64,000 nucleotides of DNA from Fusobacterium varium (GTDB lineage: Bacteria; Fusobacteriota; Fusobacteriia; Fusobacteriales; Fusobacteriaceae). Location: the NCBI GenBank assembly GCA_002356455.1, contig AP017968.1, positions 806,001 to 870,000 of the forward strand. Reading direction: 5' to 3'. A program made the translations under genes and the position numbers. Positions 1 to 64,000 of this stretch are shown piece by piece. Position 1 is the stretch's first letter; every line of letters starts with the position of its first letter. The notes under the pieces were generated by a model. The model searched no databases, had not been told where the DNA came from, and saw nothing but the letters and a program-made list of their open reading frames with translations.

Positions 1-284
1 AAAAATTAAGAATAGCAGGAGTACCATTTATAGCTGTTCCTGTAAACCCTACTACTGGAGGGGTAACAGCTTCTTTTGCTATGCTTGGAGATATAATAGT
101 GAGTGAACCTAAAGCTATGATTGGATTTGCAGGGAAAAGGGTTATAGAACAAACTATAAAACAAAAACTTCCTGATGAATTCCAGACAAGTGAATTTTTA
201 CAAAAAAGCGGAATGGTTGATGTAATAACTAAAAGGGAAGACATGAAAAATACATTACATACTATTCTAAGTAATTTAATATAA
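1..284 (+). CDS. accD: Acetyl-CoA carboxylase carboxyltransferase subunit beta, C-terminal part (partial)
   Basis: The frame is open from base 3, so the gene begins before the window; about the last 93 residues are visible. They read like the end of the AccD crotonase-like domain: a [17 protein letters not shown] segment (the acyl-CoA binding, oxyanion-type glycine region), then [12 protein letters not shown] and a [13 protein letters not shown] tail typical of AccD. AccD pairs with AccA as the carboxyltransferase that moves the carboxyl group from carboxybiotin to acetyl-CoA, giving malonyl-CoA. accA follows after 19 bases with its own Shine-Dalgarno, so the two are almost certainly co-transcribed. 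The zinc-finger N terminus lies outside the window. Confidence 0.93.
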
Positions 285-303
285 ACTTAGGTAGGAGGAA
301 AAG

Positions 304-1260
304 ATGGAATTTGAATTTGAAAAGGAAATAACTGAAATTGAGAAAAAAATAGAGGAATTGCAAAAATTTTCCGAAGAAAAAGGTATAGATTTATCTGGTG
401 AGATAGAAAAATTTAAGAAAACAAGAGATGAAAAACTAAAAACAATATATAAAAATCTGAGTTCATGGGATAAAGTCTTTGTAGCAAGACATCCAGAAAG
501 ACCATATACGCTGGATTATATAGAGAATATGACTACAGACTTTCTAGAGCTTCATGGAGATAGATTATTCAAGGATGATCCTGCAATAGTTGGAGGTTTT
601 TGTAAAATTGATGGTAAGAAAGTATTAATAGTTGGACATCAAAAAGGAAGAACTACTGATGAAAAAATTTACAGAAACTTTGGAATGGCTAATCCTGAAG
701 GCTATAGAAAAGCTTTAAGACTTTTTAAAATGGCTGAAAGATTTTCAATTCCTATTTTAACATTTATTGATACTCCAGGAGCATATCCAGGATTAGAAGC
801 TGAAGAACATGGACAGGGAGAAGCTATTGCCAGAAATCTTATGGAAATGAGTGGACTTAAAGTTCCAGTTATTTCTGTAGTTATTGGAGAAGGTGGAAGT
901 GGAGGAGCACTTGGACTTGGAGTTTCAGATAAAATATTTATGCTGGAAAATTCAGTATATTCAGTTATTTCACCAGAAGGATGTGCAGCAATATTATACA
1001 AAGATGCTTCAAGAGCTGAAGAAGCAGCAGAAAGTTTAAAAATATCTGCTCAAAGTTTATTCAGACTTGGAGTTATTGATGGTATCATAGAAGAACCTTT
1101 AGGAGGAGCTCACAGAGATCATAAATGTATAGCTCTTAACCTAAAAAATATCATTTTATCATCATTTTCTGAATTAGAAAAAATATCAGTGGAAGAACTA
1201 GTAGAAAATAGATATAATAAGTTTAGAAAGATGGGTTCTTTTATTGGGACTGAGATTTAA
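304..1260 (+). CDS. accA: Acetyl-CoA carboxylase carboxyltransferase subunit alpha
   Basis: This 318-residue protein has the normal AccA length. Residues 1-55 form a charged, coiled-coil-like N terminus ([12 protein letters not shown]), as in the family. The carboxyltransferase core follows, with [13 protein letters not shown] near residue 60, [20 protein letters not shown] near 155 and the glycine-rich [12 protein letters not shown] near 195. It forms the alpha2beta2 carboxyltransferase with AccD, encoded just upstream, in the first committed step of fatty acid synthesis. A strong SD (taggaggaaaag) supports the ATG at 304. pfkA begins 16 bases after the stop, so accD-accA-pfkA look like one transcript. 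Confidence 0.96.
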
Positions 1261-1276
1261 AGGAGATTGATATATA

Positions 1277-2242
1277 ATGAAAAAAATAGCAATATTGACA
1301 AGTGGTGGAGATTCTCCTGGAATGAATGCCGCTATCAGATCTGCAGCTAAAATAGCAATGAGTAAAGGAATAAAAGTATATGGGATTCAAAGAGGATATT
1401 TAGGAATGCTTAATGATGAAATTTTTCCGATGGATGATCGTTTTGTATCTGGAATAATAGACAGAGGAGGAACTCGTTTATTAACAGCAAGATGTCTTGA
1501 ATTCAAAGACCCTAAATTCAGAGCTATTGCAGCACATAATCTTAAAAAAAGAGAGATAGAAGGAATAGTTGTAATTGGAGGAGATGGATCTTATCGTGGA
1601 GCTGATGCACTTTCTAAAGAACATGGTATAAAAGTAGTTGGAATACCTGGTACAATAGATAATGACATCAAAGGAACTGATTTTACCCTTGGATTTGATA
1701 CATGTCTTAATACTATTCTTGATGCTATATCAAAAATAAGAGATACAGCTACTTCTCATGAAAGAACTATTCTTATAGAAGTAATGGGAAGACATGCAGG
1801 TGATTTAGCTCTTCAGGCTTGTATTGCTGGTGGAGGAGATGGAGTTCTTATTCCTGAAATGGATAATCCTATTGAACTTCTTGCTCTGCAAATAAAAGAA
1901 AGAAGAAAACATGGAAAACTTCATGATATAGTTTTGGTTGCTGAAGGTGTAGGAAAAGTACAAGATATAGAAGCAGCTTTAAAAGAGAGAATAACTACAG
2001 AAGTAAGAAGTGTAGTACTTGGACATGTTCAAAGAGGAGGAACACCATCTGGATTTGATAGAATGCTGGCTACAAGAATGGGAGCAAAAGCTATTGAAAT
2101 TCTTGAAAATGATGAAGGTGGAGTAATGGTAGGACTTGAAAATAATAAACTTGTTACTCATCCGATATCTTATGCATGGGATGGAGAAAGAAATTATTCT
2201 ATAAATGATGATTATGAATTAGCTTTAACTTTGGCAAAATAA
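1277..2242 (+). CDS. pfkA: ATP-dependent 6-phosphofructokinase
   Basis: The 321 residues match bacterial PfkA length. The ATP site is TSGGDSPGMNAA at residues 8-19. The catalytic loop GTIDNDIKGTD lies near 125 (TIDND, catalytic Asp), EVMGRHAGDLAL near 167 contributes fructose-6-phosphate contacts, and GHVQRGGTPS near 250 is the conserved C-terminal sugar-binding signature. It phosphorylates fructose-6-phosphate to fructose-1,6-bisphosphate, the committed step of glycolysis, in the cytosol. The gene lies 16 bases after accA and is preceded by aaaggagattg as SD. The TIDND motif marks an ATP-dependent rather than pyrophosphate-dependent enzyme. Confidence 0.96.
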   Translation: MKKIAILTSGGDSPGMNAAIRSAAKIAMSKGIKVYGIQRGYLGMLNDEIFPMDDRFVSGIIDRGGTRLLTARCLEFKDPKFRAIAAHNLKKREIEGIVVIGGDGSYRGADALSKEHGIKVVGIPGTIDNDIKGTDFTLGFDTCLNTILDAISKIRDTATSHERTILIEVMGRHAGDLALQACIAGGGDGVLIPEMDNPIELLALQIKERRKHGKLHDIVLVAEGVGKVQDIEAALKERITTEVRSVVLGHVQRGGTPSGFDRMLATRMGAKAIEILENDEGGVMVGLENNKLVTHPISYAWDGERNYSINDDYELALTLAK

Positions 2243-2252
2243 TTTAATGGTA

Positions 2253-2281
2253 TTGAAAATTTTTTAATATTATTATAAAAT
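2253..2281 (+). promoter_or_regulatory. Probable promoter for the coiled-coil gene
   Basis: TTGAAA at 2253-2258 is followed after 17 bases by TAAAAT at 2276-2281, in the gap between pfkA and the 2322 gene. No terminator is visible after pfkA, so read-through from upstream is also possible. Confidence 0.45.
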
Positions 2282-2321
2282 ATAAGAGTAGGATAAAATT
2301 CCGATCTTTAGGGAGGGAAAT

Positions 2322-2636
2322 ATGGATAGTGTATTAGAACTTGTAAGAAAAACTAGAAGAAAAAATAAAATAAAAAGAGAAATTGAAGATAATGATAGAA
2401 AAATAAGAGATAATAGAAAAAGAGTAGAACTTCTTCTAAATCTTAAAGAGTATCTTAAACCTGAAATGAGTTATGAAGAAATAATGGATATTGTAGAAAA
2501 TATGCAGTCTGATTATGAAGATAGAGTAGATGATTATATCATAAAAAATGCAGAGTTAGGAAAAGAAAGAAGAGATATTAATAAAACTATAAAAGATTTA
2601 AAAAAATCTTTTAAAGAAACTGCAACAAATAATTAA
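2322..2636 (+). CDS. Small coiled-coil protein of unknown function
   Basis: A 104-residue, highly charged protein rich in Lys, Arg, Glu and Asp, with no signal peptide or membrane segment. Two helical stretches with heptad-like spacing (about residues 8-50 and 65-100) are separated by a short [13 protein letters not shown] segment, so it probably folds as an antiparallel coiled coil. I do not recognise a family. The start is well supported by an SD (agggagggaaat) 5-6 bases before the ATG. A clear intrinsic terminator follows the stop, and it has its own promoter-like sequence, so it may be a separate transcription unit between pfkA and recR. Confidence 0.75.
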
Positions 2637-2644
2637 TTTAAAGG

Positions 2645-2670
2645 AAAGCTGGATAACTCCAGCTTTTTTT
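2645..2670 (+). terminator. Intrinsic terminator after the coiled-coil gene
   Basis: A perfect 9-bp stem (AAAGCTGGA / TCCAGCTTT, 2645-2653 and 2658-2666) with a 4-base loop runs into a T tract. It sits between the 2322 gene and recR. Confidence 0.85.
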
Positions 2671-2686
2671 GTAAGGAGAGGTATTT

Positions 2687-3280
2687 ATGGCAACTAAAAG
2701 TTTGGAAAGATTGATTGATGAATTTAATAAACTTCCTGGAATAGGAAGAAAAAGTGCAACAAGGCTAGCTTTCCATATTCTTGAAATGAGTGAAGAACAG
2801 GTAGAAAAATTTTCTGAAGCTATGAAGGAAGTTAAAAAAACTATAAAAAAATGTCCTGTATGTGGAGATTTTTGTGAAAATGATCTATGCAATATATGTG
2901 CAGATGAAACAAGAGATAAAGATATAGTATGTGTAGTGGAAGACAGCAGAGATATAATATCTTTTGAAAAAACAGGAAAATACAATGGAACTTATCATGT
3001 ATTGAATGGGAAAATAGCCCCCTTGAATGGGATGACACCAGACAGACTCAATATAAAGTCTCTTTTGGAGAGAGTAGCAGCAACAGATATAAATGAGATT
3101 ATACTTGCACTTAATCCTGACTTGGAAGGAGAAACAACTTCTCTTTATTTAACAAAATTATTGAAACCATTTGGAGTGAAAATAACTAAAATAGCAAGTG
3201 GTATTCCAATAGGGGGAAATATTGAGTTTGCAGATACAGCAACTATTTCTAAAGCTTTAGATGGAAGGCATGAAGTTTAG
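2687..3280 (+). CDS. recR: Recombination mediator protein RecR
   Basis: The 197 residues match RecR. Order of parts: an N-terminal helix-hairpin-helix (FNKLPGIGRKSATRLAFH, about residues 11-28), a four-cysteine zinc site CPVC...CNIC (about 57-72), then a Toprim domain beginning IVCVVEDSRDI (about 80) and ending in TKIASGIPIGG near 170. RecR loads RecA onto SSB-coated single-stranded DNA with RecO/RecF during gap repair. The SD aaggagaggt precedes the ATG at 2687. hydF follows 10 bases after the stop, so the two are probably translated from one message. Confidence 0.95.
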   Translation: MATKSLERLIDEFNKLPGIGRKSATRLAFHILEMSEEQVEKFSEAMKEVKKTIKKCPVCGDFCENDLCNICADETRDKDIVCVVEDSRDIISFEKTGKYNGTYHVLNGKIAPLNGMTPDRLNIKSLLERVAATDINEIILALNPDLEGETTSLYLTKLLKPFGVKITKIASGIPIGGNIEFADTATISKALDGRHEV

Positions 3281-3290
3281 AGGAGGAAAA

Positions 3291-4505
3291 ATGACAGAAA
3301 CACCTAGAGGAAATAGAATACATATAGCTATATTTGGAAGAACCAATGCAGGAAAATCAAGTTTGATAAATTGTATAACTAATCAAAAAATTTCACTTGT
3401 ATCTGAGATGAAAGGGACTACTACAGACCCTGTGTATAAGGCTATGGAGCTTTTGCCGATAGGACCTGTAGTATTTATAGATACAGCAGGAATAGATGAT
3501 ACAAGTGCCATTGGGGCTCTCAGAATAGAAAAGACCATAGAGATTTTGGATAAGATGGATATAGCTGTTTTTGTAGTAGCAGCAGAAACAATTTTAGAAA
3601 ATCAGACTCTTTCTTTTGAACAAGAGTGGATAGAAAAAATAAAAGCTAAAAAAAAGCCAGTTATTGCTGTTTTAAACAAAGTAGATATAATCAGTGAAAA
3701 AGAAAAATTTGAAAATAGAATAGCAGAAGCAGAAAAAAGATTAGAGTTGAATTTTATTCAAATCAGTAGTGAAAATGGAGTGAATATAGACAGATTAAAA
3801 AAAGAGATAATAGAAAAATCTCCTAAATTTATTGAAGGAGAAACTCTTATTGGAGATAAAATAAAAACAGGAGATAAAATTCTTCTTGTAGCTCCGCAGG
3901 ATATTCAGGCTCCTAAAGGGAGGCTTATACTTCCACAAGTACAGGTATTAAGAGATATACTAGATTTTGGTGGTATTCCTGTAATGACTACATTAGGTCA
4001 ATTAGATGAGGCTTTAAAAATATTTGATGGAAAACCAGACCTTGTTATAACAGATTCACAAGTATTTAAAATGGTTGATGAAAAATTAGACAGAAGTATT
4101 CCATTGACTTCTTTTTCAATAATAATGGCAAGATCAAAAGGGGATTTAAAAACTCTTTATGCAGGTGCTAAAAAGATAAATGAATTAAAATCTGGTGATA
4201 AGGTATTAATAGCTGAAGCATGTACACATCACCAGCTGAAAGGTGATATAGCAAGAGAGAAAATACCTATGCTTCTCAAGAAAAAAATACCAGGAATAAT
4301 TATAGAAAACTGTTCAGGAAAGGATTTTCCAAAAGATTTAGAAAAGTATTCCCTAGTTATACACTGTGGTTCATGTATGCTTAATAGAGCTGAAACTATG
4401 AGCAGAATAGAAAGATGTTCTGAGATAACCAACTTTGGACTTATTATAGCAGAACTTACTGGTATATTAGATAGAGTAGTTGAAATATTTGAACTTAAGA
4501 GGTAA
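3291..4505 (+). CDS. hydF: [FeFe]-hydrogenase maturation GTPase HydF
   Basis: About 404 residues. The N-terminal GTPase has the P-loop GRTNAGKSS (about 15-23), FIDTAGIDD as switch II and NKVD as G4. The C-terminal domain carries the iron-sulfur ligands, ACTHHQ and IHCGSCM (last ~100 residues), which mark HydF rather than Era or MnmE. HydF is the scaffold on which HydE and HydG build the 2Fe subcluster before delivery to the [FeFe]-hydrogenase. The open frame extends to an ATG at 3261 inside recR, but the ATG at 3291 has an ideal SD (agaggagg) and begins the conserved region, so I use it. It implies a hydrogen-evolving fermentative metabolism. Confidence 0.93.
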   Translation: MTETPRGNRIHIAIFGRTNAGKSSLINCITNQKISLVSEMKGTTTDPVYKAMELLPIGPVVFIDTAGIDDTSAIGALRIEKTIEILDKMDIAVFVVAAETILENQTLSFEQEWIEKIKAKKKPVIAVLNKVDIISEKEKFENRIAEAEKRLELNFIQISSENGVNIDRLKKEIIEKSPKFIEGETLIGDKIKTGDKILLVAPQDIQAPKGRLILPQVQVLRDILDFGGIPVMTTLGQLDEALKIFDGKPDLVITDSQVFKMVDEKLDRSIPLTSFSIIMARSKGDLKTLYAGAKKINELKSGDKVLIAEACTHHQLKGDIAREKIPMLLKKKIPGIIIENCSGKDFPKDLEKYSLVIHCGSCMLNRAETMSRIERCSEITNFGLIIAELTGILDRVVEIFELKR

Positions 4506-4508
4506 AAG

Positions 4509-4844
4509 GTGGCTAAAAAAATAATAACATGTCCACTTGAACTTACACAGGAGATACTAAAGAAAAAATGGACTTCAATAATATTGTGGAGATTGAGATT
4601 AGGTTCAATGAGGATAAGAGACTTTAAAAAAGATATAAAGGGCTGTAATGAAAAAATGCTTATAGAACATCTTAATGAACTTTTAAAAGTAGGGTTGATA
4701 ATAAAAATTGAACATGAAGACATTTACCCAAAACATAGTGAATATCTGCTGACAGAAATGGGGCAGGAACTTCTTCCAATATTGGAAAAAATGCAGAACT
4801 TTGGAGCTAAATATTTGTTAGATAAAAATTCAGACAAAAAATAA
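4509..4844 (+). CDS. HxlR-family winged helix-turn-helix regulator
   Basis: 111 residues with the HxlR/DUF24 pattern: CPLELTQEILKKKWTSIILW (residues 8-27, including the N-terminal Cys often used for thiol or electrophile sensing), then a recognition-helix region IKGCNEKMLIEHLNELLKVGLI and a wing rich in charged residues. These are dimeric DNA-binding proteins that often regulate a neighbouring redox or detoxification gene. The start is GTG at 4509, four bases after the hydF stop with AAAAGG as SD, so it is probably coupled to hydF. The target is not evident; the adjacent PEBP-like gene at 4926 is a candidate. Confidence 0.85.
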   Translation: MAKKIITCPLELTQEILKKKWTSIILWRLRLGSMRIRDFKKDIKGCNEKMLIEHLNELLKVGLIIKIEHEDIYPKHSEYLLTEMGQELLPILEKMQNFGAKYLLDKNSDKK

Positions 4845-4925
4845 TACTTACAAAAAAGTGAGTTATTTACATTAAATAGATATACATTTATAATCTAATC
4901 AAGAAGATTAATGAGGAGGTTATAA

Positions 4926-5477
4926 ATGAAGAAATTTATATTAATTTTAATGATTTTATTGGGGGTGAATTCTATGGCAATGACATTGGAAAGCAAAGGA
5001 ATAAAAGATGGTAATATTTCTGCTGAGTATGGAAAATATGGAGATAATATTATAGATGGAATGCCAGCTCTTTCAATACCTTTGAGTTGGAAAGATGTAC
5101 CAAAGGGAACAAAATCTTTTGTGCTAATAATGGAGGATTATGATGCTATACCTGTTTCAGGATTTTCATGGATACATTGGATAGCTTTAATTCCAGGAGA
5201 TTACACAGAATTAAAAGAAAATGCCAGCAGAAATGATAATAAAATATTACAGGGGATAAATAGCTGGGTGTCATCAATGGGAGGGTTAGACAGAGAAAAA
5301 GCTTCATTTTATGGAGGTCCTGCACCACCTGATAAAAAACATACTTATATTTTTAGATTATATGCTTTAGATAAAGAGATAAAAATTGATGGAACATTTT
5401 ATTTAAACGAAGTATATAGAGCAATGAAAGGGCATATTCTAGGAAGTGCTGAATTAGAAGGCAATTATAATAATTAA
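4926..5477 (+). CDS. Secreted YbhB/YbcL (PEBP-like) family protein
   Basis: 183 residues. Residues 1-19 form a signal peptide (MKKFILILMILLGVNSMAMT), so the product is predicted to be periplasmic. The mature part has the PEBP/Raf-kinase-inhibitor-like signatures: VLIMEDYDA near 62, WIHWIALIP near 79 and YGGPAPPDKKHTYIFRLYAL near 128, the family's ligand-pocket loop. The biochemical role of bacterial PEBP-like proteins is poorly defined; a small anionic ligand site is the usual view. The SD aggaggtt lies 6 bases upstream of the ATG. A terminator follows the gene. Confidence 0.88.
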   Translation: MKKFILILMILLGVNSMAMTLESKGIKDGNISAEYGKYGDNIIDGMPALSIPLSWKDVPKGTKSFVLIMEDYDAIPVSGFSWIHWIALIPGDYTELKENASRNDNKILQGINSWVSSMGGLDREKASFYGGPAPPDKKHTYIFRLYALDKEIKIDGTFYLNEVYRAMKGHILGSAELEGNYNN

Positions 5478-5501
5478 AATATAGAAGAATTTTAAAAAAC
5501 A

Positions 5502-5536
5502 AAGAGGGTGATTTTTATAGTCATCTTCTTTTTTGC
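5502..5536 (+). terminator. Intrinsic terminator after the PEBP-like gene
   Basis: A 10-bp stem (5502-5511 with 5521-5530, including two G-U pairs) has a 9-base loop and is followed by a T-rich run. Confidence 0.7.
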
Positions 5537-5617
5537 CTTTTTTGGAAAAATATATTAGAATATAGTGAATGAAAAATATTCCAGCTATTAGGATTACGTT
5601 AAAAGGAGAGCTGCCCT

Positions 5618-6019
5618 ATGGAAAAAGTGTGTGTTTTATCTGAAAAAAGATTGAATAATTTTAAAGAGCCAGATGTTGCAGAAAAAATACAAAAGTTATG
5701 GTATGAAACAAACATTAAAATACCACAAGAAAAAACAGTGAATAAGTATGCGGTGTATTCTGAATATGAAAGTAACTACAAAGGGGATTATACTCTCTTT
5801 ATAGGTGCTGATAAAGTAGATTCTTGTAAAGAAATAATTATTGAAGAAGAAAACTATCAGGTTTTTTCTGTAGATACTTCATCTCCATATGGAATTATAA
5901 TGACATGGCAGGAGATATGGGAAATGGAAGAAAAAGGACTCTTAAATAGAGCATATACAGTGGATTATGAGAAATATTATCCAGATGGAAAAGTAGAAAT
6001 TTTCATTGCTTTAAAATAA
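5618..6019 (+). CDS. GyrI-like / AraC effector-binding domain protein
   Basis: 133 residues without a DNA-binding domain. The layout resembles stand-alone effector-binding (GyrI-like, SHV-type) proteins: an N-terminal strand-helix segment, KYAVYSEYESNYKGDYTLFIGADKV in the middle, and an EKYYPDGKVEIFIALK C terminus in which a Tyr/Asp/Glu pattern lines the ligand pocket. Such proteins bind small, often cationic molecules; some inhibit gyrase, others bind drugs. The SD aaaaggagag lies 11 bases upstream of the ATG. The family assignment rests on motif resemblance only, and the ligand is unknown. Confidence 0.7.
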   Translation: MEKVCVLSEKRLNNFKEPDVAEKIQKLWYETNIKIPQEKTVNKYAVYSEYESNYKGDYTLFIGADKVDSCKEIIIEEENYQVFSVDTSSPYGIIMTWQEIWEMEEKGLLNRAYTVDYEKYYPDGKVEIFIALK

Positions 6020-6056
6020 TATCTTTTCATTCTTAAAAAAATATGGTAGAATAAAT

Positions 6057-6070
6057 TGACCGATAGGTCA
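6057..6070. promoter_or_regulatory. Perfect inverted repeat, TetR-type operator candidate
   Basis: TGACC-GATA-GGTCA is a perfect 5+5 inverted repeat around a 4-base spacer. A possible -10 (TAGAAT, 6047-6052) lies just upstream, so a bound repressor would sit at the transcription start of the 6132 gene. TetR-family operators often look like this; no TetR gene is in the window. Confidence 0.5.
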
Positions 6071-6131
6071 TTTGTATGTTTGCATATTACTTTTTATTTT
6101 ATACATGACTGGAAATACTGGAGGGATATAT

Positions 6132-6572
6132 ATGAAAAAATTAATAATAATAGGTATACTGGCATTATCAGTTATTGCTAATGCAAGCTGGTGGGGAAGT
6201 ATGAGTGGAGGAACAAGAGCAGCTATTATAGGAGGTTCAGCACTTATTCTAAATAATAGTTATCAAAATAGTGAAATTAAACACCAGAGAGATTTAGATC
6301 AACTGGATACAAATATAAGAAGAGATTATGAAAGACAGGCAGTAGCTCAAAATGCTCGTTATAAATATGGAAACTCAGGTGTACCTGCAAGATTGAATAC
6401 TGTAACAGCTAATAATTATAGTGGAGGTTATAATAATAATTATAATGGAAATTATAACAATGGCTATGTCAATCAACAGGCTCCACAGAGAAGCGGAAAG
6501 GTAGTTTATTCAGATGGAAGAACTCAAATAATAGAATTATCTGATGGAACAAGAATAACTATTAATCAATAA
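6132..6572 (+). CDS. Small exported Gly/Asn/Tyr-rich protein
   Basis: 146 residues from the ATG at 6132, chosen because ggaggga lies 6 bases upstream and residues 1-18 then form a clean signal peptide (MKKLIIIGILALSVIANA). The mature protein begins SWWGSMSGGTRAAIIGGSALIL, a glycine-rich hydrophobic stretch, then has a charged helix, a low-complexity NNYSGGYNNNYNGNYNNGY tract (about residues 95-115), and a compact C terminus GKVVYSDGRTQIIELSDGTR with two SDG repeats suggesting a beta-hairpin. I do not recognise a family; an envelope-associated protein is likely. A TetR-type operator lies in its leader. Confidence 0.72.
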   Translation: MKKLIIIGILALSVIANASWWGSMSGGTRAAIIGGSALILNNSYQNSEIKHQRDLDQLDTNIRRDYERQAVAQNARYKYGNSGVPARLNTVTANNYSGGYNNNYNGNYNNGYVNQQAPQRSGKVVYSDGRTQIIELSDGTRITINQ

Positions 6573-6580
6573 AAATAAAT

Positions 6581-6609
6581 TTGACATTCTAAAAAAAATG
6601 GTGTATTCT
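6581..6609 (+). promoter_or_regulatory. Promoter of the trp leader / importer operon
   Basis: Consensus TTGACA at 6581-6586 and TATTCT at 6604-6609 are separated by 17 bases. Transcription would begin near 6616, giving a leader of about 270 bases before the first importer gene. Confidence 0.75.
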
Positions 6610-6647
6610 CTTTTATAAGAAAAAATGAAAAATGGAGGTGAACAAAA

Positions 6648-6728
6648 ATGATGAATAGATTTACTTGGTGGTGGCAAAACAAACTTCACAAATTTAATAC
6701 TAGACAGGTGGATCAGGTTTTGTCATAG
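6648..6728 (+). CDS. Tryptophan-rich leader peptide (attenuator peptide)
   Basis: A 26-residue open frame starts at ATG 6648 (or 6651) with an SD (tggaggtg) 7 bases upstream and reads MMNRFTWWWQNK, ending ...VDQVLS. Three consecutive Trp codons occupy 6666-6674. Trp is the rarest residue, so three in a row in a short peptide between a consensus promoter and an intrinsic terminator is the hallmark of ribosome-mediated attenuation, as in trpL of enterobacteria or Corynebacterium. The last codons overlap CAGGTTT (6714-6720), complementary to the terminator's 5' arm. Ribosome position would therefore decide whether the terminator forms. Confidence 0.88.
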   Translation: MMNRFTWWWQNKLHKFNTRQVDQVLS

Positions 6729-6801
6729 ATGTTCATTAAAGAGTATAGATATTTTTAATTTTAGTGTGTATTTAAACCTGTTCCAAATGAACAGGTTTTT
6801 T
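6714..6801 (+). promoter_or_regulatory. Trp attenuator: antiterminator and terminator 1
   Basis: The terminator is a perfect 10-bp stem, AAACCTGTTC (6774-6783) with GAACAGGTTT (6789-6798), followed by Ts. The competing pairing is CAGGTTT (6714-6720) with AAACCTG (6774-6780); ACAGGT at 6704-6709 could extend or replace it. A ribosome stalled at the Trp codons (6666-6674) would leave 6714-6720 free, so the antiterminator forms. A ribosome reaching the stop (6726-6728) would cover it, so the terminator forms. Folding is inferred by eye. Confidence 0.78.
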
Positions 6802-6828
6802 ATTTTATATAAAAAGTAATTGTTTATT

Positions 6829-6862
6829 AAGCCTTGTCTCAATTTGACAGGGCTTTTTATTT
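6829..6862 (+). terminator. Second intrinsic terminator in the trp leader
   Basis: AAGCCTTGTC (6829-6838) pairs with GACAGGGCTT (6846-6855), one G-U pair and a 7-base loop, followed by a T-rich run. It lies directly before the SD of the first binding-protein gene. No clear antiterminator partner is visible for this one. Confidence 0.7.
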
Positions 6863-6885
6863 TTTAATATTTTAAGGAGGAAAAA

Positions 6886-7782
6886 ATGAAAAAATTATTT
6901 ATTTTACTTTTAATTATTTTATGTACAGCATGTGGAACAGAAAAACAAAAAAAGATAGAGATAGGAATTACACAAATAGTAGAACATCCTTCATTAGATG
7001 ATGTCAGAAAAGGAGTAATTGATGCTTTAAAAGAAAAAGGATATGATGAAAATAAAATAAATATAAATTATAAAAATGCTCAGGGAGATTTTGGAACAGC
7101 TCAGGTAATAGCCCAAGAATATAATAATAACAGTGATGTAATAATTGCTATATCAACACCAAGTGCTCAGGCAGCTGCAAATAATATAAAAGACAAACCT
7201 ATATTTTTTTCAGCTATAACTAATCCAGAGAGTGCTGGAATACTTAGAAAAAATGTGACAGGGGTAAGCGATAAATCACCAGTACAAAAACAGGTACAGC
7301 TTATAGAACGACTTTTGCCAGAAGCAAAAAATATAGGAATTGTATATAACACAAGTGAGCAGAATTCTTTTTATTTGACAGAGGAATTTACTAAAGCAGC
7401 AAAGGAAAAAGGTTATATTGTAAAAGTAAAAGGAATAAGCAATATAAGTGAGATGGCTTCTGCTTTAGATACACTTCTTCCTGCAATAGATGTACTTTAT
7501 ACTTCAATAGATAATACTATTGCTTCTACATATCCTCTTATTGTAGAAAAAAGTAATAAAGCTAATAAGCCAATAATAGGAGCTACTAAAAGTTTTGTTG
7601 AACAGGGAGCATTGGCTGTAGATGGAATATCTGACTATCAAGTTGGATATCAGACAGGAGAAATGGTAGTCAGATACCTGAATGGAGAGAAGATAGAGAA
7701 CATTCCATATGAGGTTGTAGAGAAGTCAGAAATGTATATAAATGAAGATGCTGCAAAAAAATTTGGCATAAAGGGAGAATAG
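6886..7782 (+). CDS. Tryptophan-type ABC transporter substrate-binding lipoprotein (TrpX-like, copy 1)
   Basis: 298 residues. A lipoprotein signal (MKKLFILLLIILCTAC, lipobox LCTAC with Cys16) anchors it to a membrane. The mature protein is an ABC_sub_bind (DUF534/TrpX) type two-lobe binding protein: IGITQIVEHPSLDDVRKGV, then NAQGDFGTAQVIAQE, AISTPSAQAAA and LPEAKNIGIVYNTSEQNS, all close to TrpX. The next gene is a paralogue with the same motifs in the same order. Together with permease and ATPase genes downstream it forms an importer; the Trp-codon leader upstream points to tryptophan as the substrate. Specificity is inferred, not proven by residues I can assign. Confidence 0.87.
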   Translation: MKKLFILLLIILCTACGTEKQKKIEIGITQIVEHPSLDDVRKGVIDALKEKGYDENKININYKNAQGDFGTAQVIAQEYNNNSDVIIAISTPSAQAAANNIKDKPIFFSAITNPESAGILRKNVTGVSDKSPVQKQVQLIERLLPEAKNIGIVYNTSEQNSFYLTEEFTKAAKEKGYIVKVKGISNISEMASALDTLLPAIDVLYTSIDNTIASTYPLIVEKSNKANKPIIGATKSFVEQGALAVDGISDYQVGYQTGEMVVRYLNGEKIENIPYEVVEKSEMYINEDAAKKFGIKGE

Positions 7783-7871
7783 TACGAACAAGTTTTAAAA
7801 GGTAATATTTATGAATCCTTGTAAAATAAAGGTTTGAAAAATATAATGTGGAACAAATAAGTATTTTAATT

Positions 7872-7897
7872 GTTATCTATAAGAATAACAGTTTTAA
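7872..7897 (+). terminator. Weak stem-loop between the two binding-protein genes
   Basis: GTTAT...ATAAC (within 7872-7889) with a T-rich follow-on (GTTTTAAT) may attenuate read-through between the first binding-protein gene and the rest of the operon. The stem is short. Confidence 0.3.
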
Positions 7898-7908
7898 TGG
7901 TATTATAA

Positions 7909-7940
7909 CCCTATGAAATAAAAATTAGTTCATAGGGGGA
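7909..7940 (+). promoter_or_regulatory. Stem-loop overlapping the ribosome binding site of the second binding-protein gene
   Basis: CCCTATGAA (7909-7917) is perfectly complementary to TTCATAGGG (7929-7937), with an 11-base loop. The 3' arm runs into the SD (aggggga, 7934-7940), 7 bases before the ATG at 7948. When folded, part of the SD is paired. Confidence 0.6.
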
Positions 7941-7947
7941 ATGCAAA

Positions 7948-8868
7948 ATGAAAAAAATACTTATGCTATTAATGGGACTTTCAATAGTAGCTTTTGGAAA
8001 GGAACCAGCAAAAATAAAAGTAGGAATAACTCAGATAATGGAACATCAGGCTTTGGACTCTGCAAGAGAAGGTTTTATAAAAGCACTTAAAGATGGAGGT
8101 TATGGAGAAGCAAAGATAGATTATCAAAATGCTCAAGGAGATTTTGGAACAGCACAAATGATAGCTAATTCATTTGTTCAGGATAAAAAAGATATCATAT
8201 TAGCAATTTCAACACCAAGTGCTCAGGCAGCTTATAATGCAACTAAAAAAATTCCTATTCTTATAACAGCAGTTACAGATGCTGAAAGTGCAGGATTAGT
8301 TGGAGAAAATATAACAGGAACAAGTGATGCTGCTCCAATATACAAACAGCTTGAAATAATAACAAAACTTTTGCCAGAGGCTAAGAAAGTTGGAATTATT
8401 TATAATACAAGTGAGCAAAACTCACAAGTACAGGTAGCACAAGCAAAAACAGAGGCAGCAAAATTAGGTCTAGAAATAGTAGAAACAGGAATTACAACAA
8501 TAAATGATATGGCTATTGGATTAGATTCTCTTCTTCCAAAAGTAGATGTACTTTACACACCTACAGATAACTTAGTAGTTGCTTCAACACCTCTTTTGTT
8601 AGAAAAAGCTAATAAAGCAGGAAAGCCAGTTGTAGGAAGCGTTGAAGACCAAGTTATGCAGGGAGCTTTAGTTACTGAAACAATAGATTATGAAAGATTA
8701 GGATATCAAACTGGAGAAGTTGCTGTGCAGGTTTTAAATGGAACTGTACCCAATGCTATTCCAATAGAAACTTTAAAAGATACTCAGTTGATAATAAATA
8801 AAAAAGCAGCAGAAAAATATAATGTAGATCTTTCATCAAAAGCTTTAGAAGGAGCTAAACAATATTAA
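7948..8868 (+). CDS. Tryptophan-type ABC transporter substrate-binding protein (TrpX-like, copy 2)
   Basis: 306 residues, a paralogue of the preceding lipoprotein with the same order of motifs: VGITQIMEHQALDSAREGF, NAQGDFGTAQMIA, ISTPSAQAAY, LLPEAKKVGIIYNTSEQNS. It differs in having a standard signal peptide (MKKILMLLMGLSIVAFG) without a lipobox Cys, so it is predicted to be soluble in the periplasm. Two binding proteins for one permease suggests two affinities or two related ligands. The SD aggggga is embedded in a stem-loop. The permease gene follows after 36 bases. Confidence 0.88.
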   Translation: MKKILMLLMGLSIVAFGKEPAKIKVGITQIMEHQALDSAREGFIKALKDGGYGEAKIDYQNAQGDFGTAQMIANSFVQDKKDIILAISTPSAQAAYNATKKIPILITAVTDAESAGLVGENITGTSDAAPIYKQLEIITKLLPEAKKVGIIYNTSEQNSQVQVAQAKTEAAKLGLEIVETGITTINDMAIGLDSLLPKVDVLYTPTDNLVVASTPLLLEKANKAGKPVVGSVEDQVMQGALVTETIDYERLGYQTGEVAVQVLNGTVPNAIPIETLKDTQLIINKKAAEKYNVDLSSKALEGAKQY

Positions 8869-8904
8869 TCATTTCTTGATGAAAGAGGAGAAAAGGAGAT
8901 AGAG

Positions 8905-9753
8905 ATGTTATTAGGAACATTAGAACAAAGTTTTATTTTTGCAGTAATGGTACTGGGAGTTTATATATCATATAAAATACTGGATTTTCCAGATATGACA
9001 GTAGATGGAAGTTTTCCTTTAGGTGCAGCAGTGGCAGCAGCTTCTATAGTAAAAGGATTGAATCCTGTACTAGCACTTATTCTGGCTATGGCAGCAGGAG
9101 CAGCAGCAGGATTTATTACAGGAATGATTCATGTGAAGCTGAGAGTTACAAACCTTCTGGCTGGTATAATTGTTATGACAGGACTTTACAGCATAAATTT
9201 AAGAATAATGGGAAAATCTAATATACCTCTATTTTCAGTAAAACATCTTTTCAATGGAAGTGTTTCAGCTATTATTGTAGTAGCTGTTATCCTTCTTGTA
9301 GTAAAATTAGGAATAGATTTTCTATTGAAAACAAAATTTGGTTTTGCACTTAAAGCACTTGGAGATAATGAAAGTTTGATAATTTCATTAGGGTTGAATG
9401 AAAAAACATTAAAAATATATGGACTTATGCTTGCGAACAGTCTAGTAGCTCTTTCGGGGGCAATACTGGCACAGTATCAAGGATTTGCTGATGTAGGAAT
9501 GGGAACAGGAACTATTATTACAGGTCTGGCATCTATAATAATTGGGGATGCACTCTTTGGAAAGAAAAAAGTAATAAAAATATCAATGATGGTAATATTT
9601 GGAACTATAATATATAGAACAATAATTGCTTTATCTCTAAAAGTTGGAATGAATGCAAGTGATTTGAAACTTATAACTTCAGCACTTGTAGTTATAATAA
9701 TTTTCTTGAAAGAAAAAAAACATCTGCTAAAAGGAGGGATTGTGAATGCTTAA
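8905..9753 (+). CDS. ABC transporter permease of the TrpX-type importer (TrpY-like)
   Basis: 282 residues, almost wholly hydrophobic, with about eight to nine membrane segments and the branched-chain/sugar permease (LivH/BPD_transp_2) style: FPDMTVDGSFPLGAAVAA near residue 30, VKLRVTNLLAGIIVMTG near 77, and GFALKALGDNESLIISLG near 145, the cytoplasmic coupling loop that contacts the ATPase. This is the usual partner of ABC_sub_bind proteins. The ATG at 8905 has aaaaggaga upstream. Its last codons overlap the ATPase gene by 8 bases, so the two are translationally coupled. Confidence 0.9.
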   Translation: MLLGTLEQSFIFAVMVLGVYISYKILDFPDMTVDGSFPLGAAVAAASIVKGLNPVLALILAMAAGAAAGFITGMIHVKLRVTNLLAGIIVMTGLYSINLRIMGKSNIPLFSVKHLFNGSVSAIIVVAVILLVVKLGIDFLLKTKFGFALKALGDNESLIISLGLNEKTLKIYGLMLANSLVALSGAILAQYQGFADVGMGTGTIITGLASIIIGDALFGKKKVIKISMMVIFGTIIYRTIIALSLKVGMNASDLKLITSALVVIIIFLKEKKHLLKGGIVNA

Positions 9754-10537
9754 TATAAATAATGTGAAAAAAAGTTTCCAGACTGAACTTGGAAGTATAA
9801 AAAGAGTATTTAAAGGTCTGGACCTCCATGTTGAAAAAGGAGATTTTATTTCTATAATAGGGAGTAATGGAGCAGGGAAATCTACTCTTTTAGATACTAT
9901 AACTGGAAATATTGTTCCTGATAGCGGAACTATTGATATAGATGGAAGAGATATTACAAATCTTCCAAGATATAAGAGAGGAAGTTTTATATCTAAAGTA
10001 TATCAAAATCCAGCAATGGGAACAGCTCCTTCAATGACAGTATTTGAAAATCTTTCAATGGCAGATAATAAGGGAAAAAGATTCGGGTTTACATTGGGAT
10101 TGAATAAAAAGAGAAAAGAGTACTATAGATCATTATTAAAAGAACTTGATTTAGGAATAGAAGATCAAATGGATACAGAGGTTGGATCACTATCTGGAGG
10201 ACAAAGACAATGTCTAGCACTGATAATGGCTACTTTGAACAAACCTCAGGTTCTTTTATTGGATGAACATACAGCAGCTCTTGATCCAAAAACATCTAAA
10301 ATAATAATGGATAAGACAAGGGAAATAGTAGAAAAAAATAATATATCTACACTTATGATAACTCATAATCTTCAGGACGCAATAAATTATGGAAATAGAC
10401 TTATTATGCTTCATGAAGGAGAGATACTTATAGATGTGAGAGGAGATGAAAAGAAAAATCTTACATCTGAAAAATTATTGAGAATATTCAATAAAAAAGA
10501 AGCTGGATTAAAAGATAGTGAACTTTTTTCAGCATAA
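9746..10537 (+). CDS. ABC transporter ATP-binding protein of the TrpX-type importer (TrpZ-like)
   Basis: 263 residues with all ATPase signatures: Walker A GSNGAGKST (about 39-47), signature LSGGQRQ (about 149), Walker B LLLDEHTAALDP (about 169-180) and the switch His in MITHNLQDA (about 206). One ATPase gene implies a homodimer driving the permease encoded just upstream, whose stop it overlaps by 8 bases. The SD aaaggaggg lies within the end of the permease gene. A strong terminator follows, closing the four-gene operon that begins at the Trp-codon leader. Confidence 0.92.
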   Translation: MLNINNVKKSFQTELGSIKRVFKGLDLHVEKGDFISIIGSNGAGKSTLLDTITGNIVPDSGTIDIDGRDITNLPRYKRGSFISKVYQNPAMGTAPSMTVFENLSMADNKGKRFGFTLGLNKKRKEYYRSLLKELDLGIEDQMDTEVGSLSGGQRQCLALIMATLNKPQVLLLDEHTAALDPKTSKIIMDKTREIVEKNNISTLMITHNLQDAINYGNRLIMLHEGEILIDVRGDEKKNLTSEKLLRIFNKKEAGLKDSELFSA

Positions 10538-10561
10538 TAAAAGCAAGTATTAAATAATTAG

Positions 10562-10597
10562 GAAACTAACTTTTATTTTAAGTTAGTTTCTGTTTTT
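10562..10597 (+). terminator. Terminator of the importer operon
   Basis: An 11-bp perfect stem (GAAACTAACTT with AAGTTAGTTTC, 10562-10572 and 10580-10590) is followed by TGTTTTT. Confidence 0.85.
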
Positions 10598-10646
10598 AAT
10601 TTCAGAAAATTAATTATATCTGGTTTTCATATTTCTGCCTTTGTGA

Positions 10647-10652
10647 TATAAT
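10647..10652 (+). promoter_or_regulatory. -10 element of the WYL gene
   Basis: A perfect TATAAT preceded by TGTGA (extended -10 form TGNTATAAT) lies 35 bases before the ATG. No good -35 is seen, as expected for extended -10 promoters. Confidence 0.55.
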
Positions 10653-10687
10653 ATTTAAAGATATTCTAAAAAGGAGAGCAAAGGAAG

Positions 10688-11530
10688 ATGAAGAAAATCA
10701 GGGTTACAGTACCAGAAGATATCTGGCGTCTTATGAAAAATGACATTGAAGAATTTGGAATAAATAATAATAAACTTTGCAACTATATCCTTGAAAGATT
10801 TAAATATAATAGAAAAATGGATGTTGAAAAACTCTTGGAAACGCAAGGAAGACCATTAAAAAAGATAATTCAATTTGATTTGAATGTTTCTAATAGAGAA
10901 ATATATTATGATGTACTAAAAGCTAATGAAGTAGATATAGAAGCTGAATATTTTAGAGATTTGTTTGAGCTGTATACATCTAAATTCAAATATCAAAGAG
11001 AAATATTTATATTTGAAGACAGAGTTAAAATGATATTAGAAGGAATAAAAGAAAGAAAAAAAATAAAGATAAAATATTTGAAAAGAGTATTTAATGTAGA
11101 ACCTTATTTTATAAAAAGAGAAGAAAGAGGAGACGAGAACTTTCTTTTCTGTTATGATGAAGAAAAAAAGAATTATGCTAATTTTAAATTAAAAGAATTA
11201 GAAATAATTTCCATATTAGATGAAAAAATAAAAGGTAAGGATAAAAAATATATAGAAAATGTTCGTAAAAATTTTGATCCATTTTTAGGAAATGGTAATA
11301 TTGTAAAAGTAAGACTGACAGAAGAAGGGGACAGCCTTTTAAAAAGTTTTACTAACTATCGTCCTAAGCTTATAAAAAAAGAGGGAGATATATATTTTTT
11401 TGAAGCAGCTAATGAGAATGCTAAACTATATTTCAGGCAATTTTCAAAAGAAGCAGAAATACTGGAACCTAAAAGTTTGAGAGAAGAAATAAAAAATGAA
11501 TATTTGGAAGTTTTAGAATTATATAAATAA
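10688..11530 (+). CDS. WYL-domain protein with N-terminal RHH-like DNA-binding segment
   Basis: 280 residues. The N terminus (KKIRVTVPEDIWRLMKNDIEEFGINNNKLCNYILERF, given in parts: KKIRVTVPEDIWRLM, then a helix pair) reads like a ribbon-helix-helix DNA-binding module. The middle holds a WYL domain: RKKIKIKYLKRVFNVEPYFI, then ENFLFCYDEEKKNYANFKL, where FCYDEE stands for the WYLvayD motif. The C terminus EAEILEPKSLREEIKNEY fits the WCX extension. WYL proteins usually sense nucleic acid or nucleotide ligands and regulate defence or stress genes. It is monocistronic between two terminators, so its target is not shown by context. Confidence 0.78.
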   Translation: MKKIRVTVPEDIWRLMKNDIEEFGINNNKLCNYILERFKYNRKMDVEKLLETQGRPLKKIIQFDLNVSNREIYYDVLKANEVDIEAEYFRDLFELYTSKFKYQREIFIFEDRVKMILEGIKERKKIKIKYLKRVFNVEPYFIKREERGDENFLFCYDEEKKNYANFKLKELEIISILDEKIKGKDKKYIENVRKNFDPFLGNGNIVKVRLTEEGDSLLKSFTNYRPKLIKKEGDIYFFEAANENAKLYFRQFSKEAEILEPKSLREEIKNEYLEVLELYK

Positions 11531-11581
11531 AAAAATGAATAAAAGTACGTTTTCAAAGGGAAAATGTTGTTTTAAAAATAT

Positions 11582-11630
11582 AGATCAGCTTGGGAACTAT
11601 AGAGTTTGTTCTCAATCTGGTCTTTTTTAA
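11582..11630 (+). terminator. Terminator after the WYL gene
   Basis: A long stem (11582-11597 with 11608-11623, one internal mismatch and two G-U pairs) is followed by seven Ts. Confidence 0.85.
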
Positions 11631-11677
11631 TTGAAATAGTTTAAAAAATACATATTTTAATAATCAAACCTTTGCTA

Positions 11678-11705
11678 TTGACAAATTTTTCTTTTTTGAT
11701 ATAAT
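11678..11705 (+). promoter_or_regulatory. Promoter of the feo operon
   Basis: TTGACA (11678-11683) and TATAAT (11700-11705) both match consensus, with a 16-base spacer. I see no convincing Fur box. Confidence 0.75.
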
Positions 11706-11757
11706 GTATTATATAAAATGTGGATAGAAGGATTTTGTTTCATTGGGAGGGGTAGTT

Positions 11758-11979
11758 ATGTTACCATTAGCTTTTGCTGAACCTAATAAAGAATTAATCA
11801 TAAAAGATATAAAAGGAGCAGGATGTTGCAAAGGAAGACTGCTTGAAAAAGGTTTTTGTGTAGGGAATAAAATCTGTGTTTTAAGAGATGGAAAAGATTC
11901 GATTGTCGTAAAAATAAATAACTGTAAATATGCTCTTAATTTTGGATTAGCAAATAAAATATTTGTAGAAAATAAATAG
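11758..11979 (+). CDS. feoA: FeoA-family ferrous iron transport protein (first copy)
   Basis: 73 residues from the ATG at 11758. The frame also allows a TTG at 11743, but gggagggg (11745-11752) is an ideal SD for 11758. The SH3-like FeoA fold is suggested by KDIKGAGCCKGRLLEKGFCVGNKICVL, where the FeoA pattern is GxxxxRLxxLGhxxGxxI, followed by SIVVKINNCKYALNFGLANKI. FeoA proteins bind and modulate the FeoB GTPase. It has four cysteines, more than usual. A palindromic stem-loop separates it from the second feoA. Confidence 0.85.
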   Translation: MLPLAFAEPNKELIIKDIKGAGCCKGRLLEKGFCVGNKICVLRDGKDSIVVKINNCKYALNFGLANKIFVENK

Positions 11980-11991
11980 AAATATAAGCAT

Positions 11992-12016
11992 GCAGCCTAT
12001 ATAGGCTGCTATTCTT
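11992..12016 (+). terminator. Perfect palindromic stem-loop between the two feoA genes
   Basis: GCAGCCTAT directly followed by ATAGGCTGC (11992-12009) is an 18-base palindrome followed by TATTCTTT. It may act as a partial terminator or as an mRNA processing/stability element. Confidence 0.5.
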
Positions 12017-12080
12017 TAGAAAAAATACTTTGATTTACAAAAGATTTCTATTTTTAATTATTATATATGGAGGCAGAATT

Positions 12081-12311
12081 ATGAAATTGTGTGATTTAAA
12101 AAATGGAGAAAAAGCAAAAATTGTAAAGATTGGAAAAATTGGAGAATTGAAAAAAAGATTGGTAGATATGGGGATAACTGCTGGCGAAATAATAAAACTG
12201 GAAAGAAATGCTCCATTGGGAGATCCACAGGAATACATAATAAAGTCTACAGGTATAGCAATAAGAAAAGAAGATGCTAAAAATATTGAAGTTGAAAAGA
12301 TAGAGGGGTAG
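12081..12311 (+). CDS. feoA: FeoA-family ferrous iron transport protein (second copy)
   Basis: 76 residues from the ATG at 12081, chosen because tggaggcag lies 8 bases upstream; the open frame extends further back without an SD. It matches FeoA well: MKLCDLKNGEKAKIVKIG, then KKRLVDMGITAGEIIKLERNAPLGDP and the terminal IRKEDAKNIEVE. It is more canonical than the first copy. It lies 7 bases before feoB, so it is the most likely direct FeoB partner. Confidence 0.92.
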   Translation: MKLCDLKNGEKAKIVKIGKIGELKKRLVDMGITAGEIIKLERNAPLGDPQEYIIKSTGIAIRKEDAKNIEVEKIEG

Positions 12312-12318
12312 ATAGAAG

Positions 12319-14514
12319 ATGATAAAGTTAGCTTTTACAGGAAATCCGAACGTAGGAAAATCGGCACTTATCAATGCAATAGCAGGTTCAAAACTTAAAG
12401 TAGGAAACTGGCCTGGAGTAACAGTAGAAAAGAAAGAAGCAGTATTTAATCACAAGGGAGAAGAGATAAAACTTGTTGATCTTCCAGGAGTTTATAGTTT
12501 AAGTCCATATACTTTAGAAGAAAAAATAACAAGAGATTTTATTCTTGATGAAAACCCAGATGTAGTTATTAATGTAATTGATTCTACTAACTTAGAAAGA
12601 AATCTATACTTAACTTATCTTTTGAAAGAGTTGGAAAAACCAACTGTTATGGCTTTAAATTTTTATGATGAATTCACTAAATTAAACTATAAATTAAATT
12701 TAGAAGAATTTCAAGAATTGATAGAATTAAAAGCTATTCCAGTTTCAGCTTTAAAAGGAACAGGAATTGAAGAACTTTTAGATTCAATAATAGAACTGGC
12801 TGCTAAAAAAGAAAAAGTAAAAAAATATTCACTTCCATTTGATGATTCAATAACAAGTATAATAAGAAATGTAGAAAAGAAAATAGTCTCAGATGAAAAG
12901 TTTAAAAATATATTAAAAGAATATCCAAGTGAGTATCTTACTATAAAACTAATGGAAAGAGACAGTCACTTAATAGAAAAATTAAAAAATAAATATAATG
13001 TTGATTTAAATGGTGCTTTTGAAGAAGAAATAGCCAAAATGGAAGAAAAGTATGATAATGACAGCGAAACTATTTTAGCAGAAGGAAGATATGGAGCAGT
13101 AAATGGTATACTTGCTCGTACTTTCACTACTTCTATAAAATCAAGACTTGATTTTACAGATAAAGTAGATAAAATACTATTAAATAAAGTTTTTGGACTT
13201 CCTTTATTTTTACTGATAATGGCAGGAGTAATGGGATTTGTATTTAATGGTAGTGCTCCATTTATAGACTGGGTAGATGGATTTATAAATGGATACATAG
13301 GAAAATATGTAAGAGTTCTTGTAGAAGGAACTCCGGACTGGTTAAATTCACTGATAGTAGATGGAATAATAGGAGGAGTAGGAGGAGTTCTAGTATTTGT
13401 TCCTGTTATGGTATTTCTTTATTTCTTCCTTGCAATATTGGAAGAAAGTGGATATATGTCAAGAGTAGCTTTCTTAATGGATAAAATAATGAGAAAATTA
13501 GGATTAAATGGAAAAGCATTTGTTCCTATGGTTGTAGGATTTGGATGTTCTGTTCCAGCTATTTATGCAACAAGAACATTGGAAGATGAGAGTTCAAGAA
13601 AAATGACAGCAGCAATGGCACCATTTATGTCATGTGGAGCAAGGCTTCCTGTATATGGACTGTTTACAGCAGCTTTCTTTGGGGCTAAAGCAGGAATAAT
13701 TGTTATGTCTTTGTATGTTCTAGGAATAGTTGTAGCTATTCTTGTTGGACTTGCCCTTAAAAATGTAAAAGGTTTTAAAACTGATAATAAAGCTCTTTTA
13801 ATAGAACTTCCACCATATAGAGTACCAAGCTTAAAAGTTATTTTGAACTCAACATGGATGAGAGTATCTGAATATTTAAAAAGAGCAACAACTATAATTA
13901 TGGGGATTTTAATAATTTTATGGACACTTACATATTTTCCTGGAAAAGGAGATGCCAGTGTGTCATATATAGCTAAATTTGGACATGCATTTGCTCCAAT
14001 AATGAGACCAACTGGTTTTGGAGATAGATGGGAAACTGTAGCAGCTATTCCGCCAAGTATTGCAGCAAAAGAAATAGTAGTAGGATTCATGGCTCAGGTA
14101 CTTCCATTGGATGAAACTGAAGAAGCTGAAGATGAAGGAGAGGCAACAACATTTGCAGAAGATACTATTGAGCAAATAAAGGGGTTAGGAACAGCAGTGA
14201 AGGATTCGGTAGTGGGAATGCTTAGTTTTGACTTAGAAGGCCTTTTTGTGACTCCTGATGAGGAAGAAATAGAAGAAGAAGGAAGAGGAATTGTACAGGC
14301 AACAGCAAACTTGTGGCCAGATGATAATTTAGCTCCATTAAGAGCATATTCATTTATGGTATTTATACTTCTTGTAGTACCATGCGTGGCAACTTTAGCA
14401 GCAATAAAACAAGAGTTTGGATGGAAATATTTAGGTTTTGTTGTATCAATAATGCTTGTAGTACCTTATGTTGTTTCAGTATTGATATTCCAAGTAGGAA
14501 GTTTGTTCTTCTAA
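12319..14514 (+). CDS. feoB: Ferrous iron transporter FeoB
   Basis: 731 residues. N-terminal G domain: P-loop GNPNVGKSA (residues 7-15), switch region GNWPGVTVEKKE, G3 DLPGVYSLSPYT and G4 NFYD near 112. A helical GDI-like segment follows (about 170-260). The membrane part starts near residue 285, with Gate motifs including GFGCSVPAIYATRTLE (about 410) and GARLPVY (about 441) with the conserved Cys in MSCGARLPVY. It imports Fe(II) across the inner membrane. A long acidic insert (about 600-660, EETEEAEDEGEA-like) precedes the last membrane segments. A small Cys-rich protein gene follows. Confidence 0.96.
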   Translation: MIKLAFTGNPNVGKSALINAIAGSKLKVGNWPGVTVEKKEAVFNHKGEEIKLVDLPGVYSLSPYTLEEKITRDFILDENPDVVINVIDSTNLERNLYLTYLLKELEKPTVMALNFYDEFTKLNYKLNLEEFQELIELKAIPVSALKGTGIEELLDSIIELAAKKEKVKKYSLPFDDSITSIIRNVEKKIVSDEKFKNILKEYPSEYLTIKLMERDSHLIEKLKNKYNVDLNGAFEEEIAKMEEKYDNDSETILAEGRYGAVNGILARTFTTSIKSRLDFTDKVDKILLNKVFGLPLFLLIMAGVMGFVFNGSAPFIDWVDGFINGYIGKYVRVLVEGTPDWLNSLIVDGIIGGVGGVLVFVPVMVFLYFFLAILEESGYMSRVAFLMDKIMRKLGLNGKAFVPMVVGFGCSVPAIYATRTLEDESSRKMTAAMAPFMSCGARLPVYGLFTAAFFGAKAGIIVMSLYVLGIVVAILVGLALKNVKGFKTDNKALLIELPPYRVPSLKVILNSTWMRVSEYLKRATTIIMGILIILWTLTYFPGKGDASVSYIAKFGHAFAPIMRPTGFGDRWETVAAIPPSIAAKEIVVGFMAQVLPLDETEEAEDEGEATTFAEDTIEQIKGLGTAVKDSVVGMLSFDLEGLFVTPDEEEIEEEGRGIVQATANLWPDDNLAPLRAYSFMVFILLVVPCVATLAAIKQEFGWKYLGFVVSIMLVVPYVVSVLIFQVGSLFF

Positions 14515-14565
14515 ATTAGTTCTTTTGGGAAAGGTTTATTTTCAAAAAGAAGGAGATGAAGATAA

Positions 14566-14730
14566 ATGAAAACAGTAATATTAATAATAATTGTGGCAGT
14601 AATAGCTTTTTATTCTCTTAGAAGCGTATATAGAATGCTGAAAGGAGAAGAAAGCAGCTGTGGATGTGGCAGCAGCGGATGCAAAGGCTGTGGAACAAAA
14701 GGTAAATGCAGTGAACATGAGCATAAATAA
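14566..14730 (+). CDS. FeoB-associated Cys-rich membrane protein
   Basis: 54 residues that are easily missed. The ATG at 14566 has aaggagatg upstream. Residues 2-18 form one membrane helix (KTVILIIIVAVIAFYSL), followed by a basic stretch and a tail with six cysteines, SCGCGSSGCKGCGTKGKC, ending HEHK. This is the layout of the FeoB-associated Cys-rich membrane proteins found next to feoB in anaerobes. The Cys cluster could bind iron or an iron-sulfur cluster and act as a FeoC-like accessory. A strong terminator follows and ends the feo operon. Confidence 0.87.
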   Translation: MKTVILIIIVAVIAFYSLRSVYRMLKGEESSCGCGSSGCKGCGTKGKCSEHEHK

Positions 14731-14745
14731 ATTATAAAATGTTAG

Positions 14746-14785
14746 ACAGGCTTGAATAAATTTTTTTGTTCAAGCCTGTTTTTTA
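14746..14785 (+). terminator. Terminator of the feo operon
   Basis: ACAGGCTTGAA (14746-14756) pairs perfectly with TTCAAGCCTGT (14769-14779), followed by six Ts. Confidence 0.9.
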
Positions 14786-14898
14786 TTTCTTAGGAAATTA
14801 TAATTTGATAAATTTGTTGAAAAAATAAAAAATGTTAATTATTTTGTATTCATATTAGATATATTAATTGAATAAGATTAAAATTGACAGCACAAAAA

Positions 14899-14917
14899 AG
14901 CTGATTGTTAATCAGCT
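14899..14917 (-). terminator. Terminator of the IS91-like transposase (minus strand)
   Basis: AGCTGATT (14899-14906) pairs with AATCAGCT (14910-14917). On the minus strand the stem is followed by TTTTTTG, so it terminates leftward transcription just after the transposase stop. Confidence 0.75.
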
Positions 14918-14919
14918 AT

Positions 14920-16128
14920 TTAGCGATATTCTTTCCAGCAAATGGAGCCTGTATGTATATTAAAATATGATATTTTTTTAACTTTCATTCTGGCATTACA
15001 TTTAAAACAATAAAAAGGATTTACTCCAAAAGCTTTCCATATTTCAAGTTGATAAAAAGTAGAATTGGAATATTTAGAGACATATTTTCTCATGAATTTC
15101 ATGATATTTTTAAGTTCTGATTTAATATTTCTAGAATAGATTCCAAAGCGCCTAATCATTTTGAAATGTTTAGGGGGAATGTGAATAATTAATTTAGAAA
15201 GAAATGTTTCTGCATCTAAAGTAAGCTCAATTCTTTGTTTATCATCAGCAAGACTTTCATAATAGAAAGTAACCTTATTATCATAGAAATCAATAATTTT
15301 ATATTCTGCGATAGGAGCTCTTGACAGGTATCTGCCAATATATTTAATTGCATAAATATTATTATTTAAATCATTTTTTGCAACATTGAAAAAGAATCTT
15401 GTATTTTTGCGATAAAGGTAGTTAGCAGCAGCATAAGCTTTAGCTTTAATTTCAGGCTTGTCATAATTTCCAGATTTAACAATATCAATAACCATTTTTT
15501 TCCATTGTCCAGCAATGGAATTGACATGAAAATATTTTTTTTCAAGAAATTGGTAGTTTTTATTGAATCCACCTAAAGTAACAATAGCATGAATATGAGG
15601 ATTCCATTTAAGATCGCGTCCAAAGGTATGAATAACAGTAATCAATCCATAATGAATGATATCTGAGTTAGTAAAGTATTTAGAGGAATATTTTGAAATT
15701 TTATGAATTCTTTGATTTTTTGCTTTAATGTTATGAAATTGATATTTAAAAACATCATTAACAGCATAAGCAAGCTTAGTTAAAAGGTCTCTATCATAGA
15801 AGAAAAACATTCTAAGTTCTTCAGGAATAGTAAAAAGGACACTTCTATGTTTAACATCAATAAGAGAAGTGGAAGTTTTTTCAGTTCAAACAGCAGAATA
15901 ACGTTTACCGCAGGAAGGACAAAATCTAGATTTACAAGTAACTTTAATTTTATGCGCCTCATGACAATTAGGGCATTGAAGAGAGAGAAAAGATTTATCA
16001 ATAGAACAAGCTAAGAATTTTTGAATAGTCTGTTTAACATCCTCAAAATGTTCATTTTTAAAATATTTCTTGATTTTACCTAAAAGATTTGTTATATTGA
16101 TTTTAGAGATAATATGTTTGATTTGCAT
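14920..16128 (-). pseudogene. IS91-like (Y-type, HUH) transposase interrupted by one stop codon
   Basis: The minus-strand frame runs from ATG at 16128 to a stop at 14920 (about 402 codons) with a single internal TGA at 15886-15888. Before it: a zinc-binding N terminus with CPNC...CKSRFCPSCGKRYSAV. After it, in the same frame: VLFTIPEELRMFF, then the HUH motif in WNPHIHAIVTLGG and the catalytic Tyr region YIGRYLSRAPIAEY, both expected for IS91/IS1294-type rolling-circle transposases. The TGA replaces what is usually Trp. No frame change occurs, so this is one point nonsense mutation, or a recoding site. Promoter (TATAAT on the minus strand at 16164-16169) and SD (aaaggagac) are intact. Confidence 0.85.
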
Positions 16129-16179
16129 GAATGTCTCCTTTGTATAATTAGGGTGGTAACTATATTATACAAAAAAGAG

Positions 16180-16225
16180 AGCTGAGTAAAACATTTTTTT
16201 TAAATGTTACTCAGCTTTTTTTATT
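16180..16225. terminator. Strong stem-loop upstream of the IS91-like gene, bidirectional terminator
   Basis: AGCTGAGTAA-ACATTT (from 16180) pairs with AAATGT-ACTCAGCT (to 16216) and is followed by seven Ts; on the other strand it is followed by TCTCTTTTTT. It may mark the 5' end of the element. Confidence 0.6.
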
Positions 16226-16280
16226 TTTATTTTTTAAGATGAAATAAAGATAATTAATAAAAGGAAAAGAATATTTTTAC

Positions 16281-16308
16281 TTGAAAAATCATGTGAGAAT
16301 GCTATAAT
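16281..16308 (+). promoter_or_regulatory. Promoter of the 16345 gene
   Basis: TTGAAA (16281-16286), 16-base spacer, TATAAT (16303-16308). Confidence 0.6.
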
Positions 16309-16344
16309 AACTCATTGTATAAATAACAATAAAGGAGAATTGAT

Positions 16345-16806
16345 ATGGACAACTTAACATTTGGAGCAATAGGAGCTGTTATTGTTATAGGGCTGCTGAC
16401 AGTTTTTAAATTTTCTGGAAAGAAAGAGAAAGAAGAGAACAAGGACGAAATAAGGATCTATTACAGGTATGCTGGGGACATAGAATGGATCAGATATGAA
16501 ATAGAAAGGTATAGATTTGGTTCGTTAAAATATCTCTTTAACTGTAAAAATAAGGAGGAATCAGATTTTCAAATTATAATAACTAATACTGAAACTGATA
16601 TAAGTGCAGATTTTTATGCAACAGAATTTAATTATTCTAAAAAATATTCTTTAGAATGCATTGTTAAAGACTTGAAATTGACTGATGAAAAGTACGATGA
16701 ATTGATGGAAAATCTAAAGGATACTTATATAGAAGATAATCATGATGGAAAGGCAATTGAAAAAATCAAGAAAAATACAGAGGAAGAGGTAAAAGAAATA
16801 ATTTAA
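16345..16806 (+). CDS. Small membrane-anchored protein of unknown function
   Basis: 153 residues. One N-terminal membrane helix (about residues 5-25, FGAIGAVIVIGLLTVFKF) is followed by a Lys/Glu-rich linker and a soluble domain of about 115 residues rich in Tyr and charged residues, probably facing the cytoplasm by the positive-inside rule. I see no catalytic motif and recognise no family. The SD aaaggaga and a good promoter support expression as a separate unit. A nhaC-type gene follows 83 bases downstream with its own promoter. Confidence 0.65.
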   Translation: MDNLTFGAIGAVIVIGLLTVFKFSGKKEKEENKDEIRIYYRYAGDIEWIRYEIERYRFGSLKYLFNCKNKEESDFQIIITNTETDISADFYATEFNYSKKYSLECIVKDLKLTDEKYDELMENLKDTYIEDNHDGKAIEKIKKNTEEEVKEII

Positions 16807-16814
16807 TAATTATA

Positions 16815-16843
16815 TTGACTTTTGACTCAACATAAAGTATATT
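16815..16843 (+). promoter_or_regulatory. Promoter of the nhaC-like gene
   Basis: TTGACT (16815-16820), 17-base spacer, TATATT (16838-16843). A second TTGACT overlaps at 16822. Confidence 0.5.
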
Positions 16844-16889
16844 AAATTTGCAAATAAATCAATATTAAGAGGGAGATGATAGGAGAGAA

Positions 16890-18281
16890 ATGAAAAAGAA
16901 ACAGGTATCACTTTATTATGCACTGCTGCCAGTTGTATTTTTGGTAGTAACACTTTATTACGCTGTTCAAGTTGCTAAACTTGATGTGCATATTCCAATT
17001 TTTATCTCAGCCATTTTTGCAGCATTAGTAGCAAAAATATCTGGATGTGCAACTTGGAATGAATTGGAAGATGGTGTAGTAGACACTATAAAAATGTCTA
17101 TGAGAGCTATACTGATTTTAATAATAATAGGAATGGTAATAGGGAGCTGGATACTATCAGGAGTAGTTCCAACAATGATATATTATGGATTGAAAATAAT
17201 AGAGCCTTCAGTATTTTTGCCAGTAACTGTAATAATATGTTCTATAGTTTCTATATCTACAGGGAGTTCGTGGAGTACTGCTTCTACAGTAGGGATAGCA
17301 TTAGTTGGTATAGGAGAGGGATTAGGTCTACCAAGGCCTATAATAGCTGGAGCTATTATCTCAGGAGCATACTTTGGAGATAAACTTTCACCTATGTCTG
17401 ATACTACAACTTTGGCACCAGCAATGGCAGGTTCTAACTTATTCGATCATATAAAACATATGCTTTACACAACAATACCATCATATGTTCTGACTTTGAT
17501 TGGATTTGTAGCAATTGGATTGAAGAAAACAGCTGGTGGAGAAGTAGATACAGCTCAGATAAATGAGATTTTAAATGCCCTTACAGGGTCATTTAAAATA
17601 AATCCACTGCTTCTGCTGATACCTGTATTTGTTATTGGACTGGTTATAATGAAAGTTCCAGCTATTCCTGGATTATTTACAGGGTCATTGATAGGAGCTG
17701 CTACTGCAATGGCTGTGCAAGGTTCTAGTCTGAAAGAAGCACTTTATTCACTTCATTATGGTTATGTAGGTCATACTGGAATGCCAATGGTGGATGAGCT
17801 TCTTACAAGAGGAGGACTGGATTCAATGATGTGGACAGTTTCTCTTATACTTTGTGCCATGACATTTGGTGGAATAATGGAAAAATCTGGAATGCTTGGA
17901 AGAATTGCACAGGAAATATTAAAATTTGCCAATACAAACGGGAAATTAATTCTTTCAACTATACTTACTCCTATATTTGTTAATTTAGTAGCTGGAGATC
18001 AATATCTTTCAATAGTTATACCTGGAAGAATGTTTAAAGAAAGTTATGAGGAAAGAGGATTAGCTGCAAAAAACCTTTCTAGGGCTTTAGAAGACTCTGG
18101 AACAATGACGTCGCCCCTTGTTCCTTGGAATACATGTGGAGCATTCATGATGGGAGCATTAGGAGTGGGTCCATGGGTATATGTACCATATTGTTTCTTT
18201 AATCTTATCTCTCCTGTTTTATCTGTAATATATGGATTTACAGGGTTTACAATTGAAAAAATAAAAAAAGAAAATAAATAA
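16890..18281 (+). CDS. Na+/H+ antiporter, NhaC family
   Basis: 463 residues with about 11-12 membrane segments. NhaC-type features: an early PIFISAIFAALVA helix, STGSSWSTASTVGIALVGIG near 130, GAIISGAYFGDKLSPMSDTTTLAPA near 155 (the conserved acidic/polar SPMSDTT motif), and ALEDSGTMTSPLVPWNTCGAFM near 410, the C-terminal signature. NhaC proteins exchange sodium for protons; some members exchange organic anions, such as malate/lactate MleN, so the substrate is not certain. The SD gggagatgatag-gaga lies before the ATG. An IS1182-type element begins 11 bases after its stop. Confidence 0.88.
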   Translation: MKKKQVSLYYALLPVVFLVVTLYYAVQVAKLDVHIPIFISAIFAALVAKISGCATWNELEDGVVDTIKMSMRAILILIIIGMVIGSWILSGVVPTMIYYGLKIIEPSVFLPVTVIICSIVSISTGSSWSTASTVGIALVGIGEGLGLPRPIIAGAIISGAYFGDKLSPMSDTTTLAPAMAGSNLFDHIKHMLYTTIPSYVLTLIGFVAIGLKKTAGGEVDTAQINEILNALTGSFKINPLLLLIPVFVIGLVIMKVPAIPGLFTGSLIGAATAMAVQGSSLKEALYSLHYGYVGHTGMPMVDELLTRGGLDSMMWTVSLILCAMTFGGIMEKSGMLGRIAQEILKFANTNGKLILSTILTPIFVNLVAGDQYLSIVIPGRMFKESYEERGLAAKNLSRALEDSGTMTSPLVPWNTCGAFMMGALGVGPWVYVPYCFFNLISPVLSVIYGFTGFTIEKIKKENK

Positions 18282-18427
18282 TAAATAAAAGAGGCTGTTG
18301 CAAATTCAAAATGGCCCAATTACCCAAAAAGCTGACTTGAAGTTTTCTTCTTGTTAGCTTTTTCTTTTAAAATAAAAAAAGGTATAAAATACTAAAAATT
18401 TTTTCAAATTTCTAATATAATATACCT

Positions 18428-19906
18428 ATGCAAAAACCAACTAATAATAACATTTTTTTTCAATTAAATCAACCTAAACTTTTTAACTTTTTACAATATG
18501 AAATTTCTGATAATGATCCTGTAAGAAAACTTAGCTCAATATTGGAGGGATTAGATTTTAGTAGTTTAATGCAAGTATTTTCTTACAAAACAAAGGTACA
18601 TCCTATCAGAATGTTTTCTATCATTGTTTATGCCTATTCGCGCAATTTAACTTCTACTAGAGATATAGAAATGGCTTGCCGTGAAAATATTAAATTCAGG
18701 TTTCTTTTACAAGATTCTAAAATTCCTGATCACTCTACTATTTCTAGATTCTTAGTAAAAACTGAAGATATTCTTCCAGATCTATTTGAACAATTCGTTG
18801 AAAAAATTTTTGAAATGGAAAATATTTCCACTGAAACAATATATATTGATGGCACTAAAATTGAAGCATATGCTAATAAATATTCATTTGTTTGGAAAAA
18901 ATCTATTGAGAAATATAGAACTAGATTAGATGAAAAAATTCTTGAATTAATTTCAAATTTTAATGATGATTTCAACTTACAATATGACAACTTCCTTGAA
19001 ATATATTCATATCTTTCTAATTTGAATTTTCAAATAGTCAAAGGCAGAGGAAAACGAAAATCTAAAGAGCAAAAGTATTTAGAATTATGCGCAGAATACT
19101 TAGAAAAGTATCAAAAATATTCTAATCATTTTAAAAATCTTAATGGTAGAAATAGCTATTCAAAAACTGATATAGATGCTACTTTTATGAGAATGAAAGA
19201 TGACCATATGAGAAATGGTCAATTAAAACCTGGATATAATCTACAAATAGGAGTGATTAGTGAATATATTTCTTCATATGAAATTTTTTCTAACCCTTCT
19301 GATTCTAAAACTTTGATTCCATTTTTAGAGAAAATTTCATCTCAAAATTTAGAAATTAAAAATATTGTAGCTGATGCAGGATATGAAAGTATTTCAAATT
19401 ATGAATATTTGGAAAAAATGGACTATACTTCATACATAAAACCAATATATTTTGAAAAATCTAAAATCAGAAAGTTTAAAAATGATTTAAACAGAGTAGA
19501 AAATTTAATATATAATCATTCTGAAAATAAGCTATTTAGAAAAGATGGATTAGAATTAGAATTTCTATACTCTAACAAAAATAATACAGTTCAATATTTT
19601 TGGAATCCTGAAACTAACAAAAAAATTAAGTACAATGCGAGATTTAGAATTTTATCAAATAAATCAAAAGAGAATGTATCAAGCAATTATGGAAAACAAT
19701 TAAGAATGAACAGAAGTATTCAAGTAGAAGGTGCTTTTGCAGTTTTGAAAGAAGATATGAAATTGCGAAAATTAAAAGTTCGAAGTAAAAAAAGTGTTTT
19801 AAGAGAAATATGTTTGTTTTGTATCGCTTACAACTTCAACAGATATCTAAGCAGAAATATAAATAATCGCTTAGGAACAACACTTCACTCATTAAAAGTA
19901 GCTTAG
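18428..19906 (+). CDS. IS1182-family transposase (DDE), copy 1
   Basis: 492 residues, full length. The N terminus has the DUF772-like transposase region (HPIRMFSIIVYAYSRNLTS, then DHSTISRFL). The DDE triad can be placed: D in TIYIDGTKIEA (about 140), D in IVADAGYES (about 317), E in SIQVEGAFAVLKEDM (about 436). The ATG at 18428 has no Shine-Dalgarno; a TATAAT at 18416-18421 ends only 6 bases before it, so the message may be leaderless. It differs from copy 2 at two residues I can see (Arg/His in EMAC-ENIK and Ser/Thr in ANKY-F). Confidence 0.93.
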   Translation: MQKPTNNNIFFQLNQPKLFNFLQYEISDNDPVRKLSSILEGLDFSSLMQVFSYKTKVHPIRMFSIIVYAYSRNLTSTRDIEMACRENIKFRFLLQDSKIPDHSTISRFLVKTEDILPDLFEQFVEKIFEMENISTETIYIDGTKIEAYANKYSFVWKKSIEKYRTRLDEKILELISNFNDDFNLQYDNFLEIYSYLSNLNFQIVKGRGKRKSKEQKYLELCAEYLEKYQKYSNHFKNLNGRNSYSKTDIDATFMRMKDDHMRNGQLKPGYNLQIGVISEYISSYEIFSNPSDSKTLIPFLEKISSQNLEIKNIVADAGYESISNYEYLEKMDYTSYIKPIYFEKSKIRKFKNDLNRVENLIYNHSENKLFRKDGLELEFLYSNKNNTVQYFWNPETNKKIKYNARFRILSNKSKENVSSNYGKQLRMNRSIQVEGAFAVLKEDMKLRKLKVRSKKSVLREICLFCIAYNFNRYLSRNINNRLGTTLHSLKVA

Positions 19907-19971
19907 ATAAATAAAAAATCATCTACTTCTTTTTTTGATACTTAAAAATAAATATAAAAATATAAATTAGC

Positions 19972-19999
19972 AGAAATCTATAAAATAGATTTCTATTTT
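19972..19999 (+). terminator. Terminator after transposase copy 1
   Basis: AGAAATCTA (19972-19980) pairs with TAGATTTCT (19986-19994), followed by a T run. The same structure follows copy 2 near 27190-27225. Confidence 0.7.
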
Positions 20000-20059
20000 T
20001 TTATAAAAAATAAGAGAAGCTGCACAAATTAGTTTATCAATCACTAATTTGCAACAGCC

Positions 20060-20505
20060 CCTTTTTAGAAATTTGGTATATATTTCTTTTACTTTAGTAA
20101 TAATATATTCTGGAGTTATGAGAGCATATTTTTCTTCTTTAGTGGTAAGAATAGTGTTATCTATACATTTGACTTTGAAAAAGTGGACAAATATGTTCAT
20201 ATAAAACATAATCTATTTCAGAATCAGGGAAAGTTTTTTTATGTATTACAAATAACAGAAGATAAAACAGCATCCCCTATATGTTTGTATCTTATTACTA
20301 ATATTTCCATAGCATTACCTTATAAATTAAGAAATATCAATTATCATAATAATAGTTAACTAAGATTAAAATTTGGTAAATATTTTGGAATAAAATAGAT
20401 TCAATAACTTTTCAATATTAGTATAAGATAAATTTAATAACTCTCCAATACTAGTACAAGATAAATATTTTTTATTATTTTTAAAATATTTTATAATAAA
20501 TAAAA
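20060..20505. other. Intergenic remnant region between IS copy 1 and murI
   Basis: About 446 bases without an intact gene. On the minus strand, two overlapping frames near 20060-20280 look like decayed coding sequence (for example HKKTFPDSEIDYVLYEHICP in one frame, then DNTILTTKEEKYALITPEYI in another), running up to the IS right end. The reading passes from one frame to the next near 20170, so this may be the frameshifted 5' part of a gene cut by the IS. I cannot name the parent family. A 33-bp tandem repeat lies at 20401-20466. Confidence 0.4.
20401..20466. repeat. Two-copy 33-bp tandem repeat
   Basis: 20401-20433 and 20434-20466 align over 33 bases with 28 identities; all five differences are C/T. 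The shared core reads AATAACT...AGATAAAT. It lies downstream of murI, outside its terminator. Confidence 0.7.
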
Positions 20506-20526
20506 AGAGTGGTCACAGACCACTCT
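20506..20526 (-). terminator. Terminator of murI
   Basis: AGAGTGGTC (20506-20514) and GACCACTCT (20518-20526) form a perfect 9-bp stem; on the minus strand a T-rich run follows. Confidence 0.85.
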
Positions 20527-20547
20527 AATTAATTTTTTATTCAATTT

Positions 20548-21339
20548 TTATTTTTCAATTTTATAAAGAGTTTTTATTTCAAATCCTAAAAATTGTTCTG
20601 CTACTTTTTTAAATTTTTCTTTATCTCCACTGACAAAGAAATCAATTTTACCTTTAATATCAGAATCTGATAAAAGATCAGAATTTTTTAAGATATTGTA
20701 AAGGGCAATGGAAGTTTCTTTTGCAGGATCAACTATATTTCCACAGAAATTTCTAGCAATATCTTCTCTTGCTATAGGATAATGTGTACATCCTAAAACA
20801 ACTGTGTCTACATTTCTAGGAAATTTAGAAATATGATTTTTAACAATAGTTTCTCTATCTTCAAAAGTTTCCCAACCTGCTTCTATCATAGGACATAATT
20901 CTGGGCATCCTTCTTGATATACCTTAGCTGTTTTTGAATATTTAGCTATTTCATCAGCATAAGCATTTGAAGCAGCTGTAAACGGAGTGGACAAAACTCC
21001 AATACATTTATTTGTACTTGTTTCTACAGCTGATTTAGCTCCAGGTGATATTACTCCAATAACAGGAACTGTATATTTTCCTTTTATCAGTTCCAATGAA
21101 GCAGCTGTTGCAGTATTACATGCAATAACAACAGCTTTGCAGTTATTCATCATGAAAAAATCCATAATATCTAAGCAAAATCCTTGAATCTCCTTAGTCG
21201 TTTTTTCACCATAAGGTGCATTACCATTATCACCATAATATATGATATTTTCATTAGGTAATAATTCAATAATTCTTTTTAATACAGTTGTTCCACCAAC
21301 TCCAGAGTCAAAGACTCCAATGTTATAGTTTTTTTTCAT
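20548..21339 (-). CDS. murI: Glutamate racemase
   Basis: 263 residues, normal length. The signatures are clear: IGVFDSGVGGTTVL at residues 7-20, YYGDNGNAPYG near 35, the first catalytic Cys in VIACNTATAAS (about 71-81) and the second in VVLGCTHYPIA (about 180-190). It converts L-glutamate to D-glutamate for peptidoglycan. It lies 42 bases downstream of the glutamate symporter gltS on the same strand, so import and racemisation of glutamate are probably co-expressed. An SD (ggggggcttgaatc region, AGGGGGG on the minus strand) precedes the ATG. Confidence 0.96.
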   Translation of the reverse strand: MKKNYNIGVFDSGVGGTTVLKRIIELLPNENIIYYGDNGNAPYGEKTTKEIQGFCLDIMDFFMMNNCKAVVIACNTATAASLELIKGKYTVPVIGVISPGAKSAVETSTNKCIGVLSTPFTAASNAYADEIAKYSKTAKVYQEGCPELCPMIEAGWETFEDRETIVKNHISKFPRNVDTVVLGCTHYPIAREDIARNFCGNIVDPAKETSIALYNILKNSDLLSDSDIKGKIDFFVSGDKEKFKKVAEQFLGFEIKTLYKIEK

Positions 21340-21381
21340 GATTCAAGCCCCCCTGAAATAAAAATTATATATTAATTTTAT

Positions 21382-22602
21382 TTATTGAAACATGTTTATA
21401 AAGAAAGTTATTACAGCAGCATTTGTAAAGTCTATAAATAGTGCTCCTACAAGAGGTACAATAAAGAAAGCTTTTGTAGAGAAACCATTTACAGATGTGA
21501 AAGATTCCATATTAGCAATTGCTGTTGGAGTAGCTCCCATTCCAAATCCACAATGTCCTGTAACCATTACAGCAGCATCATATTTAGTTGCTATAAATGG
21601 AAGTCTCATAACATTGTATGTTACAAAATAAGTATAAAGAATTACGAATACTGTCTGAACAGCTAATATAACAATCATAGGAACAGCTAGTTCTACAAGT
21701 TCCCATAGCTTCATTGTCATTAATGCCATAGACAGGAACACAGATAAAGATATACTTCCAACAATGTCAATCTCTTTCATAGGAAGAGGTTTTTTCATTG
21801 AATCAGCAATATTTCTTATAACCGCAGCAACAAGCATAGGTCCAATATATGCTGGAAGAGCTAACCCACCTTTGATAAGCCAACCTGTGTGTGCTTTAAC
21901 AAATGGAGGTATAGAAGCTCCAATTCCCATTGCAACAGCTATGATAATAACTGCATTTAATATTTTTTCTTCTGTTACTTCAACTTTTTCAGCTTTTAAA
22001 TCAGGATCTTGAGCTTTATTGTCTTCACCTTTTAAGTTATGTTTAATCATAAGTCTTCTAGCAACTGGTCCCCCAATTAAACATCCCATAACAAGTCCAT
22101 AAGTAGCAGCAGCAAATCCAGCAGTTCTGGCTCCAACTACTCCCAATTCCTCTATTGTAGTTCCAAAAGCTCCAGCAGTACCATGCCCTCCTGTAAGAGG
22201 TACAGATCCTACTATAAGACCAAATAAAGGATTCATTCCTAGAACTTTAGATAATGCAACTCCAATTGCATCTTGGCAGATTACTAATCCAGTGGCAACT
22301 AGCAAGAATATAGCAACTCCAACTCCCCCCTGAGCCAATAGCTTAAAACTAGCCATGAACCCAACTGTAGTAAAGAACGCAATCATTAAGAAATTTTGTA
22401 GTGTTAGATCAAAATCAAACTGAAAAGCATTAGTTTGACGTCCTATAAAAACAAAAATAGAAAAAATCAATCCACTAACAACTGGTGCTGGTATAAAGAA
22501 TTTTTGTAAGAATTCGCTTTTATTCTTTATCCATCTTCCCAAACAAAGTAAGACTGCAGCTATGGCAAGTGTTTCTGCCATATTAAATTTGTACTCAAAC
22601 AT
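21382..22602 (-). CDS. gltS: Sodium/glutamate symporter
   Basis: 406 residues from the ATG at 22602. A longer frame from 22632 exists, but the shorter start has an ideal SD (taggaggttc) and matches the family N terminus MFEYKFNMAETLAIAA. About ten membrane helices in two repeats; each repeat has a re-entrant glycine-rich loop, VGSVPLTGGHGTAGAFG (about 140) and TGHCGFGMGATPTAIANM (about 360), the GltS signature that binds glutamate and sodium. A charged cytoplasmic linker (about 200-220) separates the halves. It probably forms an operon with murI. Confidence 0.95.
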   Translation of the reverse strand: MFEYKFNMAETLAIAAVLLCLGRWIKNKSEFLQKFFIPAPVVSGLIFSIFVFIGRQTNAFQFDFDLTLQNFLMIAFFTTVGFMASFKLLAQGGVGVAIFLLVATGLVICQDAIGVALSKVLGMNPLFGLIVGSVPLTGGHGTAGAFGTTIEELGVVGARTAGFAAATYGLVMGCLIGGPVARRLMIKHNLKGEDNKAQDPDLKAEKVEVTEEKILNAVIIIAVAMGIGASIPPFVKAHTGWLIKGGLALPAYIGPMLVAAVIRNIADSMKKPLPMKEIDIVGSISLSVFLSMALMTMKLWELVELAVPMIVILAVQTVFVILYTYFVTYNVMRLPFIATKYDAAVMVTGHCGFGMGATPTAIANMESFTSVNGFSTKAFFIVPLVGALFIDFTNAAVITFFINMFQ

Positions 22603-22634
22603 TTTTGAACCTCCTAAAAATATTTTTGTCATGA

Positions 22635-22664
22635 TACCCTATATTAATAATAGTACCCTATATT
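22635..22664 (-). promoter_or_regulatory. Direct repeats at the gltS promoter, possible operator
   Basis: TACCCTATATT occurs at 22635-22645 and exactly again at 22654-22664, 19 bases apart (nearly two helical turns). On the minus strand a TTGACT (plus 22671-22676) precedes TACTAT by 16 bases, so the repeats overlap the predicted -10 and start site of gltS. Confidence 0.5.
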
Positions 22665-22947
22665 TTTAAATAGTCAATAGTCATATAAAATATACTGCAA
22701 TAATACAAAAAATATATAAAAAGAATAATAATACTTTAATTATATTTTTTTTTACAAGCAGAGAATAAAAAATATAGTGATTTTTAAATATATACTTTTC
22801 TGTAAAAGAACAATATATGTATATAATAAAACAGTTATACTGAAACAGAAATAATTTTATTAGAAAAGATAATGAAAATAATAATTATGATTCATAAATT
22901 ATATAATAAATATTTAGAAAAAAACAAAAAAATCAGAAACAAAAAAA

Positions 22948-22981
22948 ACAGAAAAAAATTTTCAAATTTTTCTGTTTTTCT
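22948..22981. terminator. Stem-loop terminator, probably of the lipid kinase gene
   Basis: AACAGAAAAA...TTTTTCTGTT (about 22948-22977) forms an A/T-rich stem with flanking A and T tracts, so it could terminate in either direction; the only gene reading into it is the minus-strand gene at 23146-24024. Confidence 0.55.
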
Positions 22982-23145
22982 TAAATAATGAACATTTTTG
23001 TTTAATATATAATACAACTTAACCTTGAAGGATAAATAAAATATTTTTTATAAATAATAATTATAAAAAAGTAAAAACATAATTGACTTTTGAAATTTTT
23101 AGATGTAGAATTTTAAAGATACAATCTATATTAGATTTAAAGAAA

Positions 23146-24024
23146 TTAATAGATTATTTTTATGCCATTTTTTATACAGGAAATATTTAATGGGAAACTT
23201 GGTCCAGGTTCACCATCAACGTCAGTAACAACAGAATTATCTTTACAGGATACTTTTAGTTCTGAAGTTCTGAAATGAATAAAACTTCCTGGAATTTCAA
23301 GATGCTCGCTCTTAAGAAATTGGAATAGAGATGCAAGAGTTTTTGTAAGAGTATCACCTTTTACAATTATTATATCTAAAAGCCCATCATCTATTTCACT
23401 CTTATAGGCGATATTAATATTTCCAGCTGTTCTTCCATTAAATGCAAAAAATATGAGGGCGCTTCCATCATAAGTAAATTCAGAGGATTCTACAGAAATA
23501 TTCATCTTTTTGAATGTGGGAAGTTCCATAATACCATTAAAATAATATGCTAGTTTTCCAATAGTATTTTTTAAATGAGTAGGAGTTTTTTGAGAAATAT
23601 CTGTAAAAAGCCCATAACTGAATACATTAATAAAGTACTTATCATTAACAAGTCCTAAATCTACATTCTTTGGAGATCCTTTCAATATCTTTTTACAAGA
23701 TTCCTCTATATCAGAAGACATTCCAATATGTTTGGCAAAATCATTGGCTGTTCCTACAGGAAGGATAGCAAGCGGCAAATCAATATTTCTATTTTTTATA
23801 ATATTTACAATTTGGTTGATGGTACCATCTCCACCAGCAGCTAGAATATGGTCATAATTTTCATCTAAAGTGAAGAAAGCATTTTCTAATGGAGTTTCCA
23901 GACTTATTCTGAAAGGAACTATTTCCAAAAAGTGCTGTTGATAAAGATGGATTATACTATCAAGATGTTTTAAAATTTCATTTTCACCTGAAAAGGGGTT
24001 ATAAATAAATTTTACTTTTTTCAT
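23146..24024 (-). CDS. YegS/DgkB-type lipid kinase
   Basis: 292 residues of the diacylglycerol kinase catalytic family. The nucleotide site is AAGGDGTINQIVN (about 61-73, GGDGT), followed by LAILPVGTANDFAKH (about 85-99) and VDLGLVNDKYFINVFSYG (about 120), all family hallmarks; EIDDGLLDIIIV (about 225) and DVDGEPG (about 268) complete the fold. It phosphorylates a lipid such as diacylglycerol or undecaprenol-like lipid at the cytoplasmic face of the membrane; I cannot tell which. SD aaaaggagt precedes the ATG. It is divergent from the kinase-like gene at 24140. Confidence 0.9.
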   Translation of the reverse strand: MKKVKFIYNPFSGENEILKHLDSIIHLYQQHFLEIVPFRISLETPLENAFFTLDENYDHILAAGGDGTINQIVNIIKNRNIDLPLAILPVGTANDFAKHIGMSSDIEESCKKILKGSPKNVDLGLVNDKYFINVFSYGLFTDISQKTPTHLKNTIGKLAYYFNGIMELPTFKKMNISVESSEFTYDGSALIFFAFNGRTAGNINIAYKSEIDDGLLDIIIVKGDTLTKTLASLFQFLKSEHLEIPGSFIHFRTSELKVSCKDNSVVTDVDGEPGPSFPLNISCIKNGIKIIY

Positions 24025-24139
24025 ATAAAAACTCCTTTTTTACTTTTTATATTTATCATATAGTTTTAGTTTAGCAGATATATATAAAAAATTCTAGTTA
24101 TTAAAATAAAGTAAATAAATATTAAAGGAAAGATTAATT

Positions 24140-24700
24140 ATGAGAGAAAAAGATATAGTGATTTATGATGCAAAAGAAAAAACATATACCAAAATAATAA
24201 AGCCCAAATTAAAGAAACAATTAAAATATTTTTTTAGGTTAAGAAGATATCCTGGAGAAAATATTAATTATATTGCCAACTTATTTCGTCAAAATAAAAT
24301 AAAAACATTTGATATATTGAAATATTCTAAATATATGACTGTAACTAAAGAAATAGAAGGTAAAAGTCTTATGGATGAAATTATAAATAATAATGATAGA
24401 GAATATGTTAATACTCTAATAAATAAATATATAGAAATAGTAACTAAAATTATAGAGTTAGAAGTTTATTTTGGAGATTTTAATTTTGGAAATTTTATAG
24501 TTTCTAATGGAGAATTGTATGTAATAGATTTGGAAGACTATAGAAAGGATTTTCTTACTAGATTTAGAAGAAAGTCAATGATGAAAAGATTAAAAAGAGA
24601 ATTAAAAGGTAGAGAAGAAATTTTAAATAGAATGAACAAATATTTCAATGGTGAAAGAATATATTGTCAAATAGAAAATAAGGTTAGAAAAAATAAGTAA
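24140..24700 (+). CDS. RfaY-like (LPS core) small kinase
   Basis: 186 residues resembling the lipopolysaccharide core kinase (RfaY/WaaY) group. The kinase-like core reads TKEIEGKSLMDEI near 70 (hinge) and VYFGDFNFGNFIVSNGELYV then IDLEDY near 120, corresponding to the HGDxxxxN and DxE motifs with His replaced by Phe. The N-terminal lobe is short and lacks a clear glycine loop, as in other members. The neighbour is a LicD gene, and a large LPS locus starts 2.7 kb downstream, so a role in phosphorylating core sugars is plausible. The related genes at 30856 and 42977 keep the His. Confidence 0.7.
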   Translation: MREKDIVIYDAKEKTYTKIIKPKLKKQLKYFFRLRRYPGENINYIANLFRQNKIKTFDILKYSKYMTVTKEIEGKSLMDEIINNNDREYVNTLINKYIEIVTKIIELEVYFGDFNFGNFIVSNGELYVIDLEDYRKDFLTRFRRKSMMKRLKRELKGREEILNRMNKYFNGERIYCQIENKVRKNK

Positions 24701-24758
24701 ATATATTTTAAATGTGATATAATTTCTTTAATGTTAGATAAAAAGCTTGGAGGAAATT

Positions 24759-25496
24759 ATGAATGAATTGAGAAAATTACAGTTAGTAGAAAAGGATTGT
24801 TTAGATTTTTTTGTAAAAATATGTGAAGAAAATAATCTTGAATATATATTAGATTTTGGAACTTTGTTAGGAGCAGTAAGACATGGAGGATTTATTCCAT
24901 GGGATGATGATGTTGATTTGGGAATGCCTAGAGAAGATTATGAAAAATTTTTAAAAATATTTGATAAATATAAAAATAATGGAAGATTTTCTTTGGAAAC
25001 ATATAAAAGAGGTGCTTTCTATAAATTAAAAGATAACAATCACTATATATTAAATAAAGATGAAAGTAAATCTGAAATTGATATAGATATTTTTCCTTTA
25101 GATTATTATGACGATATCAAAAAAGTAGATTTTCTTAATGGATATCTAGAATTAAGTAAGGATAGAAGCTCTGTCTGGAGAAAGTGGAAAACTCATTTTA
25201 AAAGAGAAATTCATCTAAAGATATTATCAAGCAGTTTTGTTAAAAAAAGATTTATTTCAAAAAATAAAGGACCGTATATAGGAAGAGGAGTGGAAACTGG
25301 ATTTAAAATTAAATTGAATCCTGTAGAAAAGTTCTTTCCTTTAACAGAAATTAAATTTGAAGATAGAAAATATAAAGTACCAAAAGATTATGATAATTTT
25401 CTTACATTGTTATATGGAGATTATATGACACCACCTGAAAATCCAAAACCTTTACATCATAAACACATTAAAGATATAATAAAAATTGAAAAATAA
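24759..25496 (+). CDS. LicD-family nucleotidyl/phosphotransferase (first of two)
   Basis: 245 residues from the ATG at 24759; the open frame extends to a TTG at 24747, but ttggagg lies in that extension and is the SD. The LicD core is clear: [20 protein letters not shown] directly followed by DDDVDLGM (about residues 27-55), with the DDDxDLG metal site, and IDIDIFPLDYYDD near 105. LicD proteins transfer phosphocholine or other phospho-substituents to surface glycans. A TATAAT preceded by TGTGA at 24717-24722 is a likely own promoter. It is a paralogue of the gene at 34445. IS copy 2 starts 19 bases after its stop. Confidence 0.88.
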   Translation: MNELRKLQLVEKDCLDFFVKICEENNLEYILDFGTLLGAVRHGGFIPWDDDVDLGMPREDYEKFLKIFDKYKNNGRFSLETYKRGAFYKLKDNNHYILNKDESKSEIDIDIFPLDYYDDIKKVDFLNGYLELSKDRSSVWRKWKTHFKREIHLKILSSSFVKKRFISKNKGPYIGRGVETGFKIKLNPVEKFFPLTEIKFEDRKYKVPKDYDNFLTLLYGDYMTPPENPKPLHHKHIKDIIKIEK

Positions 25497-25515
25497 ATAG
25501 GAACTGCTAAAATGA

Positions 25516-27282
25516 GGCTGTTGCAAATTCAAAATAGCCCAATTACCCAAAAAGCTGACTTGAAGTTTTCTTCTTGTCAGCTTTTTCTTTTTAAATAAAA
25601 AAAGGTATAAAATACTAAAAATTTTTTCAAATTTCTAATATAATATACCTATGCAAAAACCAACTAATAATAACATTTTTTTTCAATTAAATCAACCTAA
25701 ACTTTTTAACTTTTTACAATATGAAATTTCTGATAATGATCCTGTAAGAAAACTTAGCTCAATATTGGAGGGATTAGATTTTAGTAGTTTAATGCAAGTA
25801 TTTTCTTACAAAACAAAGGTACATCCTATCAGAATGTTTTCTATCATTGTTTATGCCTATTCGCGCAATTTAACTTCTACTAGAGATATAGAAATGGCTT
25901 GCCATGAAAATATTAAATTTAGGTTTCTTTTACAAGATTCTAAAATTCCTGATCACTCTACTATTTCTAGATTCTTAGTAAAAACTGAAGATATTCTTCC
26001 AGATCTATTTGAACAATTCGTTGAAAAAATTTTTGAAATGGAAAATATTTCCACTGAAACAATATATATTGATGGCACTAAAATTGAAGCATATGCTAAT
26101 AAATATACATTTGTTTGGAAAAAATCTATTGAGAAATATAGAACTAGATTAGATGAAAAAATTCTTGAATTAATTTCAAATTTTAATGATGATTTCAACT
26201 TACAATATGACAACTTCCTTGAAATATATTCATATCTTTCTAATTTGAATTTTCAAATAGTCAAAGGTAGAGGAAAGAGAAAATCTAAAGAGCAAAAGTA
26301 TTTAGAATTATGCGCAGAATACTTAGAAAAGTATCAAAAATATTCTAATCATTTTAAAAATCTTAATGGTAGAAATAGCTATTCAAAAACTGATATAGAT
26401 GCTACTTTTATGAGAATGAAAGATGACCATATGAGAAATGGTCAATTAAAACCTGGATATAATCTACAAATAGGAGTGATTAGTGAATATATTTCTTCAT
26501 ATGAAATTTTTTCTAACCCTTCTGATTCTAAAACTTTGATTCCATTTTTAGAGAAAATTTCATCTCAAAATTTAGAAATTAAAAATATTGTAGCTGATGC
26601 AGGATATGAAAGTATTTCAAATTATGAATATTTGGAAAAAATGGACTATACTTCATACATAAAACCAATATATTTTGAAAAATCTAAAATCAGAAAGTTT
26701 AAAAATGATTTAAACAGAGTAGAAAATTTAATATATAATCATTCTGAAAATAAGCTATTTAGAAAAGATGGATTAGAATTAGAATTTCTATACTCTAACA
26801 AAAATAATACAGTTCAATATTTTTGGAATCCTGAAACTAACAAAAAAATTAAGTACAATGCGAGATTTAGAATTTTATCAAATAAATCAAAAGAGAATGT
26901 ATCAAGCAATTATGGAAAACAATTAAGAATGAACAGAAGTATTCAAGTAGAAGGTGCTTTTGCAGTTTTGAAAGAAGATATGAAATTGCGAAAATTAAAA
27001 GTTCGAAGTAAAAAAAGTGTTTTAAGAGAAATATGTTTGTTTTGTATCGCTTACAACTTCAACAGATATCTAAGCAGAAATATAAATAATCGCTTAGGAA
27101 CAACACTTCACTCATTAAAAGTAGCTTAGATAAATAAAAAATCATCTACTTCTTTTTTTGATACTTAAAAATAAATATAAAAATATAAATTAGCAGAAAT
27201 CTATAAAATAGATTTCTATTTTTTTATGAAAAATAAGAGAGGCTGCACAAATTAGTTTATCAATCACTAATTTGCAACAGCC
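25516..27282 (+). mobile_element. IS1182-family insertion sequence, copy 2
   Basis: 1767 bp with the same 14-bp inverted repeats as copy 1 (25516-25529 and 27269-27282). About ten base differences from copy 1 can be counted by eye. The right end has the sub-terminal hairpin GGCTGCACAAATTAGT (27241-27256) against 27266-27282. It is inserted between a LicD gene and the promoter region of the LPS locus, in the same orientation as copy 1. Confidence 0.92.
25651..27129 (+). CDS. IS1182-family transposase (DDE), copy 2
   Basis: 492 residues, intact, with the same DDE residues as copy 1 (TIYIDGTKIEA, IVADAGYES, SIQVEGAFAVLKEDM). It has the same lack of a Shine-Dalgarno and the TATAAT a few bases before the ATG. 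Two intact, nearly identical copies suggest recent transposition and probably an active element. Confidence 0.93.
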   Translation: MQKPTNNNIFFQLNQPKLFNFLQYEISDNDPVRKLSSILEGLDFSSLMQVFSYKTKVHPIRMFSIIVYAYSRNLTSTRDIEMACHENIKFRFLLQDSKIPDHSTISRFLVKTEDILPDLFEQFVEKIFEMENISTETIYIDGTKIEAYANKYTFVWKKSIEKYRTRLDEKILELISNFNDDFNLQYDNFLEIYSYLSNLNFQIVKGRGKRKSKEQKYLELCAEYLEKYQKYSNHFKNLNGRNSYSKTDIDATFMRMKDDHMRNGQLKPGYNLQIGVISEYISSYEIFSNPSDSKTLIPFLEKISSQNLEIKNIVADAGYESISNYEYLEKMDYTSYIKPIYFEKSKIRKFKNDLNRVENLIYNHSENKLFRKDGLELEFLYSNKNNTVQYFWNPETNKKIKYNARFRILSNKSKENVSSNYGKQLRMNRSIQVEGAFAVLKEDMKLRKLKVRSKKSVLREICLFCIAYNFNRYLSRNINNRLGTTLHSLKVA

Positions 27283-27370
27283 CCATTTTTTATATTTAAA
27301 TTAAAAACAAAAAAATGAAATTTTTTAGAATTTTAGATATAAATATATTATTAAAGTGATTAAAATGTGT

Positions 27371-27376
27371 TATAAT
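27371..27376 (+). promoter_or_regulatory. -10 element ahead of LPS module A
   Basis: TATAAT at 27371-27376 preceded by ATGTGT, about 52 bases before the first GT9 gene; a weak TTATTA lies 17 bases upstream. Confidence 0.5.
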
Positions 27377-27427
27377 TGTGTGAACAATCATGAATATATA
27401 TTTTTTAAAAAATCAGGAGAGAAATTT

Positions 27428-28564
27428 ATGTTTAAAAAAATAAATAGAGCATTTCAGGATTATATGCGGGAAAAAAGGTTGAGGTTAGGAAAATACATAT
27501 GGGATAGAAAAAGAGATAAAGAAGAAATAAAGTCAGGGAACTTTATAGAAAAGAATAATATAAAAAAAATATTATTCATGAGATATGATGGAAAAATAGG
27601 AGATATGGTAATAAATACTTTAATGTTTAGAGAAATAAAAAAGAAATATCCATATATAGAAATAGGAGTGGTAACAAAAGGTGGAGCAAAAGCAGTAATA
27701 GAAAATAATCCAAATGTAGATAAAATATATGAATATAAAAAAGATAGAAAAAGTATAAAAAAATTATCTTTGGAAATAGCAGCAGAAAAATATGATTTAT
27801 TAATAGATTTTTCAGAGATGCTGAGAGTAAATCAAATGATGCTGATAAATTTATGTAAAGCAAGATTTAATATGGGATTAAATAAAGAAAATTGGAAAAT
27901 ATTTGATATATCTTACACAAAACCTACAGGTTATATTCATGTAACAGAAATATATAAAAATATTTTAGAAAAATTGGGAATAAAGAATATAGATATAAGT
28001 TATGAATTATTTTTTATTGAGCGCCAAAAAAGTAAAATTGAAGAATTGTTAAAGAAATTAAAACATAAAAAAATAGTTGTATTCAATCCATTTGCAGCAA
28101 GTAAACATAGAAATATAAATTTGGAAAATATAGTAAAAATAGGAAAAATAATACTTGAGGATGAAAATAATATATTAATGTTTATAGGAGAAGAGAAAAG
28201 AAAAAAAGAACTTGAAAATGTAATGAGAGAATTAGGGAATAATACCTTTTTTCCAGAGTTTAAAGATATAATGGAGACTTCATATTTAATAAGTAAAGCA
28301 GATTTAGTAATAACTCCAGATACATCAATAGTTCATATATCAGCAGCTTTTAAAAGAAAATTGATAGCAATTTATAGAATAGATGGTAAAGCTGAAAATG
28401 AAATAAATAGATATTTATGGGGACCTAATTATAAAGAAGCGGTACAGATATTTTCAAAAGATTTTGCAATTAAGAATGGGGAAGAGCCAGATATTAATAA
28501 ATTTGATATGAAAGAACTTGAAAATGAGATAAAAAAATATCTTAGAAAACAGGAGAAAATATGA
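27428..28564 (+). CDS. GT9 heptosyltransferase-like protein (module A, gene 1)
   Basis: 378 residues from ATG 27428; the open frame extends to 27356 but caggagag lies directly before 27428, and the module B copy starts at the same residue. GT9 pattern: ILFMRYDGKIGDMVINTLMF (about 45) and ADLVITPDTSIVHISAAFKR (about 300), matching the donor-site PDTSxxH motif of ADP-heptose:LPS heptosyltransferases. It adds a sugar, probably heptose, to the LPS core at the inner membrane. From residue 4 onward it is identical to the 38477 gene. Its stop overlaps the next start (ATGA). Confidence 0.9.
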   Translation: MFKKINRAFQDYMREKRLRLGKYIWDRKRDKEEIKSGNFIEKNNIKKILFMRYDGKIGDMVINTLMFREIKKKYPYIEIGVVTKGGAKAVIENNPNVDKIYEYKKDRKSIKKLSLEIAAEKYDLLIDFSEMLRVNQMMLINLCKARFNMGLNKENWKIFDISYTKPTGYIHVTEIYKNILEKLGIKNIDISYELFFIERQKSKIEELLKKLKHKKIVVFNPFAASKHRNINLENIVKIGKIILEDENNILMFIGEEKRKKELENVMRELGNNTFFPEFKDIMETSYLISKADLVITPDTSIVHISAAFKRKLIAIYRIDGKAENEINRYLWGPNYKEAVQIFSKDFAIKNGEEPDINKFDMKELENEIKKYLRKQEKI

Positions 28565-29657
28565 GTAAAATCAGAGGTTTTTTTATAAGATTAGTAGGAA
28601 TGAAGAAAAAAGAAAAAAATATAGAATTAAAAGATATAAAAAGGATATTGATTCCAGGAGGAAGAATAGGGGATATGGTATGTGAAACACCATTAATTAG
28701 GGAATTACATGAACTTTTTCCTAATGCAGAGATAGATGTTTACCTTGATAAGATAGTAGCCCCATTATTTAAGAATTGTCCATATTTAAATGTTATAGAA
28801 ACCAAAAGAGGAAGTAGATTTGTACATAAAGTAAAAATATTAAGAATTATATCCTCTTGGTATGATGCACTATTAAAGAGAAAAAAATATGATTTATATT
28901 TTGAATTTGCGAATGGATTAAGATTTTACAGCATATTTGCGCTGAGGATAATGAAACCAAGATATAGTATAGGGGTATTAAGAGAAGAGAAGCATGGAAT
29001 AAAAAAGGATGAATTAACTATTTTTGATGTATATATAAAGAAAAGCAAAAGTAAACATATGAGAGATATAAGTTTAGCAGGAATAGAAGTATTAGGGAAA
29101 AATATAAAAAATAGAAAATATGAGTTATTTTTAGGAGAAGCAGAGGAAAGATATAAAGATTATTTTTATAAGGAAAATATAAATATAATATTTAATTATA
29201 CAGGTGGAAATATAAAGAAAAATTTATCGATAGAAGAAGTGAAAGAAAGTTGTAAAAAACTTATAGAAATAGATAAAAGAATAGTTGTGTATGTAATGAC
29301 ACTTCCAGATAAATATGAAGAATTGGAAGAAGAGATAAAGAAATGGGAAGAAAAGCGAATAAAAATTTGCGATAAGACGCAAGATATAGCAGAAGCAGCG
29401 GGAATGATAAAATATATAGATATATTGGTAAGTGTAGATACAGGAGTAGTACATATAGCATCAGCTTATAATAAACCAGTGATTTCAATATTTCCAGATA
29501 ATGAAAACAGTATAGAATATTTTTCTCCTAAGTCAGAATTAAGTTATGTAATAAAGTGTGAAGACAGGAGCTGGATAAGAGATTTTGATAAAGAAAAGAT
29601 GAAAAAGTACATGGAAGAAATAATAGATAAATTAAAATAATGGAAGGTATAAATGAA
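27436..29657 (+). repeat. Duplicated block 1 (module A copy), two GT9 genes
   Basis: This 2.2-kb block recurs at 38485-40706 at constant offset (11049 bases) with no difference I noticed. It covers almost all of the first two GT9 genes and the 17 bases after them. Confidence 0.9.
28561..29640 (+). CDS. GT9 heptosyltransferase-like protein (module A, gene 2)
   Basis: 359 residues. KRILIPGGRIGDMVCETPLI (about 28-47) and DILVSVDTGVVHIASAYNKP (about 284-303) are the GT9 N- and C-terminal signatures, including the Asp-Thr-Gly...His donor motif. It overlaps the preceding GT9 stop by 4 bases (ATGA), so translation is coupled. Identical to the product at 39610. Likely role: transfer of a heptose or related sugar to the LPS core. 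Confidence 0.9.
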   Translation: MSKIRGFFIRLVGMKKKEKNIELKDIKRILIPGGRIGDMVCETPLIRELHELFPNAEIDVYLDKIVAPLFKNCPYLNVIETKRGSRFVHKVKILRIISSWYDALLKRKKYDLYFEFANGLRFYSIFALRIMKPRYSIGVLREEKHGIKKDELTIFDVYIKKSKSKHMRDISLAGIEVLGKNIKNRKYELFLGEAEERYKDYFYKENINIIFNYTGGNIKKNLSIEEVKESCKKLIEIDKRIVVYVMTLPDKYEELEEEIKKWEEKRIKICDKTQDIAEAAGMIKYIDILVSVDTGVVHIASAYNKPVISIFPDNENSIEYFSPKSELSYVIKCEDRSWIRDFDKEKMKKYMEEIIDKLK

Positions 29658-30840
29658 AAAGAAAGTCATATTCAGAAGTGGAAGTTTAAGAATGGGAGGA
29701 CTAGAAAGAGTTTTAATAGAAGTTCTTCAAACAATAGATAGAGAAAAATTTGATATTTATCTTGTAATAGATGATGATTGTGGAGAAGAAAATATATTTG
29801 AGAAAGATATACCAAAAGATATAAAGTATTTTTTTCTTAAATCAGAAGAAATGATAAGAGAAACAGAGAAATATAAAGCAAGAAAGAAAAATATCATGTA
29901 TAAGTTAATGTATAACCTAATGATGGAAAAAGAAAATAGAATTATGTATAAAAATATGCAGCAAATATTAAAAGAACTTGGAGAAATAGATGTAATAGTA
30001 GATTTTGATGCAGGAGCTTCAAAGTATATAGAAAAATTAGACATCAAAAAGAAAATAGTATGGATTCATAATTCTATACCTAATTTAAAGAAAAAAGGAA
30101 GTAAGATAAAAAGATTTGGAAAAAGATTGGAAAAATATGATAGAGTAATAGCTATATGTGATGAAATGAAGGAAGAAATAGAAAATATATACCCAAATTT
30201 AAATGGGAAAGTAAGCAGAATATATAATCCATTTAATTTTGAAAGAATAGAGAAATTAATGAATGATGAAAGTGAATTAACAACAGAGCAAATAAAAATG
30301 CTTAATGAGGATTATTGTATTGCCATATCAAGGTTAGATGTTGTTCAAAAAGATTATGCTACTCTTTTAGAGAGTTTTAAAATATTAAAAGATAAAGGAA
30401 TAGAACAAAAACTATATATTATAGGAGATGGACCTTCTAAAAAAATAATTGAAAAATGGATAAAAGAATATCAGTTAGAAAATTTAGTATTTTTATTAGG
30501 AAGAATGGAAAACCCATATATATGGTTGAAAAATTCTAATTTTTTTATACATAGTTCAAAATTTGAAGGATTTGGATTAGTATTAGTTGAAGCTGGTTAT
30601 TCAGGTAAAGCAGTAATTTCTTCAAGGTGTCCAGTAGGGCCAAGAGATATTTTAAAAGATGGAAAGTGTGGAATTTTATTTGGAGTTGGAAATGAAAAAG
30701 AACTTGCTGATAATTTAGAGAAAATTTTAAAAAATTATGAATTAAAAAAAGAATATGAAGATTTGATAAAAGAGAGAGTAAAAGAATTTGATAGCAAAAA
30801 TATAATAAAAGAATATGAAAAATTAATAGAAGAGATATAG
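29653..30840 (+). CDS. GT4 glycosyltransferase (module A version)
   Basis: 395 residues, GT-B fold. The N-terminal acceptor domain starts KVIFRSGSLRMGGLERVLIE (residues 4-23). The C-terminal donor domain has YIIGDGPSKKII near 255 and the E-x7-E motif in FEGFGLVLVEAGYSGK near 307. Residues 8-225 are virtually identical to the 41774 protein, but residues about 226-384 are clearly different, and the last 11 residues are identical again. The two proteins thus share an acceptor domain but have different donor domains. It lies between the second GT9 gene and the kinase gene here, not after the third GT9 gene as in module B. Confidence 0.9.
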   Translation: MKKKVIFRSGSLRMGGLERVLIEVLQTIDREKFDIYLVIDDDCGEENIFEKDIPKDIKYFFLKSEEMIRETEKYKARKKNIMYKLMYNLMMEKENRIMYKNMQQILKELGEIDVIVDFDAGASKYIEKLDIKKKIVWIHNSIPNLKKKGSKIKRFGKRLEKYDRVIAICDEMKEEIENIYPNLNGKVSRIYNPFNFERIEKLMNDESELTTEQIKMLNEDYCIAISRLDVVQKDYATLLESFKILKDKGIEQKLYIIGDGPSKKIIEKWIKEYQLENLVFLLGRMENPYIWLKNSNFFIHSSKFEGFGLVLVEAGYSGKAVISSRCPVGPRDILKDGKCGILFGVGNEKELADNLEKILKNYELKKEYEDLIKERVKEFDSKNIIKEYEKLIEEI

Positions 30841-30855
30841 AATGAGGATAATAAG

Positions 30856-31605
30856 ATGATAAAAAAAAAGAAATATAAAGAATACAATATATATTATCCA
30901 GAAGAAGAAATATTTTATGAAAAAATAGGGAAGCAAATAGTTGATAAAGAATATAAAGAATTAGAAATATATAAGAATACAGAAAGAAATTATGTAGCCA
31001 AAATAGAAATAGAAGGAGAAAAGTATATATTAAAATCTCCTAAATCAGAAACAATAATACCTCAAAGAAGAGTACAAACTTTAATAAAAAATGGGGAAGC
31101 ATTAAATACTTTGCTAAATGTAAGAGAAAGAATAAAAGAAGGAATTACAGAATATGCAGTTCCATTTTTAGCTATAGTGAAGAAAGGTATTTTTATAAAA
31201 GAAAGTTACATATTAATGGAATGTATAGAGGGAGAACCAATAAAGAGTGTTGCAGATATAGATAAAATAATGGAAATGGCTAATAAATTGCATAAAGAAA
31301 AAATATATCATGGAGATTTAAATACTTCAAATTTTATAAAAACCAAAAATGGGATAAGGATAATAGACACTCAAGGAAAAAAGGAAAAGTATTTTTATTT
31401 TAAAAGATGGAATGACTTTTTTATAATGCAAAATGACTTATTGGTAATAGAAAAAGGCTATAAAGTGAAAGAAGAATATTACAAAAAGAGAAAGAATATA
31501 TCATATTATATGATTTTAGCTATGAGAAAAATAAAAAAGCTAAAATTTGTTGAACAACTAAAATTAAGGAAAAAAGAATTGAGAAAAAAAGGTTGGAGAA
31601 TATAA
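30856..31605 (+). CDS. RfaY-like LPS core kinase (module A copy)
   Basis: 249 residues of the LPS-kinase (RfaY/KdkA-like) group. YILKSPKSE near 58 holds a Lys that may contact ATP, ILMECIEGEPIKSV near 120 is the hinge, and IYHGDLNTSNFI near 150 followed by IRIIDTQGK is the catalytic HGDxxxxN and IIDxxG pair. A basic C terminus (KLRKKELRKKGWRI) suggests membrane contact. It probably phosphorylates a core heptose or Kdo. Identical to the 42977 product. It starts 15 bases after the GT4 stop, with aggataataag as a weak SD. Confidence 0.82.
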   Translation: MIKKKKYKEYNIYYPEEEIFYEKIGKQIVDKEYKELEIYKNTERNYVAKIEIEGEKYILKSPKSETIIPQRRVQTLIKNGEALNTLLNVRERIKEGITEYAVPFLAIVKKGIFIKESYILMECIEGEPIKSVADIDKIMEMANKLHKEKIYHGDLNTSNFIKTKNGIRIIDTQGKKEKYFYFKRWNDFFIMQNDLLVIEKGYKVKEEYYKKRKNISYYMILAMRKIKKLKFVEQLKLRKKELRKKGWRI

Positions 31606-31659
31606 AATGACCAACTTTTCTGAAAAAAATAATAAAATTTTAAATAATGGAAGGTATAA

Positions 31660-32754
31660 ATGAAGAAAAAATATTATTTGAAAAAGTCATATATAAAAAA
31701 TCTATTAAATATGTATATAACAAGATTTTTCTTAATTTTATTTTTTAAAAAGAGGGAGAATCCAGAAAATATTTTAATAAAAATTTCTGATGGAATAGGA
31801 GATGTAGTAATAAGAAGTAGATTATCAGAAAAATTAATAGAAAGATTTGGAAAAGATAAGGTTTATTTTTTAATGCAGGAAAACTATAAACAATTAGGAG
31901 AAATATTAGGATATAAAGTAATTGGAATTTCAAAATCAGAAAAATATAATTTATTAAAAAGAATCAGAAAATTCTTTGAAATAAATAAATTAGGAATAAA
32001 AAGATTTATAAATCTTGAATATACAAATGATAGTGTAGTAGGAAATATAATAGCTGAAGAAAAAATAGGAGTTTTGGATACAGATCCAGCAGTAGAAATT
32101 TATAATAAATTTTATACAAAGGTAATTAGGTTGAATAGAAATGAAAAAATATTAAATCAAATAAAGATTATAGGGGAAAATATACTGGACAGGAATTTGA
32201 GAGCAGATGAGTTAATTCCAGATTTAAAAGTGGGTAAAAACTCAAAAAATGAAGGAATAGTTATAGCAGTGGGCTCAACTTCACGAGAGAAAGTATGTAG
32301 CCCATACATGATGCTGGAATATATAAAAGAAATAAAAAAAGAGTTTCCAGAAGAAAAAATATATTTAGTGGGAAATGGTAAATTACAGTTAGAATATGCA
32401 GAATATTTAATGGGAAATTTAAAAGAATTTAAAATGGAAAATTTGGTGAATAAAACAAATTTAAAAGAAGTGTTTAAAATAATAGCAGAATCTAGATTAT
32501 TTATAGGGTTTGATTCAGGATTGTATAATTATAGCTATTCATTGAGAAAAAAAACAATAGCATTATTTAAAGATTTAAGTAGTCCATTTAAACATGAAGC
32601 AGATTGGGTAAAAGTTTTAGGACCAGAAAAAGAGAGAATAGATAATGTTGAAGATGAAAATTATCCAAATAGAGAAATAAATAATATATCAATAGAAACT
32701 TTAAAAAAAGCTTTGGAAGGAATGAAAGAATATGAAAAACAAAGTAATATTTAG
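31660..32754 (+). CDS. Divergent GT9-like glycosyltransferase (module A copy)
   Basis: 364 residues. ILIKISDGIGDVVIRSRLSE (about 38-57) is the GT9 N-terminal signature. The C-terminal site reads LFIGFDSGLYNYSYSLRKKT (about 283-302): the Asp-Ser-Gly is kept but the usual His is replaced by Asn-Tyr, so donor or activity may differ. Virtually identical to the 40702 product. In module A it follows the kinase gene; in module B it follows the second GT9 gene directly. The 18 bases before its ATG (TAATGGAAGGTATAAATG) also occur before the GT4 gene at 29653. Confidence 0.82.
   Translation: MKKKYYLKKSYIKNLLNMYITRFFLILFFKKRENPENILIKISDGIGDVVIRSRLSEKLIERFGKDKVYFLMQENYKQLGEILGYKVIGISKSEKYNLLKRIRKFFEINKLGIKRFINLEYTNDSVVGNIIAEEKIGVLDTDPAVEIYNKFYTKVIRLNRNEKILNQIKIIGENILDRNLRADELIPDLKVGKNSKNEGIVIAVGSTSREKVCSPYMMLEYIKEIKKEFPEEKIYLVGNGKLQLEYAEYLMGNLKEFKMENLVNKTNLKEVFKIIAESRLFIGFDSGLYNYSYSLRKKTIALFKDLSSPFKHEADWVKVLGPEKERIDNVEDENYPNREINNISIETLKKALEGMKEYEKQSNI
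32732..32754 (+). repeat. 23-nt relic of the module B GT4 start inside the end of the GT9-like gene
   Basis: ATGAAAAACAAAGTAATATT plus TAG here is exactly the first 23 bases of the GT4 gene at 41774, which overlaps the end of the module B GT9-like gene. In module A the sequence then switches to unrelated DNA (GAGGAGAAATG). Confidence 0.85.
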
Positions 32755-32762
32755 GAGGAGAA

Positions 32763-33242
32763 ATGAAAAAATCATTAAAAATAATAATAACTTTAATTTA
32801 TTTTATTATATTTTTTAAATTAGAGGAATTGCATTTAGAAAATATTATTTTTTTTAAAAAGGTGTTTTATTTAATAGGAATATTGAGTATTTTTAATAAT
32901 ATTAATAAAAATAAATTTATTGAGATAATATTTTTTTTATTAAATGGTATAGGAGCTACTTATATATATAAGTATACTTATTTTAATAGTTTAACTTTTT
33001 TATTGATGCTAAGTTTATTTATTTCTTTTTATTTTATAATTTTAAATATAGATATACAAAATAAAATAATAAAATTAATTTTATTATTTTTATTACCTTA
33101 TACCATTGAAAAAATGATCATATATAAATTTAAAAATTATTTTGAAGGGATAACTTTAGTTAATATTTTGTTTATAATATTAATTATTTATAATGAATGG
33201 AGTGAATATAGGAGAAAAAATGTTTGTAAAATTAAAAATTAA
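32763..33242 (+). CDS. Small integral membrane protein of unknown function
   Basis: 159 residues, very rich in Ile, Phe and Leu, with four to five predicted membrane helices (for example IIITLIYFIIFF, FLMLLSLFISFYFIILN and LVNILFIILIIYNEW). I recognise no family. It has a good SD (aggaggag) 4 bases before the ATG at 32763, and it overlaps the start of the ligase-like gene by 23 bases. It could be an accessory to the ligase or the remains of a larger membrane protein. Confidence 0.6.
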   Translation: MKKSLKIIITLIYFIIFFKLEELHLENIIFFKKVFYLIGILSIFNNINKNKFIEIIFFLLNGIGATYIYKYTYFNSLTFLLMLSLFISFYFIILNIDIQNKIIKLILLFLLPYTIEKMIIYKFKNYFEGITLVNILFIILIIYNEWSEYRRKNVCKIKN

Positions 33243-34458
33243 TGAAATAATAAATAAAGTTTTAAATCTAATAATTATGCTGTATCCCTTTTTTTTGATT
33301 AGAAGAAATGGAACAGATTCGCTAATTCATACAATAGTAATACTGACTTTTATATATTGTATAAAAAATAAAAAAATTAATTTAAAAAAAGAGAATAAGA
33401 AAATATATATTTTGTTTATAGTATCATTTTCTTTTATTTTAACTAGCTTAATTGGAAATTCTTTTGGTGAACATACTATTGAACATTTGAATGATTATTT
33501 TTTTAATTTATTATTGTTATTTTCAATATTTCAAATTAAAATTAATTATAAAACTATATTTGAAATTGAAAAAGTTTTCTATTGTTCATTAATTTTACCA
33601 ATAATGATAATATCAACAATATTAATTGAAACAAGATTTGATTTTGTGAGAGTTTCAGGTTTTTGGAATATATCAACTTATTCATTTATGATAGGACTTT
33701 CAACAATTATTTCATTATATTTAGTAATGTATTGTAAAAAATATAAATATTTAATTTTGATGCCATTTTTATATGGAATGGTTTTATTCAGTGGCACTAG
33801 AATGGTATGGTTAGTAACTTTTATATTGACAATTTTTGTACTTCTAATTTCTAAAAATAAAAAAATTTATTTAGGATTAACTTTAATTTTAATAATAATA
33901 ATGGGAATTTTTTTTAAAATTAAAGATGATAATCCAATAAAATATAGGATAAAAACAATAGCACATATAAAAACTGAACATAGTAGCAGTACAAGATTGT
34001 ATATGTATAAAGAAGCTTTTGAACAATTTTTAATAAAACCTATAAATGGTAATGGTTTTTCTAGTTATGGCATAATTGGACAAAAACGTCATAAAGAAGA
34101 AATGGAAAATAAAAATTTACAAGATTATTGGAAAAAAATGGAAGCATATGGATTTACTAGATATCATAGTCATAGTAATTTTTTTGAACTTTTATGTGGA
34201 ACAGGAATAGTAGGAACTATAAGTTTTTATATTTCAAATTTATATCTATTTTATATCCTTATAAAAAATAGAATAAAAAATAATAAAAAGGTAATGTGTG
34301 ATATAGGAATATTAACATTTTTGTTTTATCATATGTATGGAATTTCAGATGTGACATTATATATGGGAAGAGTAACTGAAATTTATTTTTTTGTTACTGG
34401 GGTTATAATTAGTTTTATTATAAATGAAAAAGGATTGATAAAAAATGGAAAAAAATAA
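33220..34458 (+). CDS. O-antigen ligase / polymerase-like membrane protein (module A)
   Basis: 412 residues from ATG 33220 (SD taggaga; an earlier ATG at 33193 lacks one). About ten to eleven membrane helices. The Wzy_C/O-antigen ligase features are [16 protein letters not shown] near 195 and, in the large periplasmic loop, [20 protein letters not shown] near 315, with the conserved His and the LLxxxGIxG pattern. WaaL-type ligases join undecaprenyl-linked glycans to lipid A-core; sequence alone does not separate ligase from polymerase. It overlaps the preceding gene by 23 bases and the LicD gene by 14 bases. Confidence 0.78.
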
Positions 34459-35206
34459 CTTAAGAGAAGCACAGTTAAAAATGAATAAAATATTACAATT
34501 TTTTAAATACTTTTGTGAAAAAAATGATATAGAATATTGGCTTGATTATGGAACATTATTAGGAGCAGTTAGACATAAAGGATTTATTCCATGGGATGAT
34601 GATATAGATATAGGAATGAATAGAAAAAATTATGATAAATTTTATAATCTTTTTATAAGTGAAGAAAAATATGGAGAGTTAATTTTTTATTGTGAAAAAG
34701 AAAAAAAAGATTATATAAAAATTAAAATGAAAAATAATTATATATTAAGAAAAAATGAAAGCAGAGAAGAAATAAATATAGAAATTTTTCCATATGATTA
34801 TTATTCAAAAGAAGCAGAAAAATATTTGAAAAAACAATATTACTATAGTTCGTTAAGGAGAAGTAAAGAAAATAAAATAAGAGATATTTATGTAAAATTT
34901 CAAAGAAAATATTATAAAATTTATTTAAAGAATAAACTAAATAATAAAATAAAAAAAATGGTTTTGAATAAAGACCCAGAAAAATCTTATTGTTTAGGAT
35001 ATGGAATAGAAACTGATATGGCAATAGTAATAACACTTCCAGAGCAAATATTTCCTACTAAAAAATTAATATTTGAAAATGAAGAATATAATGTTCCATG
35101 CAAATATGAAGAATACTTAATACAAATATATGGTGACTATAATATATTGCCTCCTTTATACAAAAGATATGGTCACTCAGAAGTCATTGGTTTTATTTTA
35201 AATTAA
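34445..35206 (+). CDS. LicD-family protein (second of two)
   Basis: 253 residues. [20 protein letters not shown] followed by WDDDIDIGM (about 33-61) is the LicD metal/nucleotidyltransferase core, and [12 protein letters not shown] near 110 is the second conserved patch. It is a paralogue of the 24759 gene with the same motif order. Probable role: adding phosphocholine or a similar phospho-group to the LOS. It overlaps the ligase-like gene by 14 bases. Confidence 0.88.
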
Positions 35207-35215
35207 AGTTTATGT

Positions 35216-35221
35216 TATAAT
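35216..35221 (+). promoter_or_regulatory. -10 element before the RmlC-RmlD fusion gene
   Basis: A TATAAT at 35216-35221 preceded by TATGT lies 34 bases before the ATG at 35255; no clear -35 is seen. Confidence 0.4.
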
Positions 35222-35254
35222 GTTAAATAAGAAATTTAATTATTTGGAGAATTT

Positions 35255-36682
35255 ATGAATAAATTAAAAAAAATAGAAACAAACTTACAAGGAATATATA
35301 TAGTAGAGCCTTTAGTATTTAGAGATGATAGAGGTTTTTTTCTTGAGTCATATAATAAAACTGAATTTGAAAAAATAGGGATATTTGAAGAATTTGTGCA
35401 AGATAACCATTCTAAATCTAAAAAAGGTGTACTTAGAGGACTTCATTTTCAAACTAAGCATTCCCAAGCAAAGCTTGTGAGAGTAATAAAAGGGAGAATA
35501 CTTGATATTGTAGTTGATATTAGAAAAAATAGCGGCACATATGGAAAATGGCATGGAATAGAATTAAGTGCAGAAAATAAAAAAATGCTATATGTATCAA
35601 AAGGTTTTGCTCATGGATTTCTTACTTTAGAAGATGATACAGAAATAGAATATAAATGTGATGAATTTTATGTACCTCAGTATGATTCAGGAATAATGTG
35701 GAATGATAAAGATATAAATATCAATTGGAATTTTGAAAAGTATGGACTAAAAGAAGAGGATATAATTTTATCTGAGAAAGATACAAAACATCAATCTTTT
35801 AAGGAATACACAGAAAAATATATAGGAGAAAATGTATTGCTTACAGGAGCAGATGGACAGCTAGGTCAGGATTTCCAAAAACTTTTTGATAAGTTGAAAA
35901 TAAAATATACAGCTACTGACTATAAAGAATTAGATGTAACTAACAAAGAGAAAGTAAAAGAATTTGTAGATAAGAATAATTTTACTATAATAATAAATTG
36001 CGCAGCATATAATAATGTGGATAAGGCAGAAGAAGAACAGGAGAAATGCTTTGTTTTAAATTCACATGTACCCAAATACTTATCAAAGATATGTAAAGAA
36101 AGAAATATAGTATTTGTAACATATTCAACAGATTTTGTATTTGATGGAGAAAAGGAAGTACCATATACAGAAAAAGATATTCCTAATCCTTTATCAATAT
36201 ATTCAAAAGCAAAGCTAGAAGGTGAAAAATATTCTCTGGAATATGAAAAAAGTTTTGTAATAAGGACATCATGGGTATTTGGAATGGGAAATAATAATTT
36301 CTGCAAACAAGTAATTAACTGGTCAAAAGGAAAAGATAGATTGAGAATAGTAGATGATCAAATATCTTCTCCAACATATTCAAAGGATTTGGCAGAATAT
36401 TCATGGAAACTTGTTCAAACAGACAAATATGGATTGTACCATCTATCAAATGATGGGGAAGCATCGAAATTTGAACAGGCGCAATATACATTAAAAAAAA
36501 TAGGATGGAATGGAATATTGGAAAGAGCAAAAACAAAAGACTTTCCTTTACCAGCAAAAAGGGCAGAATACTCAAAGTTAGATAGTAGTAAGATAGAAAA
36601 AATAATTAATAAAAAGATACCACATTGGAAAAGTGGAATAGATAGATTTTTAGAAGAAATGAAAGAAAAGGGAGAGATATAG
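35255..36682 (+). CDS. Bifunctional dTDP-4-dehydrorhamnose 3,5-epimerase / reductase (RmlC-RmlD fusion)
   Basis: 475 residues made of two complete enzymes. Residues 1-185 are RmlC: VFRDDRGFFLESYN, GVLRGLHFQ with the catalytic His, and VSKGFAHGFLTLEDDTE. Residues about 192-475 are RmlD: VLLTGADGQLGQDF (NAD(P) site), NCAAYNNVDKAE, YSTDFVFDGEKEVPY and the catalytic YSKAKLEGE. Together they turn dTDP-4-keto-6-deoxyglucose into dTDP-L-rhamnose, with RmlB encoded right after (stop and next ATG adjoin at 36682/36683). RmlA is missing here but lies at 62507. The two domains are usually separate proteins. Confidence 0.93.
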   Translation: MNKLKKIETNLQGIYIVEPLVFRDDRGFFLESYNKTEFEKIGIFEEFVQDNHSKSKKGVLRGLHFQTKHSQAKLVRVIKGRILDIVVDIRKNSGTYGKWHGIELSAENKKMLYVSKGFAHGFLTLEDDTEIEYKCDEFYVPQYDSGIMWNDKDININWNFEKYGLKEEDIILSEKDTKHQSFKEYTEKYIGENVLLTGADGQLGQDFQKLFDKLKIKYTATDYKELDVTNKEKVKEFVDKNNFTIIINCAAYNNVDKAEEEQEKCFVLNSHVPKYLSKICKERNIVFVTYSTDFVFDGEKEVPYTEKDIPNPLSIYSKAKLEGEKYSLEYEKSFVIRTSWVFGMGNNNFCKQVINWSKGKDRLRIVDDQISSPTYSKDLAEYSWKLVQTDKYGLYHLSNDGEASKFEQAQYTLKKIGWNGILERAKTKDFPLPAKRAEYSKLDSSKIEKIINKKIPHWKSGIDRFLEEMKEKGEI

Positions 36683-37843
36683 ATGAAGACATATCTTGTA
36701 ACAGGGGCAGCAGGATTCATAGGAACAAACTTTGTGAAGTATATGCTTGAAAAGTATGGTGAAAGTATAAGAATAATAGTTCTGGATAAACTTACTTATG
36801 CAGGAAATATTGAAAATATACAAGAAGAAATAACTTCTAAAAAAATAGATTTTGTAAAGGGAGATATCTGTAATAGAGAATTGGTGGAAGATATATTTTC
36901 CAGATATGAAATAGATTATGTAGTAAATTTTGCAGCAGAATCTCATGTAGACAGAAGTATATCAAATCCTCAGATATTTTTGGAAACAAATATACTGGGA
37001 ACACAAAACCTGTTGGAAGTATCTAAGAAATTCTGGAGTATAGGAAAAGATGAAAATGGATATCCGGTATATAAGGAAGGAAAGAAATTTCTGCATATAT
37101 CTACAGATGAAGTGTATGGATCTCTGTCAAAAGAGTATACAGAAGCAAAAGAGTTAATACTTAATGATAGAGTAAAGAAAGTGGCAGAAGGAAGAAAGAA
37201 TTTAAAAACATATGGAGATAAATTTTTTACGGAAGAAACACCGCTTGACCCAAGGTCGCCATATTCAGCTTCAAAAACATCAAGCGATATGATAGTAAGA
37301 GCATATGCAGAAACATATAAGTTTCCAATGAATATAACAAGATGTTCAAATAATTATGGACCATATCAATTTCCAGAAAAACTGATACCACTTATTATAA
37401 AAAATATACTGGAAGGTAAGAAACTGCCAGTGTATGGAGATGGAAGTAATGTAAGAGACTGGCTGTATGTAAAAGATCATAATAAAGCAGTAGATATGGT
37501 AATAAATAAAGGAAGATTAGGGGAAGTATATAATATTGGTGGTTTTAATGAAGAAAAGAATATAAATATAGTAAAACTGACAATAGATACAATAGCTAAG
37601 ATAATGAAAGAAGAACCAGAGTACAGGAAAGTATTGAAAACAGAAGCAGAGAATATATCATATGACTTAATAAGTTATGTACAGGACAGATTGGGGCATG
37701 ATGCAAGATATGCAATAGACCCAGAAAAGATAGTAACAGAATTAGGATGGTATCCAGAAACATCATTTGATGAGGGAATAGAAAAGACAATAAGGTGGTA
37801 TTTGGATAATCAGGAATGGGCAGAGAAGGTTTTAAATAAATAA
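36683..37843 (+). CDS. rmlB: dTDP-glucose 4,6-dehydratase (copy 1)
   Basis: 386 residues, a bit longer than typical RmlB (about 350) because of an insert near residues 150-185 (KEYTEAKELILNDRVKKVAE). NAD site LVTGAAGFIGTNF (5-17), LDKLTYAGNIENI (35-47), HISTDEVYGSLS (about 137, catalytic Asp-Glu) and YSASKTSSDMIVRAYAETY (about 193, YxxxK). It makes dTDP-4-keto-6-deoxyglucose from dTDP-glucose. A second, nearly identical copy starts at 63378. The gene follows the RmlC-RmlD fusion without a gap and is closed by a strong terminator. Confidence 0.95.
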   Translation: MKTYLVTGAAGFIGTNFVKYMLEKYGESIRIIVLDKLTYAGNIENIQEEITSKKIDFVKGDICNRELVEDIFSRYEIDYVVNFAAESHVDRSISNPQIFLETNILGTQNLLEVSKKFWSIGKDENGYPVYKEGKKFLHISTDEVYGSLSKEYTEAKELILNDRVKKVAEGRKNLKTYGDKFFTEETPLDPRSPYSASKTSSDMIVRAYAETYKFPMNITRCSNNYGPYQFPEKLIPLIIKNILEGKKLPVYGDGSNVRDWLYVKDHNKAVDMVINKGRLGEVYNIGGFNEEKNINIVKLTIDTIAKIMKEEPEYRKVLKTEAENISYDLISYVQDRLGHDARYAIDPEKIVTELGWYPETSFDEGIEKTIRWYLDNQEWAEKVLNK

Positions 37844-37865
37844 TAAATGAGAATTTTAATTTAAA

Positions 37866-37898
37866 AGAGATTGGTTTAAAAGCCAGTCTCTTTTTTTT
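37866..37898 (+). terminator. Terminator after rmlB copy 1
   Basis: AGAGATTGG (37866-37874) pairs with CCAGTCTCT (37883-37891), one G-U pair, followed by seven or more Ts. Confidence 0.87.
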
Positions 37899-37993
37899 AT
37901 TTAAAAAAAGAGATATAAGTAAATAGTTTTAATTGAATTAGAGAATAGTATTTGACAATAAAAAACAAAACTATAAATTGTTATAAAATAAAA

Positions 37994-38172
37994 GTTCTCT
38001 TTAATATAATAAAGCGAACTTTTGAAGTAGAATTTTATATATTATTATAACCTTTAATATTAAAAAAAACAATAAGTAAATAATTTTTTTAAAAAATAGG
38101 GTAAAAAAATAAGCTCTGAAAAAATAATGATTTAAATCAATTTAATGTTCGCTTTATTATATTAAAGAGAAT
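37994..38172. repeat. 26-bp inverted repeat pair flanking a 127-bp segment (candidate invertible promoter)
   Basis: The left element (37994-38019) begins GTTCTCTTTAATA and ends TAATAAAGCGAAC. The right element (38147-38172) begins GTTCGCTTTATTA and ends TATTAAAGAGAAT, the reverse complement of the left one at 25 of 26 positions. Each element is itself nearly palindromic (11 of 13 pairs). The enclosed 38020-38146 holds TTGAAG-N18-TATAAC on the plus strand and TTGTTT-N17-TATAAT on the minus strand (plus 38044-38072). The layout resembles invertible promoters of surface-glycan loci in other bacteria; no recombinase gene is in the window. Confidence 0.75.
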
Positions 38173-38240
38173 ATTTTGAAACACAATATCAACATAAAAA
38201 TATTGCTTAAAGAGTTTAAAATTAATTTTAAAGAAGATTA

Positions 38241-38268
38241 TTGACAATAAAAACAATCGTTTTATATT
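38241..38268 (+). promoter_or_regulatory. Promoter-like sequence ahead of module B
   Basis: TTGACA (38241-38246), 16-base spacer, TATATT (38263-38268), outside the inverted repeats and pointing to module B. Confidence 0.5.
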
Positions 38269-38388
38269 TGCTATTTTTAAAAAAATAAAATAATTTTATT
38301 TGTAAAAAAATTAATCTTAAAGAATATTAATCAATAAATTTAAAAAGTATTCTAAATTTAAAAAGTAGAAAAAAATAATTATATAATG

Positions 38389-38394
38389 TATAAT
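38389..38394 (+). promoter_or_regulatory. Proximal -10 element of module B
   Basis: TATAAT preceded by AATG, about 83 bases before the first ATG of module B. The surrounding GAAAAAAATAA...TGTATAATTT block also occurs ahead of the O-antigen cluster (47529-47575). Confidence 0.5.
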
Positions 38395-38476
38395 TTTACT
38401 TGAAAATTATTTTTATTATCTTTAAAAGTAAATAAAAAATATAAAATCAATTATTATAAATTATTTTGGGGGAATT

Positions 38477-39613
38477 ATGCTAAGAAAAATAAATAGAGCA
38501 TTTCAGGATTATATGCGGGAAAAAAGGTTGAGGTTAGGAAAATACATATGGGATAGAAAAAGAGATAAAGAAGAAATAAAGTCAGGGAACTTTATAGAAA
38601 AGAATAATATAAAAAAAATATTATTCATGAGATATGATGGAAAAATAGGAGATATGGTAATAAATACTTTAATGTTTAGAGAAATAAAAAAGAAATATCC
38701 ATATATAGAAATAGGAGTGGTAACAAAAGGTGGAGCAAAAGCAGTAATAGAAAATAATCCAAATGTAGATAAAATATATGAATATAAAAAAGATAGAAAA
38801 AGTATAAAAAAATTATCTTTGGAAATAGCAGCAGAAAAATATGATTTATTAATAGATTTTTCAGAGATGCTGAGAGTAAATCAAATGATGCTGATAAATT
38901 TATGTAAAGCAAGATTTAATATGGGATTAAATAAAGAAAATTGGAAAATATTTGATATATCTTACACAAAACCTACAGGTTATATTCATGTAACAGAAAT
39001 ATATAAAAATATTTTAGAAAAATTGGGAATAAAGAATATAGATATAAGTTATGAATTATTTTTTATTGAGCGCCAAAAAAGTAAAATTGAAGAATTGTTA
39101 AAGAAATTAAAACATAAAAAAATAGTTGTATTCAATCCATTTGCAGCAAGTAAACATAGAAATATAAATTTGGAAAATATAGTAAAAATAGGAAAAATAA
39201 TACTTGAGGATGAAAATAATATATTAATGTTTATAGGAGAAGAGAAAAGAAAAAAAGAACTTGAAAATGTAATGAGAGAATTAGGGAATAATACCTTTTT
39301 TCCAGAGTTTAAAGATATAATGGAGACTTCATATTTAATAAGTAAAGCAGATTTAGTAATAACTCCAGATACATCAATAGTTCATATATCAGCAGCTTTT
39401 AAAAGAAAATTGATAGCAATTTATAGAATAGATGGTAAAGCTGAAAATGAAATAAATAGATATTTATGGGGACCTAATTATAAAGAAGCGGTACAGATAT
39501 TTTCAAAAGATTTTGCAATTAAGAATGGGGAAGAGCCAGATATTAATAAATTTGATATGAAAGAACTTGAAAATGAGATAAAAAAATATCTTAGAAAACA
39601 GGAGAAAATATGA
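38477..39613 (+). CDS. GT9 heptosyltransferase-like protein (module B, gene 1)
   Basis: 378 residues. Identical to the 27428 product except for residues 2-3 (LR here, FK there). It carries the same GT9 signatures, ILFMRYDGKIGDMVINTLMF and ADLVITPDTSIVHISAAF. It has a better SD (tttggggga) than the module A copy and follows a long regulatory region with the inverted repeats. It overlaps the next gene by 4 bases. Confidence 0.9.
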   Translation: MLRKINRAFQDYMREKRLRLGKYIWDRKRDKEEIKSGNFIEKNNIKKILFMRYDGKIGDMVINTLMFREIKKKYPYIEIGVVTKGGAKAVIENNPNVDKIYEYKKDRKSIKKLSLEIAAEKYDLLIDFSEMLRVNQMMLINLCKARFNMGLNKENWKIFDISYTKPTGYIHVTEIYKNILEKLGIKNIDISYELFFIERQKSKIEELLKKLKHKKIVVFNPFAASKHRNINLENIVKIGKIILEDENNILMFIGEEKRKKELENVMRELGNNTFFPEFKDIMETSYLISKADLVITPDTSIVHISAAFKRKLIAIYRIDGKAENEINRYLWGPNYKEAVQIFSKDFAIKNGEEPDINKFDMKELENEIKKYLRKQEKI

Positions 39614-40706
39614 GTAAAATCAGAGGTTTTTTTATAAGATTAGTAGGAATGAAGAAAAAAGAAAAAAATATAGAATTAAAAGATATAAAAAGGATATTGA
39701 TTCCAGGAGGAAGAATAGGGGATATGGTATGTGAAACACCATTAATTAGGGAATTACATGAACTTTTTCCTAATGCAGAGATAGATGTTTACCTTGATAA
39801 GATAGTAGCCCCATTATTTAAGAATTGTCCATATTTAAATGTTATAGAAACCAAAAGAGGAAGTAGATTTGTACATAAAGTAAAAATATTAAGAATTATA
39901 TCCTCTTGGTATGATGCACTATTAAAGAGAAAAAAATATGATTTATATTTTGAATTTGCGAATGGATTAAGATTTTACAGCATATTTGCGCTGAGGATAA
40001 TGAAACCAAGATATAGTATAGGGGTATTAAGAGAAGAGAAGCATGGAATAAAAAAGGATGAATTAACTATTTTTGATGTATATATAAAGAAAAGCAAAAG
40101 TAAACATATGAGAGATATAAGTTTAGCAGGAATAGAAGTATTAGGGAAAAATATAAAAAATAGAAAATATGAGTTATTTTTAGGAGAAGCAGAGGAAAGA
40201 TATAAAGATTATTTTTATAAGGAAAATATAAATATAATATTTAATTATACAGGTGGAAATATAAAGAAAAATTTATCGATAGAAGAAGTGAAAGAAAGTT
40301 GTAAAAAACTTATAGAAATAGATAAAAGAATAGTTGTGTATGTAATGACACTTCCAGATAAATATGAAGAATTGGAAGAAGAGATAAAGAAATGGGAAGA
40401 AAAGCGAATAAAAATTTGCGATAAGACGCAAGATATAGCAGAAGCAGCGGGAATGATAAAATATATAGATATATTGGTAAGTGTAGATACAGGAGTAGTA
40501 CATATAGCATCAGCTTATAATAAACCAGTGATTTCAATATTTCCAGATAATGAAAACAGTATAGAATATTTTTCTCCTAAGTCAGAATTAAGTTATGTAA
40601 TAAAGTGTGAAGACAGGAGCTGGATAAGAGATTTTGATAAAGAAAAGATGAAAAAGTACATGGAAGAAATAATAGATAAATTAAAATAATGGAAGGTATA
40701 AATGAA
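38485..40706 (+). repeat. Duplicated block 1 (module B copy)
   Basis: Matches 27436-29657 base for base as far as I can compare, at a constant offset of 11049. After it, module B continues with the divergent GT9-like gene instead of the GT4 gene. Confidence 0.9.
39610..40689 (+). CDS. GT9 heptosyltransferase-like protein (module B, gene 2)
   Basis: 359 residues, identical to the 28561 product, with the GT9 motifs RILIPGGRIGDMVCETPL and SVDTGVVHIASAYNKP. It is coupled to the preceding gene by a 4-base overlap. Twelve bases separate its stop from the divergent GT9-like gene, with ggaagg as SD. Confidence 0.9.
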   Translation: MSKIRGFFIRLVGMKKKEKNIELKDIKRILIPGGRIGDMVCETPLIRELHELFPNAEIDVYLDKIVAPLFKNCPYLNVIETKRGSRFVHKVKILRIISSWYDALLKRKKYDLYFEFANGLRFYSIFALRIMKPRYSIGVLREEKHGIKKDELTIFDVYIKKSKSKHMRDISLAGIEVLGKNIKNRKYELFLGEAEERYKDYFYKENINIIFNYTGGNIKKNLSIEEVKESCKKLIEIDKRIVVYVMTLPDKYEELEEEIKKWEEKRIKICDKTQDIAEAAGMIKYIDILVSVDTGVVHIASAYNKPVISIFPDNENSIEYFSPKSELSYVIKCEDRSWIRDFDKEKMKKYMEEIIDKLK

Positions 40707-41796
40707 GAAAAAATATTATTTGAAAAAGTCATATATAAAAAATCTATTAAATATGTATATAACAAGATTTTTCTTAATTTTATTTTTTAAAAAGAGGGAG
40801 AATCCAGAAAATATTTTAATAAAAATTTCTGATGGAATAGGAGATGTAGTAATAAGAAGTAGATTATCAGAAAAATTAATAGAAAGATTTGGAAAAGATA
40901 AGGTTTATTTTTTAATGCAGGAAAACTATAAACAATTAGGAGAAATATTAGGATATAAAGTAATTGGAATTTCAAAATCAGAAAAATATAATTTATTAAA
41001 AAGAATCAGAAAATTCTTTGAAATAAATAAATTAGGAATAAAAAGATTTATAAATCTTGAATATACAAATGATAGTGTAGTAGGAAATATAATAGCTGAA
41101 GAAAAAATAGGAGTTTTGGATACAGATCCAGCAGTAGAAATTTATAATAAATTTTATACAAAGGTAATTAGGTTGAATAGAAATGAAAAAATATTAAATC
41201 AAATAAAGATTATAGGGGAAAATATACTGGACAGGAATTTGAGAGCAGATGAGTTAATTCCAGATTTAAAAGTGGGTAAAAACTCAAAAAATGAAGGAAT
41301 AGTTATAGCAGTGGGCTCAACTTCACGAGAGAAAGTATGTAGCCCATACATGATGCTGGAATATATAAAAGAAATAAAAAAAGAGTTTCCAGAAGAAAAA
41401 ATATATTTAGTGGGAAATGGTAAATTACAGTTAGAATATGCAGAATATTTAATGGGAAATTTAAAAGAATTTAAAATGGAAAATTTGGTGAATAAAACAA
41501 ATTTAAAAGAAGTGTTTAAAATAATAGCAGAATCTAGATTATTTATAGGGTTTGATTCAGGATTGTATAATTATAGCTATTCATTGAGAAAAAAAACAAT
41601 AGCATTATTTAAAGATTTAAGTAGTCCATTTAAACATGAAGCAGATTGGGTAAAAGTTTTAGGACCAGAAAAAGAGAGAATAGATAATGTTGAAGATGAA
41701 AATTATCCAAATAGAGAAATAAATAATATATCAATAGAAACTTTAAAAAAAGCTCTGGAAGGAATGAAAGAATATGAAAAACAAAGTAATATTTAG
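40702..41796 (+). CDS. Divergent GT9-like glycosyltransferase (module B copy)
   Basis: 364 residues, identical in protein to the 31660 product; one silent base difference is visible near the 3' end (CTT to CTC before GGAAGG). Same features: ILIKISDGIGDVVIRSRL at the N terminus and a donor motif lacking the usual His (FDSGLYNYSYSL). Its last 23 bases overlap the start of the GT4 gene, a tight coupling that is broken in module A. Confidence 0.85.
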   Translation: MKKKYYLKKSYIKNLLNMYITRFFLILFFKKRENPENILIKISDGIGDVVIRSRLSEKLIERFGKDKVYFLMQENYKQLGEILGYKVIGISKSEKYNLLKRIRKFFEINKLGIKRFINLEYTNDSVVGNIIAEEKIGVLDTDPAVEIYNKFYTKVIRLNRNEKILNQIKIIGENILDRNLRADELIPDLKVGKNSKNEGIVIAVGSTSREKVCSPYMMLEYIKEIKKEFPEEKIYLVGNGKLQLEYAEYLMGNLKEFKMENLVNKTNLKEVFKIIAESRLFIGFDSGLYNYSYSLRKKTIALFKDLSSPFKHEADWVKVLGPEKERIDNVEDENYPNREINNISIETLKKALEGMKEYEKQSNI

Positions 41797-42961
41797 AAGT
41801 GGAAGTTTAAGAATGGGAGGACTAGAAAGAGTTTTAATAGAAGTTCTTCAAACAATAGATAGAGAAAAATTTGATATTTATCTTGTAATAGATGATGATT
41901 GTGGAGAAGAAAATATATTTGAAAAAGATATACCAAAAGATATAAAGTATTTTTTTCTTAAATCAGAAGAAATGATAAGAGAAACAGAGAAATATAAAGC
42001 AAGAAAGAAAAATATCGTGTATAAGTTAATGTATAACCTAATGATGGAAAAAGAAAATAGAATTATGTATAAAAATATGCAGCAAATATTAAAAGAACTT
42101 GGAGAAATAGATGTAATAGTAGATTTTGATGCAGGAGCTTCAAAGTATATAGAAAAATTAGACATCAAAAAGAAAATAGTATGGATTCATAATTCTATAC
42201 CTAATTTAAAGAAAAAAGGAAGTAAGATAAAAAGATTTGGAAAAAGATTGGAAAAATATGATAGAGTAATAGCTATATGTGATGAAATGAAGGAGGAAAT
42301 AGAAAATATATACCCAAATTTAAATGGGAAAGTAAGCAGAATATATAATCCATTTAATTTTGAAAGAATAGAGAAATTAATGAATGATGAAAGTGAATTA
42401 ACAACAGAGCAAATAAAAATGCTTAATGAGGATTATTGTATTGCCATAGCAAGATTAGATAATGTTCAAAAAGATTTCCTGACATTGGTGAGAGCATATA
42501 AGAATGTTAAAGATAGTGGAATACAAGATAAACTATATATTATAGGAGATGGACCTTCAAAAGAAGAAATAATAAATGAAATAAAAAAATTAAATTTAGA
42601 AGAAAATATTAAATTAGTAGGTCTTTCAAAGAATCCATATGTATGGTTAAAAAAATCTAAATTGTTTGTACATAGTTCTAAATATGAAGGATTACCAACA
42701 GTGTTAATAGAGGCATTGATATGTAATAAGATGATAATTTCTTCAAATTGTCCAACAGGACCTAAAGAAATATTAAAAGGTGAAAGTTGTGGAAAATTGT
42801 TTAAAGTTGGAGATACAGAAGAACTGGGAAATTATTTAGTAGAATTTTTATCTAGTGAAGAAAATAGAGAGAAGTATGAAAAAAATGTAGTCATAAGGAA
42901 AGAGGAATTTAATAAAAATAAAGTGATAAAAGAATATGAAAAATTAATAGAAGAGATATAG
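41774..42961 (+). CDS. GT4 glycosyltransferase (module B version, different donor domain)
   Basis: 395 residues. Residues 8-225 match the module A GT4 protein with one visible change (Met to Val in KKNI-YKLM). From residue 226 (base 42449) the C-terminal donor domain is different: YIIGDGPSKEEIINEIKKL, VHSSKYEGLPTVLIEALICN and ISSNCPTGPKEILKG. From base 42926 to the stop it is identical again. It starts inside the preceding GT9-like gene (ATG 41774, 23-base overlap). The donor sugar therefore probably differs from that of the module A enzyme while the acceptor is the same. Confidence 0.9.
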   Translation: MKNKVIFRSGSLRMGGLERVLIEVLQTIDREKFDIYLVIDDDCGEENIFEKDIPKDIKYFFLKSEEMIRETEKYKARKKNIVYKLMYNLMMEKENRIMYKNMQQILKELGEIDVIVDFDAGASKYIEKLDIKKKIVWIHNSIPNLKKKGSKIKRFGKRLEKYDRVIAICDEMKEEIENIYPNLNGKVSRIYNPFNFERIEKLMNDESELTTEQIKMLNEDYCIAIARLDNVQKDFLTLVRAYKNVKDSGIQDKLYIIGDGPSKEEIINEIKKLNLEENIKLVGLSKNPYVWLKKSKLFVHSSKYEGLPTVLIEALICNKMIISSNCPTGPKEILKGESCGKLFKVGDTEELGNYLVEFLSSEENREKYEKNVVIRKEEFNKNKVIKEYEKLIEEI

Positions 42962-43726
42962 AATGAGGATAATAAGATGATAAAAAAAAAGAAATATAAA
43001 GAATACAATATATATTATCCAGAAGAAGAAATATTTTATGAAAAAATAGGGAAGCAAATAGTTGATAAAGAATATAAAGAATTAGAAATATATAAGAATA
43101 CAGAAAGAAATTATGTAGCCAAAATAGAAATAGAAGGAGAAAAGTATATATTAAAATCTCCTAAATCAGAAACAATAATACCTCAAAGAAGAGTACAAAC
43201 TTTAATAAAAAATGGGGAAGCATTAAATACTTTGCTAAATGTAAGAGAAAGAATAAAAGAAGGAATTACAGAATATGCAGTTCCATTTTTAGCTATAGTG
43301 AAGAAAGGTATTTTTATAAAAGAAAGTTACATATTAATGGAATGTATAGAGGGAGAACCAATAAAGAGTGTTGCAGATATAGATAAAATAATGGAAATGG
43401 CTAATAAATTGCATAAAGAAAAAATATATCATGGAGATTTAAATACTTCAAATTTTATAAAAACCAAAAATGGGATAAGGATAATAGACACTCAAGGAAA
43501 AAAGGAAAAGTATTTTTATTTTAAAAGATGGAATGACTTTTTTATAATGCAAAATGACTTATTGGTAATAGAAAAAGGCTATAAAGTGAAAGAAGAATAT
43601 TACAAAAAGAGAAAGAATATATCATATTATATGATTTTAGCTATGAGAAAAATAAAAAAGCTAAAATTTGTTGAACAACTAAAATTAAGGAAAAAAGAAT
43701 TGAGAAAAAAAGGTTGGAGAATATAA
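42926..43726 (+). repeat. Duplicated block covering the GT4 3' end and the kinase gene (module B copy)
   Basis: Matches 30805-31605 base for base by eye. The other shared blocks are 41795-42448 with 29674-30327, and 40684-41796 with 31642-32754. Confidence 0.88.
42977..43726 (+). CDS. RfaY-like LPS core kinase (module B copy)
   Basis: 249 residues, identical to the 30856 product, with ILMECIEGEPIKSV and IYHGDLNTSNFI...IRIIDTQGK as kinase motifs. It marks the end of the shared part of modules A and B; the next gene has no counterpart in module A. Confidence 0.82.
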   Translation: MIKKKKYKEYNIYYPEEEIFYEKIGKQIVDKEYKELEIYKNTERNYVAKIEIEGEKYILKSPKSETIIPQRRVQTLIKNGEALNTLLNVRERIKEGITEYAVPFLAIVKKGIFIKESYILMECIEGEPIKSVADIDKIMEMANKLHKEKIYHGDLNTSNFIKTKNGIRIIDTQGKKEKYFYFKRWNDFFIMQNDLLVIEKGYKVKEEYYKKRKNISYYMILAMRKIKKLKFVEQLKLRKKELRKKGWRI

Positions 43727-43753
43727 AAAAATATTAAAATAAAGAGGGAAAAA

Positions 43754-44929
43754 ATGGAAAAAATAAAAGTTGGACTTTTAGTTGAAGAATTTTATGATAA
43801 AGATTTAGGTGGTTTTGGAGGATATGGAATTTTAGCTAAAGAATATATTACTAAATATTTACCTTTTGAAGAAATAGAAATAGAGGTTATAATAGGGAGT
43901 AATTCAAAAAAAGAATCAAAAACAATAGTAAGAGATGGAATAAAAATACATTATTTGCCTAAAAATTGGTCTAGTAAATTTGATATTGATTTTATATATT
44001 TATCAAAAGTAAAAAAATTTTTTAAAGAACAAAAATTTGATATATATATGAGTATAGAAATGAGTAAAATAGCTTATGAAGTTTTAAAAAGAGAAAAAAG
44101 TAAAAAATTAATACTTTGGATTCAGGATCCTAGACCTAAATATGATTGGGAAGAGATAAAAAGTGTCACATTGTCAAATGAATATGATAGTTACTTGAAT
44201 TATTATTCTAAATGGGAAAAAAAAATACAAAAATTATTAAATAAATTAAATATGGAAAATAGGCTTATATTGATATCCCAAGGAAAATATTTAAAGAAAA
44301 AAGCAATAGATCTTTATAAGTTACCTCAAAGTGTTGAAATAAAGTATTTTCCAAATCCTGTAGAAATACAAAATAATATTAATTTTAATTTAAAGAAAGA
44401 TTCTGTTATATTTTTAGGAAGACTAACTCCAGTGAAGAGACCATGGATATATTTTGAATTAGCAAAATTTTTTCCAGAAAAAATATTCTATGTTTGTGGA
44501 CAAGGTTATGAAATAAATGAAATATTAGAAAAATATAAAGGAATAAAAAACTTGAAATTTATGGGTCATGTTTCTGGGGAACAAAAAGATAAATTATTGA
44601 GAGAAGCTAAAGTATTGGTGAATACATCAATACATGAAGCAATACCTGTTTCTTTTTTAGAAGCAATATCATATGGATTAAAAATTTTAAGTTGTCAAAA
44701 TCCTGATAACATAACTATAGATAATGGATATTTTACAGGAATAGTTTTAGGAGATGGATTTGATGAATTAGAAAAGTTCCGAAATGGATTAAAATATTGT
44801 TTTGATAATTATAATGAATCTGAAATTTTAGAATCTTTAATTAAAATAAAGAAAAACCATGATCTTTTTAAATTTATAGAAGAAGGAAGAAAAATTATAA
44901 AAAATGGGGTAAGAAATGAAAGAAATTAA
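43754..44929 (+). CDS. GT4-type glycosyltransferase
   Basis: 391 residues, GT-B fold. The N terminus VGLLVEEFYDKDLGGFGGYG (about 6-25) has the glycine-rich acceptor-domain loop. The C-terminal domain has VIFLGRLTPVKRPWIYFELA (about 217) and VNTSIHEAIPVSFLEAISYG (about 300), the GT4 E-x7-E donor motif. Specific to module B. The SD agagggaaa lies before the ATG. It overlaps the GT2 gene by 14 bases. Confidence 0.87.
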   Translation: MEKIKVGLLVEEFYDKDLGGFGGYGILAKEYITKYLPFEEIEIEVIIGSNSKKESKTIVRDGIKIHYLPKNWSSKFDIDFIYLSKVKKFFKEQKFDIYMSIEMSKIAYEVLKREKSKKLILWIQDPRPKYDWEEIKSVTLSNEYDSYLNYYSKWEKKIQKLLNKLNMENRLILISQGKYLKKKAIDLYKLPQSVEIKYFPNPVEIQNNINFNLKKDSVIFLGRLTPVKRPWIYFELAKFFPEKIFYVCGQGYEINEILEKYKGIKNLKFMGHVSGEQKDKLLREAKVLVNTSIHEAIPVSFLEAISYGLKILSCQNPDNITIDNGYFTGIVLGDGFDELEKFRNGLKYCFDNYNESEILESLIKIKKNHDLFKFIEEGRKIIKNGVRNERN

Positions 44930-45842
44930 TTTAACCATAGCAGTAGCAATATATAATATAGAAAAATATCTTCCTAAATGTTTAGAAAGCTTATTGAATC
45001 AAAGTATAAAAGAGAATTATGAAATCTTATTGATTAATGATGGCTCAACAGATAACTCCTTAAAAATATGTGAAGAATTTTTAATAAAAGGATTAAAAGC
45101 AGAAATATTGACTAAAAAAAATGAAGGTTTGAGTAGTGTCAGAAATTTAGCAATAAATGAAGCTAAAGGAAAGTATATTTTTTTTATTGATGGAGATGAT
45201 TGGATAGAAAAAAATACTATTGGAACAATTTTTAGCAATATAGAAGATTTTGATATGTTAACTTTTGGATTTAATTGGAATTTTCCAGAGGAATTGATAG
45301 TAGATTTGAGATTTCAAAAAAATGAAATATTTAATGAGGATATAGAAAATGAAATATTTAAAAATAATATTAATACAGCAGTTTGGAATAAAGTTTTTAA
45401 AAAAGAGATAATTATAAAAAATAACTTAAAGTTTCCAGAGTTAAAAGGAGCAGAAGATTATCTTTTTATATATGAATATTTGTTAAAGTGTCAAAATGTA
45501 AAAAAAATATCTATTCCATTATATAATTATAATCAGAGAGAAAACAGTCTTTCTAATGAGAAAAAAGAATTTTTTTATATAAATACTTTAAAAGTTTATA
45601 AAGAATTAATAAAAAAAAATGAGAGAAAAGACACTTATTTTCTAAAATATATCTTAGAAAATTATATTTATTTAATAAGAGAATATAATAAAAAAAATAG
45701 AAAATTAAAAAATATGGAAATAGAAGAATTGAGGAAAAATATAGAGAATTTTTTTAAAATTAAAAAAATATTTTTTAATAAAAAAATAAGGTTAAAGACT
45801 AAAATAAGATATTTAAAATTAAAAAAAGGATGGATTTTATAG
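44916..45842 (+). CDS. GT2-family glycosyltransferase
   Basis: 308 residues. Classic GT-A family 2 start: LTIAVAIYNIEKYLPKCLES (about 6-25), ILLINDGSTDNSLKICEEF (nucleotide-binding Asp), NEGLSSVRNLAINEAKGKYI and the metal-binding FIDGDDWIE (DxD type, about 90). The C terminus is basic and hydrophobic, as expected for a peripheral inner-membrane enzyme. It overlaps both neighbours (14 bases upstream, 13 bases downstream), so the three genes are coupled. Confidence 0.92.
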   Translation: MKEINLTIAVAIYNIEKYLPKCLESLLNQSIKENYEILLINDGSTDNSLKICEEFLIKGLKAEILTKKNEGLSSVRNLAINEAKGKYIFFIDGDDWIEKNTIGTIFSNIEDFDMLTFGFNWNFPEELIVDLRFQKNEIFNEDIENEIFKNNINTAVWNKVFKKEIIIKNNLKFPELKGAEDYLFIYEYLLKCQNVKKISIPLYNYNQRENSLSNEKKEFFYINTLKVYKELIKKNERKDTYFLKYILENYIYLIREYNKKNRKLKNMEIEELRKNIENFFKIKKIFFNKKIRLKTKIRYLKLKKGWIL

Positions 45843-47179
45843 TGAGGTTATTCGAAATTGATTTAAAAAATAAAGATAGATTTTTAAAGTATTTCATAAT
45901 TATATTTTTATTAATCTTGATATTTGGGACAAAAGGAAGTTTATTACTGGGAATAATTCCTTTAGGTTATTTTTTTTATAGAAGAAGAGATATAAGCATA
46001 ATAGAAGTTTTAAATATATTTGAGCAAGGAATTTTTTATAAATTTTTTATAAGTTTAATATATGAATATGGAAATATGAGAAATGAAAGCATAAGATCGT
46101 TAATACTTTTGGCTATCATTAATTTATTTCTTAATTTTAAAAAAAATAATTTAAAATTATTTAAAATACCAATAGTTTTGGCAGGATGGTTTTTTATTGG
46201 CTTATTATGGAATTATTTATCTTCTGGAAATATAGAAAGTTTAACAATATTTTATAAAGAAAATATTTATTTACTACTTCCTTTTTCCTTAAATATTCTT
46301 TTTATAAAAAATGAAACTTTGTTATTTATATGTAAAAAAATGGTTCCTATAAGCATATTTGGATTTCTTTTTAAAGTTATAAATGCAGTAAGAGTATATG
46401 AAATGAAAGGTAATTTAATATCTGTTCTTTCATTAATAGTTCCCTATACTTTTTTTTCAATATTTTTAGAAAAAAATAAATATTTAAAATTTATAAATTT
46501 AGTTTCTTTCATTACAGGAATTTGGATTATAGTAAAAACTGGGGCACGAGGAGCACTTGGTGGAATAGTAGTAGGAATAATAATAGGAATAATATTAAAT
46601 AAAGGCTGGAAAGGAATTATACTATCTGTAATTCTGTTATTTATTGTTATTTTAGGGTTACAATTTTCACCTAAAATAGAGAAGCATTTCTTGAAAATGA
46701 ATGATTTTTCTACAAGAAGCCGTTATTACTTAGTAGATGCAGGAATATATACTTTTAAAAATAATTTTATATTTGGTAGTGGTAGGGGCAATACTCAAAA
46801 ATATTTTATTGAATATTCAAATACAGATTTTAATTCTAAAAAATACTTAAAAAATGATAATGAGATTAAAATAACAAAAGAAATTTATCTTAAAACTTTT
46901 CCAGATACACATAATATTTTTATAGATTTTTTAGCAGAATATGGAATATTAGGTATCTTTATTACTTTCTTTTTGGGAATAATAATACCAATAGGCATAT
47001 GCAGACAATATTTTATTACTAAAAATAATGAAATTTTACAAATTTTGGTATCTTTAATTTCTTTTTTAGTTTCTGGAATGTCTTGGAGTTTATGGACAAG
47101 ACATAATGAAGGAATACCATATTTTATAGTATTACTATGGTTTTTTTGCATTATTCAACATCAAAATAAGAAGTATTAA
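45830..47179 (+). CDS. O-antigen ligase / polymerase-like membrane protein (module B)
   Basis: 449 residues with about eleven to twelve membrane helices. Ligase/Wzy_C features: TGARGALGGIVVGIIIGI near 235 and the periplasmic-loop motif DTHNIFIDFLAEYGILGI near 360. It plays the place of the module A ligase-like gene at 33220 but is not the same sequence. The start is uncertain: ATG 45830 is almost on top of the SD (aaaaagga), while GTG 45842 would have it at about 11 bases; I give the longer form. A terminator follows. Confidence 0.8.
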   Translation: MDFIVRLFEIDLKNKDRFLKYFIIIFLLILIFGTKGSLLLGIIPLGYFFYRRRDISIIEVLNIFEQGIFYKFFISLIYEYGNMRNESIRSLILLAIINLFLNFKKNNLKLFKIPIVLAGWFFIGLLWNYLSSGNIESLTIFYKENIYLLLPFSLNILFIKNETLLFICKKMVPISIFGFLFKVINAVRVYEMKGNLISVLSLIVPYTFFSIFLEKNKYLKFINLVSFITGIWIIVKTGARGALGGIVVGIIIGIILNKGWKGIILSVILLFIVILGLQFSPKIEKHFLKMNDFSTRSRYYLVDAGIYTFKNNFIFGSGRGNTQKYFIEYSNTDFNSKKYLKNDNEIKITKEIYLKTFPDTHNIFIDFLAEYGILGIFITFFLGIIIPIGICRQYFITKNNEILQILVSLISFLVSGMSWSLWTRHNEGIPYFIVLLWFFCIIQHQNKKY

Positions 47180-47293
47180 ATTTTAGAAAAATAATATTAA
47201 AAAAATAAAGATATGTTTTATTAAATAATAATATAGTCTAAATATGTTTAAGAATTAAAGAAGAAAAACGAATAAAATTATAGTTAAATTAAA

Positions 47294-47328
47294 AAGAGAT
47301 CATATTTTATATATGATTTCTTTTTTTA
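47294..47328 (+). terminator. Terminator of module B
   Basis: ATCATAT (47299-47305) pairs with ATATGAT (47311-47317), extended by A-T and G-C pairs outside, followed by TTTTTTT. Confidence 0.7.
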
Positions 47329-47550
47329 TTCTTTAAAACACATATATAACATATTTATACTATAAAAAAAACTTAGAATATGTTGTCAAACAATAAATAT
47401 AAGCTAAATAAAAAATATTTTAAATTTTTATAAAAAAATAAAAAATCTATTTTTAAAACTTTTTAATTTTAAAGAATACTATAGTAATTTTTTTAGTTTT
47501 CATATTTTTATTTGCAGCATAATGTTATGGAAAAAAATAAAATAATGATG

Positions 47551-47556
47551 TATAAT
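47551..47556 (+). promoter_or_regulatory. -10 element of the O-antigen cluster
   Basis: TATAAT preceded by AATGATG, 110 bases before the ATG at 47666. Confidence 0.5.
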
Positions 47557-47665
47557 TTATTTTGAAAACTATAATTTTGCGCTTAAAAAGTTAAAATAAA
47601 ATAAAAAATGAAAATAAATTAAAAAAATAAAAAATGTTACAGAAAATTCTTGGGAGGATTTTATT

Positions 47666-49825
47666 ATGGAGAAAAAAAAAATAAGTATCATAGGGATAAC
47701 ATATGTAGCTTTGTTATTTATAGTGTATGAAATGATGCTTAGAATAACTGGATTTAGCATTAATACCGCTGTTTATGGTTTATTTGCTATTTTAGTTTTT
47801 TTCTATTCTATAACAGGAAATCTAAGTTTTAGTGAAGAAGAGGTTAATTATAATACTGTTTTTATTAATAGTTTCATATTTGGGATATTTTTTATGTTTT
47901 ATAAAACTCTTACGATTTTTACAGTATTTATTGTATTTTCACTTTTTCAGTTATTTATTTATAGATTAATAATGAAATTTAAAGAAAAGAATAAAAATGG
48001 TACTCCTAGAATAATAAATGAAAGAAGTCTTATAAAATTTTGTATAGATTCTTTGGGAATAATTTTAGGAATGATAGGAGCTTTCATGTCAAAGTATGGT
48101 CTAGCATGGGAGGAGAAATTAGAATCAGAATATATATTTACATATTTAGGAATATTTTTGATTGGATACTTTTATACAAGAATGAACGACAAAAGTTGGA
48201 GTTATACAAATATATTAGATGTTTTAAACCTTATTTGTTTAAATAGTATATCAACAATTGTTTTTTTGGTAATCATATATGCAAGAATAATTGATGACTA
48301 TCCAGTCTTTACAGTATTAGTTTCACTAATACTTTCAATTTCATTTCAATTGTTTTGTAGATATTTATTTAGATTAAAGAGATTTTATAAAAGTAAAAAT
48401 AGAGAATTGATACCAGAAGAAAGGGTTTTAGTGTATGGTGCAGGAGAAGCAGGAGTAATATTGGCTCAGGAATCAATGACAAATCCTATTTTTCCATATC
48501 ATATAGTTGGATTTTTAGATGATGATCCAAAGAAAAAAGATACATACATATATAATATAAAAGTTTTAGGGAATAGGGAAAATTTAGAAGAAGTAATTAA
48601 AAAAGAAAAGGTATCAGAGGTTCTTTTAGCATTACCATCTCTTCACAGTTCAGATATGAGAAATATTGTAGATAGAATTAAATCAGTTGGAAATGTAGAA
48701 ATAAAAACTGTTCCAACTATAGCAGAAATATTGGAAAATAGAGAACTAGCTTCCCAGCTAAGAAAAGTAAAAATTGAAGATTTGCTTGGAAGAGATGAAA
48801 TAGTAATAAATGATGGAAATATTAGGAATTTGATTGAAGGAAAGGTTATTTTTGTAACTGGTGGAGCAGGAAGTATTGGTTCTGAACTTTCAAGACAAAT
48901 AGCTAAATATTCTCCTAAACAGTTGATAAACATAGATATTAATGAGAATTCAATATATTTTCTTGAACTTGAAATGAAAAGAAGATATCCAAATCTTGAA
49001 TTAATCTCAGAGATATGTAATGTGAGAGAGAAAGAAAAACTTGAAATACTTTTTAAAAAATATAGACCAAACATAGTATTTCATGCAGCAGCACATAAGC
49101 ATGTACCTTTGATGGAACATAATCCAGAGGAAGCTGTAAAGAATAATATATTTGGAACTAAAAATGTAGCTGAATGTGCTGATAAATATAGAGTTGAAAA
49201 AATGGTTCTTATCTCAACAGATAAAGCAGTAAATCCAACAAATGTAATGGGAGCAAGTAAAAGGGCTTGTGAGCTTGTAATTCAACATATGAATAAAATT
49301 TCTAAAAATACAAAATATATGGCAGTAAGATTTGGAAATGTATTGGGAAGTAATGGATCAGTTATTCCAATATTTAGAAAGTTATTAGAAGAAGGTAAAA
49401 ATCTTACTCTAACTCATAAAGATATAACAAGATATTTTATGACAATACCAGAAGCAGCGCAGTTGGTAATAGAAGCAGGTTCATTAGGAAATGGAGGAGA
49501 GATATTTATTCTTGACATGGGAAAACCAGTGAAAATTTATGATCTTGCACAAACAATGATAAAACTTTCAAACTCAAATGTAGGAATAGATATAGTAGGA
49601 CTTAGACCAGGAGAAAAGCTTTTTGAAGAACTTCTTTATGATGTTAATTCTGCAATTAAGACAGAAAACAAGAAGATTTTTATAACAAAAATAGAAGATG
49701 GAGAAGTAGATATAACACAGTTTTTTGAAAGTTTATGGAGAGCTGGGCAACATGCAGATGGAGATGAAATTAAAAGTATAATGAAAAAACTAGTTGTTTC
49801 ATATAAAGAAGTAAGTTATTTGTAA
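47666..49825 (+). CDS. Membrane UDP-sugar 4,6-dehydratase, WbpM/PglF/CapD family
   Basis: 719 residues, longer than most relatives (about 590-665). The N-terminal third has about seven to nine hydrophobic segments. A CoA-binding-like Rossmann domain follows (VLVYGAGEAGVILAQESM, about 253), then the SDR catalytic domain: VIFVTGGAGSIGSELSRQIA (about 393), HAAAHKHVPLMEHNP, ISTDKAVNPTNVMGASKRAC (about 520, with Met in place of the usual SDR Tyr, as in WbpM) and LRPGEKLFEELLYD. It converts UDP-GlcNAc to the 4-keto-6-deoxy sugar. It is the first gene of a Wzx/Wzy cluster and precedes the initiating transferase. Confidence 0.92.
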   Translation: MEKKKISIIGITYVALLFIVYEMMLRITGFSINTAVYGLFAILVFFYSITGNLSFSEEEVNYNTVFINSFIFGIFFMFYKTLTIFTVFIVFSLFQLFIYRLIMKFKEKNKNGTPRIINERSLIKFCIDSLGIILGMIGAFMSKYGLAWEEKLESEYIFTYLGIFLIGYFYTRMNDKSWSYTNILDVLNLICLNSISTIVFLVIIYARIIDDYPVFTVLVSLILSISFQLFCRYLFRLKRFYKSKNRELIPEERVLVYGAGEAGVILAQESMTNPIFPYHIVGFLDDDPKKKDTYIYNIKVLGNRENLEEVIKKEKVSEVLLALPSLHSSDMRNIVDRIKSVGNVEIKTVPTIAEILENRELASQLRKVKIEDLLGRDEIVINDGNIRNLIEGKVIFVTGGAGSIGSELSRQIAKYSPKQLINIDINENSIYFLELEMKRRYPNLELISEICNVREKEKLEILFKKYRPNIVFHAAAHKHVPLMEHNPEEAVKNNIFGTKNVAECADKYRVEKMVLISTDKAVNPTNVMGASKRACELVIQHMNKISKNTKYMAVRFGNVLGSNGSVIPIFRKLLEEGKNLTLTHKDITRYFMTIPEAAQLVIEAGSLGNGGEIFILDMGKPVKIYDLAQTMIKLSNSNVGIDIVGLRPGEKLFEELLYDVNSAIKTENKKIFITKIEDGEVDITQFFESLWRAGQHADGDEIKSIMKKLVVSYKEVSYL

Positions 49826-49841
49826 TGGGGGAAAGTAGAGA

Positions 49842-50522
49842 ATGTTTTTAAAGAGAGTATTTGATATATTAGTATCATTTTTAGGAATAATATTCTTTTT
49901 GCCTTTAATGATACTAACAGGATTAATTATAAAGTTTACTTCATCAGGTCCTGTATTTTTTAAGCAGAAGAGATTGACAATAGGAATGAAGGAATTTACT
50001 ATTTATAAATTTAGAAGCATGAGAACAGACTTTGATAGAGATGCTAAGGGGATACAGGTAAAAGGAAGCAGCAGCGCAATAACACCTTTTGGAAAATTTA
50101 TCAGAAAGACTAAGATAGATGAACTTCCACAATTATTTAATATCTTTATCGGAGATATGAGCTTTATAGGACCAAGACCAGAACTTCCAAGAAGATTAAA
50201 ATATTATTCTGAAAGAGATAAAGGTATTTTTAAAGTAAGAAGTGGAATATCATCTCCAGCTAGCATAGTGTTTTCTGATGAGGAGTATCTAATGAATCAG
50301 GTTTTAGATCCAGAAAAATTCTATATAGAGCAAATAATGCCATATAAGATAGAGCTTAATCTGTATTATGTAGAAAACAGAACCTTTTGGAATGATATTT
50401 ATCTGATAATAGCTACTTTTTTAAAGATAATAAATAAAGCAAAAATTCAATGGATAGTAAAAGATGAAATACTTTTAAATAAAAAGAATGAAGTAATAGA
50501 AAAAATAGGAGTTGAGTATTAA
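49842..50522 (+). CDS. Undecaprenyl-phosphate sugar phosphotransferase (bacterial sugar transferase family)
   Basis: 226 residues. An N-terminal re-entrant/membrane helix (ILVSFLGIIFFLPLMILTGLI, about 8-28) is followed by the catalytic PF02397 domain: GPVFFKQKRLTIGMKEFTIY, then KFRSMRTDFD and KTKIDELPQLFNIFIGDMSF and IGPRPELP (about 107). It is in the small PglC/WbpL-replacing class. It loads the first sugar-1-phosphate of the repeat unit onto undecaprenyl phosphate. Its stop overlaps the ATG of the next gene by one base, suggesting it uses the sugar made by the neighbouring dehydratase and reductase. Confidence 0.92.
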   Translation: MFLKRVFDILVSFLGIIFFLPLMILTGLIIKFTSSGPVFFKQKRLTIGMKEFTIYKFRSMRTDFDRDAKGIQVKGSSSAITPFGKFIRKTKIDELPQLFNIFIGDMSFIGPRPELPRRLKYYSERDKGIFKVRSGISSPASIVFSDEEYLMNQVLDPEKFYIEQIMPYKIELNLYYVENRTFWNDIYLIIATFLKIINKAKIQWIVKDEILLNKKNEVIEKIGVEY

Positions 50523-51322
50523 TGGAAAATAAAAAAAAGACTCTTATGATAACAGGAGCATCAGGATTTATAGGAACAAACTTTATAGAAAGATACAAAG
50601 AAAAATATAACATAGTTCCTGTAGATTTATTAAAAGTAAAACCTGAAGAGATTGAATTTAAAGATGTAGATACAGTACTTCATTTAGCAGCTTTGGTTCA
50701 CCAGATGAATGGAGCACCAAGAGAGAAATACTTTGAAATAAATACAGAATTAACAAGAAAAATAGCAGAAGCAGCAAAGAAGAATAAAGTTAAGCATTTT
50801 GTTTTTTACAGTACAGTAGCTGTTTATGGAACTCATGGAAGTCTTAATGAAAAGTTAATATTAACTAAAGAATCAAAAGTAAATCCTAAAACACCATATG
50901 CTCAAAGTAAATGGGAAGCGGAAAAAATCTTGAAAAATTTAGAAAATAGCAATTTTAAAATATCAATATTAAGACCTCCAATGGTATATGGAGAAAATTG
51001 TCCTGGAAATATGAAAAGATTAGAAAAACTAGTAAAAATATTTCCAATACTTCCATTTGGTAATGATGAAAACAAAAGAACATTAGTACATATAGATAAA
51101 TTATTAGAAATAACTAAAGATGTGATAGATAAAGAAATAATAGGAATAATTATACCTAAAGATGATAAAGATATATCAATAAAAGAGATATTAGAATATA
51201 TATTTAAAGAAAAAAATAAAAGAAGAATATTAATCAAATTTCCTAAATTTATGAGAAATATTTTATATAAAATAACTCCTGAAATGATTGAAAGTTTATA
51301 TGGAGATTTAAGATTTAAATAA
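50522..51322 (+). CDS. NAD-dependent epimerase/reductase (SDR), WbpV-like
   Basis: 266 residues, extended SDR. LMITGASGFIGTNFIERY (about 8-25) is the NAD site, VLHLAALVHQMNG near 53, FYSTVAVYG near 98 and the catalytic YAQSKWEAE near 123, then LRPPMVYGENCPGNMKRL. Proteins of this type sit next to initiating sugar transferases and reduce or epimerise C4 of UDP-HexNAc derivatives; WbpV in Pseudomonas makes UDP-QuiNAc from the WbpM product. A similar role here is inference from context. It overlaps the preceding gene by one base. Confidence 0.8.
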   Translation: MENKKKTLMITGASGFIGTNFIERYKEKYNIVPVDLLKVKPEEIEFKDVDTVLHLAALVHQMNGAPREKYFEINTELTRKIAEAAKKNKVKHFVFYSTVAVYGTHGSLNEKLILTKESKVNPKTPYAQSKWEAEKILKNLENSNFKISILRPPMVYGENCPGNMKRLEKLVKIFPILPFGNDENKRTLVHIDKLLEITKDVIDKEIIGIIIPKDDKDISIKEILEYIFKEKNKRRILIKFPKFMRNILYKITPEMIESLYGDLRFK

Positions 51323-51342
51323 AATTAGTATTGGAGAGAAGG

Positions 51343-52545
51343 ATGAATGTATTATTTTTACTTCCAAGATATTCTGAAAATATTAAGGATTCAACATTAG
51401 AAAAAGAATTAGTAAAAGAATTTTCAAATCAAGGAAATAAAGTTATTGTAGCAACTATCTTAGAAGAAGGAGAAACTTATTTTAAAGAGTTGGAAAATAT
51501 AAAATTACTGAAAATAAGTTGTGGAAAATACTATTCAAAGGAAACAACTAAGTTAGACAAAGGTATGACAATATTAAAAATACCATTTTTATTTTCTTTG
51601 AAAATAAAAGAAAGAATAAATGAAAAAATAGATTTAATAATTTTATCAACTCCTATGTTTAATAATCCTTTTTTAATAAAAAAATTGAGAGATTATTTTC
51701 AATGTGAAGTTTTATTAATAATTTGGGATATTTTTCCACAAAATGCAATAGATTTAGGAATTATTAAGAATAAGTTTTTAATAAAATATTTTGATAGTAA
51801 ATATAAAAAAGCATTAAAAATTTCGGATTATATAACAGTTATGTCAGAAGGAAATAAAAAATACATAAAAAATATATTTAGAATAGAAGATAAAAAAATT
51901 ATTCTTCTAAAAAATTGGGCGTATATAAAGCCTAAACTAGATATGGATAAAGAAGAAATAAGAAAAAAATATGGATATTCAGAAGAAGATTTTTTAGCTA
52001 TATTTGGTGGAAATATGGGAAAACCACAAAAATTAGAAAATATATTATCTTTAGCTGAAAAATGCTTAGAATTACCAGATGTGAAATTTATATTTGTAGG
52101 TAATGGTTCAGAAAGGGAAAGGCTGAAGAAAATAGCGATAGATAAAAGATTAAAAAATATTAGGTTTGTAGATCAGCTGCCAAGAGAAGACTATGAAAAA
52201 TTTACAAGCACTTGTAATATCGGTCTTGTAAGCCTTGATGAAAGATTTACAGTGCCAAATTTTCCTTCAAAGACAACAGATTATTTTAAATTATCGCTTC
52301 CAATTTTAGCAAGTTTAGATAAATGTTCAGCAGCAGACTATGGAAAATTTCTTGAAGAAGAGGCAAAAGGAGGAATTTTTGCTGAAGCTGGAAATGTTGA
52401 AGATTTATATAAAAAATTTCTAACTTTATACAATAGTAAAGACTTAAGAAAGCAGTTAGGAAATAATGGAAGAGAATATTATGAAAAATATTTAGGAGTA
52501 GATAAGGCATATAAAACAATAATGAATATAATAAAAAAAGATTAA
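51343..52545 (+). CDS. GT4 glycosyltransferase, WbuB-like
   Basis: 400 residues from ATG 51343 (SD ggagagaag; the frame extends to a TTG at 51331 without one). N-terminal domain: MNVLFLLPRYSENIKDSTLE and VLLIIWDIFPQNAIDLGII (about 128-146), the IWDIFP pattern of WbuB-type enzymes. Donor domain: FLAIFGGNMGKPQKLENILS, FVGNGSERERLKKI and NFPSKTTDYFKLSLPILAS. WbuB transfers L-FucNAc in E. coli O26; UDP-L-FucNAc genes lie just downstream, so this is a candidate FucNAc transferase. Confidence 0.85.
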   Translation: MNVLFLLPRYSENIKDSTLEKELVKEFSNQGNKVIVATILEEGETYFKELENIKLLKISCGKYYSKETTKLDKGMTILKIPFLFSLKIKERINEKIDLIILSTPMFNNPFLIKKLRDYFQCEVLLIIWDIFPQNAIDLGIIKNKFLIKYFDSKYKKALKISDYITVMSEGNKKYIKNIFRIEDKKIILLKNWAYIKPKLDMDKEEIRKKYGYSEEDFLAIFGGNMGKPQKLENILSLAEKCLELPDVKFIFVGNGSERERLKKIAIDKRLKNIRFVDQLPREDYEKFTSTCNIGLVSLDERFTVPNFPSKTTDYFKLSLPILASLDKCSAADYGKFLEEEAKGGIFAEAGNVEDLYKKFLTLYNSKDLRKQLGNNGREYYEKYLGVDKAYKTIMNIIKKD

Positions 52546-52558
52546 GGAGATAGATTTT

Positions 52559-53584
52559 ATGTTTAAAGATAAAGTTTTATTAATAACAGGAGGAACAGGA
52601 TCATTTGGAAATGCTGTACTCAGAAGATTTTTAAAAACTGATATTGGAGAAATAAGAATTTTTTCAAGAGATGAAAAAAAACAAGATGATATGAGAAAAA
52701 TATACAATAATCCTAAATTAAAGTTCTATATAGGAGATGTAAGGGACTACAACTCAGTAATAGATGTAATGAGAGGAGTAGACTTTGTATTTCACGCAGC
52801 AGCTCTTAAACAGGTGCCATCATGTGAATTTTATCCAGTACAGGCTGTTTATACTAATATATTAGGAACAGAAAATGTTTTAAATGCAGCAATAGCGTCA
52901 AAAGTAAAGAAAGTTGTTTGTTTGAGTACAGATAAAGCAGCTTATCCAATAAATGCAATGGGAATGTCAAAAGCGCTTATGGAGAAAGTGATAGTAGCAA
53001 AAGGAAGAAATTTAAAAGACGATGAAACTACAATATGCCTTACAAGATATGGAAATGTAATGGCATCACGTGGTTCAGTAATTCCTTTGTTTATAGATCA
53101 GGTAAGACATGGAAAACCAATAACAATAACAGATCCAAATATGACAAGATTTATGATGAGCTTAGACCAAGCAGTGGATTTAGTATTATTTGCATTTAAA
53201 AATGGAAAGAATGGAGATTTATTTATCCAAAAATCACCAGCAGCAACAATTGAAGTTCTTGCTCATGCAATGAAAAATATATTAGGAAAACCAGAACATG
53301 AAGTAAAAATAATAGGAACAAGACATGGAGAAAAACTTTATGAAGTTCTAATGACAAAAGAGGAAAAAGTAAGAGCAATAGATATGGGGGAATATTTCAG
53401 AGTTCCAGCAGATGGAAGAGATCTTAATTATTCAAAGTATTTTGAAGATGGACAAGAAGTTATTACTCAAGCAGATGAATATAATTCTCATAATACATAT
53501 AGACTAAATGAAGAGGAATTAAAGAAGATGATTTTGGAGCTATATGAAATACAGGATGAATTAAAAGAGTTTGGGGTGAAATAG
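52559..53584 (+). CDS. UDP-GlcNAc 4,6-dehydratase/5-epimerase, CapE/FnlA family
   Basis: 341 residues. Soluble SDR: VLLITGGTGSFGNAVLRRFL (about 6-25), IFSRDEKKQDDMR, HAAALKQVPSCEFYPVQAV (about 82), LSTDKAAYPINAMGMSKALM (about 125, Met-Lys type like CapE) and GTRHGEKLYEVLMT (about 258). CapE-type enzymes start the UDP-L-FucNAc pathway from UDP-GlcNAc. CapF- and CapG-type genes follow directly, so the three-step pathway is complete. The SD aaggaga lies before the ATG. Confidence 0.92.
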   Translation: MFKDKVLLITGGTGSFGNAVLRRFLKTDIGEIRIFSRDEKKQDDMRKIYNNPKLKFYIGDVRDYNSVIDVMRGVDFVFHAAALKQVPSCEFYPVQAVYTNILGTENVLNAAIASKVKKVVCLSTDKAAYPINAMGMSKALMEKVIVAKGRNLKDDETTICLTRYGNVMASRGSVIPLFIDQVRHGKPITITDPNMTRFMMSLDQAVDLVLFAFKNGKNGDLFIQKSPAATIEVLAHAMKNILGKPEHEVKIIGTRHGEKLYEVLMTKEEKVRAIDMGEYFRVPADGRDLNYSKYFEDGQEVITQADEYNSHNTYRLNEEELKKMILELYEIQDELKEFGVK

Positions 53585-53586
53585 TT

Positions 53587-54693
53587 ATGGAGGTTCTTGT
53601 AACAGGTGCAAAAGGCTTTATAGGAAAAAATCTTGTGGAAAGATTATCAAAAATAAATGGAATTGTTATTCATCAATTTGATAAAGAAAATACTATAGAT
53701 GAAATTGAAGAATATATAGAAAAAATAGATTTTATCTTTCATCTCGCAGGAATAAACAGACCAGAGAATCCAGAAGAATTCTATAAAGGAAATAGAGATA
53801 CCATAAAAGAACTGATAGAAGTAATAGAAAAAAAAGGATTAAAAATACCAATTCTTGTTACGTCATCAATTCAGGCAGAAAAAAATAATGATTATGGGAA
53901 GAGTAAGTTAGAAGGAGAAATTTTCCTAAGAGAATATAGTAAAAGAAATTGTGCGCAAATATATATTTACAGGCTTCCAAATGTCTTTGGAAAATGGTGC
54001 AGGCCAAATTACAACTCTGTAATTGCTACTTGGTGTCATAATATAGCAAATAATATAGATATAGCTATATCAGACAGAAATATAAAATTAAATTTTGTGT
54101 ATATAGATGATGTTGTAAATACTTTTGTTTCTCATTCGCAGAAGCAGGAAGAAGCTAAAGAATATTATGAAATATCAACAGTATATAGTAAAACTCTTGG
54201 AGAGATTTCAGATCTTATCCATTCATTTAAAAATAATAGAAAAACTCTTGTAATAGAAAAAGTAGGAAAAGGATTTGAAAGAGCACTATATTCAACTTAT
54301 TTGTCATATCTTCCAGAAGATAACTTTTCATATGAACTTACAGAGCACAAGGATAGTAGAGGAGCTTTTGTTGAGATATTAAGAACAGTAGATAGTGGAC
54401 AATTTTCAATTTCAACTTCAAAACCAGGAATAACAAGAGGAAATCACTATCATAATACTAAAAATGAAAAATTTTTAGTAATAAAGGGAGAAGCTATTAT
54501 CAGATTTAGAAATATATACAGTGATAAAGTGATTGAATATCCTGTATCTGATAAAAAATTAGAAGTGGTGGATATACCAGTTGGATATACACATAATATA
54601 ACAAATACTGGCACAGGAGAAATGATACTTGTGATATGGGCAAATGAATTATTTGATAAAGAGAATCCAGATACATACTACTTAGAGGTGTAA
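53587..54693 (+). CDS. CapF/FnlB-type bifunctional UDP-sugar epimerase/reductase
   Basis: 368 residues in two domains. Residues 1-245: SDR with VTGAKGFIGKNLVERL (5-20), FHLAGINRPENPEEFY, VTSSIQAEKNNDYGKSKLEG (YGKSK catalytic) and RLPNVFGKWCRPNYNSVIA. Residues about 250-368: a cupin with LTEHKDSRGAFVEILRTVDS, TSKPGITRGNHYHNTKNEKF (two His metal ligands) and VIKGEAIIRF. This is the CapF architecture: the cupin epimerises C3 and the SDR reduces C4 on the way to UDP-L-FucNAc. It lies 2 bases after the CapE-type stop. Confidence 0.93.
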   Translation: MEVLVTGAKGFIGKNLVERLSKINGIVIHQFDKENTIDEIEEYIEKIDFIFHLAGINRPENPEEFYKGNRDTIKELIEVIEKKGLKIPILVTSSIQAEKNNDYGKSKLEGEIFLREYSKRNCAQIYIYRLPNVFGKWCRPNYNSVIATWCHNIANNIDIAISDRNIKLNFVYIDDVVNTFVSHSQKQEEAKEYYEISTVYSKTLGEISDLIHSFKNNRKTLVIEKVGKGFERALYSTYLSYLPEDNFSYELTEHKDSRGAFVEILRTVDSGQFSISTSKPGITRGNHYHNTKNEKFLVIKGEAIIRFRNIYSDKVIEYPVSDKKLEVVDIPVGYTHNITNTGTGEMILVIWANELFDKENPDTYYLEV

Positions 54694-54696
54694 TAG

Positions 54697-55821
54697 ATGA
54701 AAAAAATAAAAGTAATGACAATAGTAGGAACAAGACCAGAAATAATAAGACTTTCAGAAGTTATAAAAGCATGTGATAAATATTTTGAACATATATTAGT
54801 TCATACAGGACAGAATTGGGATTATACATTGAATCAAGTATTTTTTGAAGAATTAAATTTAAGAGAACCAGATTATTATTTGAATTCTGTAGGAAAACAT
54901 TTAGGAGAAACAATAGGAAATATAATAGCAAAATCTTATGAAGTTTTAGAAAAAGAAATGCCAAATGCACTCCTTATACTTGGTGATACAAACTCATGTC
55001 TTGCAGCAGTAGCAGCAAAGAGATTAAAAATACCAGTATTTCATATGGAAGCAGGGAACAGATGTTTTGACCAAAATGTTCCAGAAGAAATAAACAGGAA
55101 AATAGTAGATCATATAAGTGATATAAATTTACCTTATACAGAGCATAGCAGAAGATATCTTCTATCAGAAGGATTTAGAAAAGAGCATATATATGTAACA
55201 GGATCTCCTATGTATGAAGTTTTAGTAAAAAATATGAAGAAAATAGAGCAAAGCAGACCTTTAGAGAAATTAGGATTGGAAAAAGGAAAATATATTCTTG
55301 TAAGTGCTCATAGAGAAGAGAATATAGATATAGAGAAAAATTTCTTTAAGCTTATGAATGGGATAAATATGATAGCAGAACATTACAATATCCCCGTAAT
55401 TTATTCGACACATCCAAGAAGTATGAAAAAAATAGAGGAAAGGAATTTTAAATTCAATCCTCTAGTAAAAAACTTAAAACCATTTGGATTCTTTGAATAT
55501 AACAAACTGCAAAAGAATGCTTATGCAGTAATATCAGATTCAGGAACATTATCAGAAGAATCATCAATGTTAAATTTTCCTGGAATACTAATAAGAACAA
55601 GTACAGAAAGACCAGAAGTATTAGATAAAGGAAATATGATAATAGGTGGAATAGAGGGAGAAGAAATAATTCAAGCAATAGATATGATAAGAATATATTT
55701 TGAAGAAAATAACAGATATGAATTACCAGTAGATTACAGAGATATAAATGTAGCAGATAAGGTAGTTAGAATAATATTGAGTTACTACAAGATAATAGAT
55801 AAAGTTATATGGGGAAAGTAA
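54697..55821 (+). CDS. UDP-HexNAc 2-epimerase, CapG/FnlC (WecB-like) family
   Basis: 374 residues with WecB-like signatures: VMTIVGTRPEIIRLSEVIKA (5-24), HTGQNWDYTLNQVFFEEL, LGDTNSCLAAVAAKRLKIPV, HMEAGNRCFDQNVPEEINRK, VSAHREENID near 206 and SDSGTLSEESSMLNFPGILI near 283. The HMEAGNRCFDQNVPEE form is the CapG/FnlC rather than the plain WecB form. It makes UDP-L-FucNAc from UDP-2-acetamido-2,6-dideoxy-L-talose. It follows the CapF-type gene after 3 bases and adjoins the next GT gene. Confidence 0.93.
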   Translation: MKKIKVMTIVGTRPEIIRLSEVIKACDKYFEHILVHTGQNWDYTLNQVFFEELNLREPDYYLNSVGKHLGETIGNIIAKSYEVLEKEMPNALLILGDTNSCLAAVAAKRLKIPVFHMEAGNRCFDQNVPEEINRKIVDHISDINLPYTEHSRRYLLSEGFRKEHIYVTGSPMYEVLVKNMKKIEQSRPLEKLGLEKGKYILVSAHREENIDIEKNFFKLMNGINMIAEHYNIPVIYSTHPRSMKKIEERNFKFNPLVKNLKPFGFFEYNKLQKNAYAVISDSGTLSEESSMLNFPGILIRTSTERPEVLDKGNMIIGGIEGEEIIQAIDMIRIYFEENNRYELPVDYRDINVADKVVRIILSYYKIIDKVIWGK

Positions 55822-57000
55822 ATGGAAAAAAATTCATATTTATTTTTTACTTTTGCAATTCCTCGTAAAGAAATGGTTAGAATTTTTCAGAATGATAAAT
55901 TTCCAGCAGTCCAAACTGATAAATTTATATGGAATTTAATTAAAGGGATTGAGAATGAAAAAGAAGAAATAGTGTATATAAGCACTAGACCAGTATCAGA
56001 TTATCCTTATTATAGAGAAAAATATATCAATAAAAAAGAGTATTATATAAATTTAAATAAAAAAAAGATAAAAATTTTAGAAATTCCATTTTTGAATATT
56101 TCAGTTTTTAAAGTAATAACTAGATTATTTTTCGGATTTTATTATGGAATTAAGGAATTTCAAAAAAAGAAAAATAAGAAAGCAATAATAGTTTATTCAG
56201 TTACAGTACCATATTTAATATTGGGATATATTTTTTCTAGATTTTATAATATAAAACTCATAGCAATATGGACAGACCCTCCTTCTATTATAAATAAAAG
56301 AGATAGTTACATAAAAACAAAGTTAAGAAAAGTTGAATTAAAATTATCAAAATTTTTTATGAGAAAATTTGATAAAGTAGTGAGTTTAACAAAGGAACTA
56401 GCTGAAGATTTTTGTCCAAAAAAACCATATTTGGTAATTGAAGGAATTGTTAATTTAGATTTCTATGAGGATAGAGACTTAGAAAATACGAAAAGAATAA
56501 CTTCTGATATAAAAAGTATAGTTTATACTGGAACTTTAGAAGAGAAATATGGAATAAAAAATATAATAGATAGTTTTAAATATATAAATATTGAAAATGT
56601 AGAGCTTCATATTTATGGAAAAGGAAATTATGAAAAAGAAATAAAAAATATTTGTGAAAGTGATAAAAGAATAAAATATTTTGGTTTTATAGAAAATGAA
56701 AAAATATTAAAAATTCAAAAAGAAGCAACATTTTTAATTAATGCTCGTTCAAAAGAAGATGAATATGTAAAGTATTCTTTTCCATCAAAAATGATGGAAT
56801 ATATGGCTTCAGGAACACCAGTAATAACAACTATTCTTCCTGGATTTCCAGGTGAGTATGAAAAATATTTAATTAAGATAAATGATAATAGTCCAATTGA
56901 AATAGCTAATAAAATAAAAGAAGTTATTCAATGGAAAGAAGAAGAAAAAATTTATTTTGGAAAAAAAAGCAAAAAACTTTATAAAACAAAAAAATTATAA
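55822..57000 (+). CDS. GT4-type glycosyltransferase
   Basis: 392 residues. YLFFTFAIPRKEMVRIFQND opens the N-terminal domain; KLIAIWTDPPSIINKRDSYI (about 150) resembles the acceptor-side loop of GT4 enzymes. The donor domain has IVYTGTLEEKYGIKNIIDSF (about 235) and YSFPSKMMEYMASGTPVITT (about 315), where PSKMMEYMASGTP is the usual GT4 donor motif. The gene starts directly after the CapG-type stop. The sugar cannot be assigned. Confidence 0.85.
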   Translation: MEKNSYLFFTFAIPRKEMVRIFQNDKFPAVQTDKFIWNLIKGIENEKEEIVYISTRPVSDYPYYREKYINKKEYYINLNKKKIKILEIPFLNISVFKVITRLFFGFYYGIKEFQKKKNKKAIIVYSVTVPYLILGYIFSRFYNIKLIAIWTDPPSIINKRDSYIKTKLRKVELKLSKFFMRKFDKVVSLTKELAEDFCPKKPYLVIEGIVNLDFYEDRDLENTKRITSDIKSIVYTGTLEEKYGIKNIIDSFKYINIENVELHIYGKGNYEKEIKNICESDKRIKYFGFIENEKILKIQKEATFLINARSKEDEYVKYSFPSKMMEYMASGTPVITTILPGFPGEYEKYLIKINDNSPIEIANKIKEVIQWKEEEKIYFGKKSKKLYKTKKL

Positions 57001-57057
57001 AAATCAAGGGGAGAAAATAAAAAAGTTTATTTTTGAAGAGGAAAAGGAAGTATAAAG

Positions 57058-58305
57058 TTGGAAATAGAAAGAATTCTTATATATATACTTATGTTTTTAA
57101 TATTATTTTTTTGGGTAATCTTATCTATTTATAAAAAAAAAATTATAAAAAACTATTATTTAATTTTTAATTGTTGGTGGATTATTTGGTTATTTATTTC
57201 AATAATAAATCTGGGAGAATTTTATTTAATATCACTAAATACATATCTTAAAATTTTTTTGGGATTGTTTTTCTTCAATATAACAATGATGAAAAAGAAC
57301 AAAAAGAGTACATATAATAGGATTTTAAACTTAAATAGATTAAAAAAATTTTATATTTTAGAAATTATATATTTTTTAATAAATATTTATATGGTATTTA
57401 AAATATTTAAAAGAGTAGATGTAGTTAATGAATATTGGAAAGTAAGATTGCTATTCTATGGAATAAAATTTGAAACAATTAATATGCAATTATTTTCTCA
57501 CTCTATATATGCTCATATATATAATTTTTTTAAAGTATTAAATTTAATAAATTTTATTTTTTCTTTGGTATTATTTTTTAAATATAATAAAAAAAAATTA
57601 TTAATTTTATGTATTTTAAATATTGGAATATATTGTTTTGTAAGTGGAGGAAGGGAGTTTATTGCATATATAATAATTCTTGCTATATTTTTGTTTAAAG
57701 CTAAGCTTTTAAAAAAAGGTATTTTATATATGGGTATTTTAATATTCTTTACACTAATAATGACATTATTGAGGGAAAGAAGTTTAGATAAAATTTGGTT
57801 AGTGATAGTAACTTATTATTCTGGAGCAATAGCATACATGGATAATCTTTTCAAAGAAGGATATTTTAAGTTTTATAATGGAGAATTATTTTTTTCTGGA
57901 ATAATAGCTCCAATAAAGTTTCTATTAAAAAGATTGGGTATAAATGCAGGGATTAATGGGATATCAGAAGTAGGAGAAAAATTAATGAAATTTATTCAAA
58001 TATCAGAAACTAACACTTTTTTTAAACAATACAATGCTTTAGCAACAATGTATTTTTGGTTTTATTTAGATTTTGGAATTATGGGGATAATAGGATATAG
58101 CTTCTTTTTAGGAAAAATTTATTATTATATTTATAATAAGATAAATAAAAATTTAGAAAGCATTGCTATAATGGCATATCTTGAATATCTTTTAATCCAA
58201 TCTATTTTTATAAATAAATTTATGGATTTATCTACACTATTATCAATATTGTTAATATTTTATGTTATAACTTGCAAAAAATATGTGGAGGAAAAAAAAT
58301 GTTAG
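57058..58305 (+). CDS. wzy: O-antigen polymerase (Wzy-like)
   Basis: 415 residues, about eleven membrane helices. It starts with TTG at 57058, preceded by gaggaaaaggaag; the first ATG in frame is 33 bases further in and would cut the first helix. Wzy hallmarks are weak by nature: low similarity, many helices and a large loop, here between about residues 240 and 320. FVSGGREFIAYIIILAIFLF near 195 matches the (S/T)GxR pattern of Wzy proteins. It polymerises undecaprenyl-linked repeat units in the periplasm. A flippase gene follows two genes later. Confidence 0.75.
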   Translation: MEIERILIYILMFLILFFWVILSIYKKKIIKNYYLIFNCWWIIWLFISIINLGEFYLISLNTYLKIFLGLFFFNITMMKKNKKSTYNRILNLNRLKKFYILEIIYFLINIYMVFKIFKRVDVVNEYWKVRLLFYGIKFETINMQLFSHSIYAHIYNFFKVLNLINFIFSLVLFFKYNKKKLLILCILNIGIYCFVSGGREFIAYIIILAIFLFKAKLLKKGILYMGILIFFTLIMTLLRERSLDKIWLVIVTYYSGAIAYMDNLFKEGYFKFYNGELFFSGIIAPIKFLLKRLGINAGINGISEVGEKLMKFIQISETNTFFKQYNALATMYFWFYLDFGIMGIIGYSFFLGKIYYYIYNKINKNLESIAIMAYLEYLLIQSIFINKFMDLSTLLSILLIFYVITCKKYVEEKKC

Positions 58306-59225
58306 CACCTATTTTAATATCTGTATATGACAGAAAAAAATCATTAGAGGAATGTATAGAGATGCTAAAAAAAAATGAATTAGCAAAGGATAGTTTACTT
58401 TTTATTGTTTCTGATCAAGGACATAATGAAGAAAAAAAAAAAATAGTACAAAGTATAAGAGAATATGTTAAAGAATTAGAGGGATTTAAAAAAATAATTT
58501 TAATAAATAGAGACAAAAATTTAGGGTCATATAATTCTTTAAAATTAGCAATAACTGAACTTCTTGATAAATATGGAAAAATTATTTTTTTAGAGGATGA
58601 TATAAGAGTTTCAAAGTATTTCATAAAATATATGAATGAAGGTTTAGATAAATATGAGAATGATAAAAGAATTTTTTCCATATGCAGTTATTTTTTTCCA
58701 AATGTAAATTTAGATAATATTTTAAAAGAAGATGTCTTTATTTGGAGCAGATATTCACCATGGGGAATGGCAACATGGAGAGATAGATGGGATAAGATAG
58801 ATTGGAAAATAAATGAATATGAAAACTTTATAAAAGATAGAGAAAAAATAAAAAAATATAATCAAATAGAAAGAACATGGCTTCCTATTTTACAAGAAGA
58901 TATAGAGAAAGGAAAAATAGCAATGGATGCAAGAATAAATTTTCATATGTTTCTTAATAATCTATATACTTTATATCCTAAAAAAAATATTTCAGTTAAC
59001 AGAGGGCATAATGATGGTGGAGAACATTGTGGATTTGATAAAAAGTATTTTTTTCAAAAATTAGATGAAGATTTTTCTCCACTTTTTCCATCTTCCTTAG
59101 TAAAAAATGAGAAAGTTTATAAACAACTATATATAGCTCATTATAGTATTAAAAGTCATTTGATTAAACCAATTTTAATAAAATTTAAATTATTTAAATT
59201 TATAAACAAATTGAGAGGAAGATAA
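58299..59225 (+). CDS. GT-A type glycosyltransferase
   Basis: 308 residues from ATG 58299; the frame extends to a TTG at 58272, but gtggagg just upstream of 58299 is the SD. APILISVYDRKKSLEECIEM begins the nucleotide-binding fold, KNLGSYNSLKLAITELLD follows, and IIFLEDDIRVSKYFIKYM (about 90) holds the EDD metal motif. WSRYSPWGMATWRDRWDKID near 160 is typical of GNT-I-like (GT13-type) bacterial transferases. It overlaps the wzy stop by 7 bases. Confidence 0.82.
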   Translation: MLAPILISVYDRKKSLEECIEMLKKNELAKDSLLFIVSDQGHNEEKKKIVQSIREYVKELEGFKKIILINRDKNLGSYNSLKLAITELLDKYGKIIFLEDDIRVSKYFIKYMNEGLDKYENDKRIFSICSYFFPNVNLDNILKEDVFIWSRYSPWGMATWRDRWDKIDWKINEYENFIKDREKIKKYNQIERTWLPILQEDIEKGKIAMDARINFHMFLNNLYTLYPKKNISVNRGHNDGGEHCGFDKKYFFQKLDEDFSPLFPSSLVKNEKVYKQLYIAHYSIKSHLIKPILIKFKLFKFINKLRGR

Positions 59226-60662
59226 ATGAAATCAATATCAAAAAATATTTTTTATAATTTTTTACTAGTAGGTTTTAATATAGCTTATCCATTAATAACT
59301 GCTAGCTATATTTCAAAGATACTAGGGGCTAAAAATATAGGAATGATTAATTATTCTCAATCAATAATTAATTTTTTATTAATATTTGCTATGGTAGGAA
59401 TTCCAACGTATGGAATAAGAGAAATAGCTCAGCACAGAGAAAGTAAAGAAGAAATTAATAATATTTTTTCTGAATTATTAATAATCAAAGTTTTTTTTTC
59501 TTTGATGATTTTTATACTATATTTTTTGCTTCTTTTAGAAATACAGGAACTAAAATATGATAAAAATATATTTTTTATTATGGGAATTATTTTATTAGCA
59601 AATTCTTTTAATATAGATTGGTTTTTTAGTGGGATGGAAGATTATAAAGTTCTTTCACTGAGAAATATTATAATAAAAATGATAACTTTTATATTAATAA
59701 TTTTTTTAATAAAAAGATCAGAAGATTATTATTTATATGCACTTTTTATAACTTTGGGGCAGAGTTTAGGAAATGTATGGAGTTTTTTTTATTCGAAAAA
59801 ATTTGTTAAATTAAAATTTAGAAATTTAAATTTTAAAAGACATTATAATGGTTTGAAAGTATTTTTTTTATCCTCTCTTGTTATTAGTGTATATACATTG
59901 TTGGGTGGAATAATATTAGGGATTTTTAGTACACCAGAAAAAGTAGCTTTTTTTAGTAGAGCGAGACAACTACAACTAGTTGGAGTTACAATAACTGGAT
60001 CTGTTTCAACAGTGTTAATTCCAAGAATTTCTTATTATTATACTAATGATAAAAATGAATATTTTATTTTATTAAAAAAATCATTAAATTTTGGTTATAT
60101 TTTATCTATTCCATTAATGATAGGATTTATATTTTTGTCTAAAGAATTAAATCTTTTTTTAGGTGGAGCAGAGTTTTTACCAGCTCAAAAGCCTTTAATT
60201 ATATTAAGTCCATTAATTTTAATAGTAACTTTAAACACTTGGGGTTATTTACAGGGAATTGTTCCAGCTGGTATGGAAAAAATAGGGACTATAATTCAAA
60301 TGGGAATGGCAATAATTAATGTATTGTTAAGTATAGTTTTAATTCCAAAATTTTTTGATATAGGAGTTTCTATTGCTACTGTAGCTGCTGAAACAGTAGG
60401 AACTATTATTCTAATAATTGTATTGAAAAGAAAAATAAAGATAAATTTATTAACTAATTCGTTGTATAGGTATATAATTTCAGGTATTATTATGGCTTTT
60501 TTTATAGAAATAATAAAGCGATATTTTAATAATAATCAAACATTAGTATTGAGTATTTTAGGTGGAGGAATTATATATTTTCTTATTTTAATTTTTCTAA
60601 AAGAAGAAATAATCTTGTATATACTGAATAAAATTTTTAATAAATTAAGGAGGAAAGATTGA
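59226..60662 (+). CDS. wzx: O-antigen flippase (Wzx)
   Basis: 478 residues with about 12-14 membrane helices and the polysaccharide biosynthesis (MATE-like) N terminus: SKNIFYNFLLVGFNIAYPLI (about 4-23), YISKILGAKNIGMINYSQSI and GIPTYGIREIAQHRESKEEI (about 57-76, with the conserved Arg). It flips undecaprenyl-linked repeat units to the periplasm. The ATG follows the preceding stop directly. Together with Wzy and the ligase-like proteins it defines a Wzx/Wzy-dependent pathway. Confidence 0.92.
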   Translation: MKSISKNIFYNFLLVGFNIAYPLITASYISKILGAKNIGMINYSQSIINFLLIFAMVGIPTYGIREIAQHRESKEEINNIFSELLIIKVFFSLMIFILYFLLLLEIQELKYDKNIFFIMGIILLANSFNIDWFFSGMEDYKVLSLRNIIIKMITFILIIFLIKRSEDYYLYALFITLGQSLGNVWSFFYSKKFVKLKFRNLNFKRHYNGLKVFFLSSLVISVYTLLGGIILGIFSTPEKVAFFSRARQLQLVGVTITGSVSTVLIPRISYYYTNDKNEYFILLKKSLNFGYILSIPLMIGFIFLSKELNLFLGGAEFLPAQKPLIILSPLILIVTLNTWGYLQGIVPAGMEKIGTIIQMGMAIINVLLSIVLIPKFFDIGVSIATVAAETVGTIILIIVLKRKIKINLLTNSLYRYIISGIIMAFFIEIIKRYFNNNQTLVLSILGGGIIYFLILIFLKEEIILYILNKIFNKLRRKD

Positions 60663-60663
60663 A

Positions 60664-61785
60664 ATGGATAAGCTAGATAAAAAAATAATGGTAACGAAAT
60701 CTTTTTTACCCTCATATGAAGAATATTGTGAAGAAATAAAAGAAATATGGAATACTTATTGGCTTACAAATATGGGAATAAAACATGAAACACTAAAAGA
60801 AAAAATGAAACAATATTTAGATGTAAAAAATATCTCTTTATGCAGCAATGGGCATCTAGCATTGGAAATGGCTATAAGAGCTTTGAAACTTACTGGAGAA
60901 GTAATAACTACTCCATATACTTTTGCATCAACAACTCATGCTATAACTAGATGTGGGTTAACTCCAGTTTTTTGTGACATAGAAATGAAAAACTTTACAA
61001 TAGATACATCTAAAATAGAAGAGCTTATTACAGAAAAAACAAGTGCAATAATTCCAGTACATGTCTATGGAAATCCATGTAATGTTGAAGAAATAGAGAA
61101 AATAGCTAAAAAATATAATTTAAAAGTGATATATGATGCTGCTCATACATTTGGAGTAGAAATAAATGGAAAAGGAATAGGGAATTATGGAGATGTTTCA
61201 ATGTTCAGTCTTCATGCAACAAAGGTATATAGTACGATTGAAGGAGGAGCATTAACATATAATAATGATAACTATTCAAGTCTTTTTAGATTAGAGAAGA
61301 ATTTTGGAATAACAGGTCCTGAAGAGGTTATACAAAATGGCGGAAATGCTAAACTTAACGAATTTCAAGCAGCAATGGGACTTGTAAATTTAAAGTATGT
61401 TGATAGTGAAATTTTAAAAAGAAAAAAATTAGTAGAAAAATATAGAGAACTTCTAAATAATATTGAGGGAATAAGATATTTGGAGAATATAGAAGGAATA
61501 AGACATAATTATGCTTATTTTCCAATAATAATTAATGAGAAAGTTTATGGAAAAACAAGAGATGAAGTATTTGAAAAATTAAAAGATTATAATATTTTTG
61601 CTAGAAAATATTTTTATCCTTTAATAAATAACTTTGAATGTTACAGGGAGAAATATAAAGATATAAAGTTGCCAAATGCTGAGTATATTTCAGATAGGGT
61701 AATGACACTTCCAATGTATGGAGATTTAACATTAGAAGAAGTTGAATATATTTGTAAAGTATTAAAGGAGATAAAAAAAGTATGA
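60664..61785 (+). CDS. Sugar aminotransferase, DegT/DnrJ family, VioA-like
   Basis: 373 residues, PLP-dependent. SLCSNGHLALEMAIRALKLT (about 56-75), VITTPYTFASTTHAITRCGL, VIYDAAHTFGVEI (Asp of the PLP pyridine contact, about 158) and MFSLHATKVYSTIEGGAL (about 179, Lys that forms the Schiff base). The HATKVxxxxEGG form is usual for VioA-type enzymes acting at C4 of dTDP-4-keto-6-deoxyglucose. The next gene encodes a formyltransferase and the ones after are rmlA and rmlB, which supply the substrate. C4 versus C3 specificity is inferred from this context. Confidence 0.87.
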   Translation: MDKLDKKIMVTKSFLPSYEEYCEEIKEIWNTYWLTNMGIKHETLKEKMKQYLDVKNISLCSNGHLALEMAIRALKLTGEVITTPYTFASTTHAITRCGLTPVFCDIEMKNFTIDTSKIEELITEKTSAIIPVHVYGNPCNVEEIEKIAKKYNLKVIYDAAHTFGVEINGKGIGNYGDVSMFSLHATKVYSTIEGGALTYNNDNYSSLFRLEKNFGITGPEEVIQNGGNAKLNEFQAAMGLVNLKYVDSEILKRKKLVEKYRELLNNIEGIRYLENIEGIRHNYAYFPIIINEKVYGKTRDEVFEKLKDYNIFARKYFYPLINNFECYREKYKDIKLPNAEYISDRVMTLPMYGDLTLEEVEYICKVLKEIKKV

Positions 61786-62510
61786 ATATATTAGTTGTAA
61801 CAGATAATGAATATATTTTTAAAAATTTTCTTTCAATAATAAAAGATGAAAAATATAAAAATTTTAAATTTACATTTAGATACTCAGCTAAAAATATCGA
61901 AATGAGAGCTAAATATCAAAGTTCAGAAATATTTAAAACTATAAATGTAAAAGAAGAAGTTGAAGACATAATAGATAACTATGACATAGTCATATCATTA
62001 CATTGTAAACAGATATTTCCATCTAAACTTGTGAATAGTTTAAAATGCATAAATGTTCATCCTGGATTTAATCCATATAATAGGGGATGGTTTCCTCAAG
62101 TATTTTCAATATTAAATAAAATGGATTGTGGAGTAACCATACATTATATGGATGAGCAGTTAGATCATGGAAAAATATTATTTCAAGAAAAAGTAAATAT
62201 GTACAATTGGGATACTTCAATGTCTCTATATAATAGAGTTCAAGATAAAGAAATAGAACTTCTTAAAAAGAACCTTTATGATATTTTAACTAAAGATATT
62301 GAAGGTTTTGAAGTTGGAGAGGGAAATATAAATACTTTAAATGATTTCAAAAAATTATGCGAAATTGATTTAGATGAAAAAATTACAATGGGGGAAGCAA
62401 TAGACAAATTAAGGGCTTTAACTCATGGCGAATATAAAAATGCATATTTTATTTCTGGTAATGAAAAAATTTATGTTAAATTAATTTTAGAAAAAGAGGA
62501 GAAAATATGA
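61782..62510 (+). CDS. Sugar N-formyltransferase, VioF-like
   Basis: 242 residues, a short formyltransferase of the formyl-THF type. [20 protein letters not shown] opens the fold, [16 protein letters not shown] (about 70) leads to [20 protein letters not shown] (about 88-107), where Asn and His of NVHPG are the catalytic pair; [20 protein letters not shown] (about 117) has the catalytic Asp. The [12 protein letters not shown] form is that of dTDP-4-amino-4,6-dideoxyglucose N-formyltransferases (VioF/QdtF). It overlaps the aminotransferase stop by 4 bases, so product and substrate are coupled: predicted dTDP-Qui4NFo. Confidence 0.88.
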
Positions 62511-63376
62511 AAGGAATAATATTAGCAGGAGGGAGTGGAACAAGACTTCATCCATTAACTAGAAGTATATCAAAACAAATATTACCTATTTATGATAAAC
62601 CAATGATATATTATCCCTTATCAGTATTAATGTTAGCTGGAATAAAAGATATACTAATAATTTCAACTCCAAGAGATTTAGCATGTTTTAAGGAATTATT
62701 GGAAGATGGAAAAAAAATTGGATTAAATATAGAGTACAGTATTCAAGAACAACCAAATGGATTAGCAGAAGCCTTTATTATAGGAGAAGAATTCATAGGG
62801 AAGAGTAATGTGGCTTTAATATTAGGTGATAATTTATTTTTTGGACAAGCTTTTTCACCTGTAATTAAAGAATCTGCAAAATTAAAGACAGGAGCAGAAA
62901 TTTTTGGATATTTTGTAAAAAATCCAAAAGAATATGGAGTAGTAGAATTTGATGAATATAGGAATGTTTTATCTTTAGAGGAAAAACCAGAAAAACCGAA
63001 ATCCAAATATGCAATACCAGGACTTTATTTTTATGATAATACAGTAGTAGAGAAAGCTAAAAGATTAAAACCAAGTAAAAGAGGAGAATTAGAAATAACT
63101 GATCTAAATAAATTATATTTAGCTGAAGGAAACTTAAAAGTCAATCTCTTAGGAAGAGGTTTTGCATGGTTAGATACAGGAACCCATAAGAATTTATTAC
63201 AAGCAGCTAATTTTATAGAAACTATTCAAGATAGACAGGGAAATTATGTAGCTTGTATAGAGGAAATAGCATATAAGAATGGTTGGATAACTAAAGAGGC
63301 ATTAATAGAACTTGCAGAACCATTATTAAAAACAGAATACGGAAAATATCTGATGGAAATAAGTGAGGAGATATAA
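62507..63376 (+). CDS. rmlA: Glucose-1-phosphate thymidylyltransferase
   Basis: 289 residues. [20 protein letters not shown] (1-20, nucleotide site), [47 protein letters not shown] (about 107) and [20 protein letters not shown] (about 221) are complete RmlA signatures. It makes dTDP-glucose. It is the only rmlA in the window, so it must also serve the RmlC-RmlD fusion and RmlB at 35255-37843 unless another copy lies elsewhere. It overlaps the formyltransferase stop by 4 bases. Confidence 0.96.
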
Positions 63377-63377
63377 G

Positions 63378-64000
63378 ATGAAGACATATCTTGTAACAGG
63401 GGCAGCAGGATTCATAGGAACAAACTTTGTAAAATATATGCTTGAAAAGTATGAAAATAATATAAGAATAATAGTTCTGGATAAACTTACTTATGCAGGA
63501 AATATTGAAAATATACAAGAAGAAATAACTTCTAAAAAAATAGATTTTGTAAAGGGAGATATCTGTAATAGAGAATTGGTGGAAGATATATTTTCCAGAT
63601 ATGAAATAGATTATGTAGTAAATTTTGCAGCAGAATCTCATGTAGACAGGAGTATATCAAATCCTCAGATATTTTTGGAAACAAATATACTGGGAACACA
63701 AAACCTGTTGGAAGTATCTAAGAAATTCTGGAGTATAGGAAAAGATGAAAATGGATATCCTGTATACAAGGAAGGAAAGAAATTTCTGCATATATCTACA
63801 GATGAAGTGTATGGATCACTGTCAAAAGAGTATACAGAAGCAAAAGAGCTAATACTTAATGATAGAGTAAAGAAAGTGGCAGAAGGAAGAAAGAATTTAA
63901 AAACATATGGAGATAAATTTTTTACGGAAGAAACACCGCTTGACCCAAGGTCGCCATATTCAGCCTCAAAGACATCAAGCGATATGATAGTAAGAGCATA
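63378..64000 (+). CDS. rmlB: dTDP-glucose 4,6-dehydratase (copy 2), cut by the window end
   Basis: The first 207 codons are visible and nearly identical to the 36683 copy; the clear differences are around codons 13-30 (EKYENNIRI here, EKYGESIRI there) and a few silent sites. It shows LVTGAAGFIGTNF, LDKLTYAGNIENI, STDEVYGSLS and YSASKTSSDMIVRA. It lies one base after the rmlA stop. The C terminus and whatever follows (rmlC/rmlD?) are beyond the window. Confidence 0.95.
   Translation, partial: MKTYLVTGAAGFIGTNFVKYMLEKYENNIRIIVLDKLTYAGNIENIQEEITSKKIDFVKGDICNRELVEDIFSRYEIDYVVNFAAESHVDRSISNPQIFLETNILGTQNLLEVSKKFWSIGKDENGYPVYKEGKKFLHISTDEVYGSLSKEYTEAKELILNDRVKKVAEGRKNLKTYGDKFFTEETPLDPRSPYSASKTSSDMIVRA

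Follow-up and report, generated by a model that had tools for sequence, protein, structure and literature searches.

Here we asked how an ABC importer for aromatic amino acids is controlled in Fusobacterium varium, and specifically whether the Trp-codon-rich short reading frame ahead of it acts as an attenuator, as a first-pass annotation of this 64,000-nucleotide stretch of DNA (the window) had proposed. We conclude that the leader is very probably a ribosome-mediated tryptophan attenuator of the importer. The promoter, Shine-Dalgarno sequence, leader frame, Trp codons, terminator and CAGGTTT motif (6714-6720) that the annotation had listed are all in place, whereas a second terminator (T2) and a protector hairpin had escaped it (Table 1). 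As expected of the class, the leader is a short, Shine-Dalgarno-led frame in which codons for the end-product amino acid stand in a row. It is the only such frame with WWW in the 64-kb window; in dinucleotide-preserving shuffles (n = 200) the WWW frame occurs 0 times, and 0.145 frames are expected with WW alone.

Table 1. Features of the leader and of the importer genes behind it (window coordinates)
Feature	Coordinates	Strand	Remarks
Sigma-70-type promoter, TTGACA-N17-TATTCT	6581-6609	+	10/12 match to consensus
Shine-Dalgarno sequence of leader ORF, GGAGGTG	6634-6640	+	conserved in homologues
Leader peptide ORF, MMNRFTWWWQNKLHKFNTRQVDQVLS	6648-6728	+	26 codons; ATG 6648, stop TAG 6726-6728
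Three adjacent TGG (Trp) codons, proposed stall site	6666-6674	+	WWW or WW in all Trp-type homologues
Region 1, 5' arm of protector hairpin, GUGGCAAAAC	6671-6680	+	pairs with 6717-6726
AS2, AGACAGG, candidate second antiterminator strand, for T2	6702-6708	+	not significant in window alone, strong in g12 homologues
Region 2 (AS1), UGGA-U-CAGGUUU, antiterminator strand for T1	6709-6720	+	
3' arm of protector hairpin, GUUUUGUCAU	6717-6726	+	overlaps AS1 and stop codon
Terminator T1 (regions 3:4), 10 bp, then U-run	6774-6798	+	fold z -4.7
Terminator T2, 10 bp, AAGCCTTGTC/GACAGGGCTT, then U-run	6829-6855	+	fold z -6.5
First TrpX-type substrate-binding protein (PF04392)	6886-7782	+	pocket T/D
Second substrate-binding protein (PF04392)	7948-8868	+	pocket V/Y, Phe-type by homology
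ABC permease (BPD_transp_2)	8905-9753	+	
ABC ATPase	9746-10537	+	

We observe that the leader RNA can form three mutually exclusive structures, namely a protector (1:2), an antiterminator (2:3) and a terminator (3:4). The protector hairpin, another element of the class, is the minimum free energy structure of 6660-6735 (-16.2 kcal/mol) and is weak in the homologous leaders of trpS and in those with Tyr codons. In the antiterminator, AS1 pairs with AAACCUG-U-UCCA (6774-6785) through 11 pairs around one U-U mismatch; the complementarity of CAGGTTT to the terminator 5' arm, as annotated, stands, whereas the antiterminator extends further than had been described, over the whole of 6709-6720. The same pairing is found in the minimum free energy structure of 6681-6800, approximately the stretch that a ribosome on the Trp codons would leave exposed. 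The AS1:T1 duplex reaches -14.3 kcal/mol versus -6.1 +/- 1.9 for shuffled leaders, with a pooled Fisher p of ~4e-12 over leaders when related leaders are counted as independent. Between the leader ORF and the first gene, where the class has an intrinsic terminator, there are two, and T2 ends ~30 nt upstream of the first importer gene.

To model the ribosome states, we folded 22 leaders at the stage of transcription at which the terminator 5' arm and loop have been made but the 3' arm has not, and masked all RNA up to a ribosome placed either on the last Trp (or Tyr) codon or at the stop codon. The window's leader occupies the T1 5' arm at 0.00 with no ribosome, 0.89 with a stalled ribosome and 0.00 with a ribosome at the stop, and the T2 5' arm at 0.00, 0.63 and 0.00, respectively; because masking takes the segment out of pairing, the at-stop values are necessarily low. 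Across 21 leaders, the mean stalled occupancy of T1 is 0.76 versus 0.24 with the intervening segment shuffled. The antiterminator is thus free in silico at the stall and masked when the ribosome finishes, as in the known class; folding under these ribosome masks yields the window antiterminator only with the ribosome stalled at Trp and agrees with the first-pass view that a stalled ribosome frees the strand and one at the stop codon covers it. Equilibrium folding with the 3' arm made favours the terminator in every ribosome state for most leaders (0.69 in the window with the ribosome stalled), and equilibrium folding of finished terminators does not tell the ribosome states apart. Since equilibrium favours the terminator even with a stalled ribosome, the switch would have to be kinetic, and we infer that timing, with the antiterminator taking kinetic precedence, decides it.

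In the mechanism that we propose, scarcity of charged tRNA-Trp would stall the ribosome on UGG-UGG-UGG (6666-6674), where it would cover region 1 and open the protector hairpin; region 2 (6709-6720) would then pair with the nascent T1 5' arm, T1 would be blocked and the importer transcribed. With sufficient Trp, the ribosome would reach the UAG at 6726 and cover region 2, so that T1 would form and transcription stop, and without translation the 1:2 hairpin would sequester region 2 and T1 would form likewise. T2 would probably be opposed by the same leader segment, either through AS2 or through AS1 reused after RNA polymerase has passed T1. We did not find trpA in the window's genome (17 of the 61 family genomes have it), and without it Trp must come from uptake; tryptophan availability is predicted to set importer expression in a Fusobacterium unable to make tryptophan.

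Upon examining related genomes, we find the leader upstream of the orthologous importer in the four other same-genus genomes that have the first substrate-binding protein, and no leader at the corresponding place in same-genus genomes without that protein (F. mortiferum type, via L146). Further copies are on plasmid pILYOP01 of Ilyobacter polytropus (MMAKFTWWWQNKIDQYNKSQVNQVLSKSA), in Propionigenium maris and in Psychrilyobacter-type genomes. When 98 Fusobacteriota genomes were searched with a sequence model of the leader (R1), 27 had matches, of which the convincing ones are confined to Fusobacteriaceae, where they fall in eight genus-level groups of genomes (g1, g7, g8, g9, g10, g12, g13, g14). 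Weak matches inside coding genes (L127/L232, L128, L130, L131) were dropped. Homologous leaders keep the Trp codons, the frame, the terminator and the antiterminator geometry across the family, and TTGACA-like promoters lie upstream of them as well; the loss of Trp codons or frame that the first-pass annotation had named as evidence against attenuation is not seen among them. The alignment that it had advised is less telling for covariation: terminator stems differ among leaders with pairing kept, whereas the AS1 core CAGG:CCUG is nearly invariant and yields one clear double change (UAGG:CCUA in L073). The ungapped AS1:T1 register has a paired fraction of 0.76 versus at most 0.56 in slid registers. 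Double changes are not in excess, the slid-register controls giving as many, and on this ground we claim no AS1:T1 covariation. The Psychrilyobacter trpX and g7 trpE leaders have no clear AS1:T1 pairing.

The leader is also located before trpE of trp operons in Ilyobacter, Propionigenium, Psychrilyobacter-type genomes, G043 and G038/G039, the operon behind it being trpEGDCFBA (annotated through trpA in Ilyobacter), and before trpS in the Psychrilyobacter group; by position, it would control genes for the amino acid of its codons. Since the leader is shared by the importer, trp biosynthesis and trpS, Trp sensing is the common denominator, and we take these additional sites, as genomic context, to be the strongest evidence on function. 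There appears to be a tryptophan regulon in Fusobacteriaceae that comprises uptake, synthesis and tRNA charging, which would extend translation-coupled Trp attenuation, known mainly from other phyla, to Fusobacteriota. The attenuation proposed at first pass thereby gains support, both from the conserved leader and from its recurrence before trp genes and trpS.

The importer itself was examined for its likely substrate. Both substrate-binding proteins belong to PF04392, and the only NCBIfam family matched is NF041285 (TrpX), at 281 and 261 bits, under the curated cut-off of 390. Structures place the pocket residues at E263 and Y279 in CD0873 (Tyr), at Ala and Gln in SP1069 (Trp) and at Ala and Tyr in VC_1101 (Phe) (PMC6816091). 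The first protein has T/D, residues that would fit Trp rather than Tyr, and neither Glu at CD0873 position 263 nor Tyr at 279, whereas the second (V263/Y279) departs from the Trp-type pocket, and with its Phe-like pocket the importer may serve more than Trp. Specificity for Trp, which had been inferred for the importer at first pass, is supported by homology for the first protein only, the second having a different pocket. Behind the importer lies a gene for a WYL-type protein (10688-11530; weak WCX match), a possible linked regulator, and the Ilyobacter polytropus gene at the same place is annotated as WYL domain-containing.

Three g12 MAGs carry a recognisably related leader with 6-7 consecutive Tyr codons, TAT and TAC being mixed (MAHTFAYWWSYYYYYYYSSDFSLNNKQM; MAHTFAYWRNDYYYYYYGSRIFV; MMKLSTYWQDYYYYYYYCINNLYNKQVDRF), before paralogous importers; in addition, one of these MAGs (G049) has a leader of the Trp type in front of a different importer (L227). 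Where a substrate-binding protein directly follows a Trp leader, its first pocket residue is T or V and its second D, E or Q, the Glu/Tyr pair never occurring; the three that directly follow Tyr leaders all have Glu at 263. As the pocket residues track the leader type, leader codons and pocket agree, which suggests that the codons may tell whether a transporter is specific for Trp or for Tyr.

Almost every leader of the Trp or Tyr type has T2 between it and the gene, and an uncontrolled T2 would leave the operon blocked. In two g12 Tyr leaders, the 12 nt directly 5' of AS1 (AAUAAUAAGCAG) form a perfect complement of the T2 5' arm CUGCUUAUUAUU. In g1, the homologous segment (AGACAGG) fits the T2 of its own leader, and two positions have changed in a compensatory way between g1 and g12. 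In g8 and g10, T1 and T2 have the common arm ACCUGU, and a single AS1 could serve T1 and then T2. The mean stalled T2 occupancy over 19 leaders is 0.58 versus 0.23 with the intervening segment shuffled, and the AS:T2 duplex has a pooled Fisher p of ~1.5e-10 over leaders, related leaders being counted as independent. We consider it rather probable that T2 is also antiterminated under leader control. That T1 alone attenuates and T2 is a plain backup, a sub-question compatible with the attenuator reading, agrees with the window's own AS:T2 duplex, which is no better than shuffles (p ~0.2), but it conflicts with the placement of T2, the pooled duplex value, the two compensatory positions and the stalled occupancy, and we view it as rather unlikely. 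A fuller account, for which we see an even chance, is that a single leader peptide controls both tandem terminators, using either two adjacent antiterminator strands or one strand handed from T1 to T2 after polymerase passes T1, and that the family diversified by a Trp-to-Tyr codon swap, from which a tyrosine importer gained a Tyr-codon attenuator. Such a tandem-terminator attenuator would be testable in a simple reporter.

Other modes of sensing were weighed against attenuation by stalling. In a TnaC-like mechanism, the nascent peptide would bind free Trp in the ribosome tunnel and high Trp would raise expression; peptide residues beyond the Trp codons are indeed partly conserved (WWWQN...QVNQVLS), but the leader is also found before trpS and the trp biosynthesis genes, all of which have to be induced when Trp is short, its Trp codons stand in a run, intrinsic terminators lie downstream, and the L074 frame stops short of the conserved AS segment, which argues that RNA and not peptide is kept there. 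The W-D-P spacing of TnaC is absent from the leader peptide, and we judge this mechanism very unlikely.

Still further from the data, and highly improbable, is control by a T-box or TRAP-like protein, as for Firmicutes TrpX or trp operons. TrpX of Streptococcus suis is T-box controlled (PMC9382623), and in one relative (G033, L234 1501-1772) a T-box stands directly before trpE, where relatives carry the Trp leader, so that one trp operon has two sensing systems within Fusobacteriaceae. Against this, Rfam models, the T-box among them, give no convincing match at the leader, the frame with its Trp codons has been conserved, and no T-box (RF00230) was found in the window's genome at E 0.001, a soft result given that few candidates were scored per genome and only two control genomes came above the cut-off. 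TRAP, which UAG repeats at a paralogous operon had brought up, was rejected, MtrB/TRAP (PF02081) being found in 0 of 61 family genomes and in the B. subtilis control.

Compared with known systems, the attenuator has in common with trpL of E. coli and other Proteobacteria (RF00513) the Trp-codon leader peptide, the 1:2, 2:3 and 3:4 geometry and a terminator before the operon, and differs in its three adjacent Trp codons, second terminator and importer target; the Rfam RF00513 Trp_leader covariance model has no match at the leader. Actinobacterial leader-peptide attenuators likewise occur at trp operons and trpS, in another phylum and with another sequence, and transporters are not mentioned in that paper (PMC1262725). 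Streptococcus suis trpXYZ has the same importer family and an induction by Trp limitation such as we propose here, but its sensor is a tRNA-binding riboswitch (T-box) instead of a translated leader (PMC9382623). Both uORFC-13-1 (PMC8632094) and the His leader peptides of bacilli (PMC2965389) have an amino-acid-codon uORF beside a terminator outside Proteobacteria, with Phe or His codons, other genes and other phyla. A T-box survey reported none in the Fusobacteria and Thermotogae genomes it covered (PMC2494555). We found no description of Trp attenuation by a leader peptide in Fusobacteria in the open-access literature, most subscription papers being outside this scope, and the first-pass annotation had likewise known of none in the phylum. 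The mechanism is probably that of trpL, in a new lineage, with a new target and in a two-terminator variant, and the attenuator was apparently undescribed in Fusobacteriota before.

Several other elements were observed near importers and trp genes. Two G000 loci (L047/L261, 3.412 Mb; L247/L269, 0.714 Mb) and their relatives (L042-L051, L101) carry a different RNA element upstream of a paralogous importer and an NhaC-like transporter gene, consisting of GUAGAAUWGUAG repeats (8-nt period), a variable hairpin and an almost invariant terminator, (A/G)CCUUUUUACAAUU..GUAAAAAGG, with whose arm UUGUAGAAU can pair; it has no Rfam match, and there is no TRAP in the family. Because the substrate-binding proteins of these importers are all Tyr-type (Glu263/Tyr279) and a Tyr T-box controls NhaC genes in Firmicutes (PMC2494555), the element looks like that of a tyrosine regulon. 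Looser GUAG-repeat leaders before importers with Glu263/Tyr279 proteins (L090, L099, L104; g9, g10) suggest a diverged form of the same element. In g4, sub-threshold matches to RF04312 (trpB ncRNA motif) lie upstream of an importer (L102 3361-3462, L103 3384-3485) whose substrate-binding protein has the exact SP1069 Trp pocket (A/Q), and L102 has a short ORF with two Trp codons. The leader at L230 (G039 C1:266-358; MIRFLYWWQKNSKLNNQYESGFAIL) has both T1 and T2 and precedes a gene whose start resembles an HMGL-type aldolase and which is not an obvious Trp gene. Finally, importers without the leader (L037, L039, L082, L085, L098) have a common block like TTGTTATCTAC near the promoter, possibly a transcription factor binding site.
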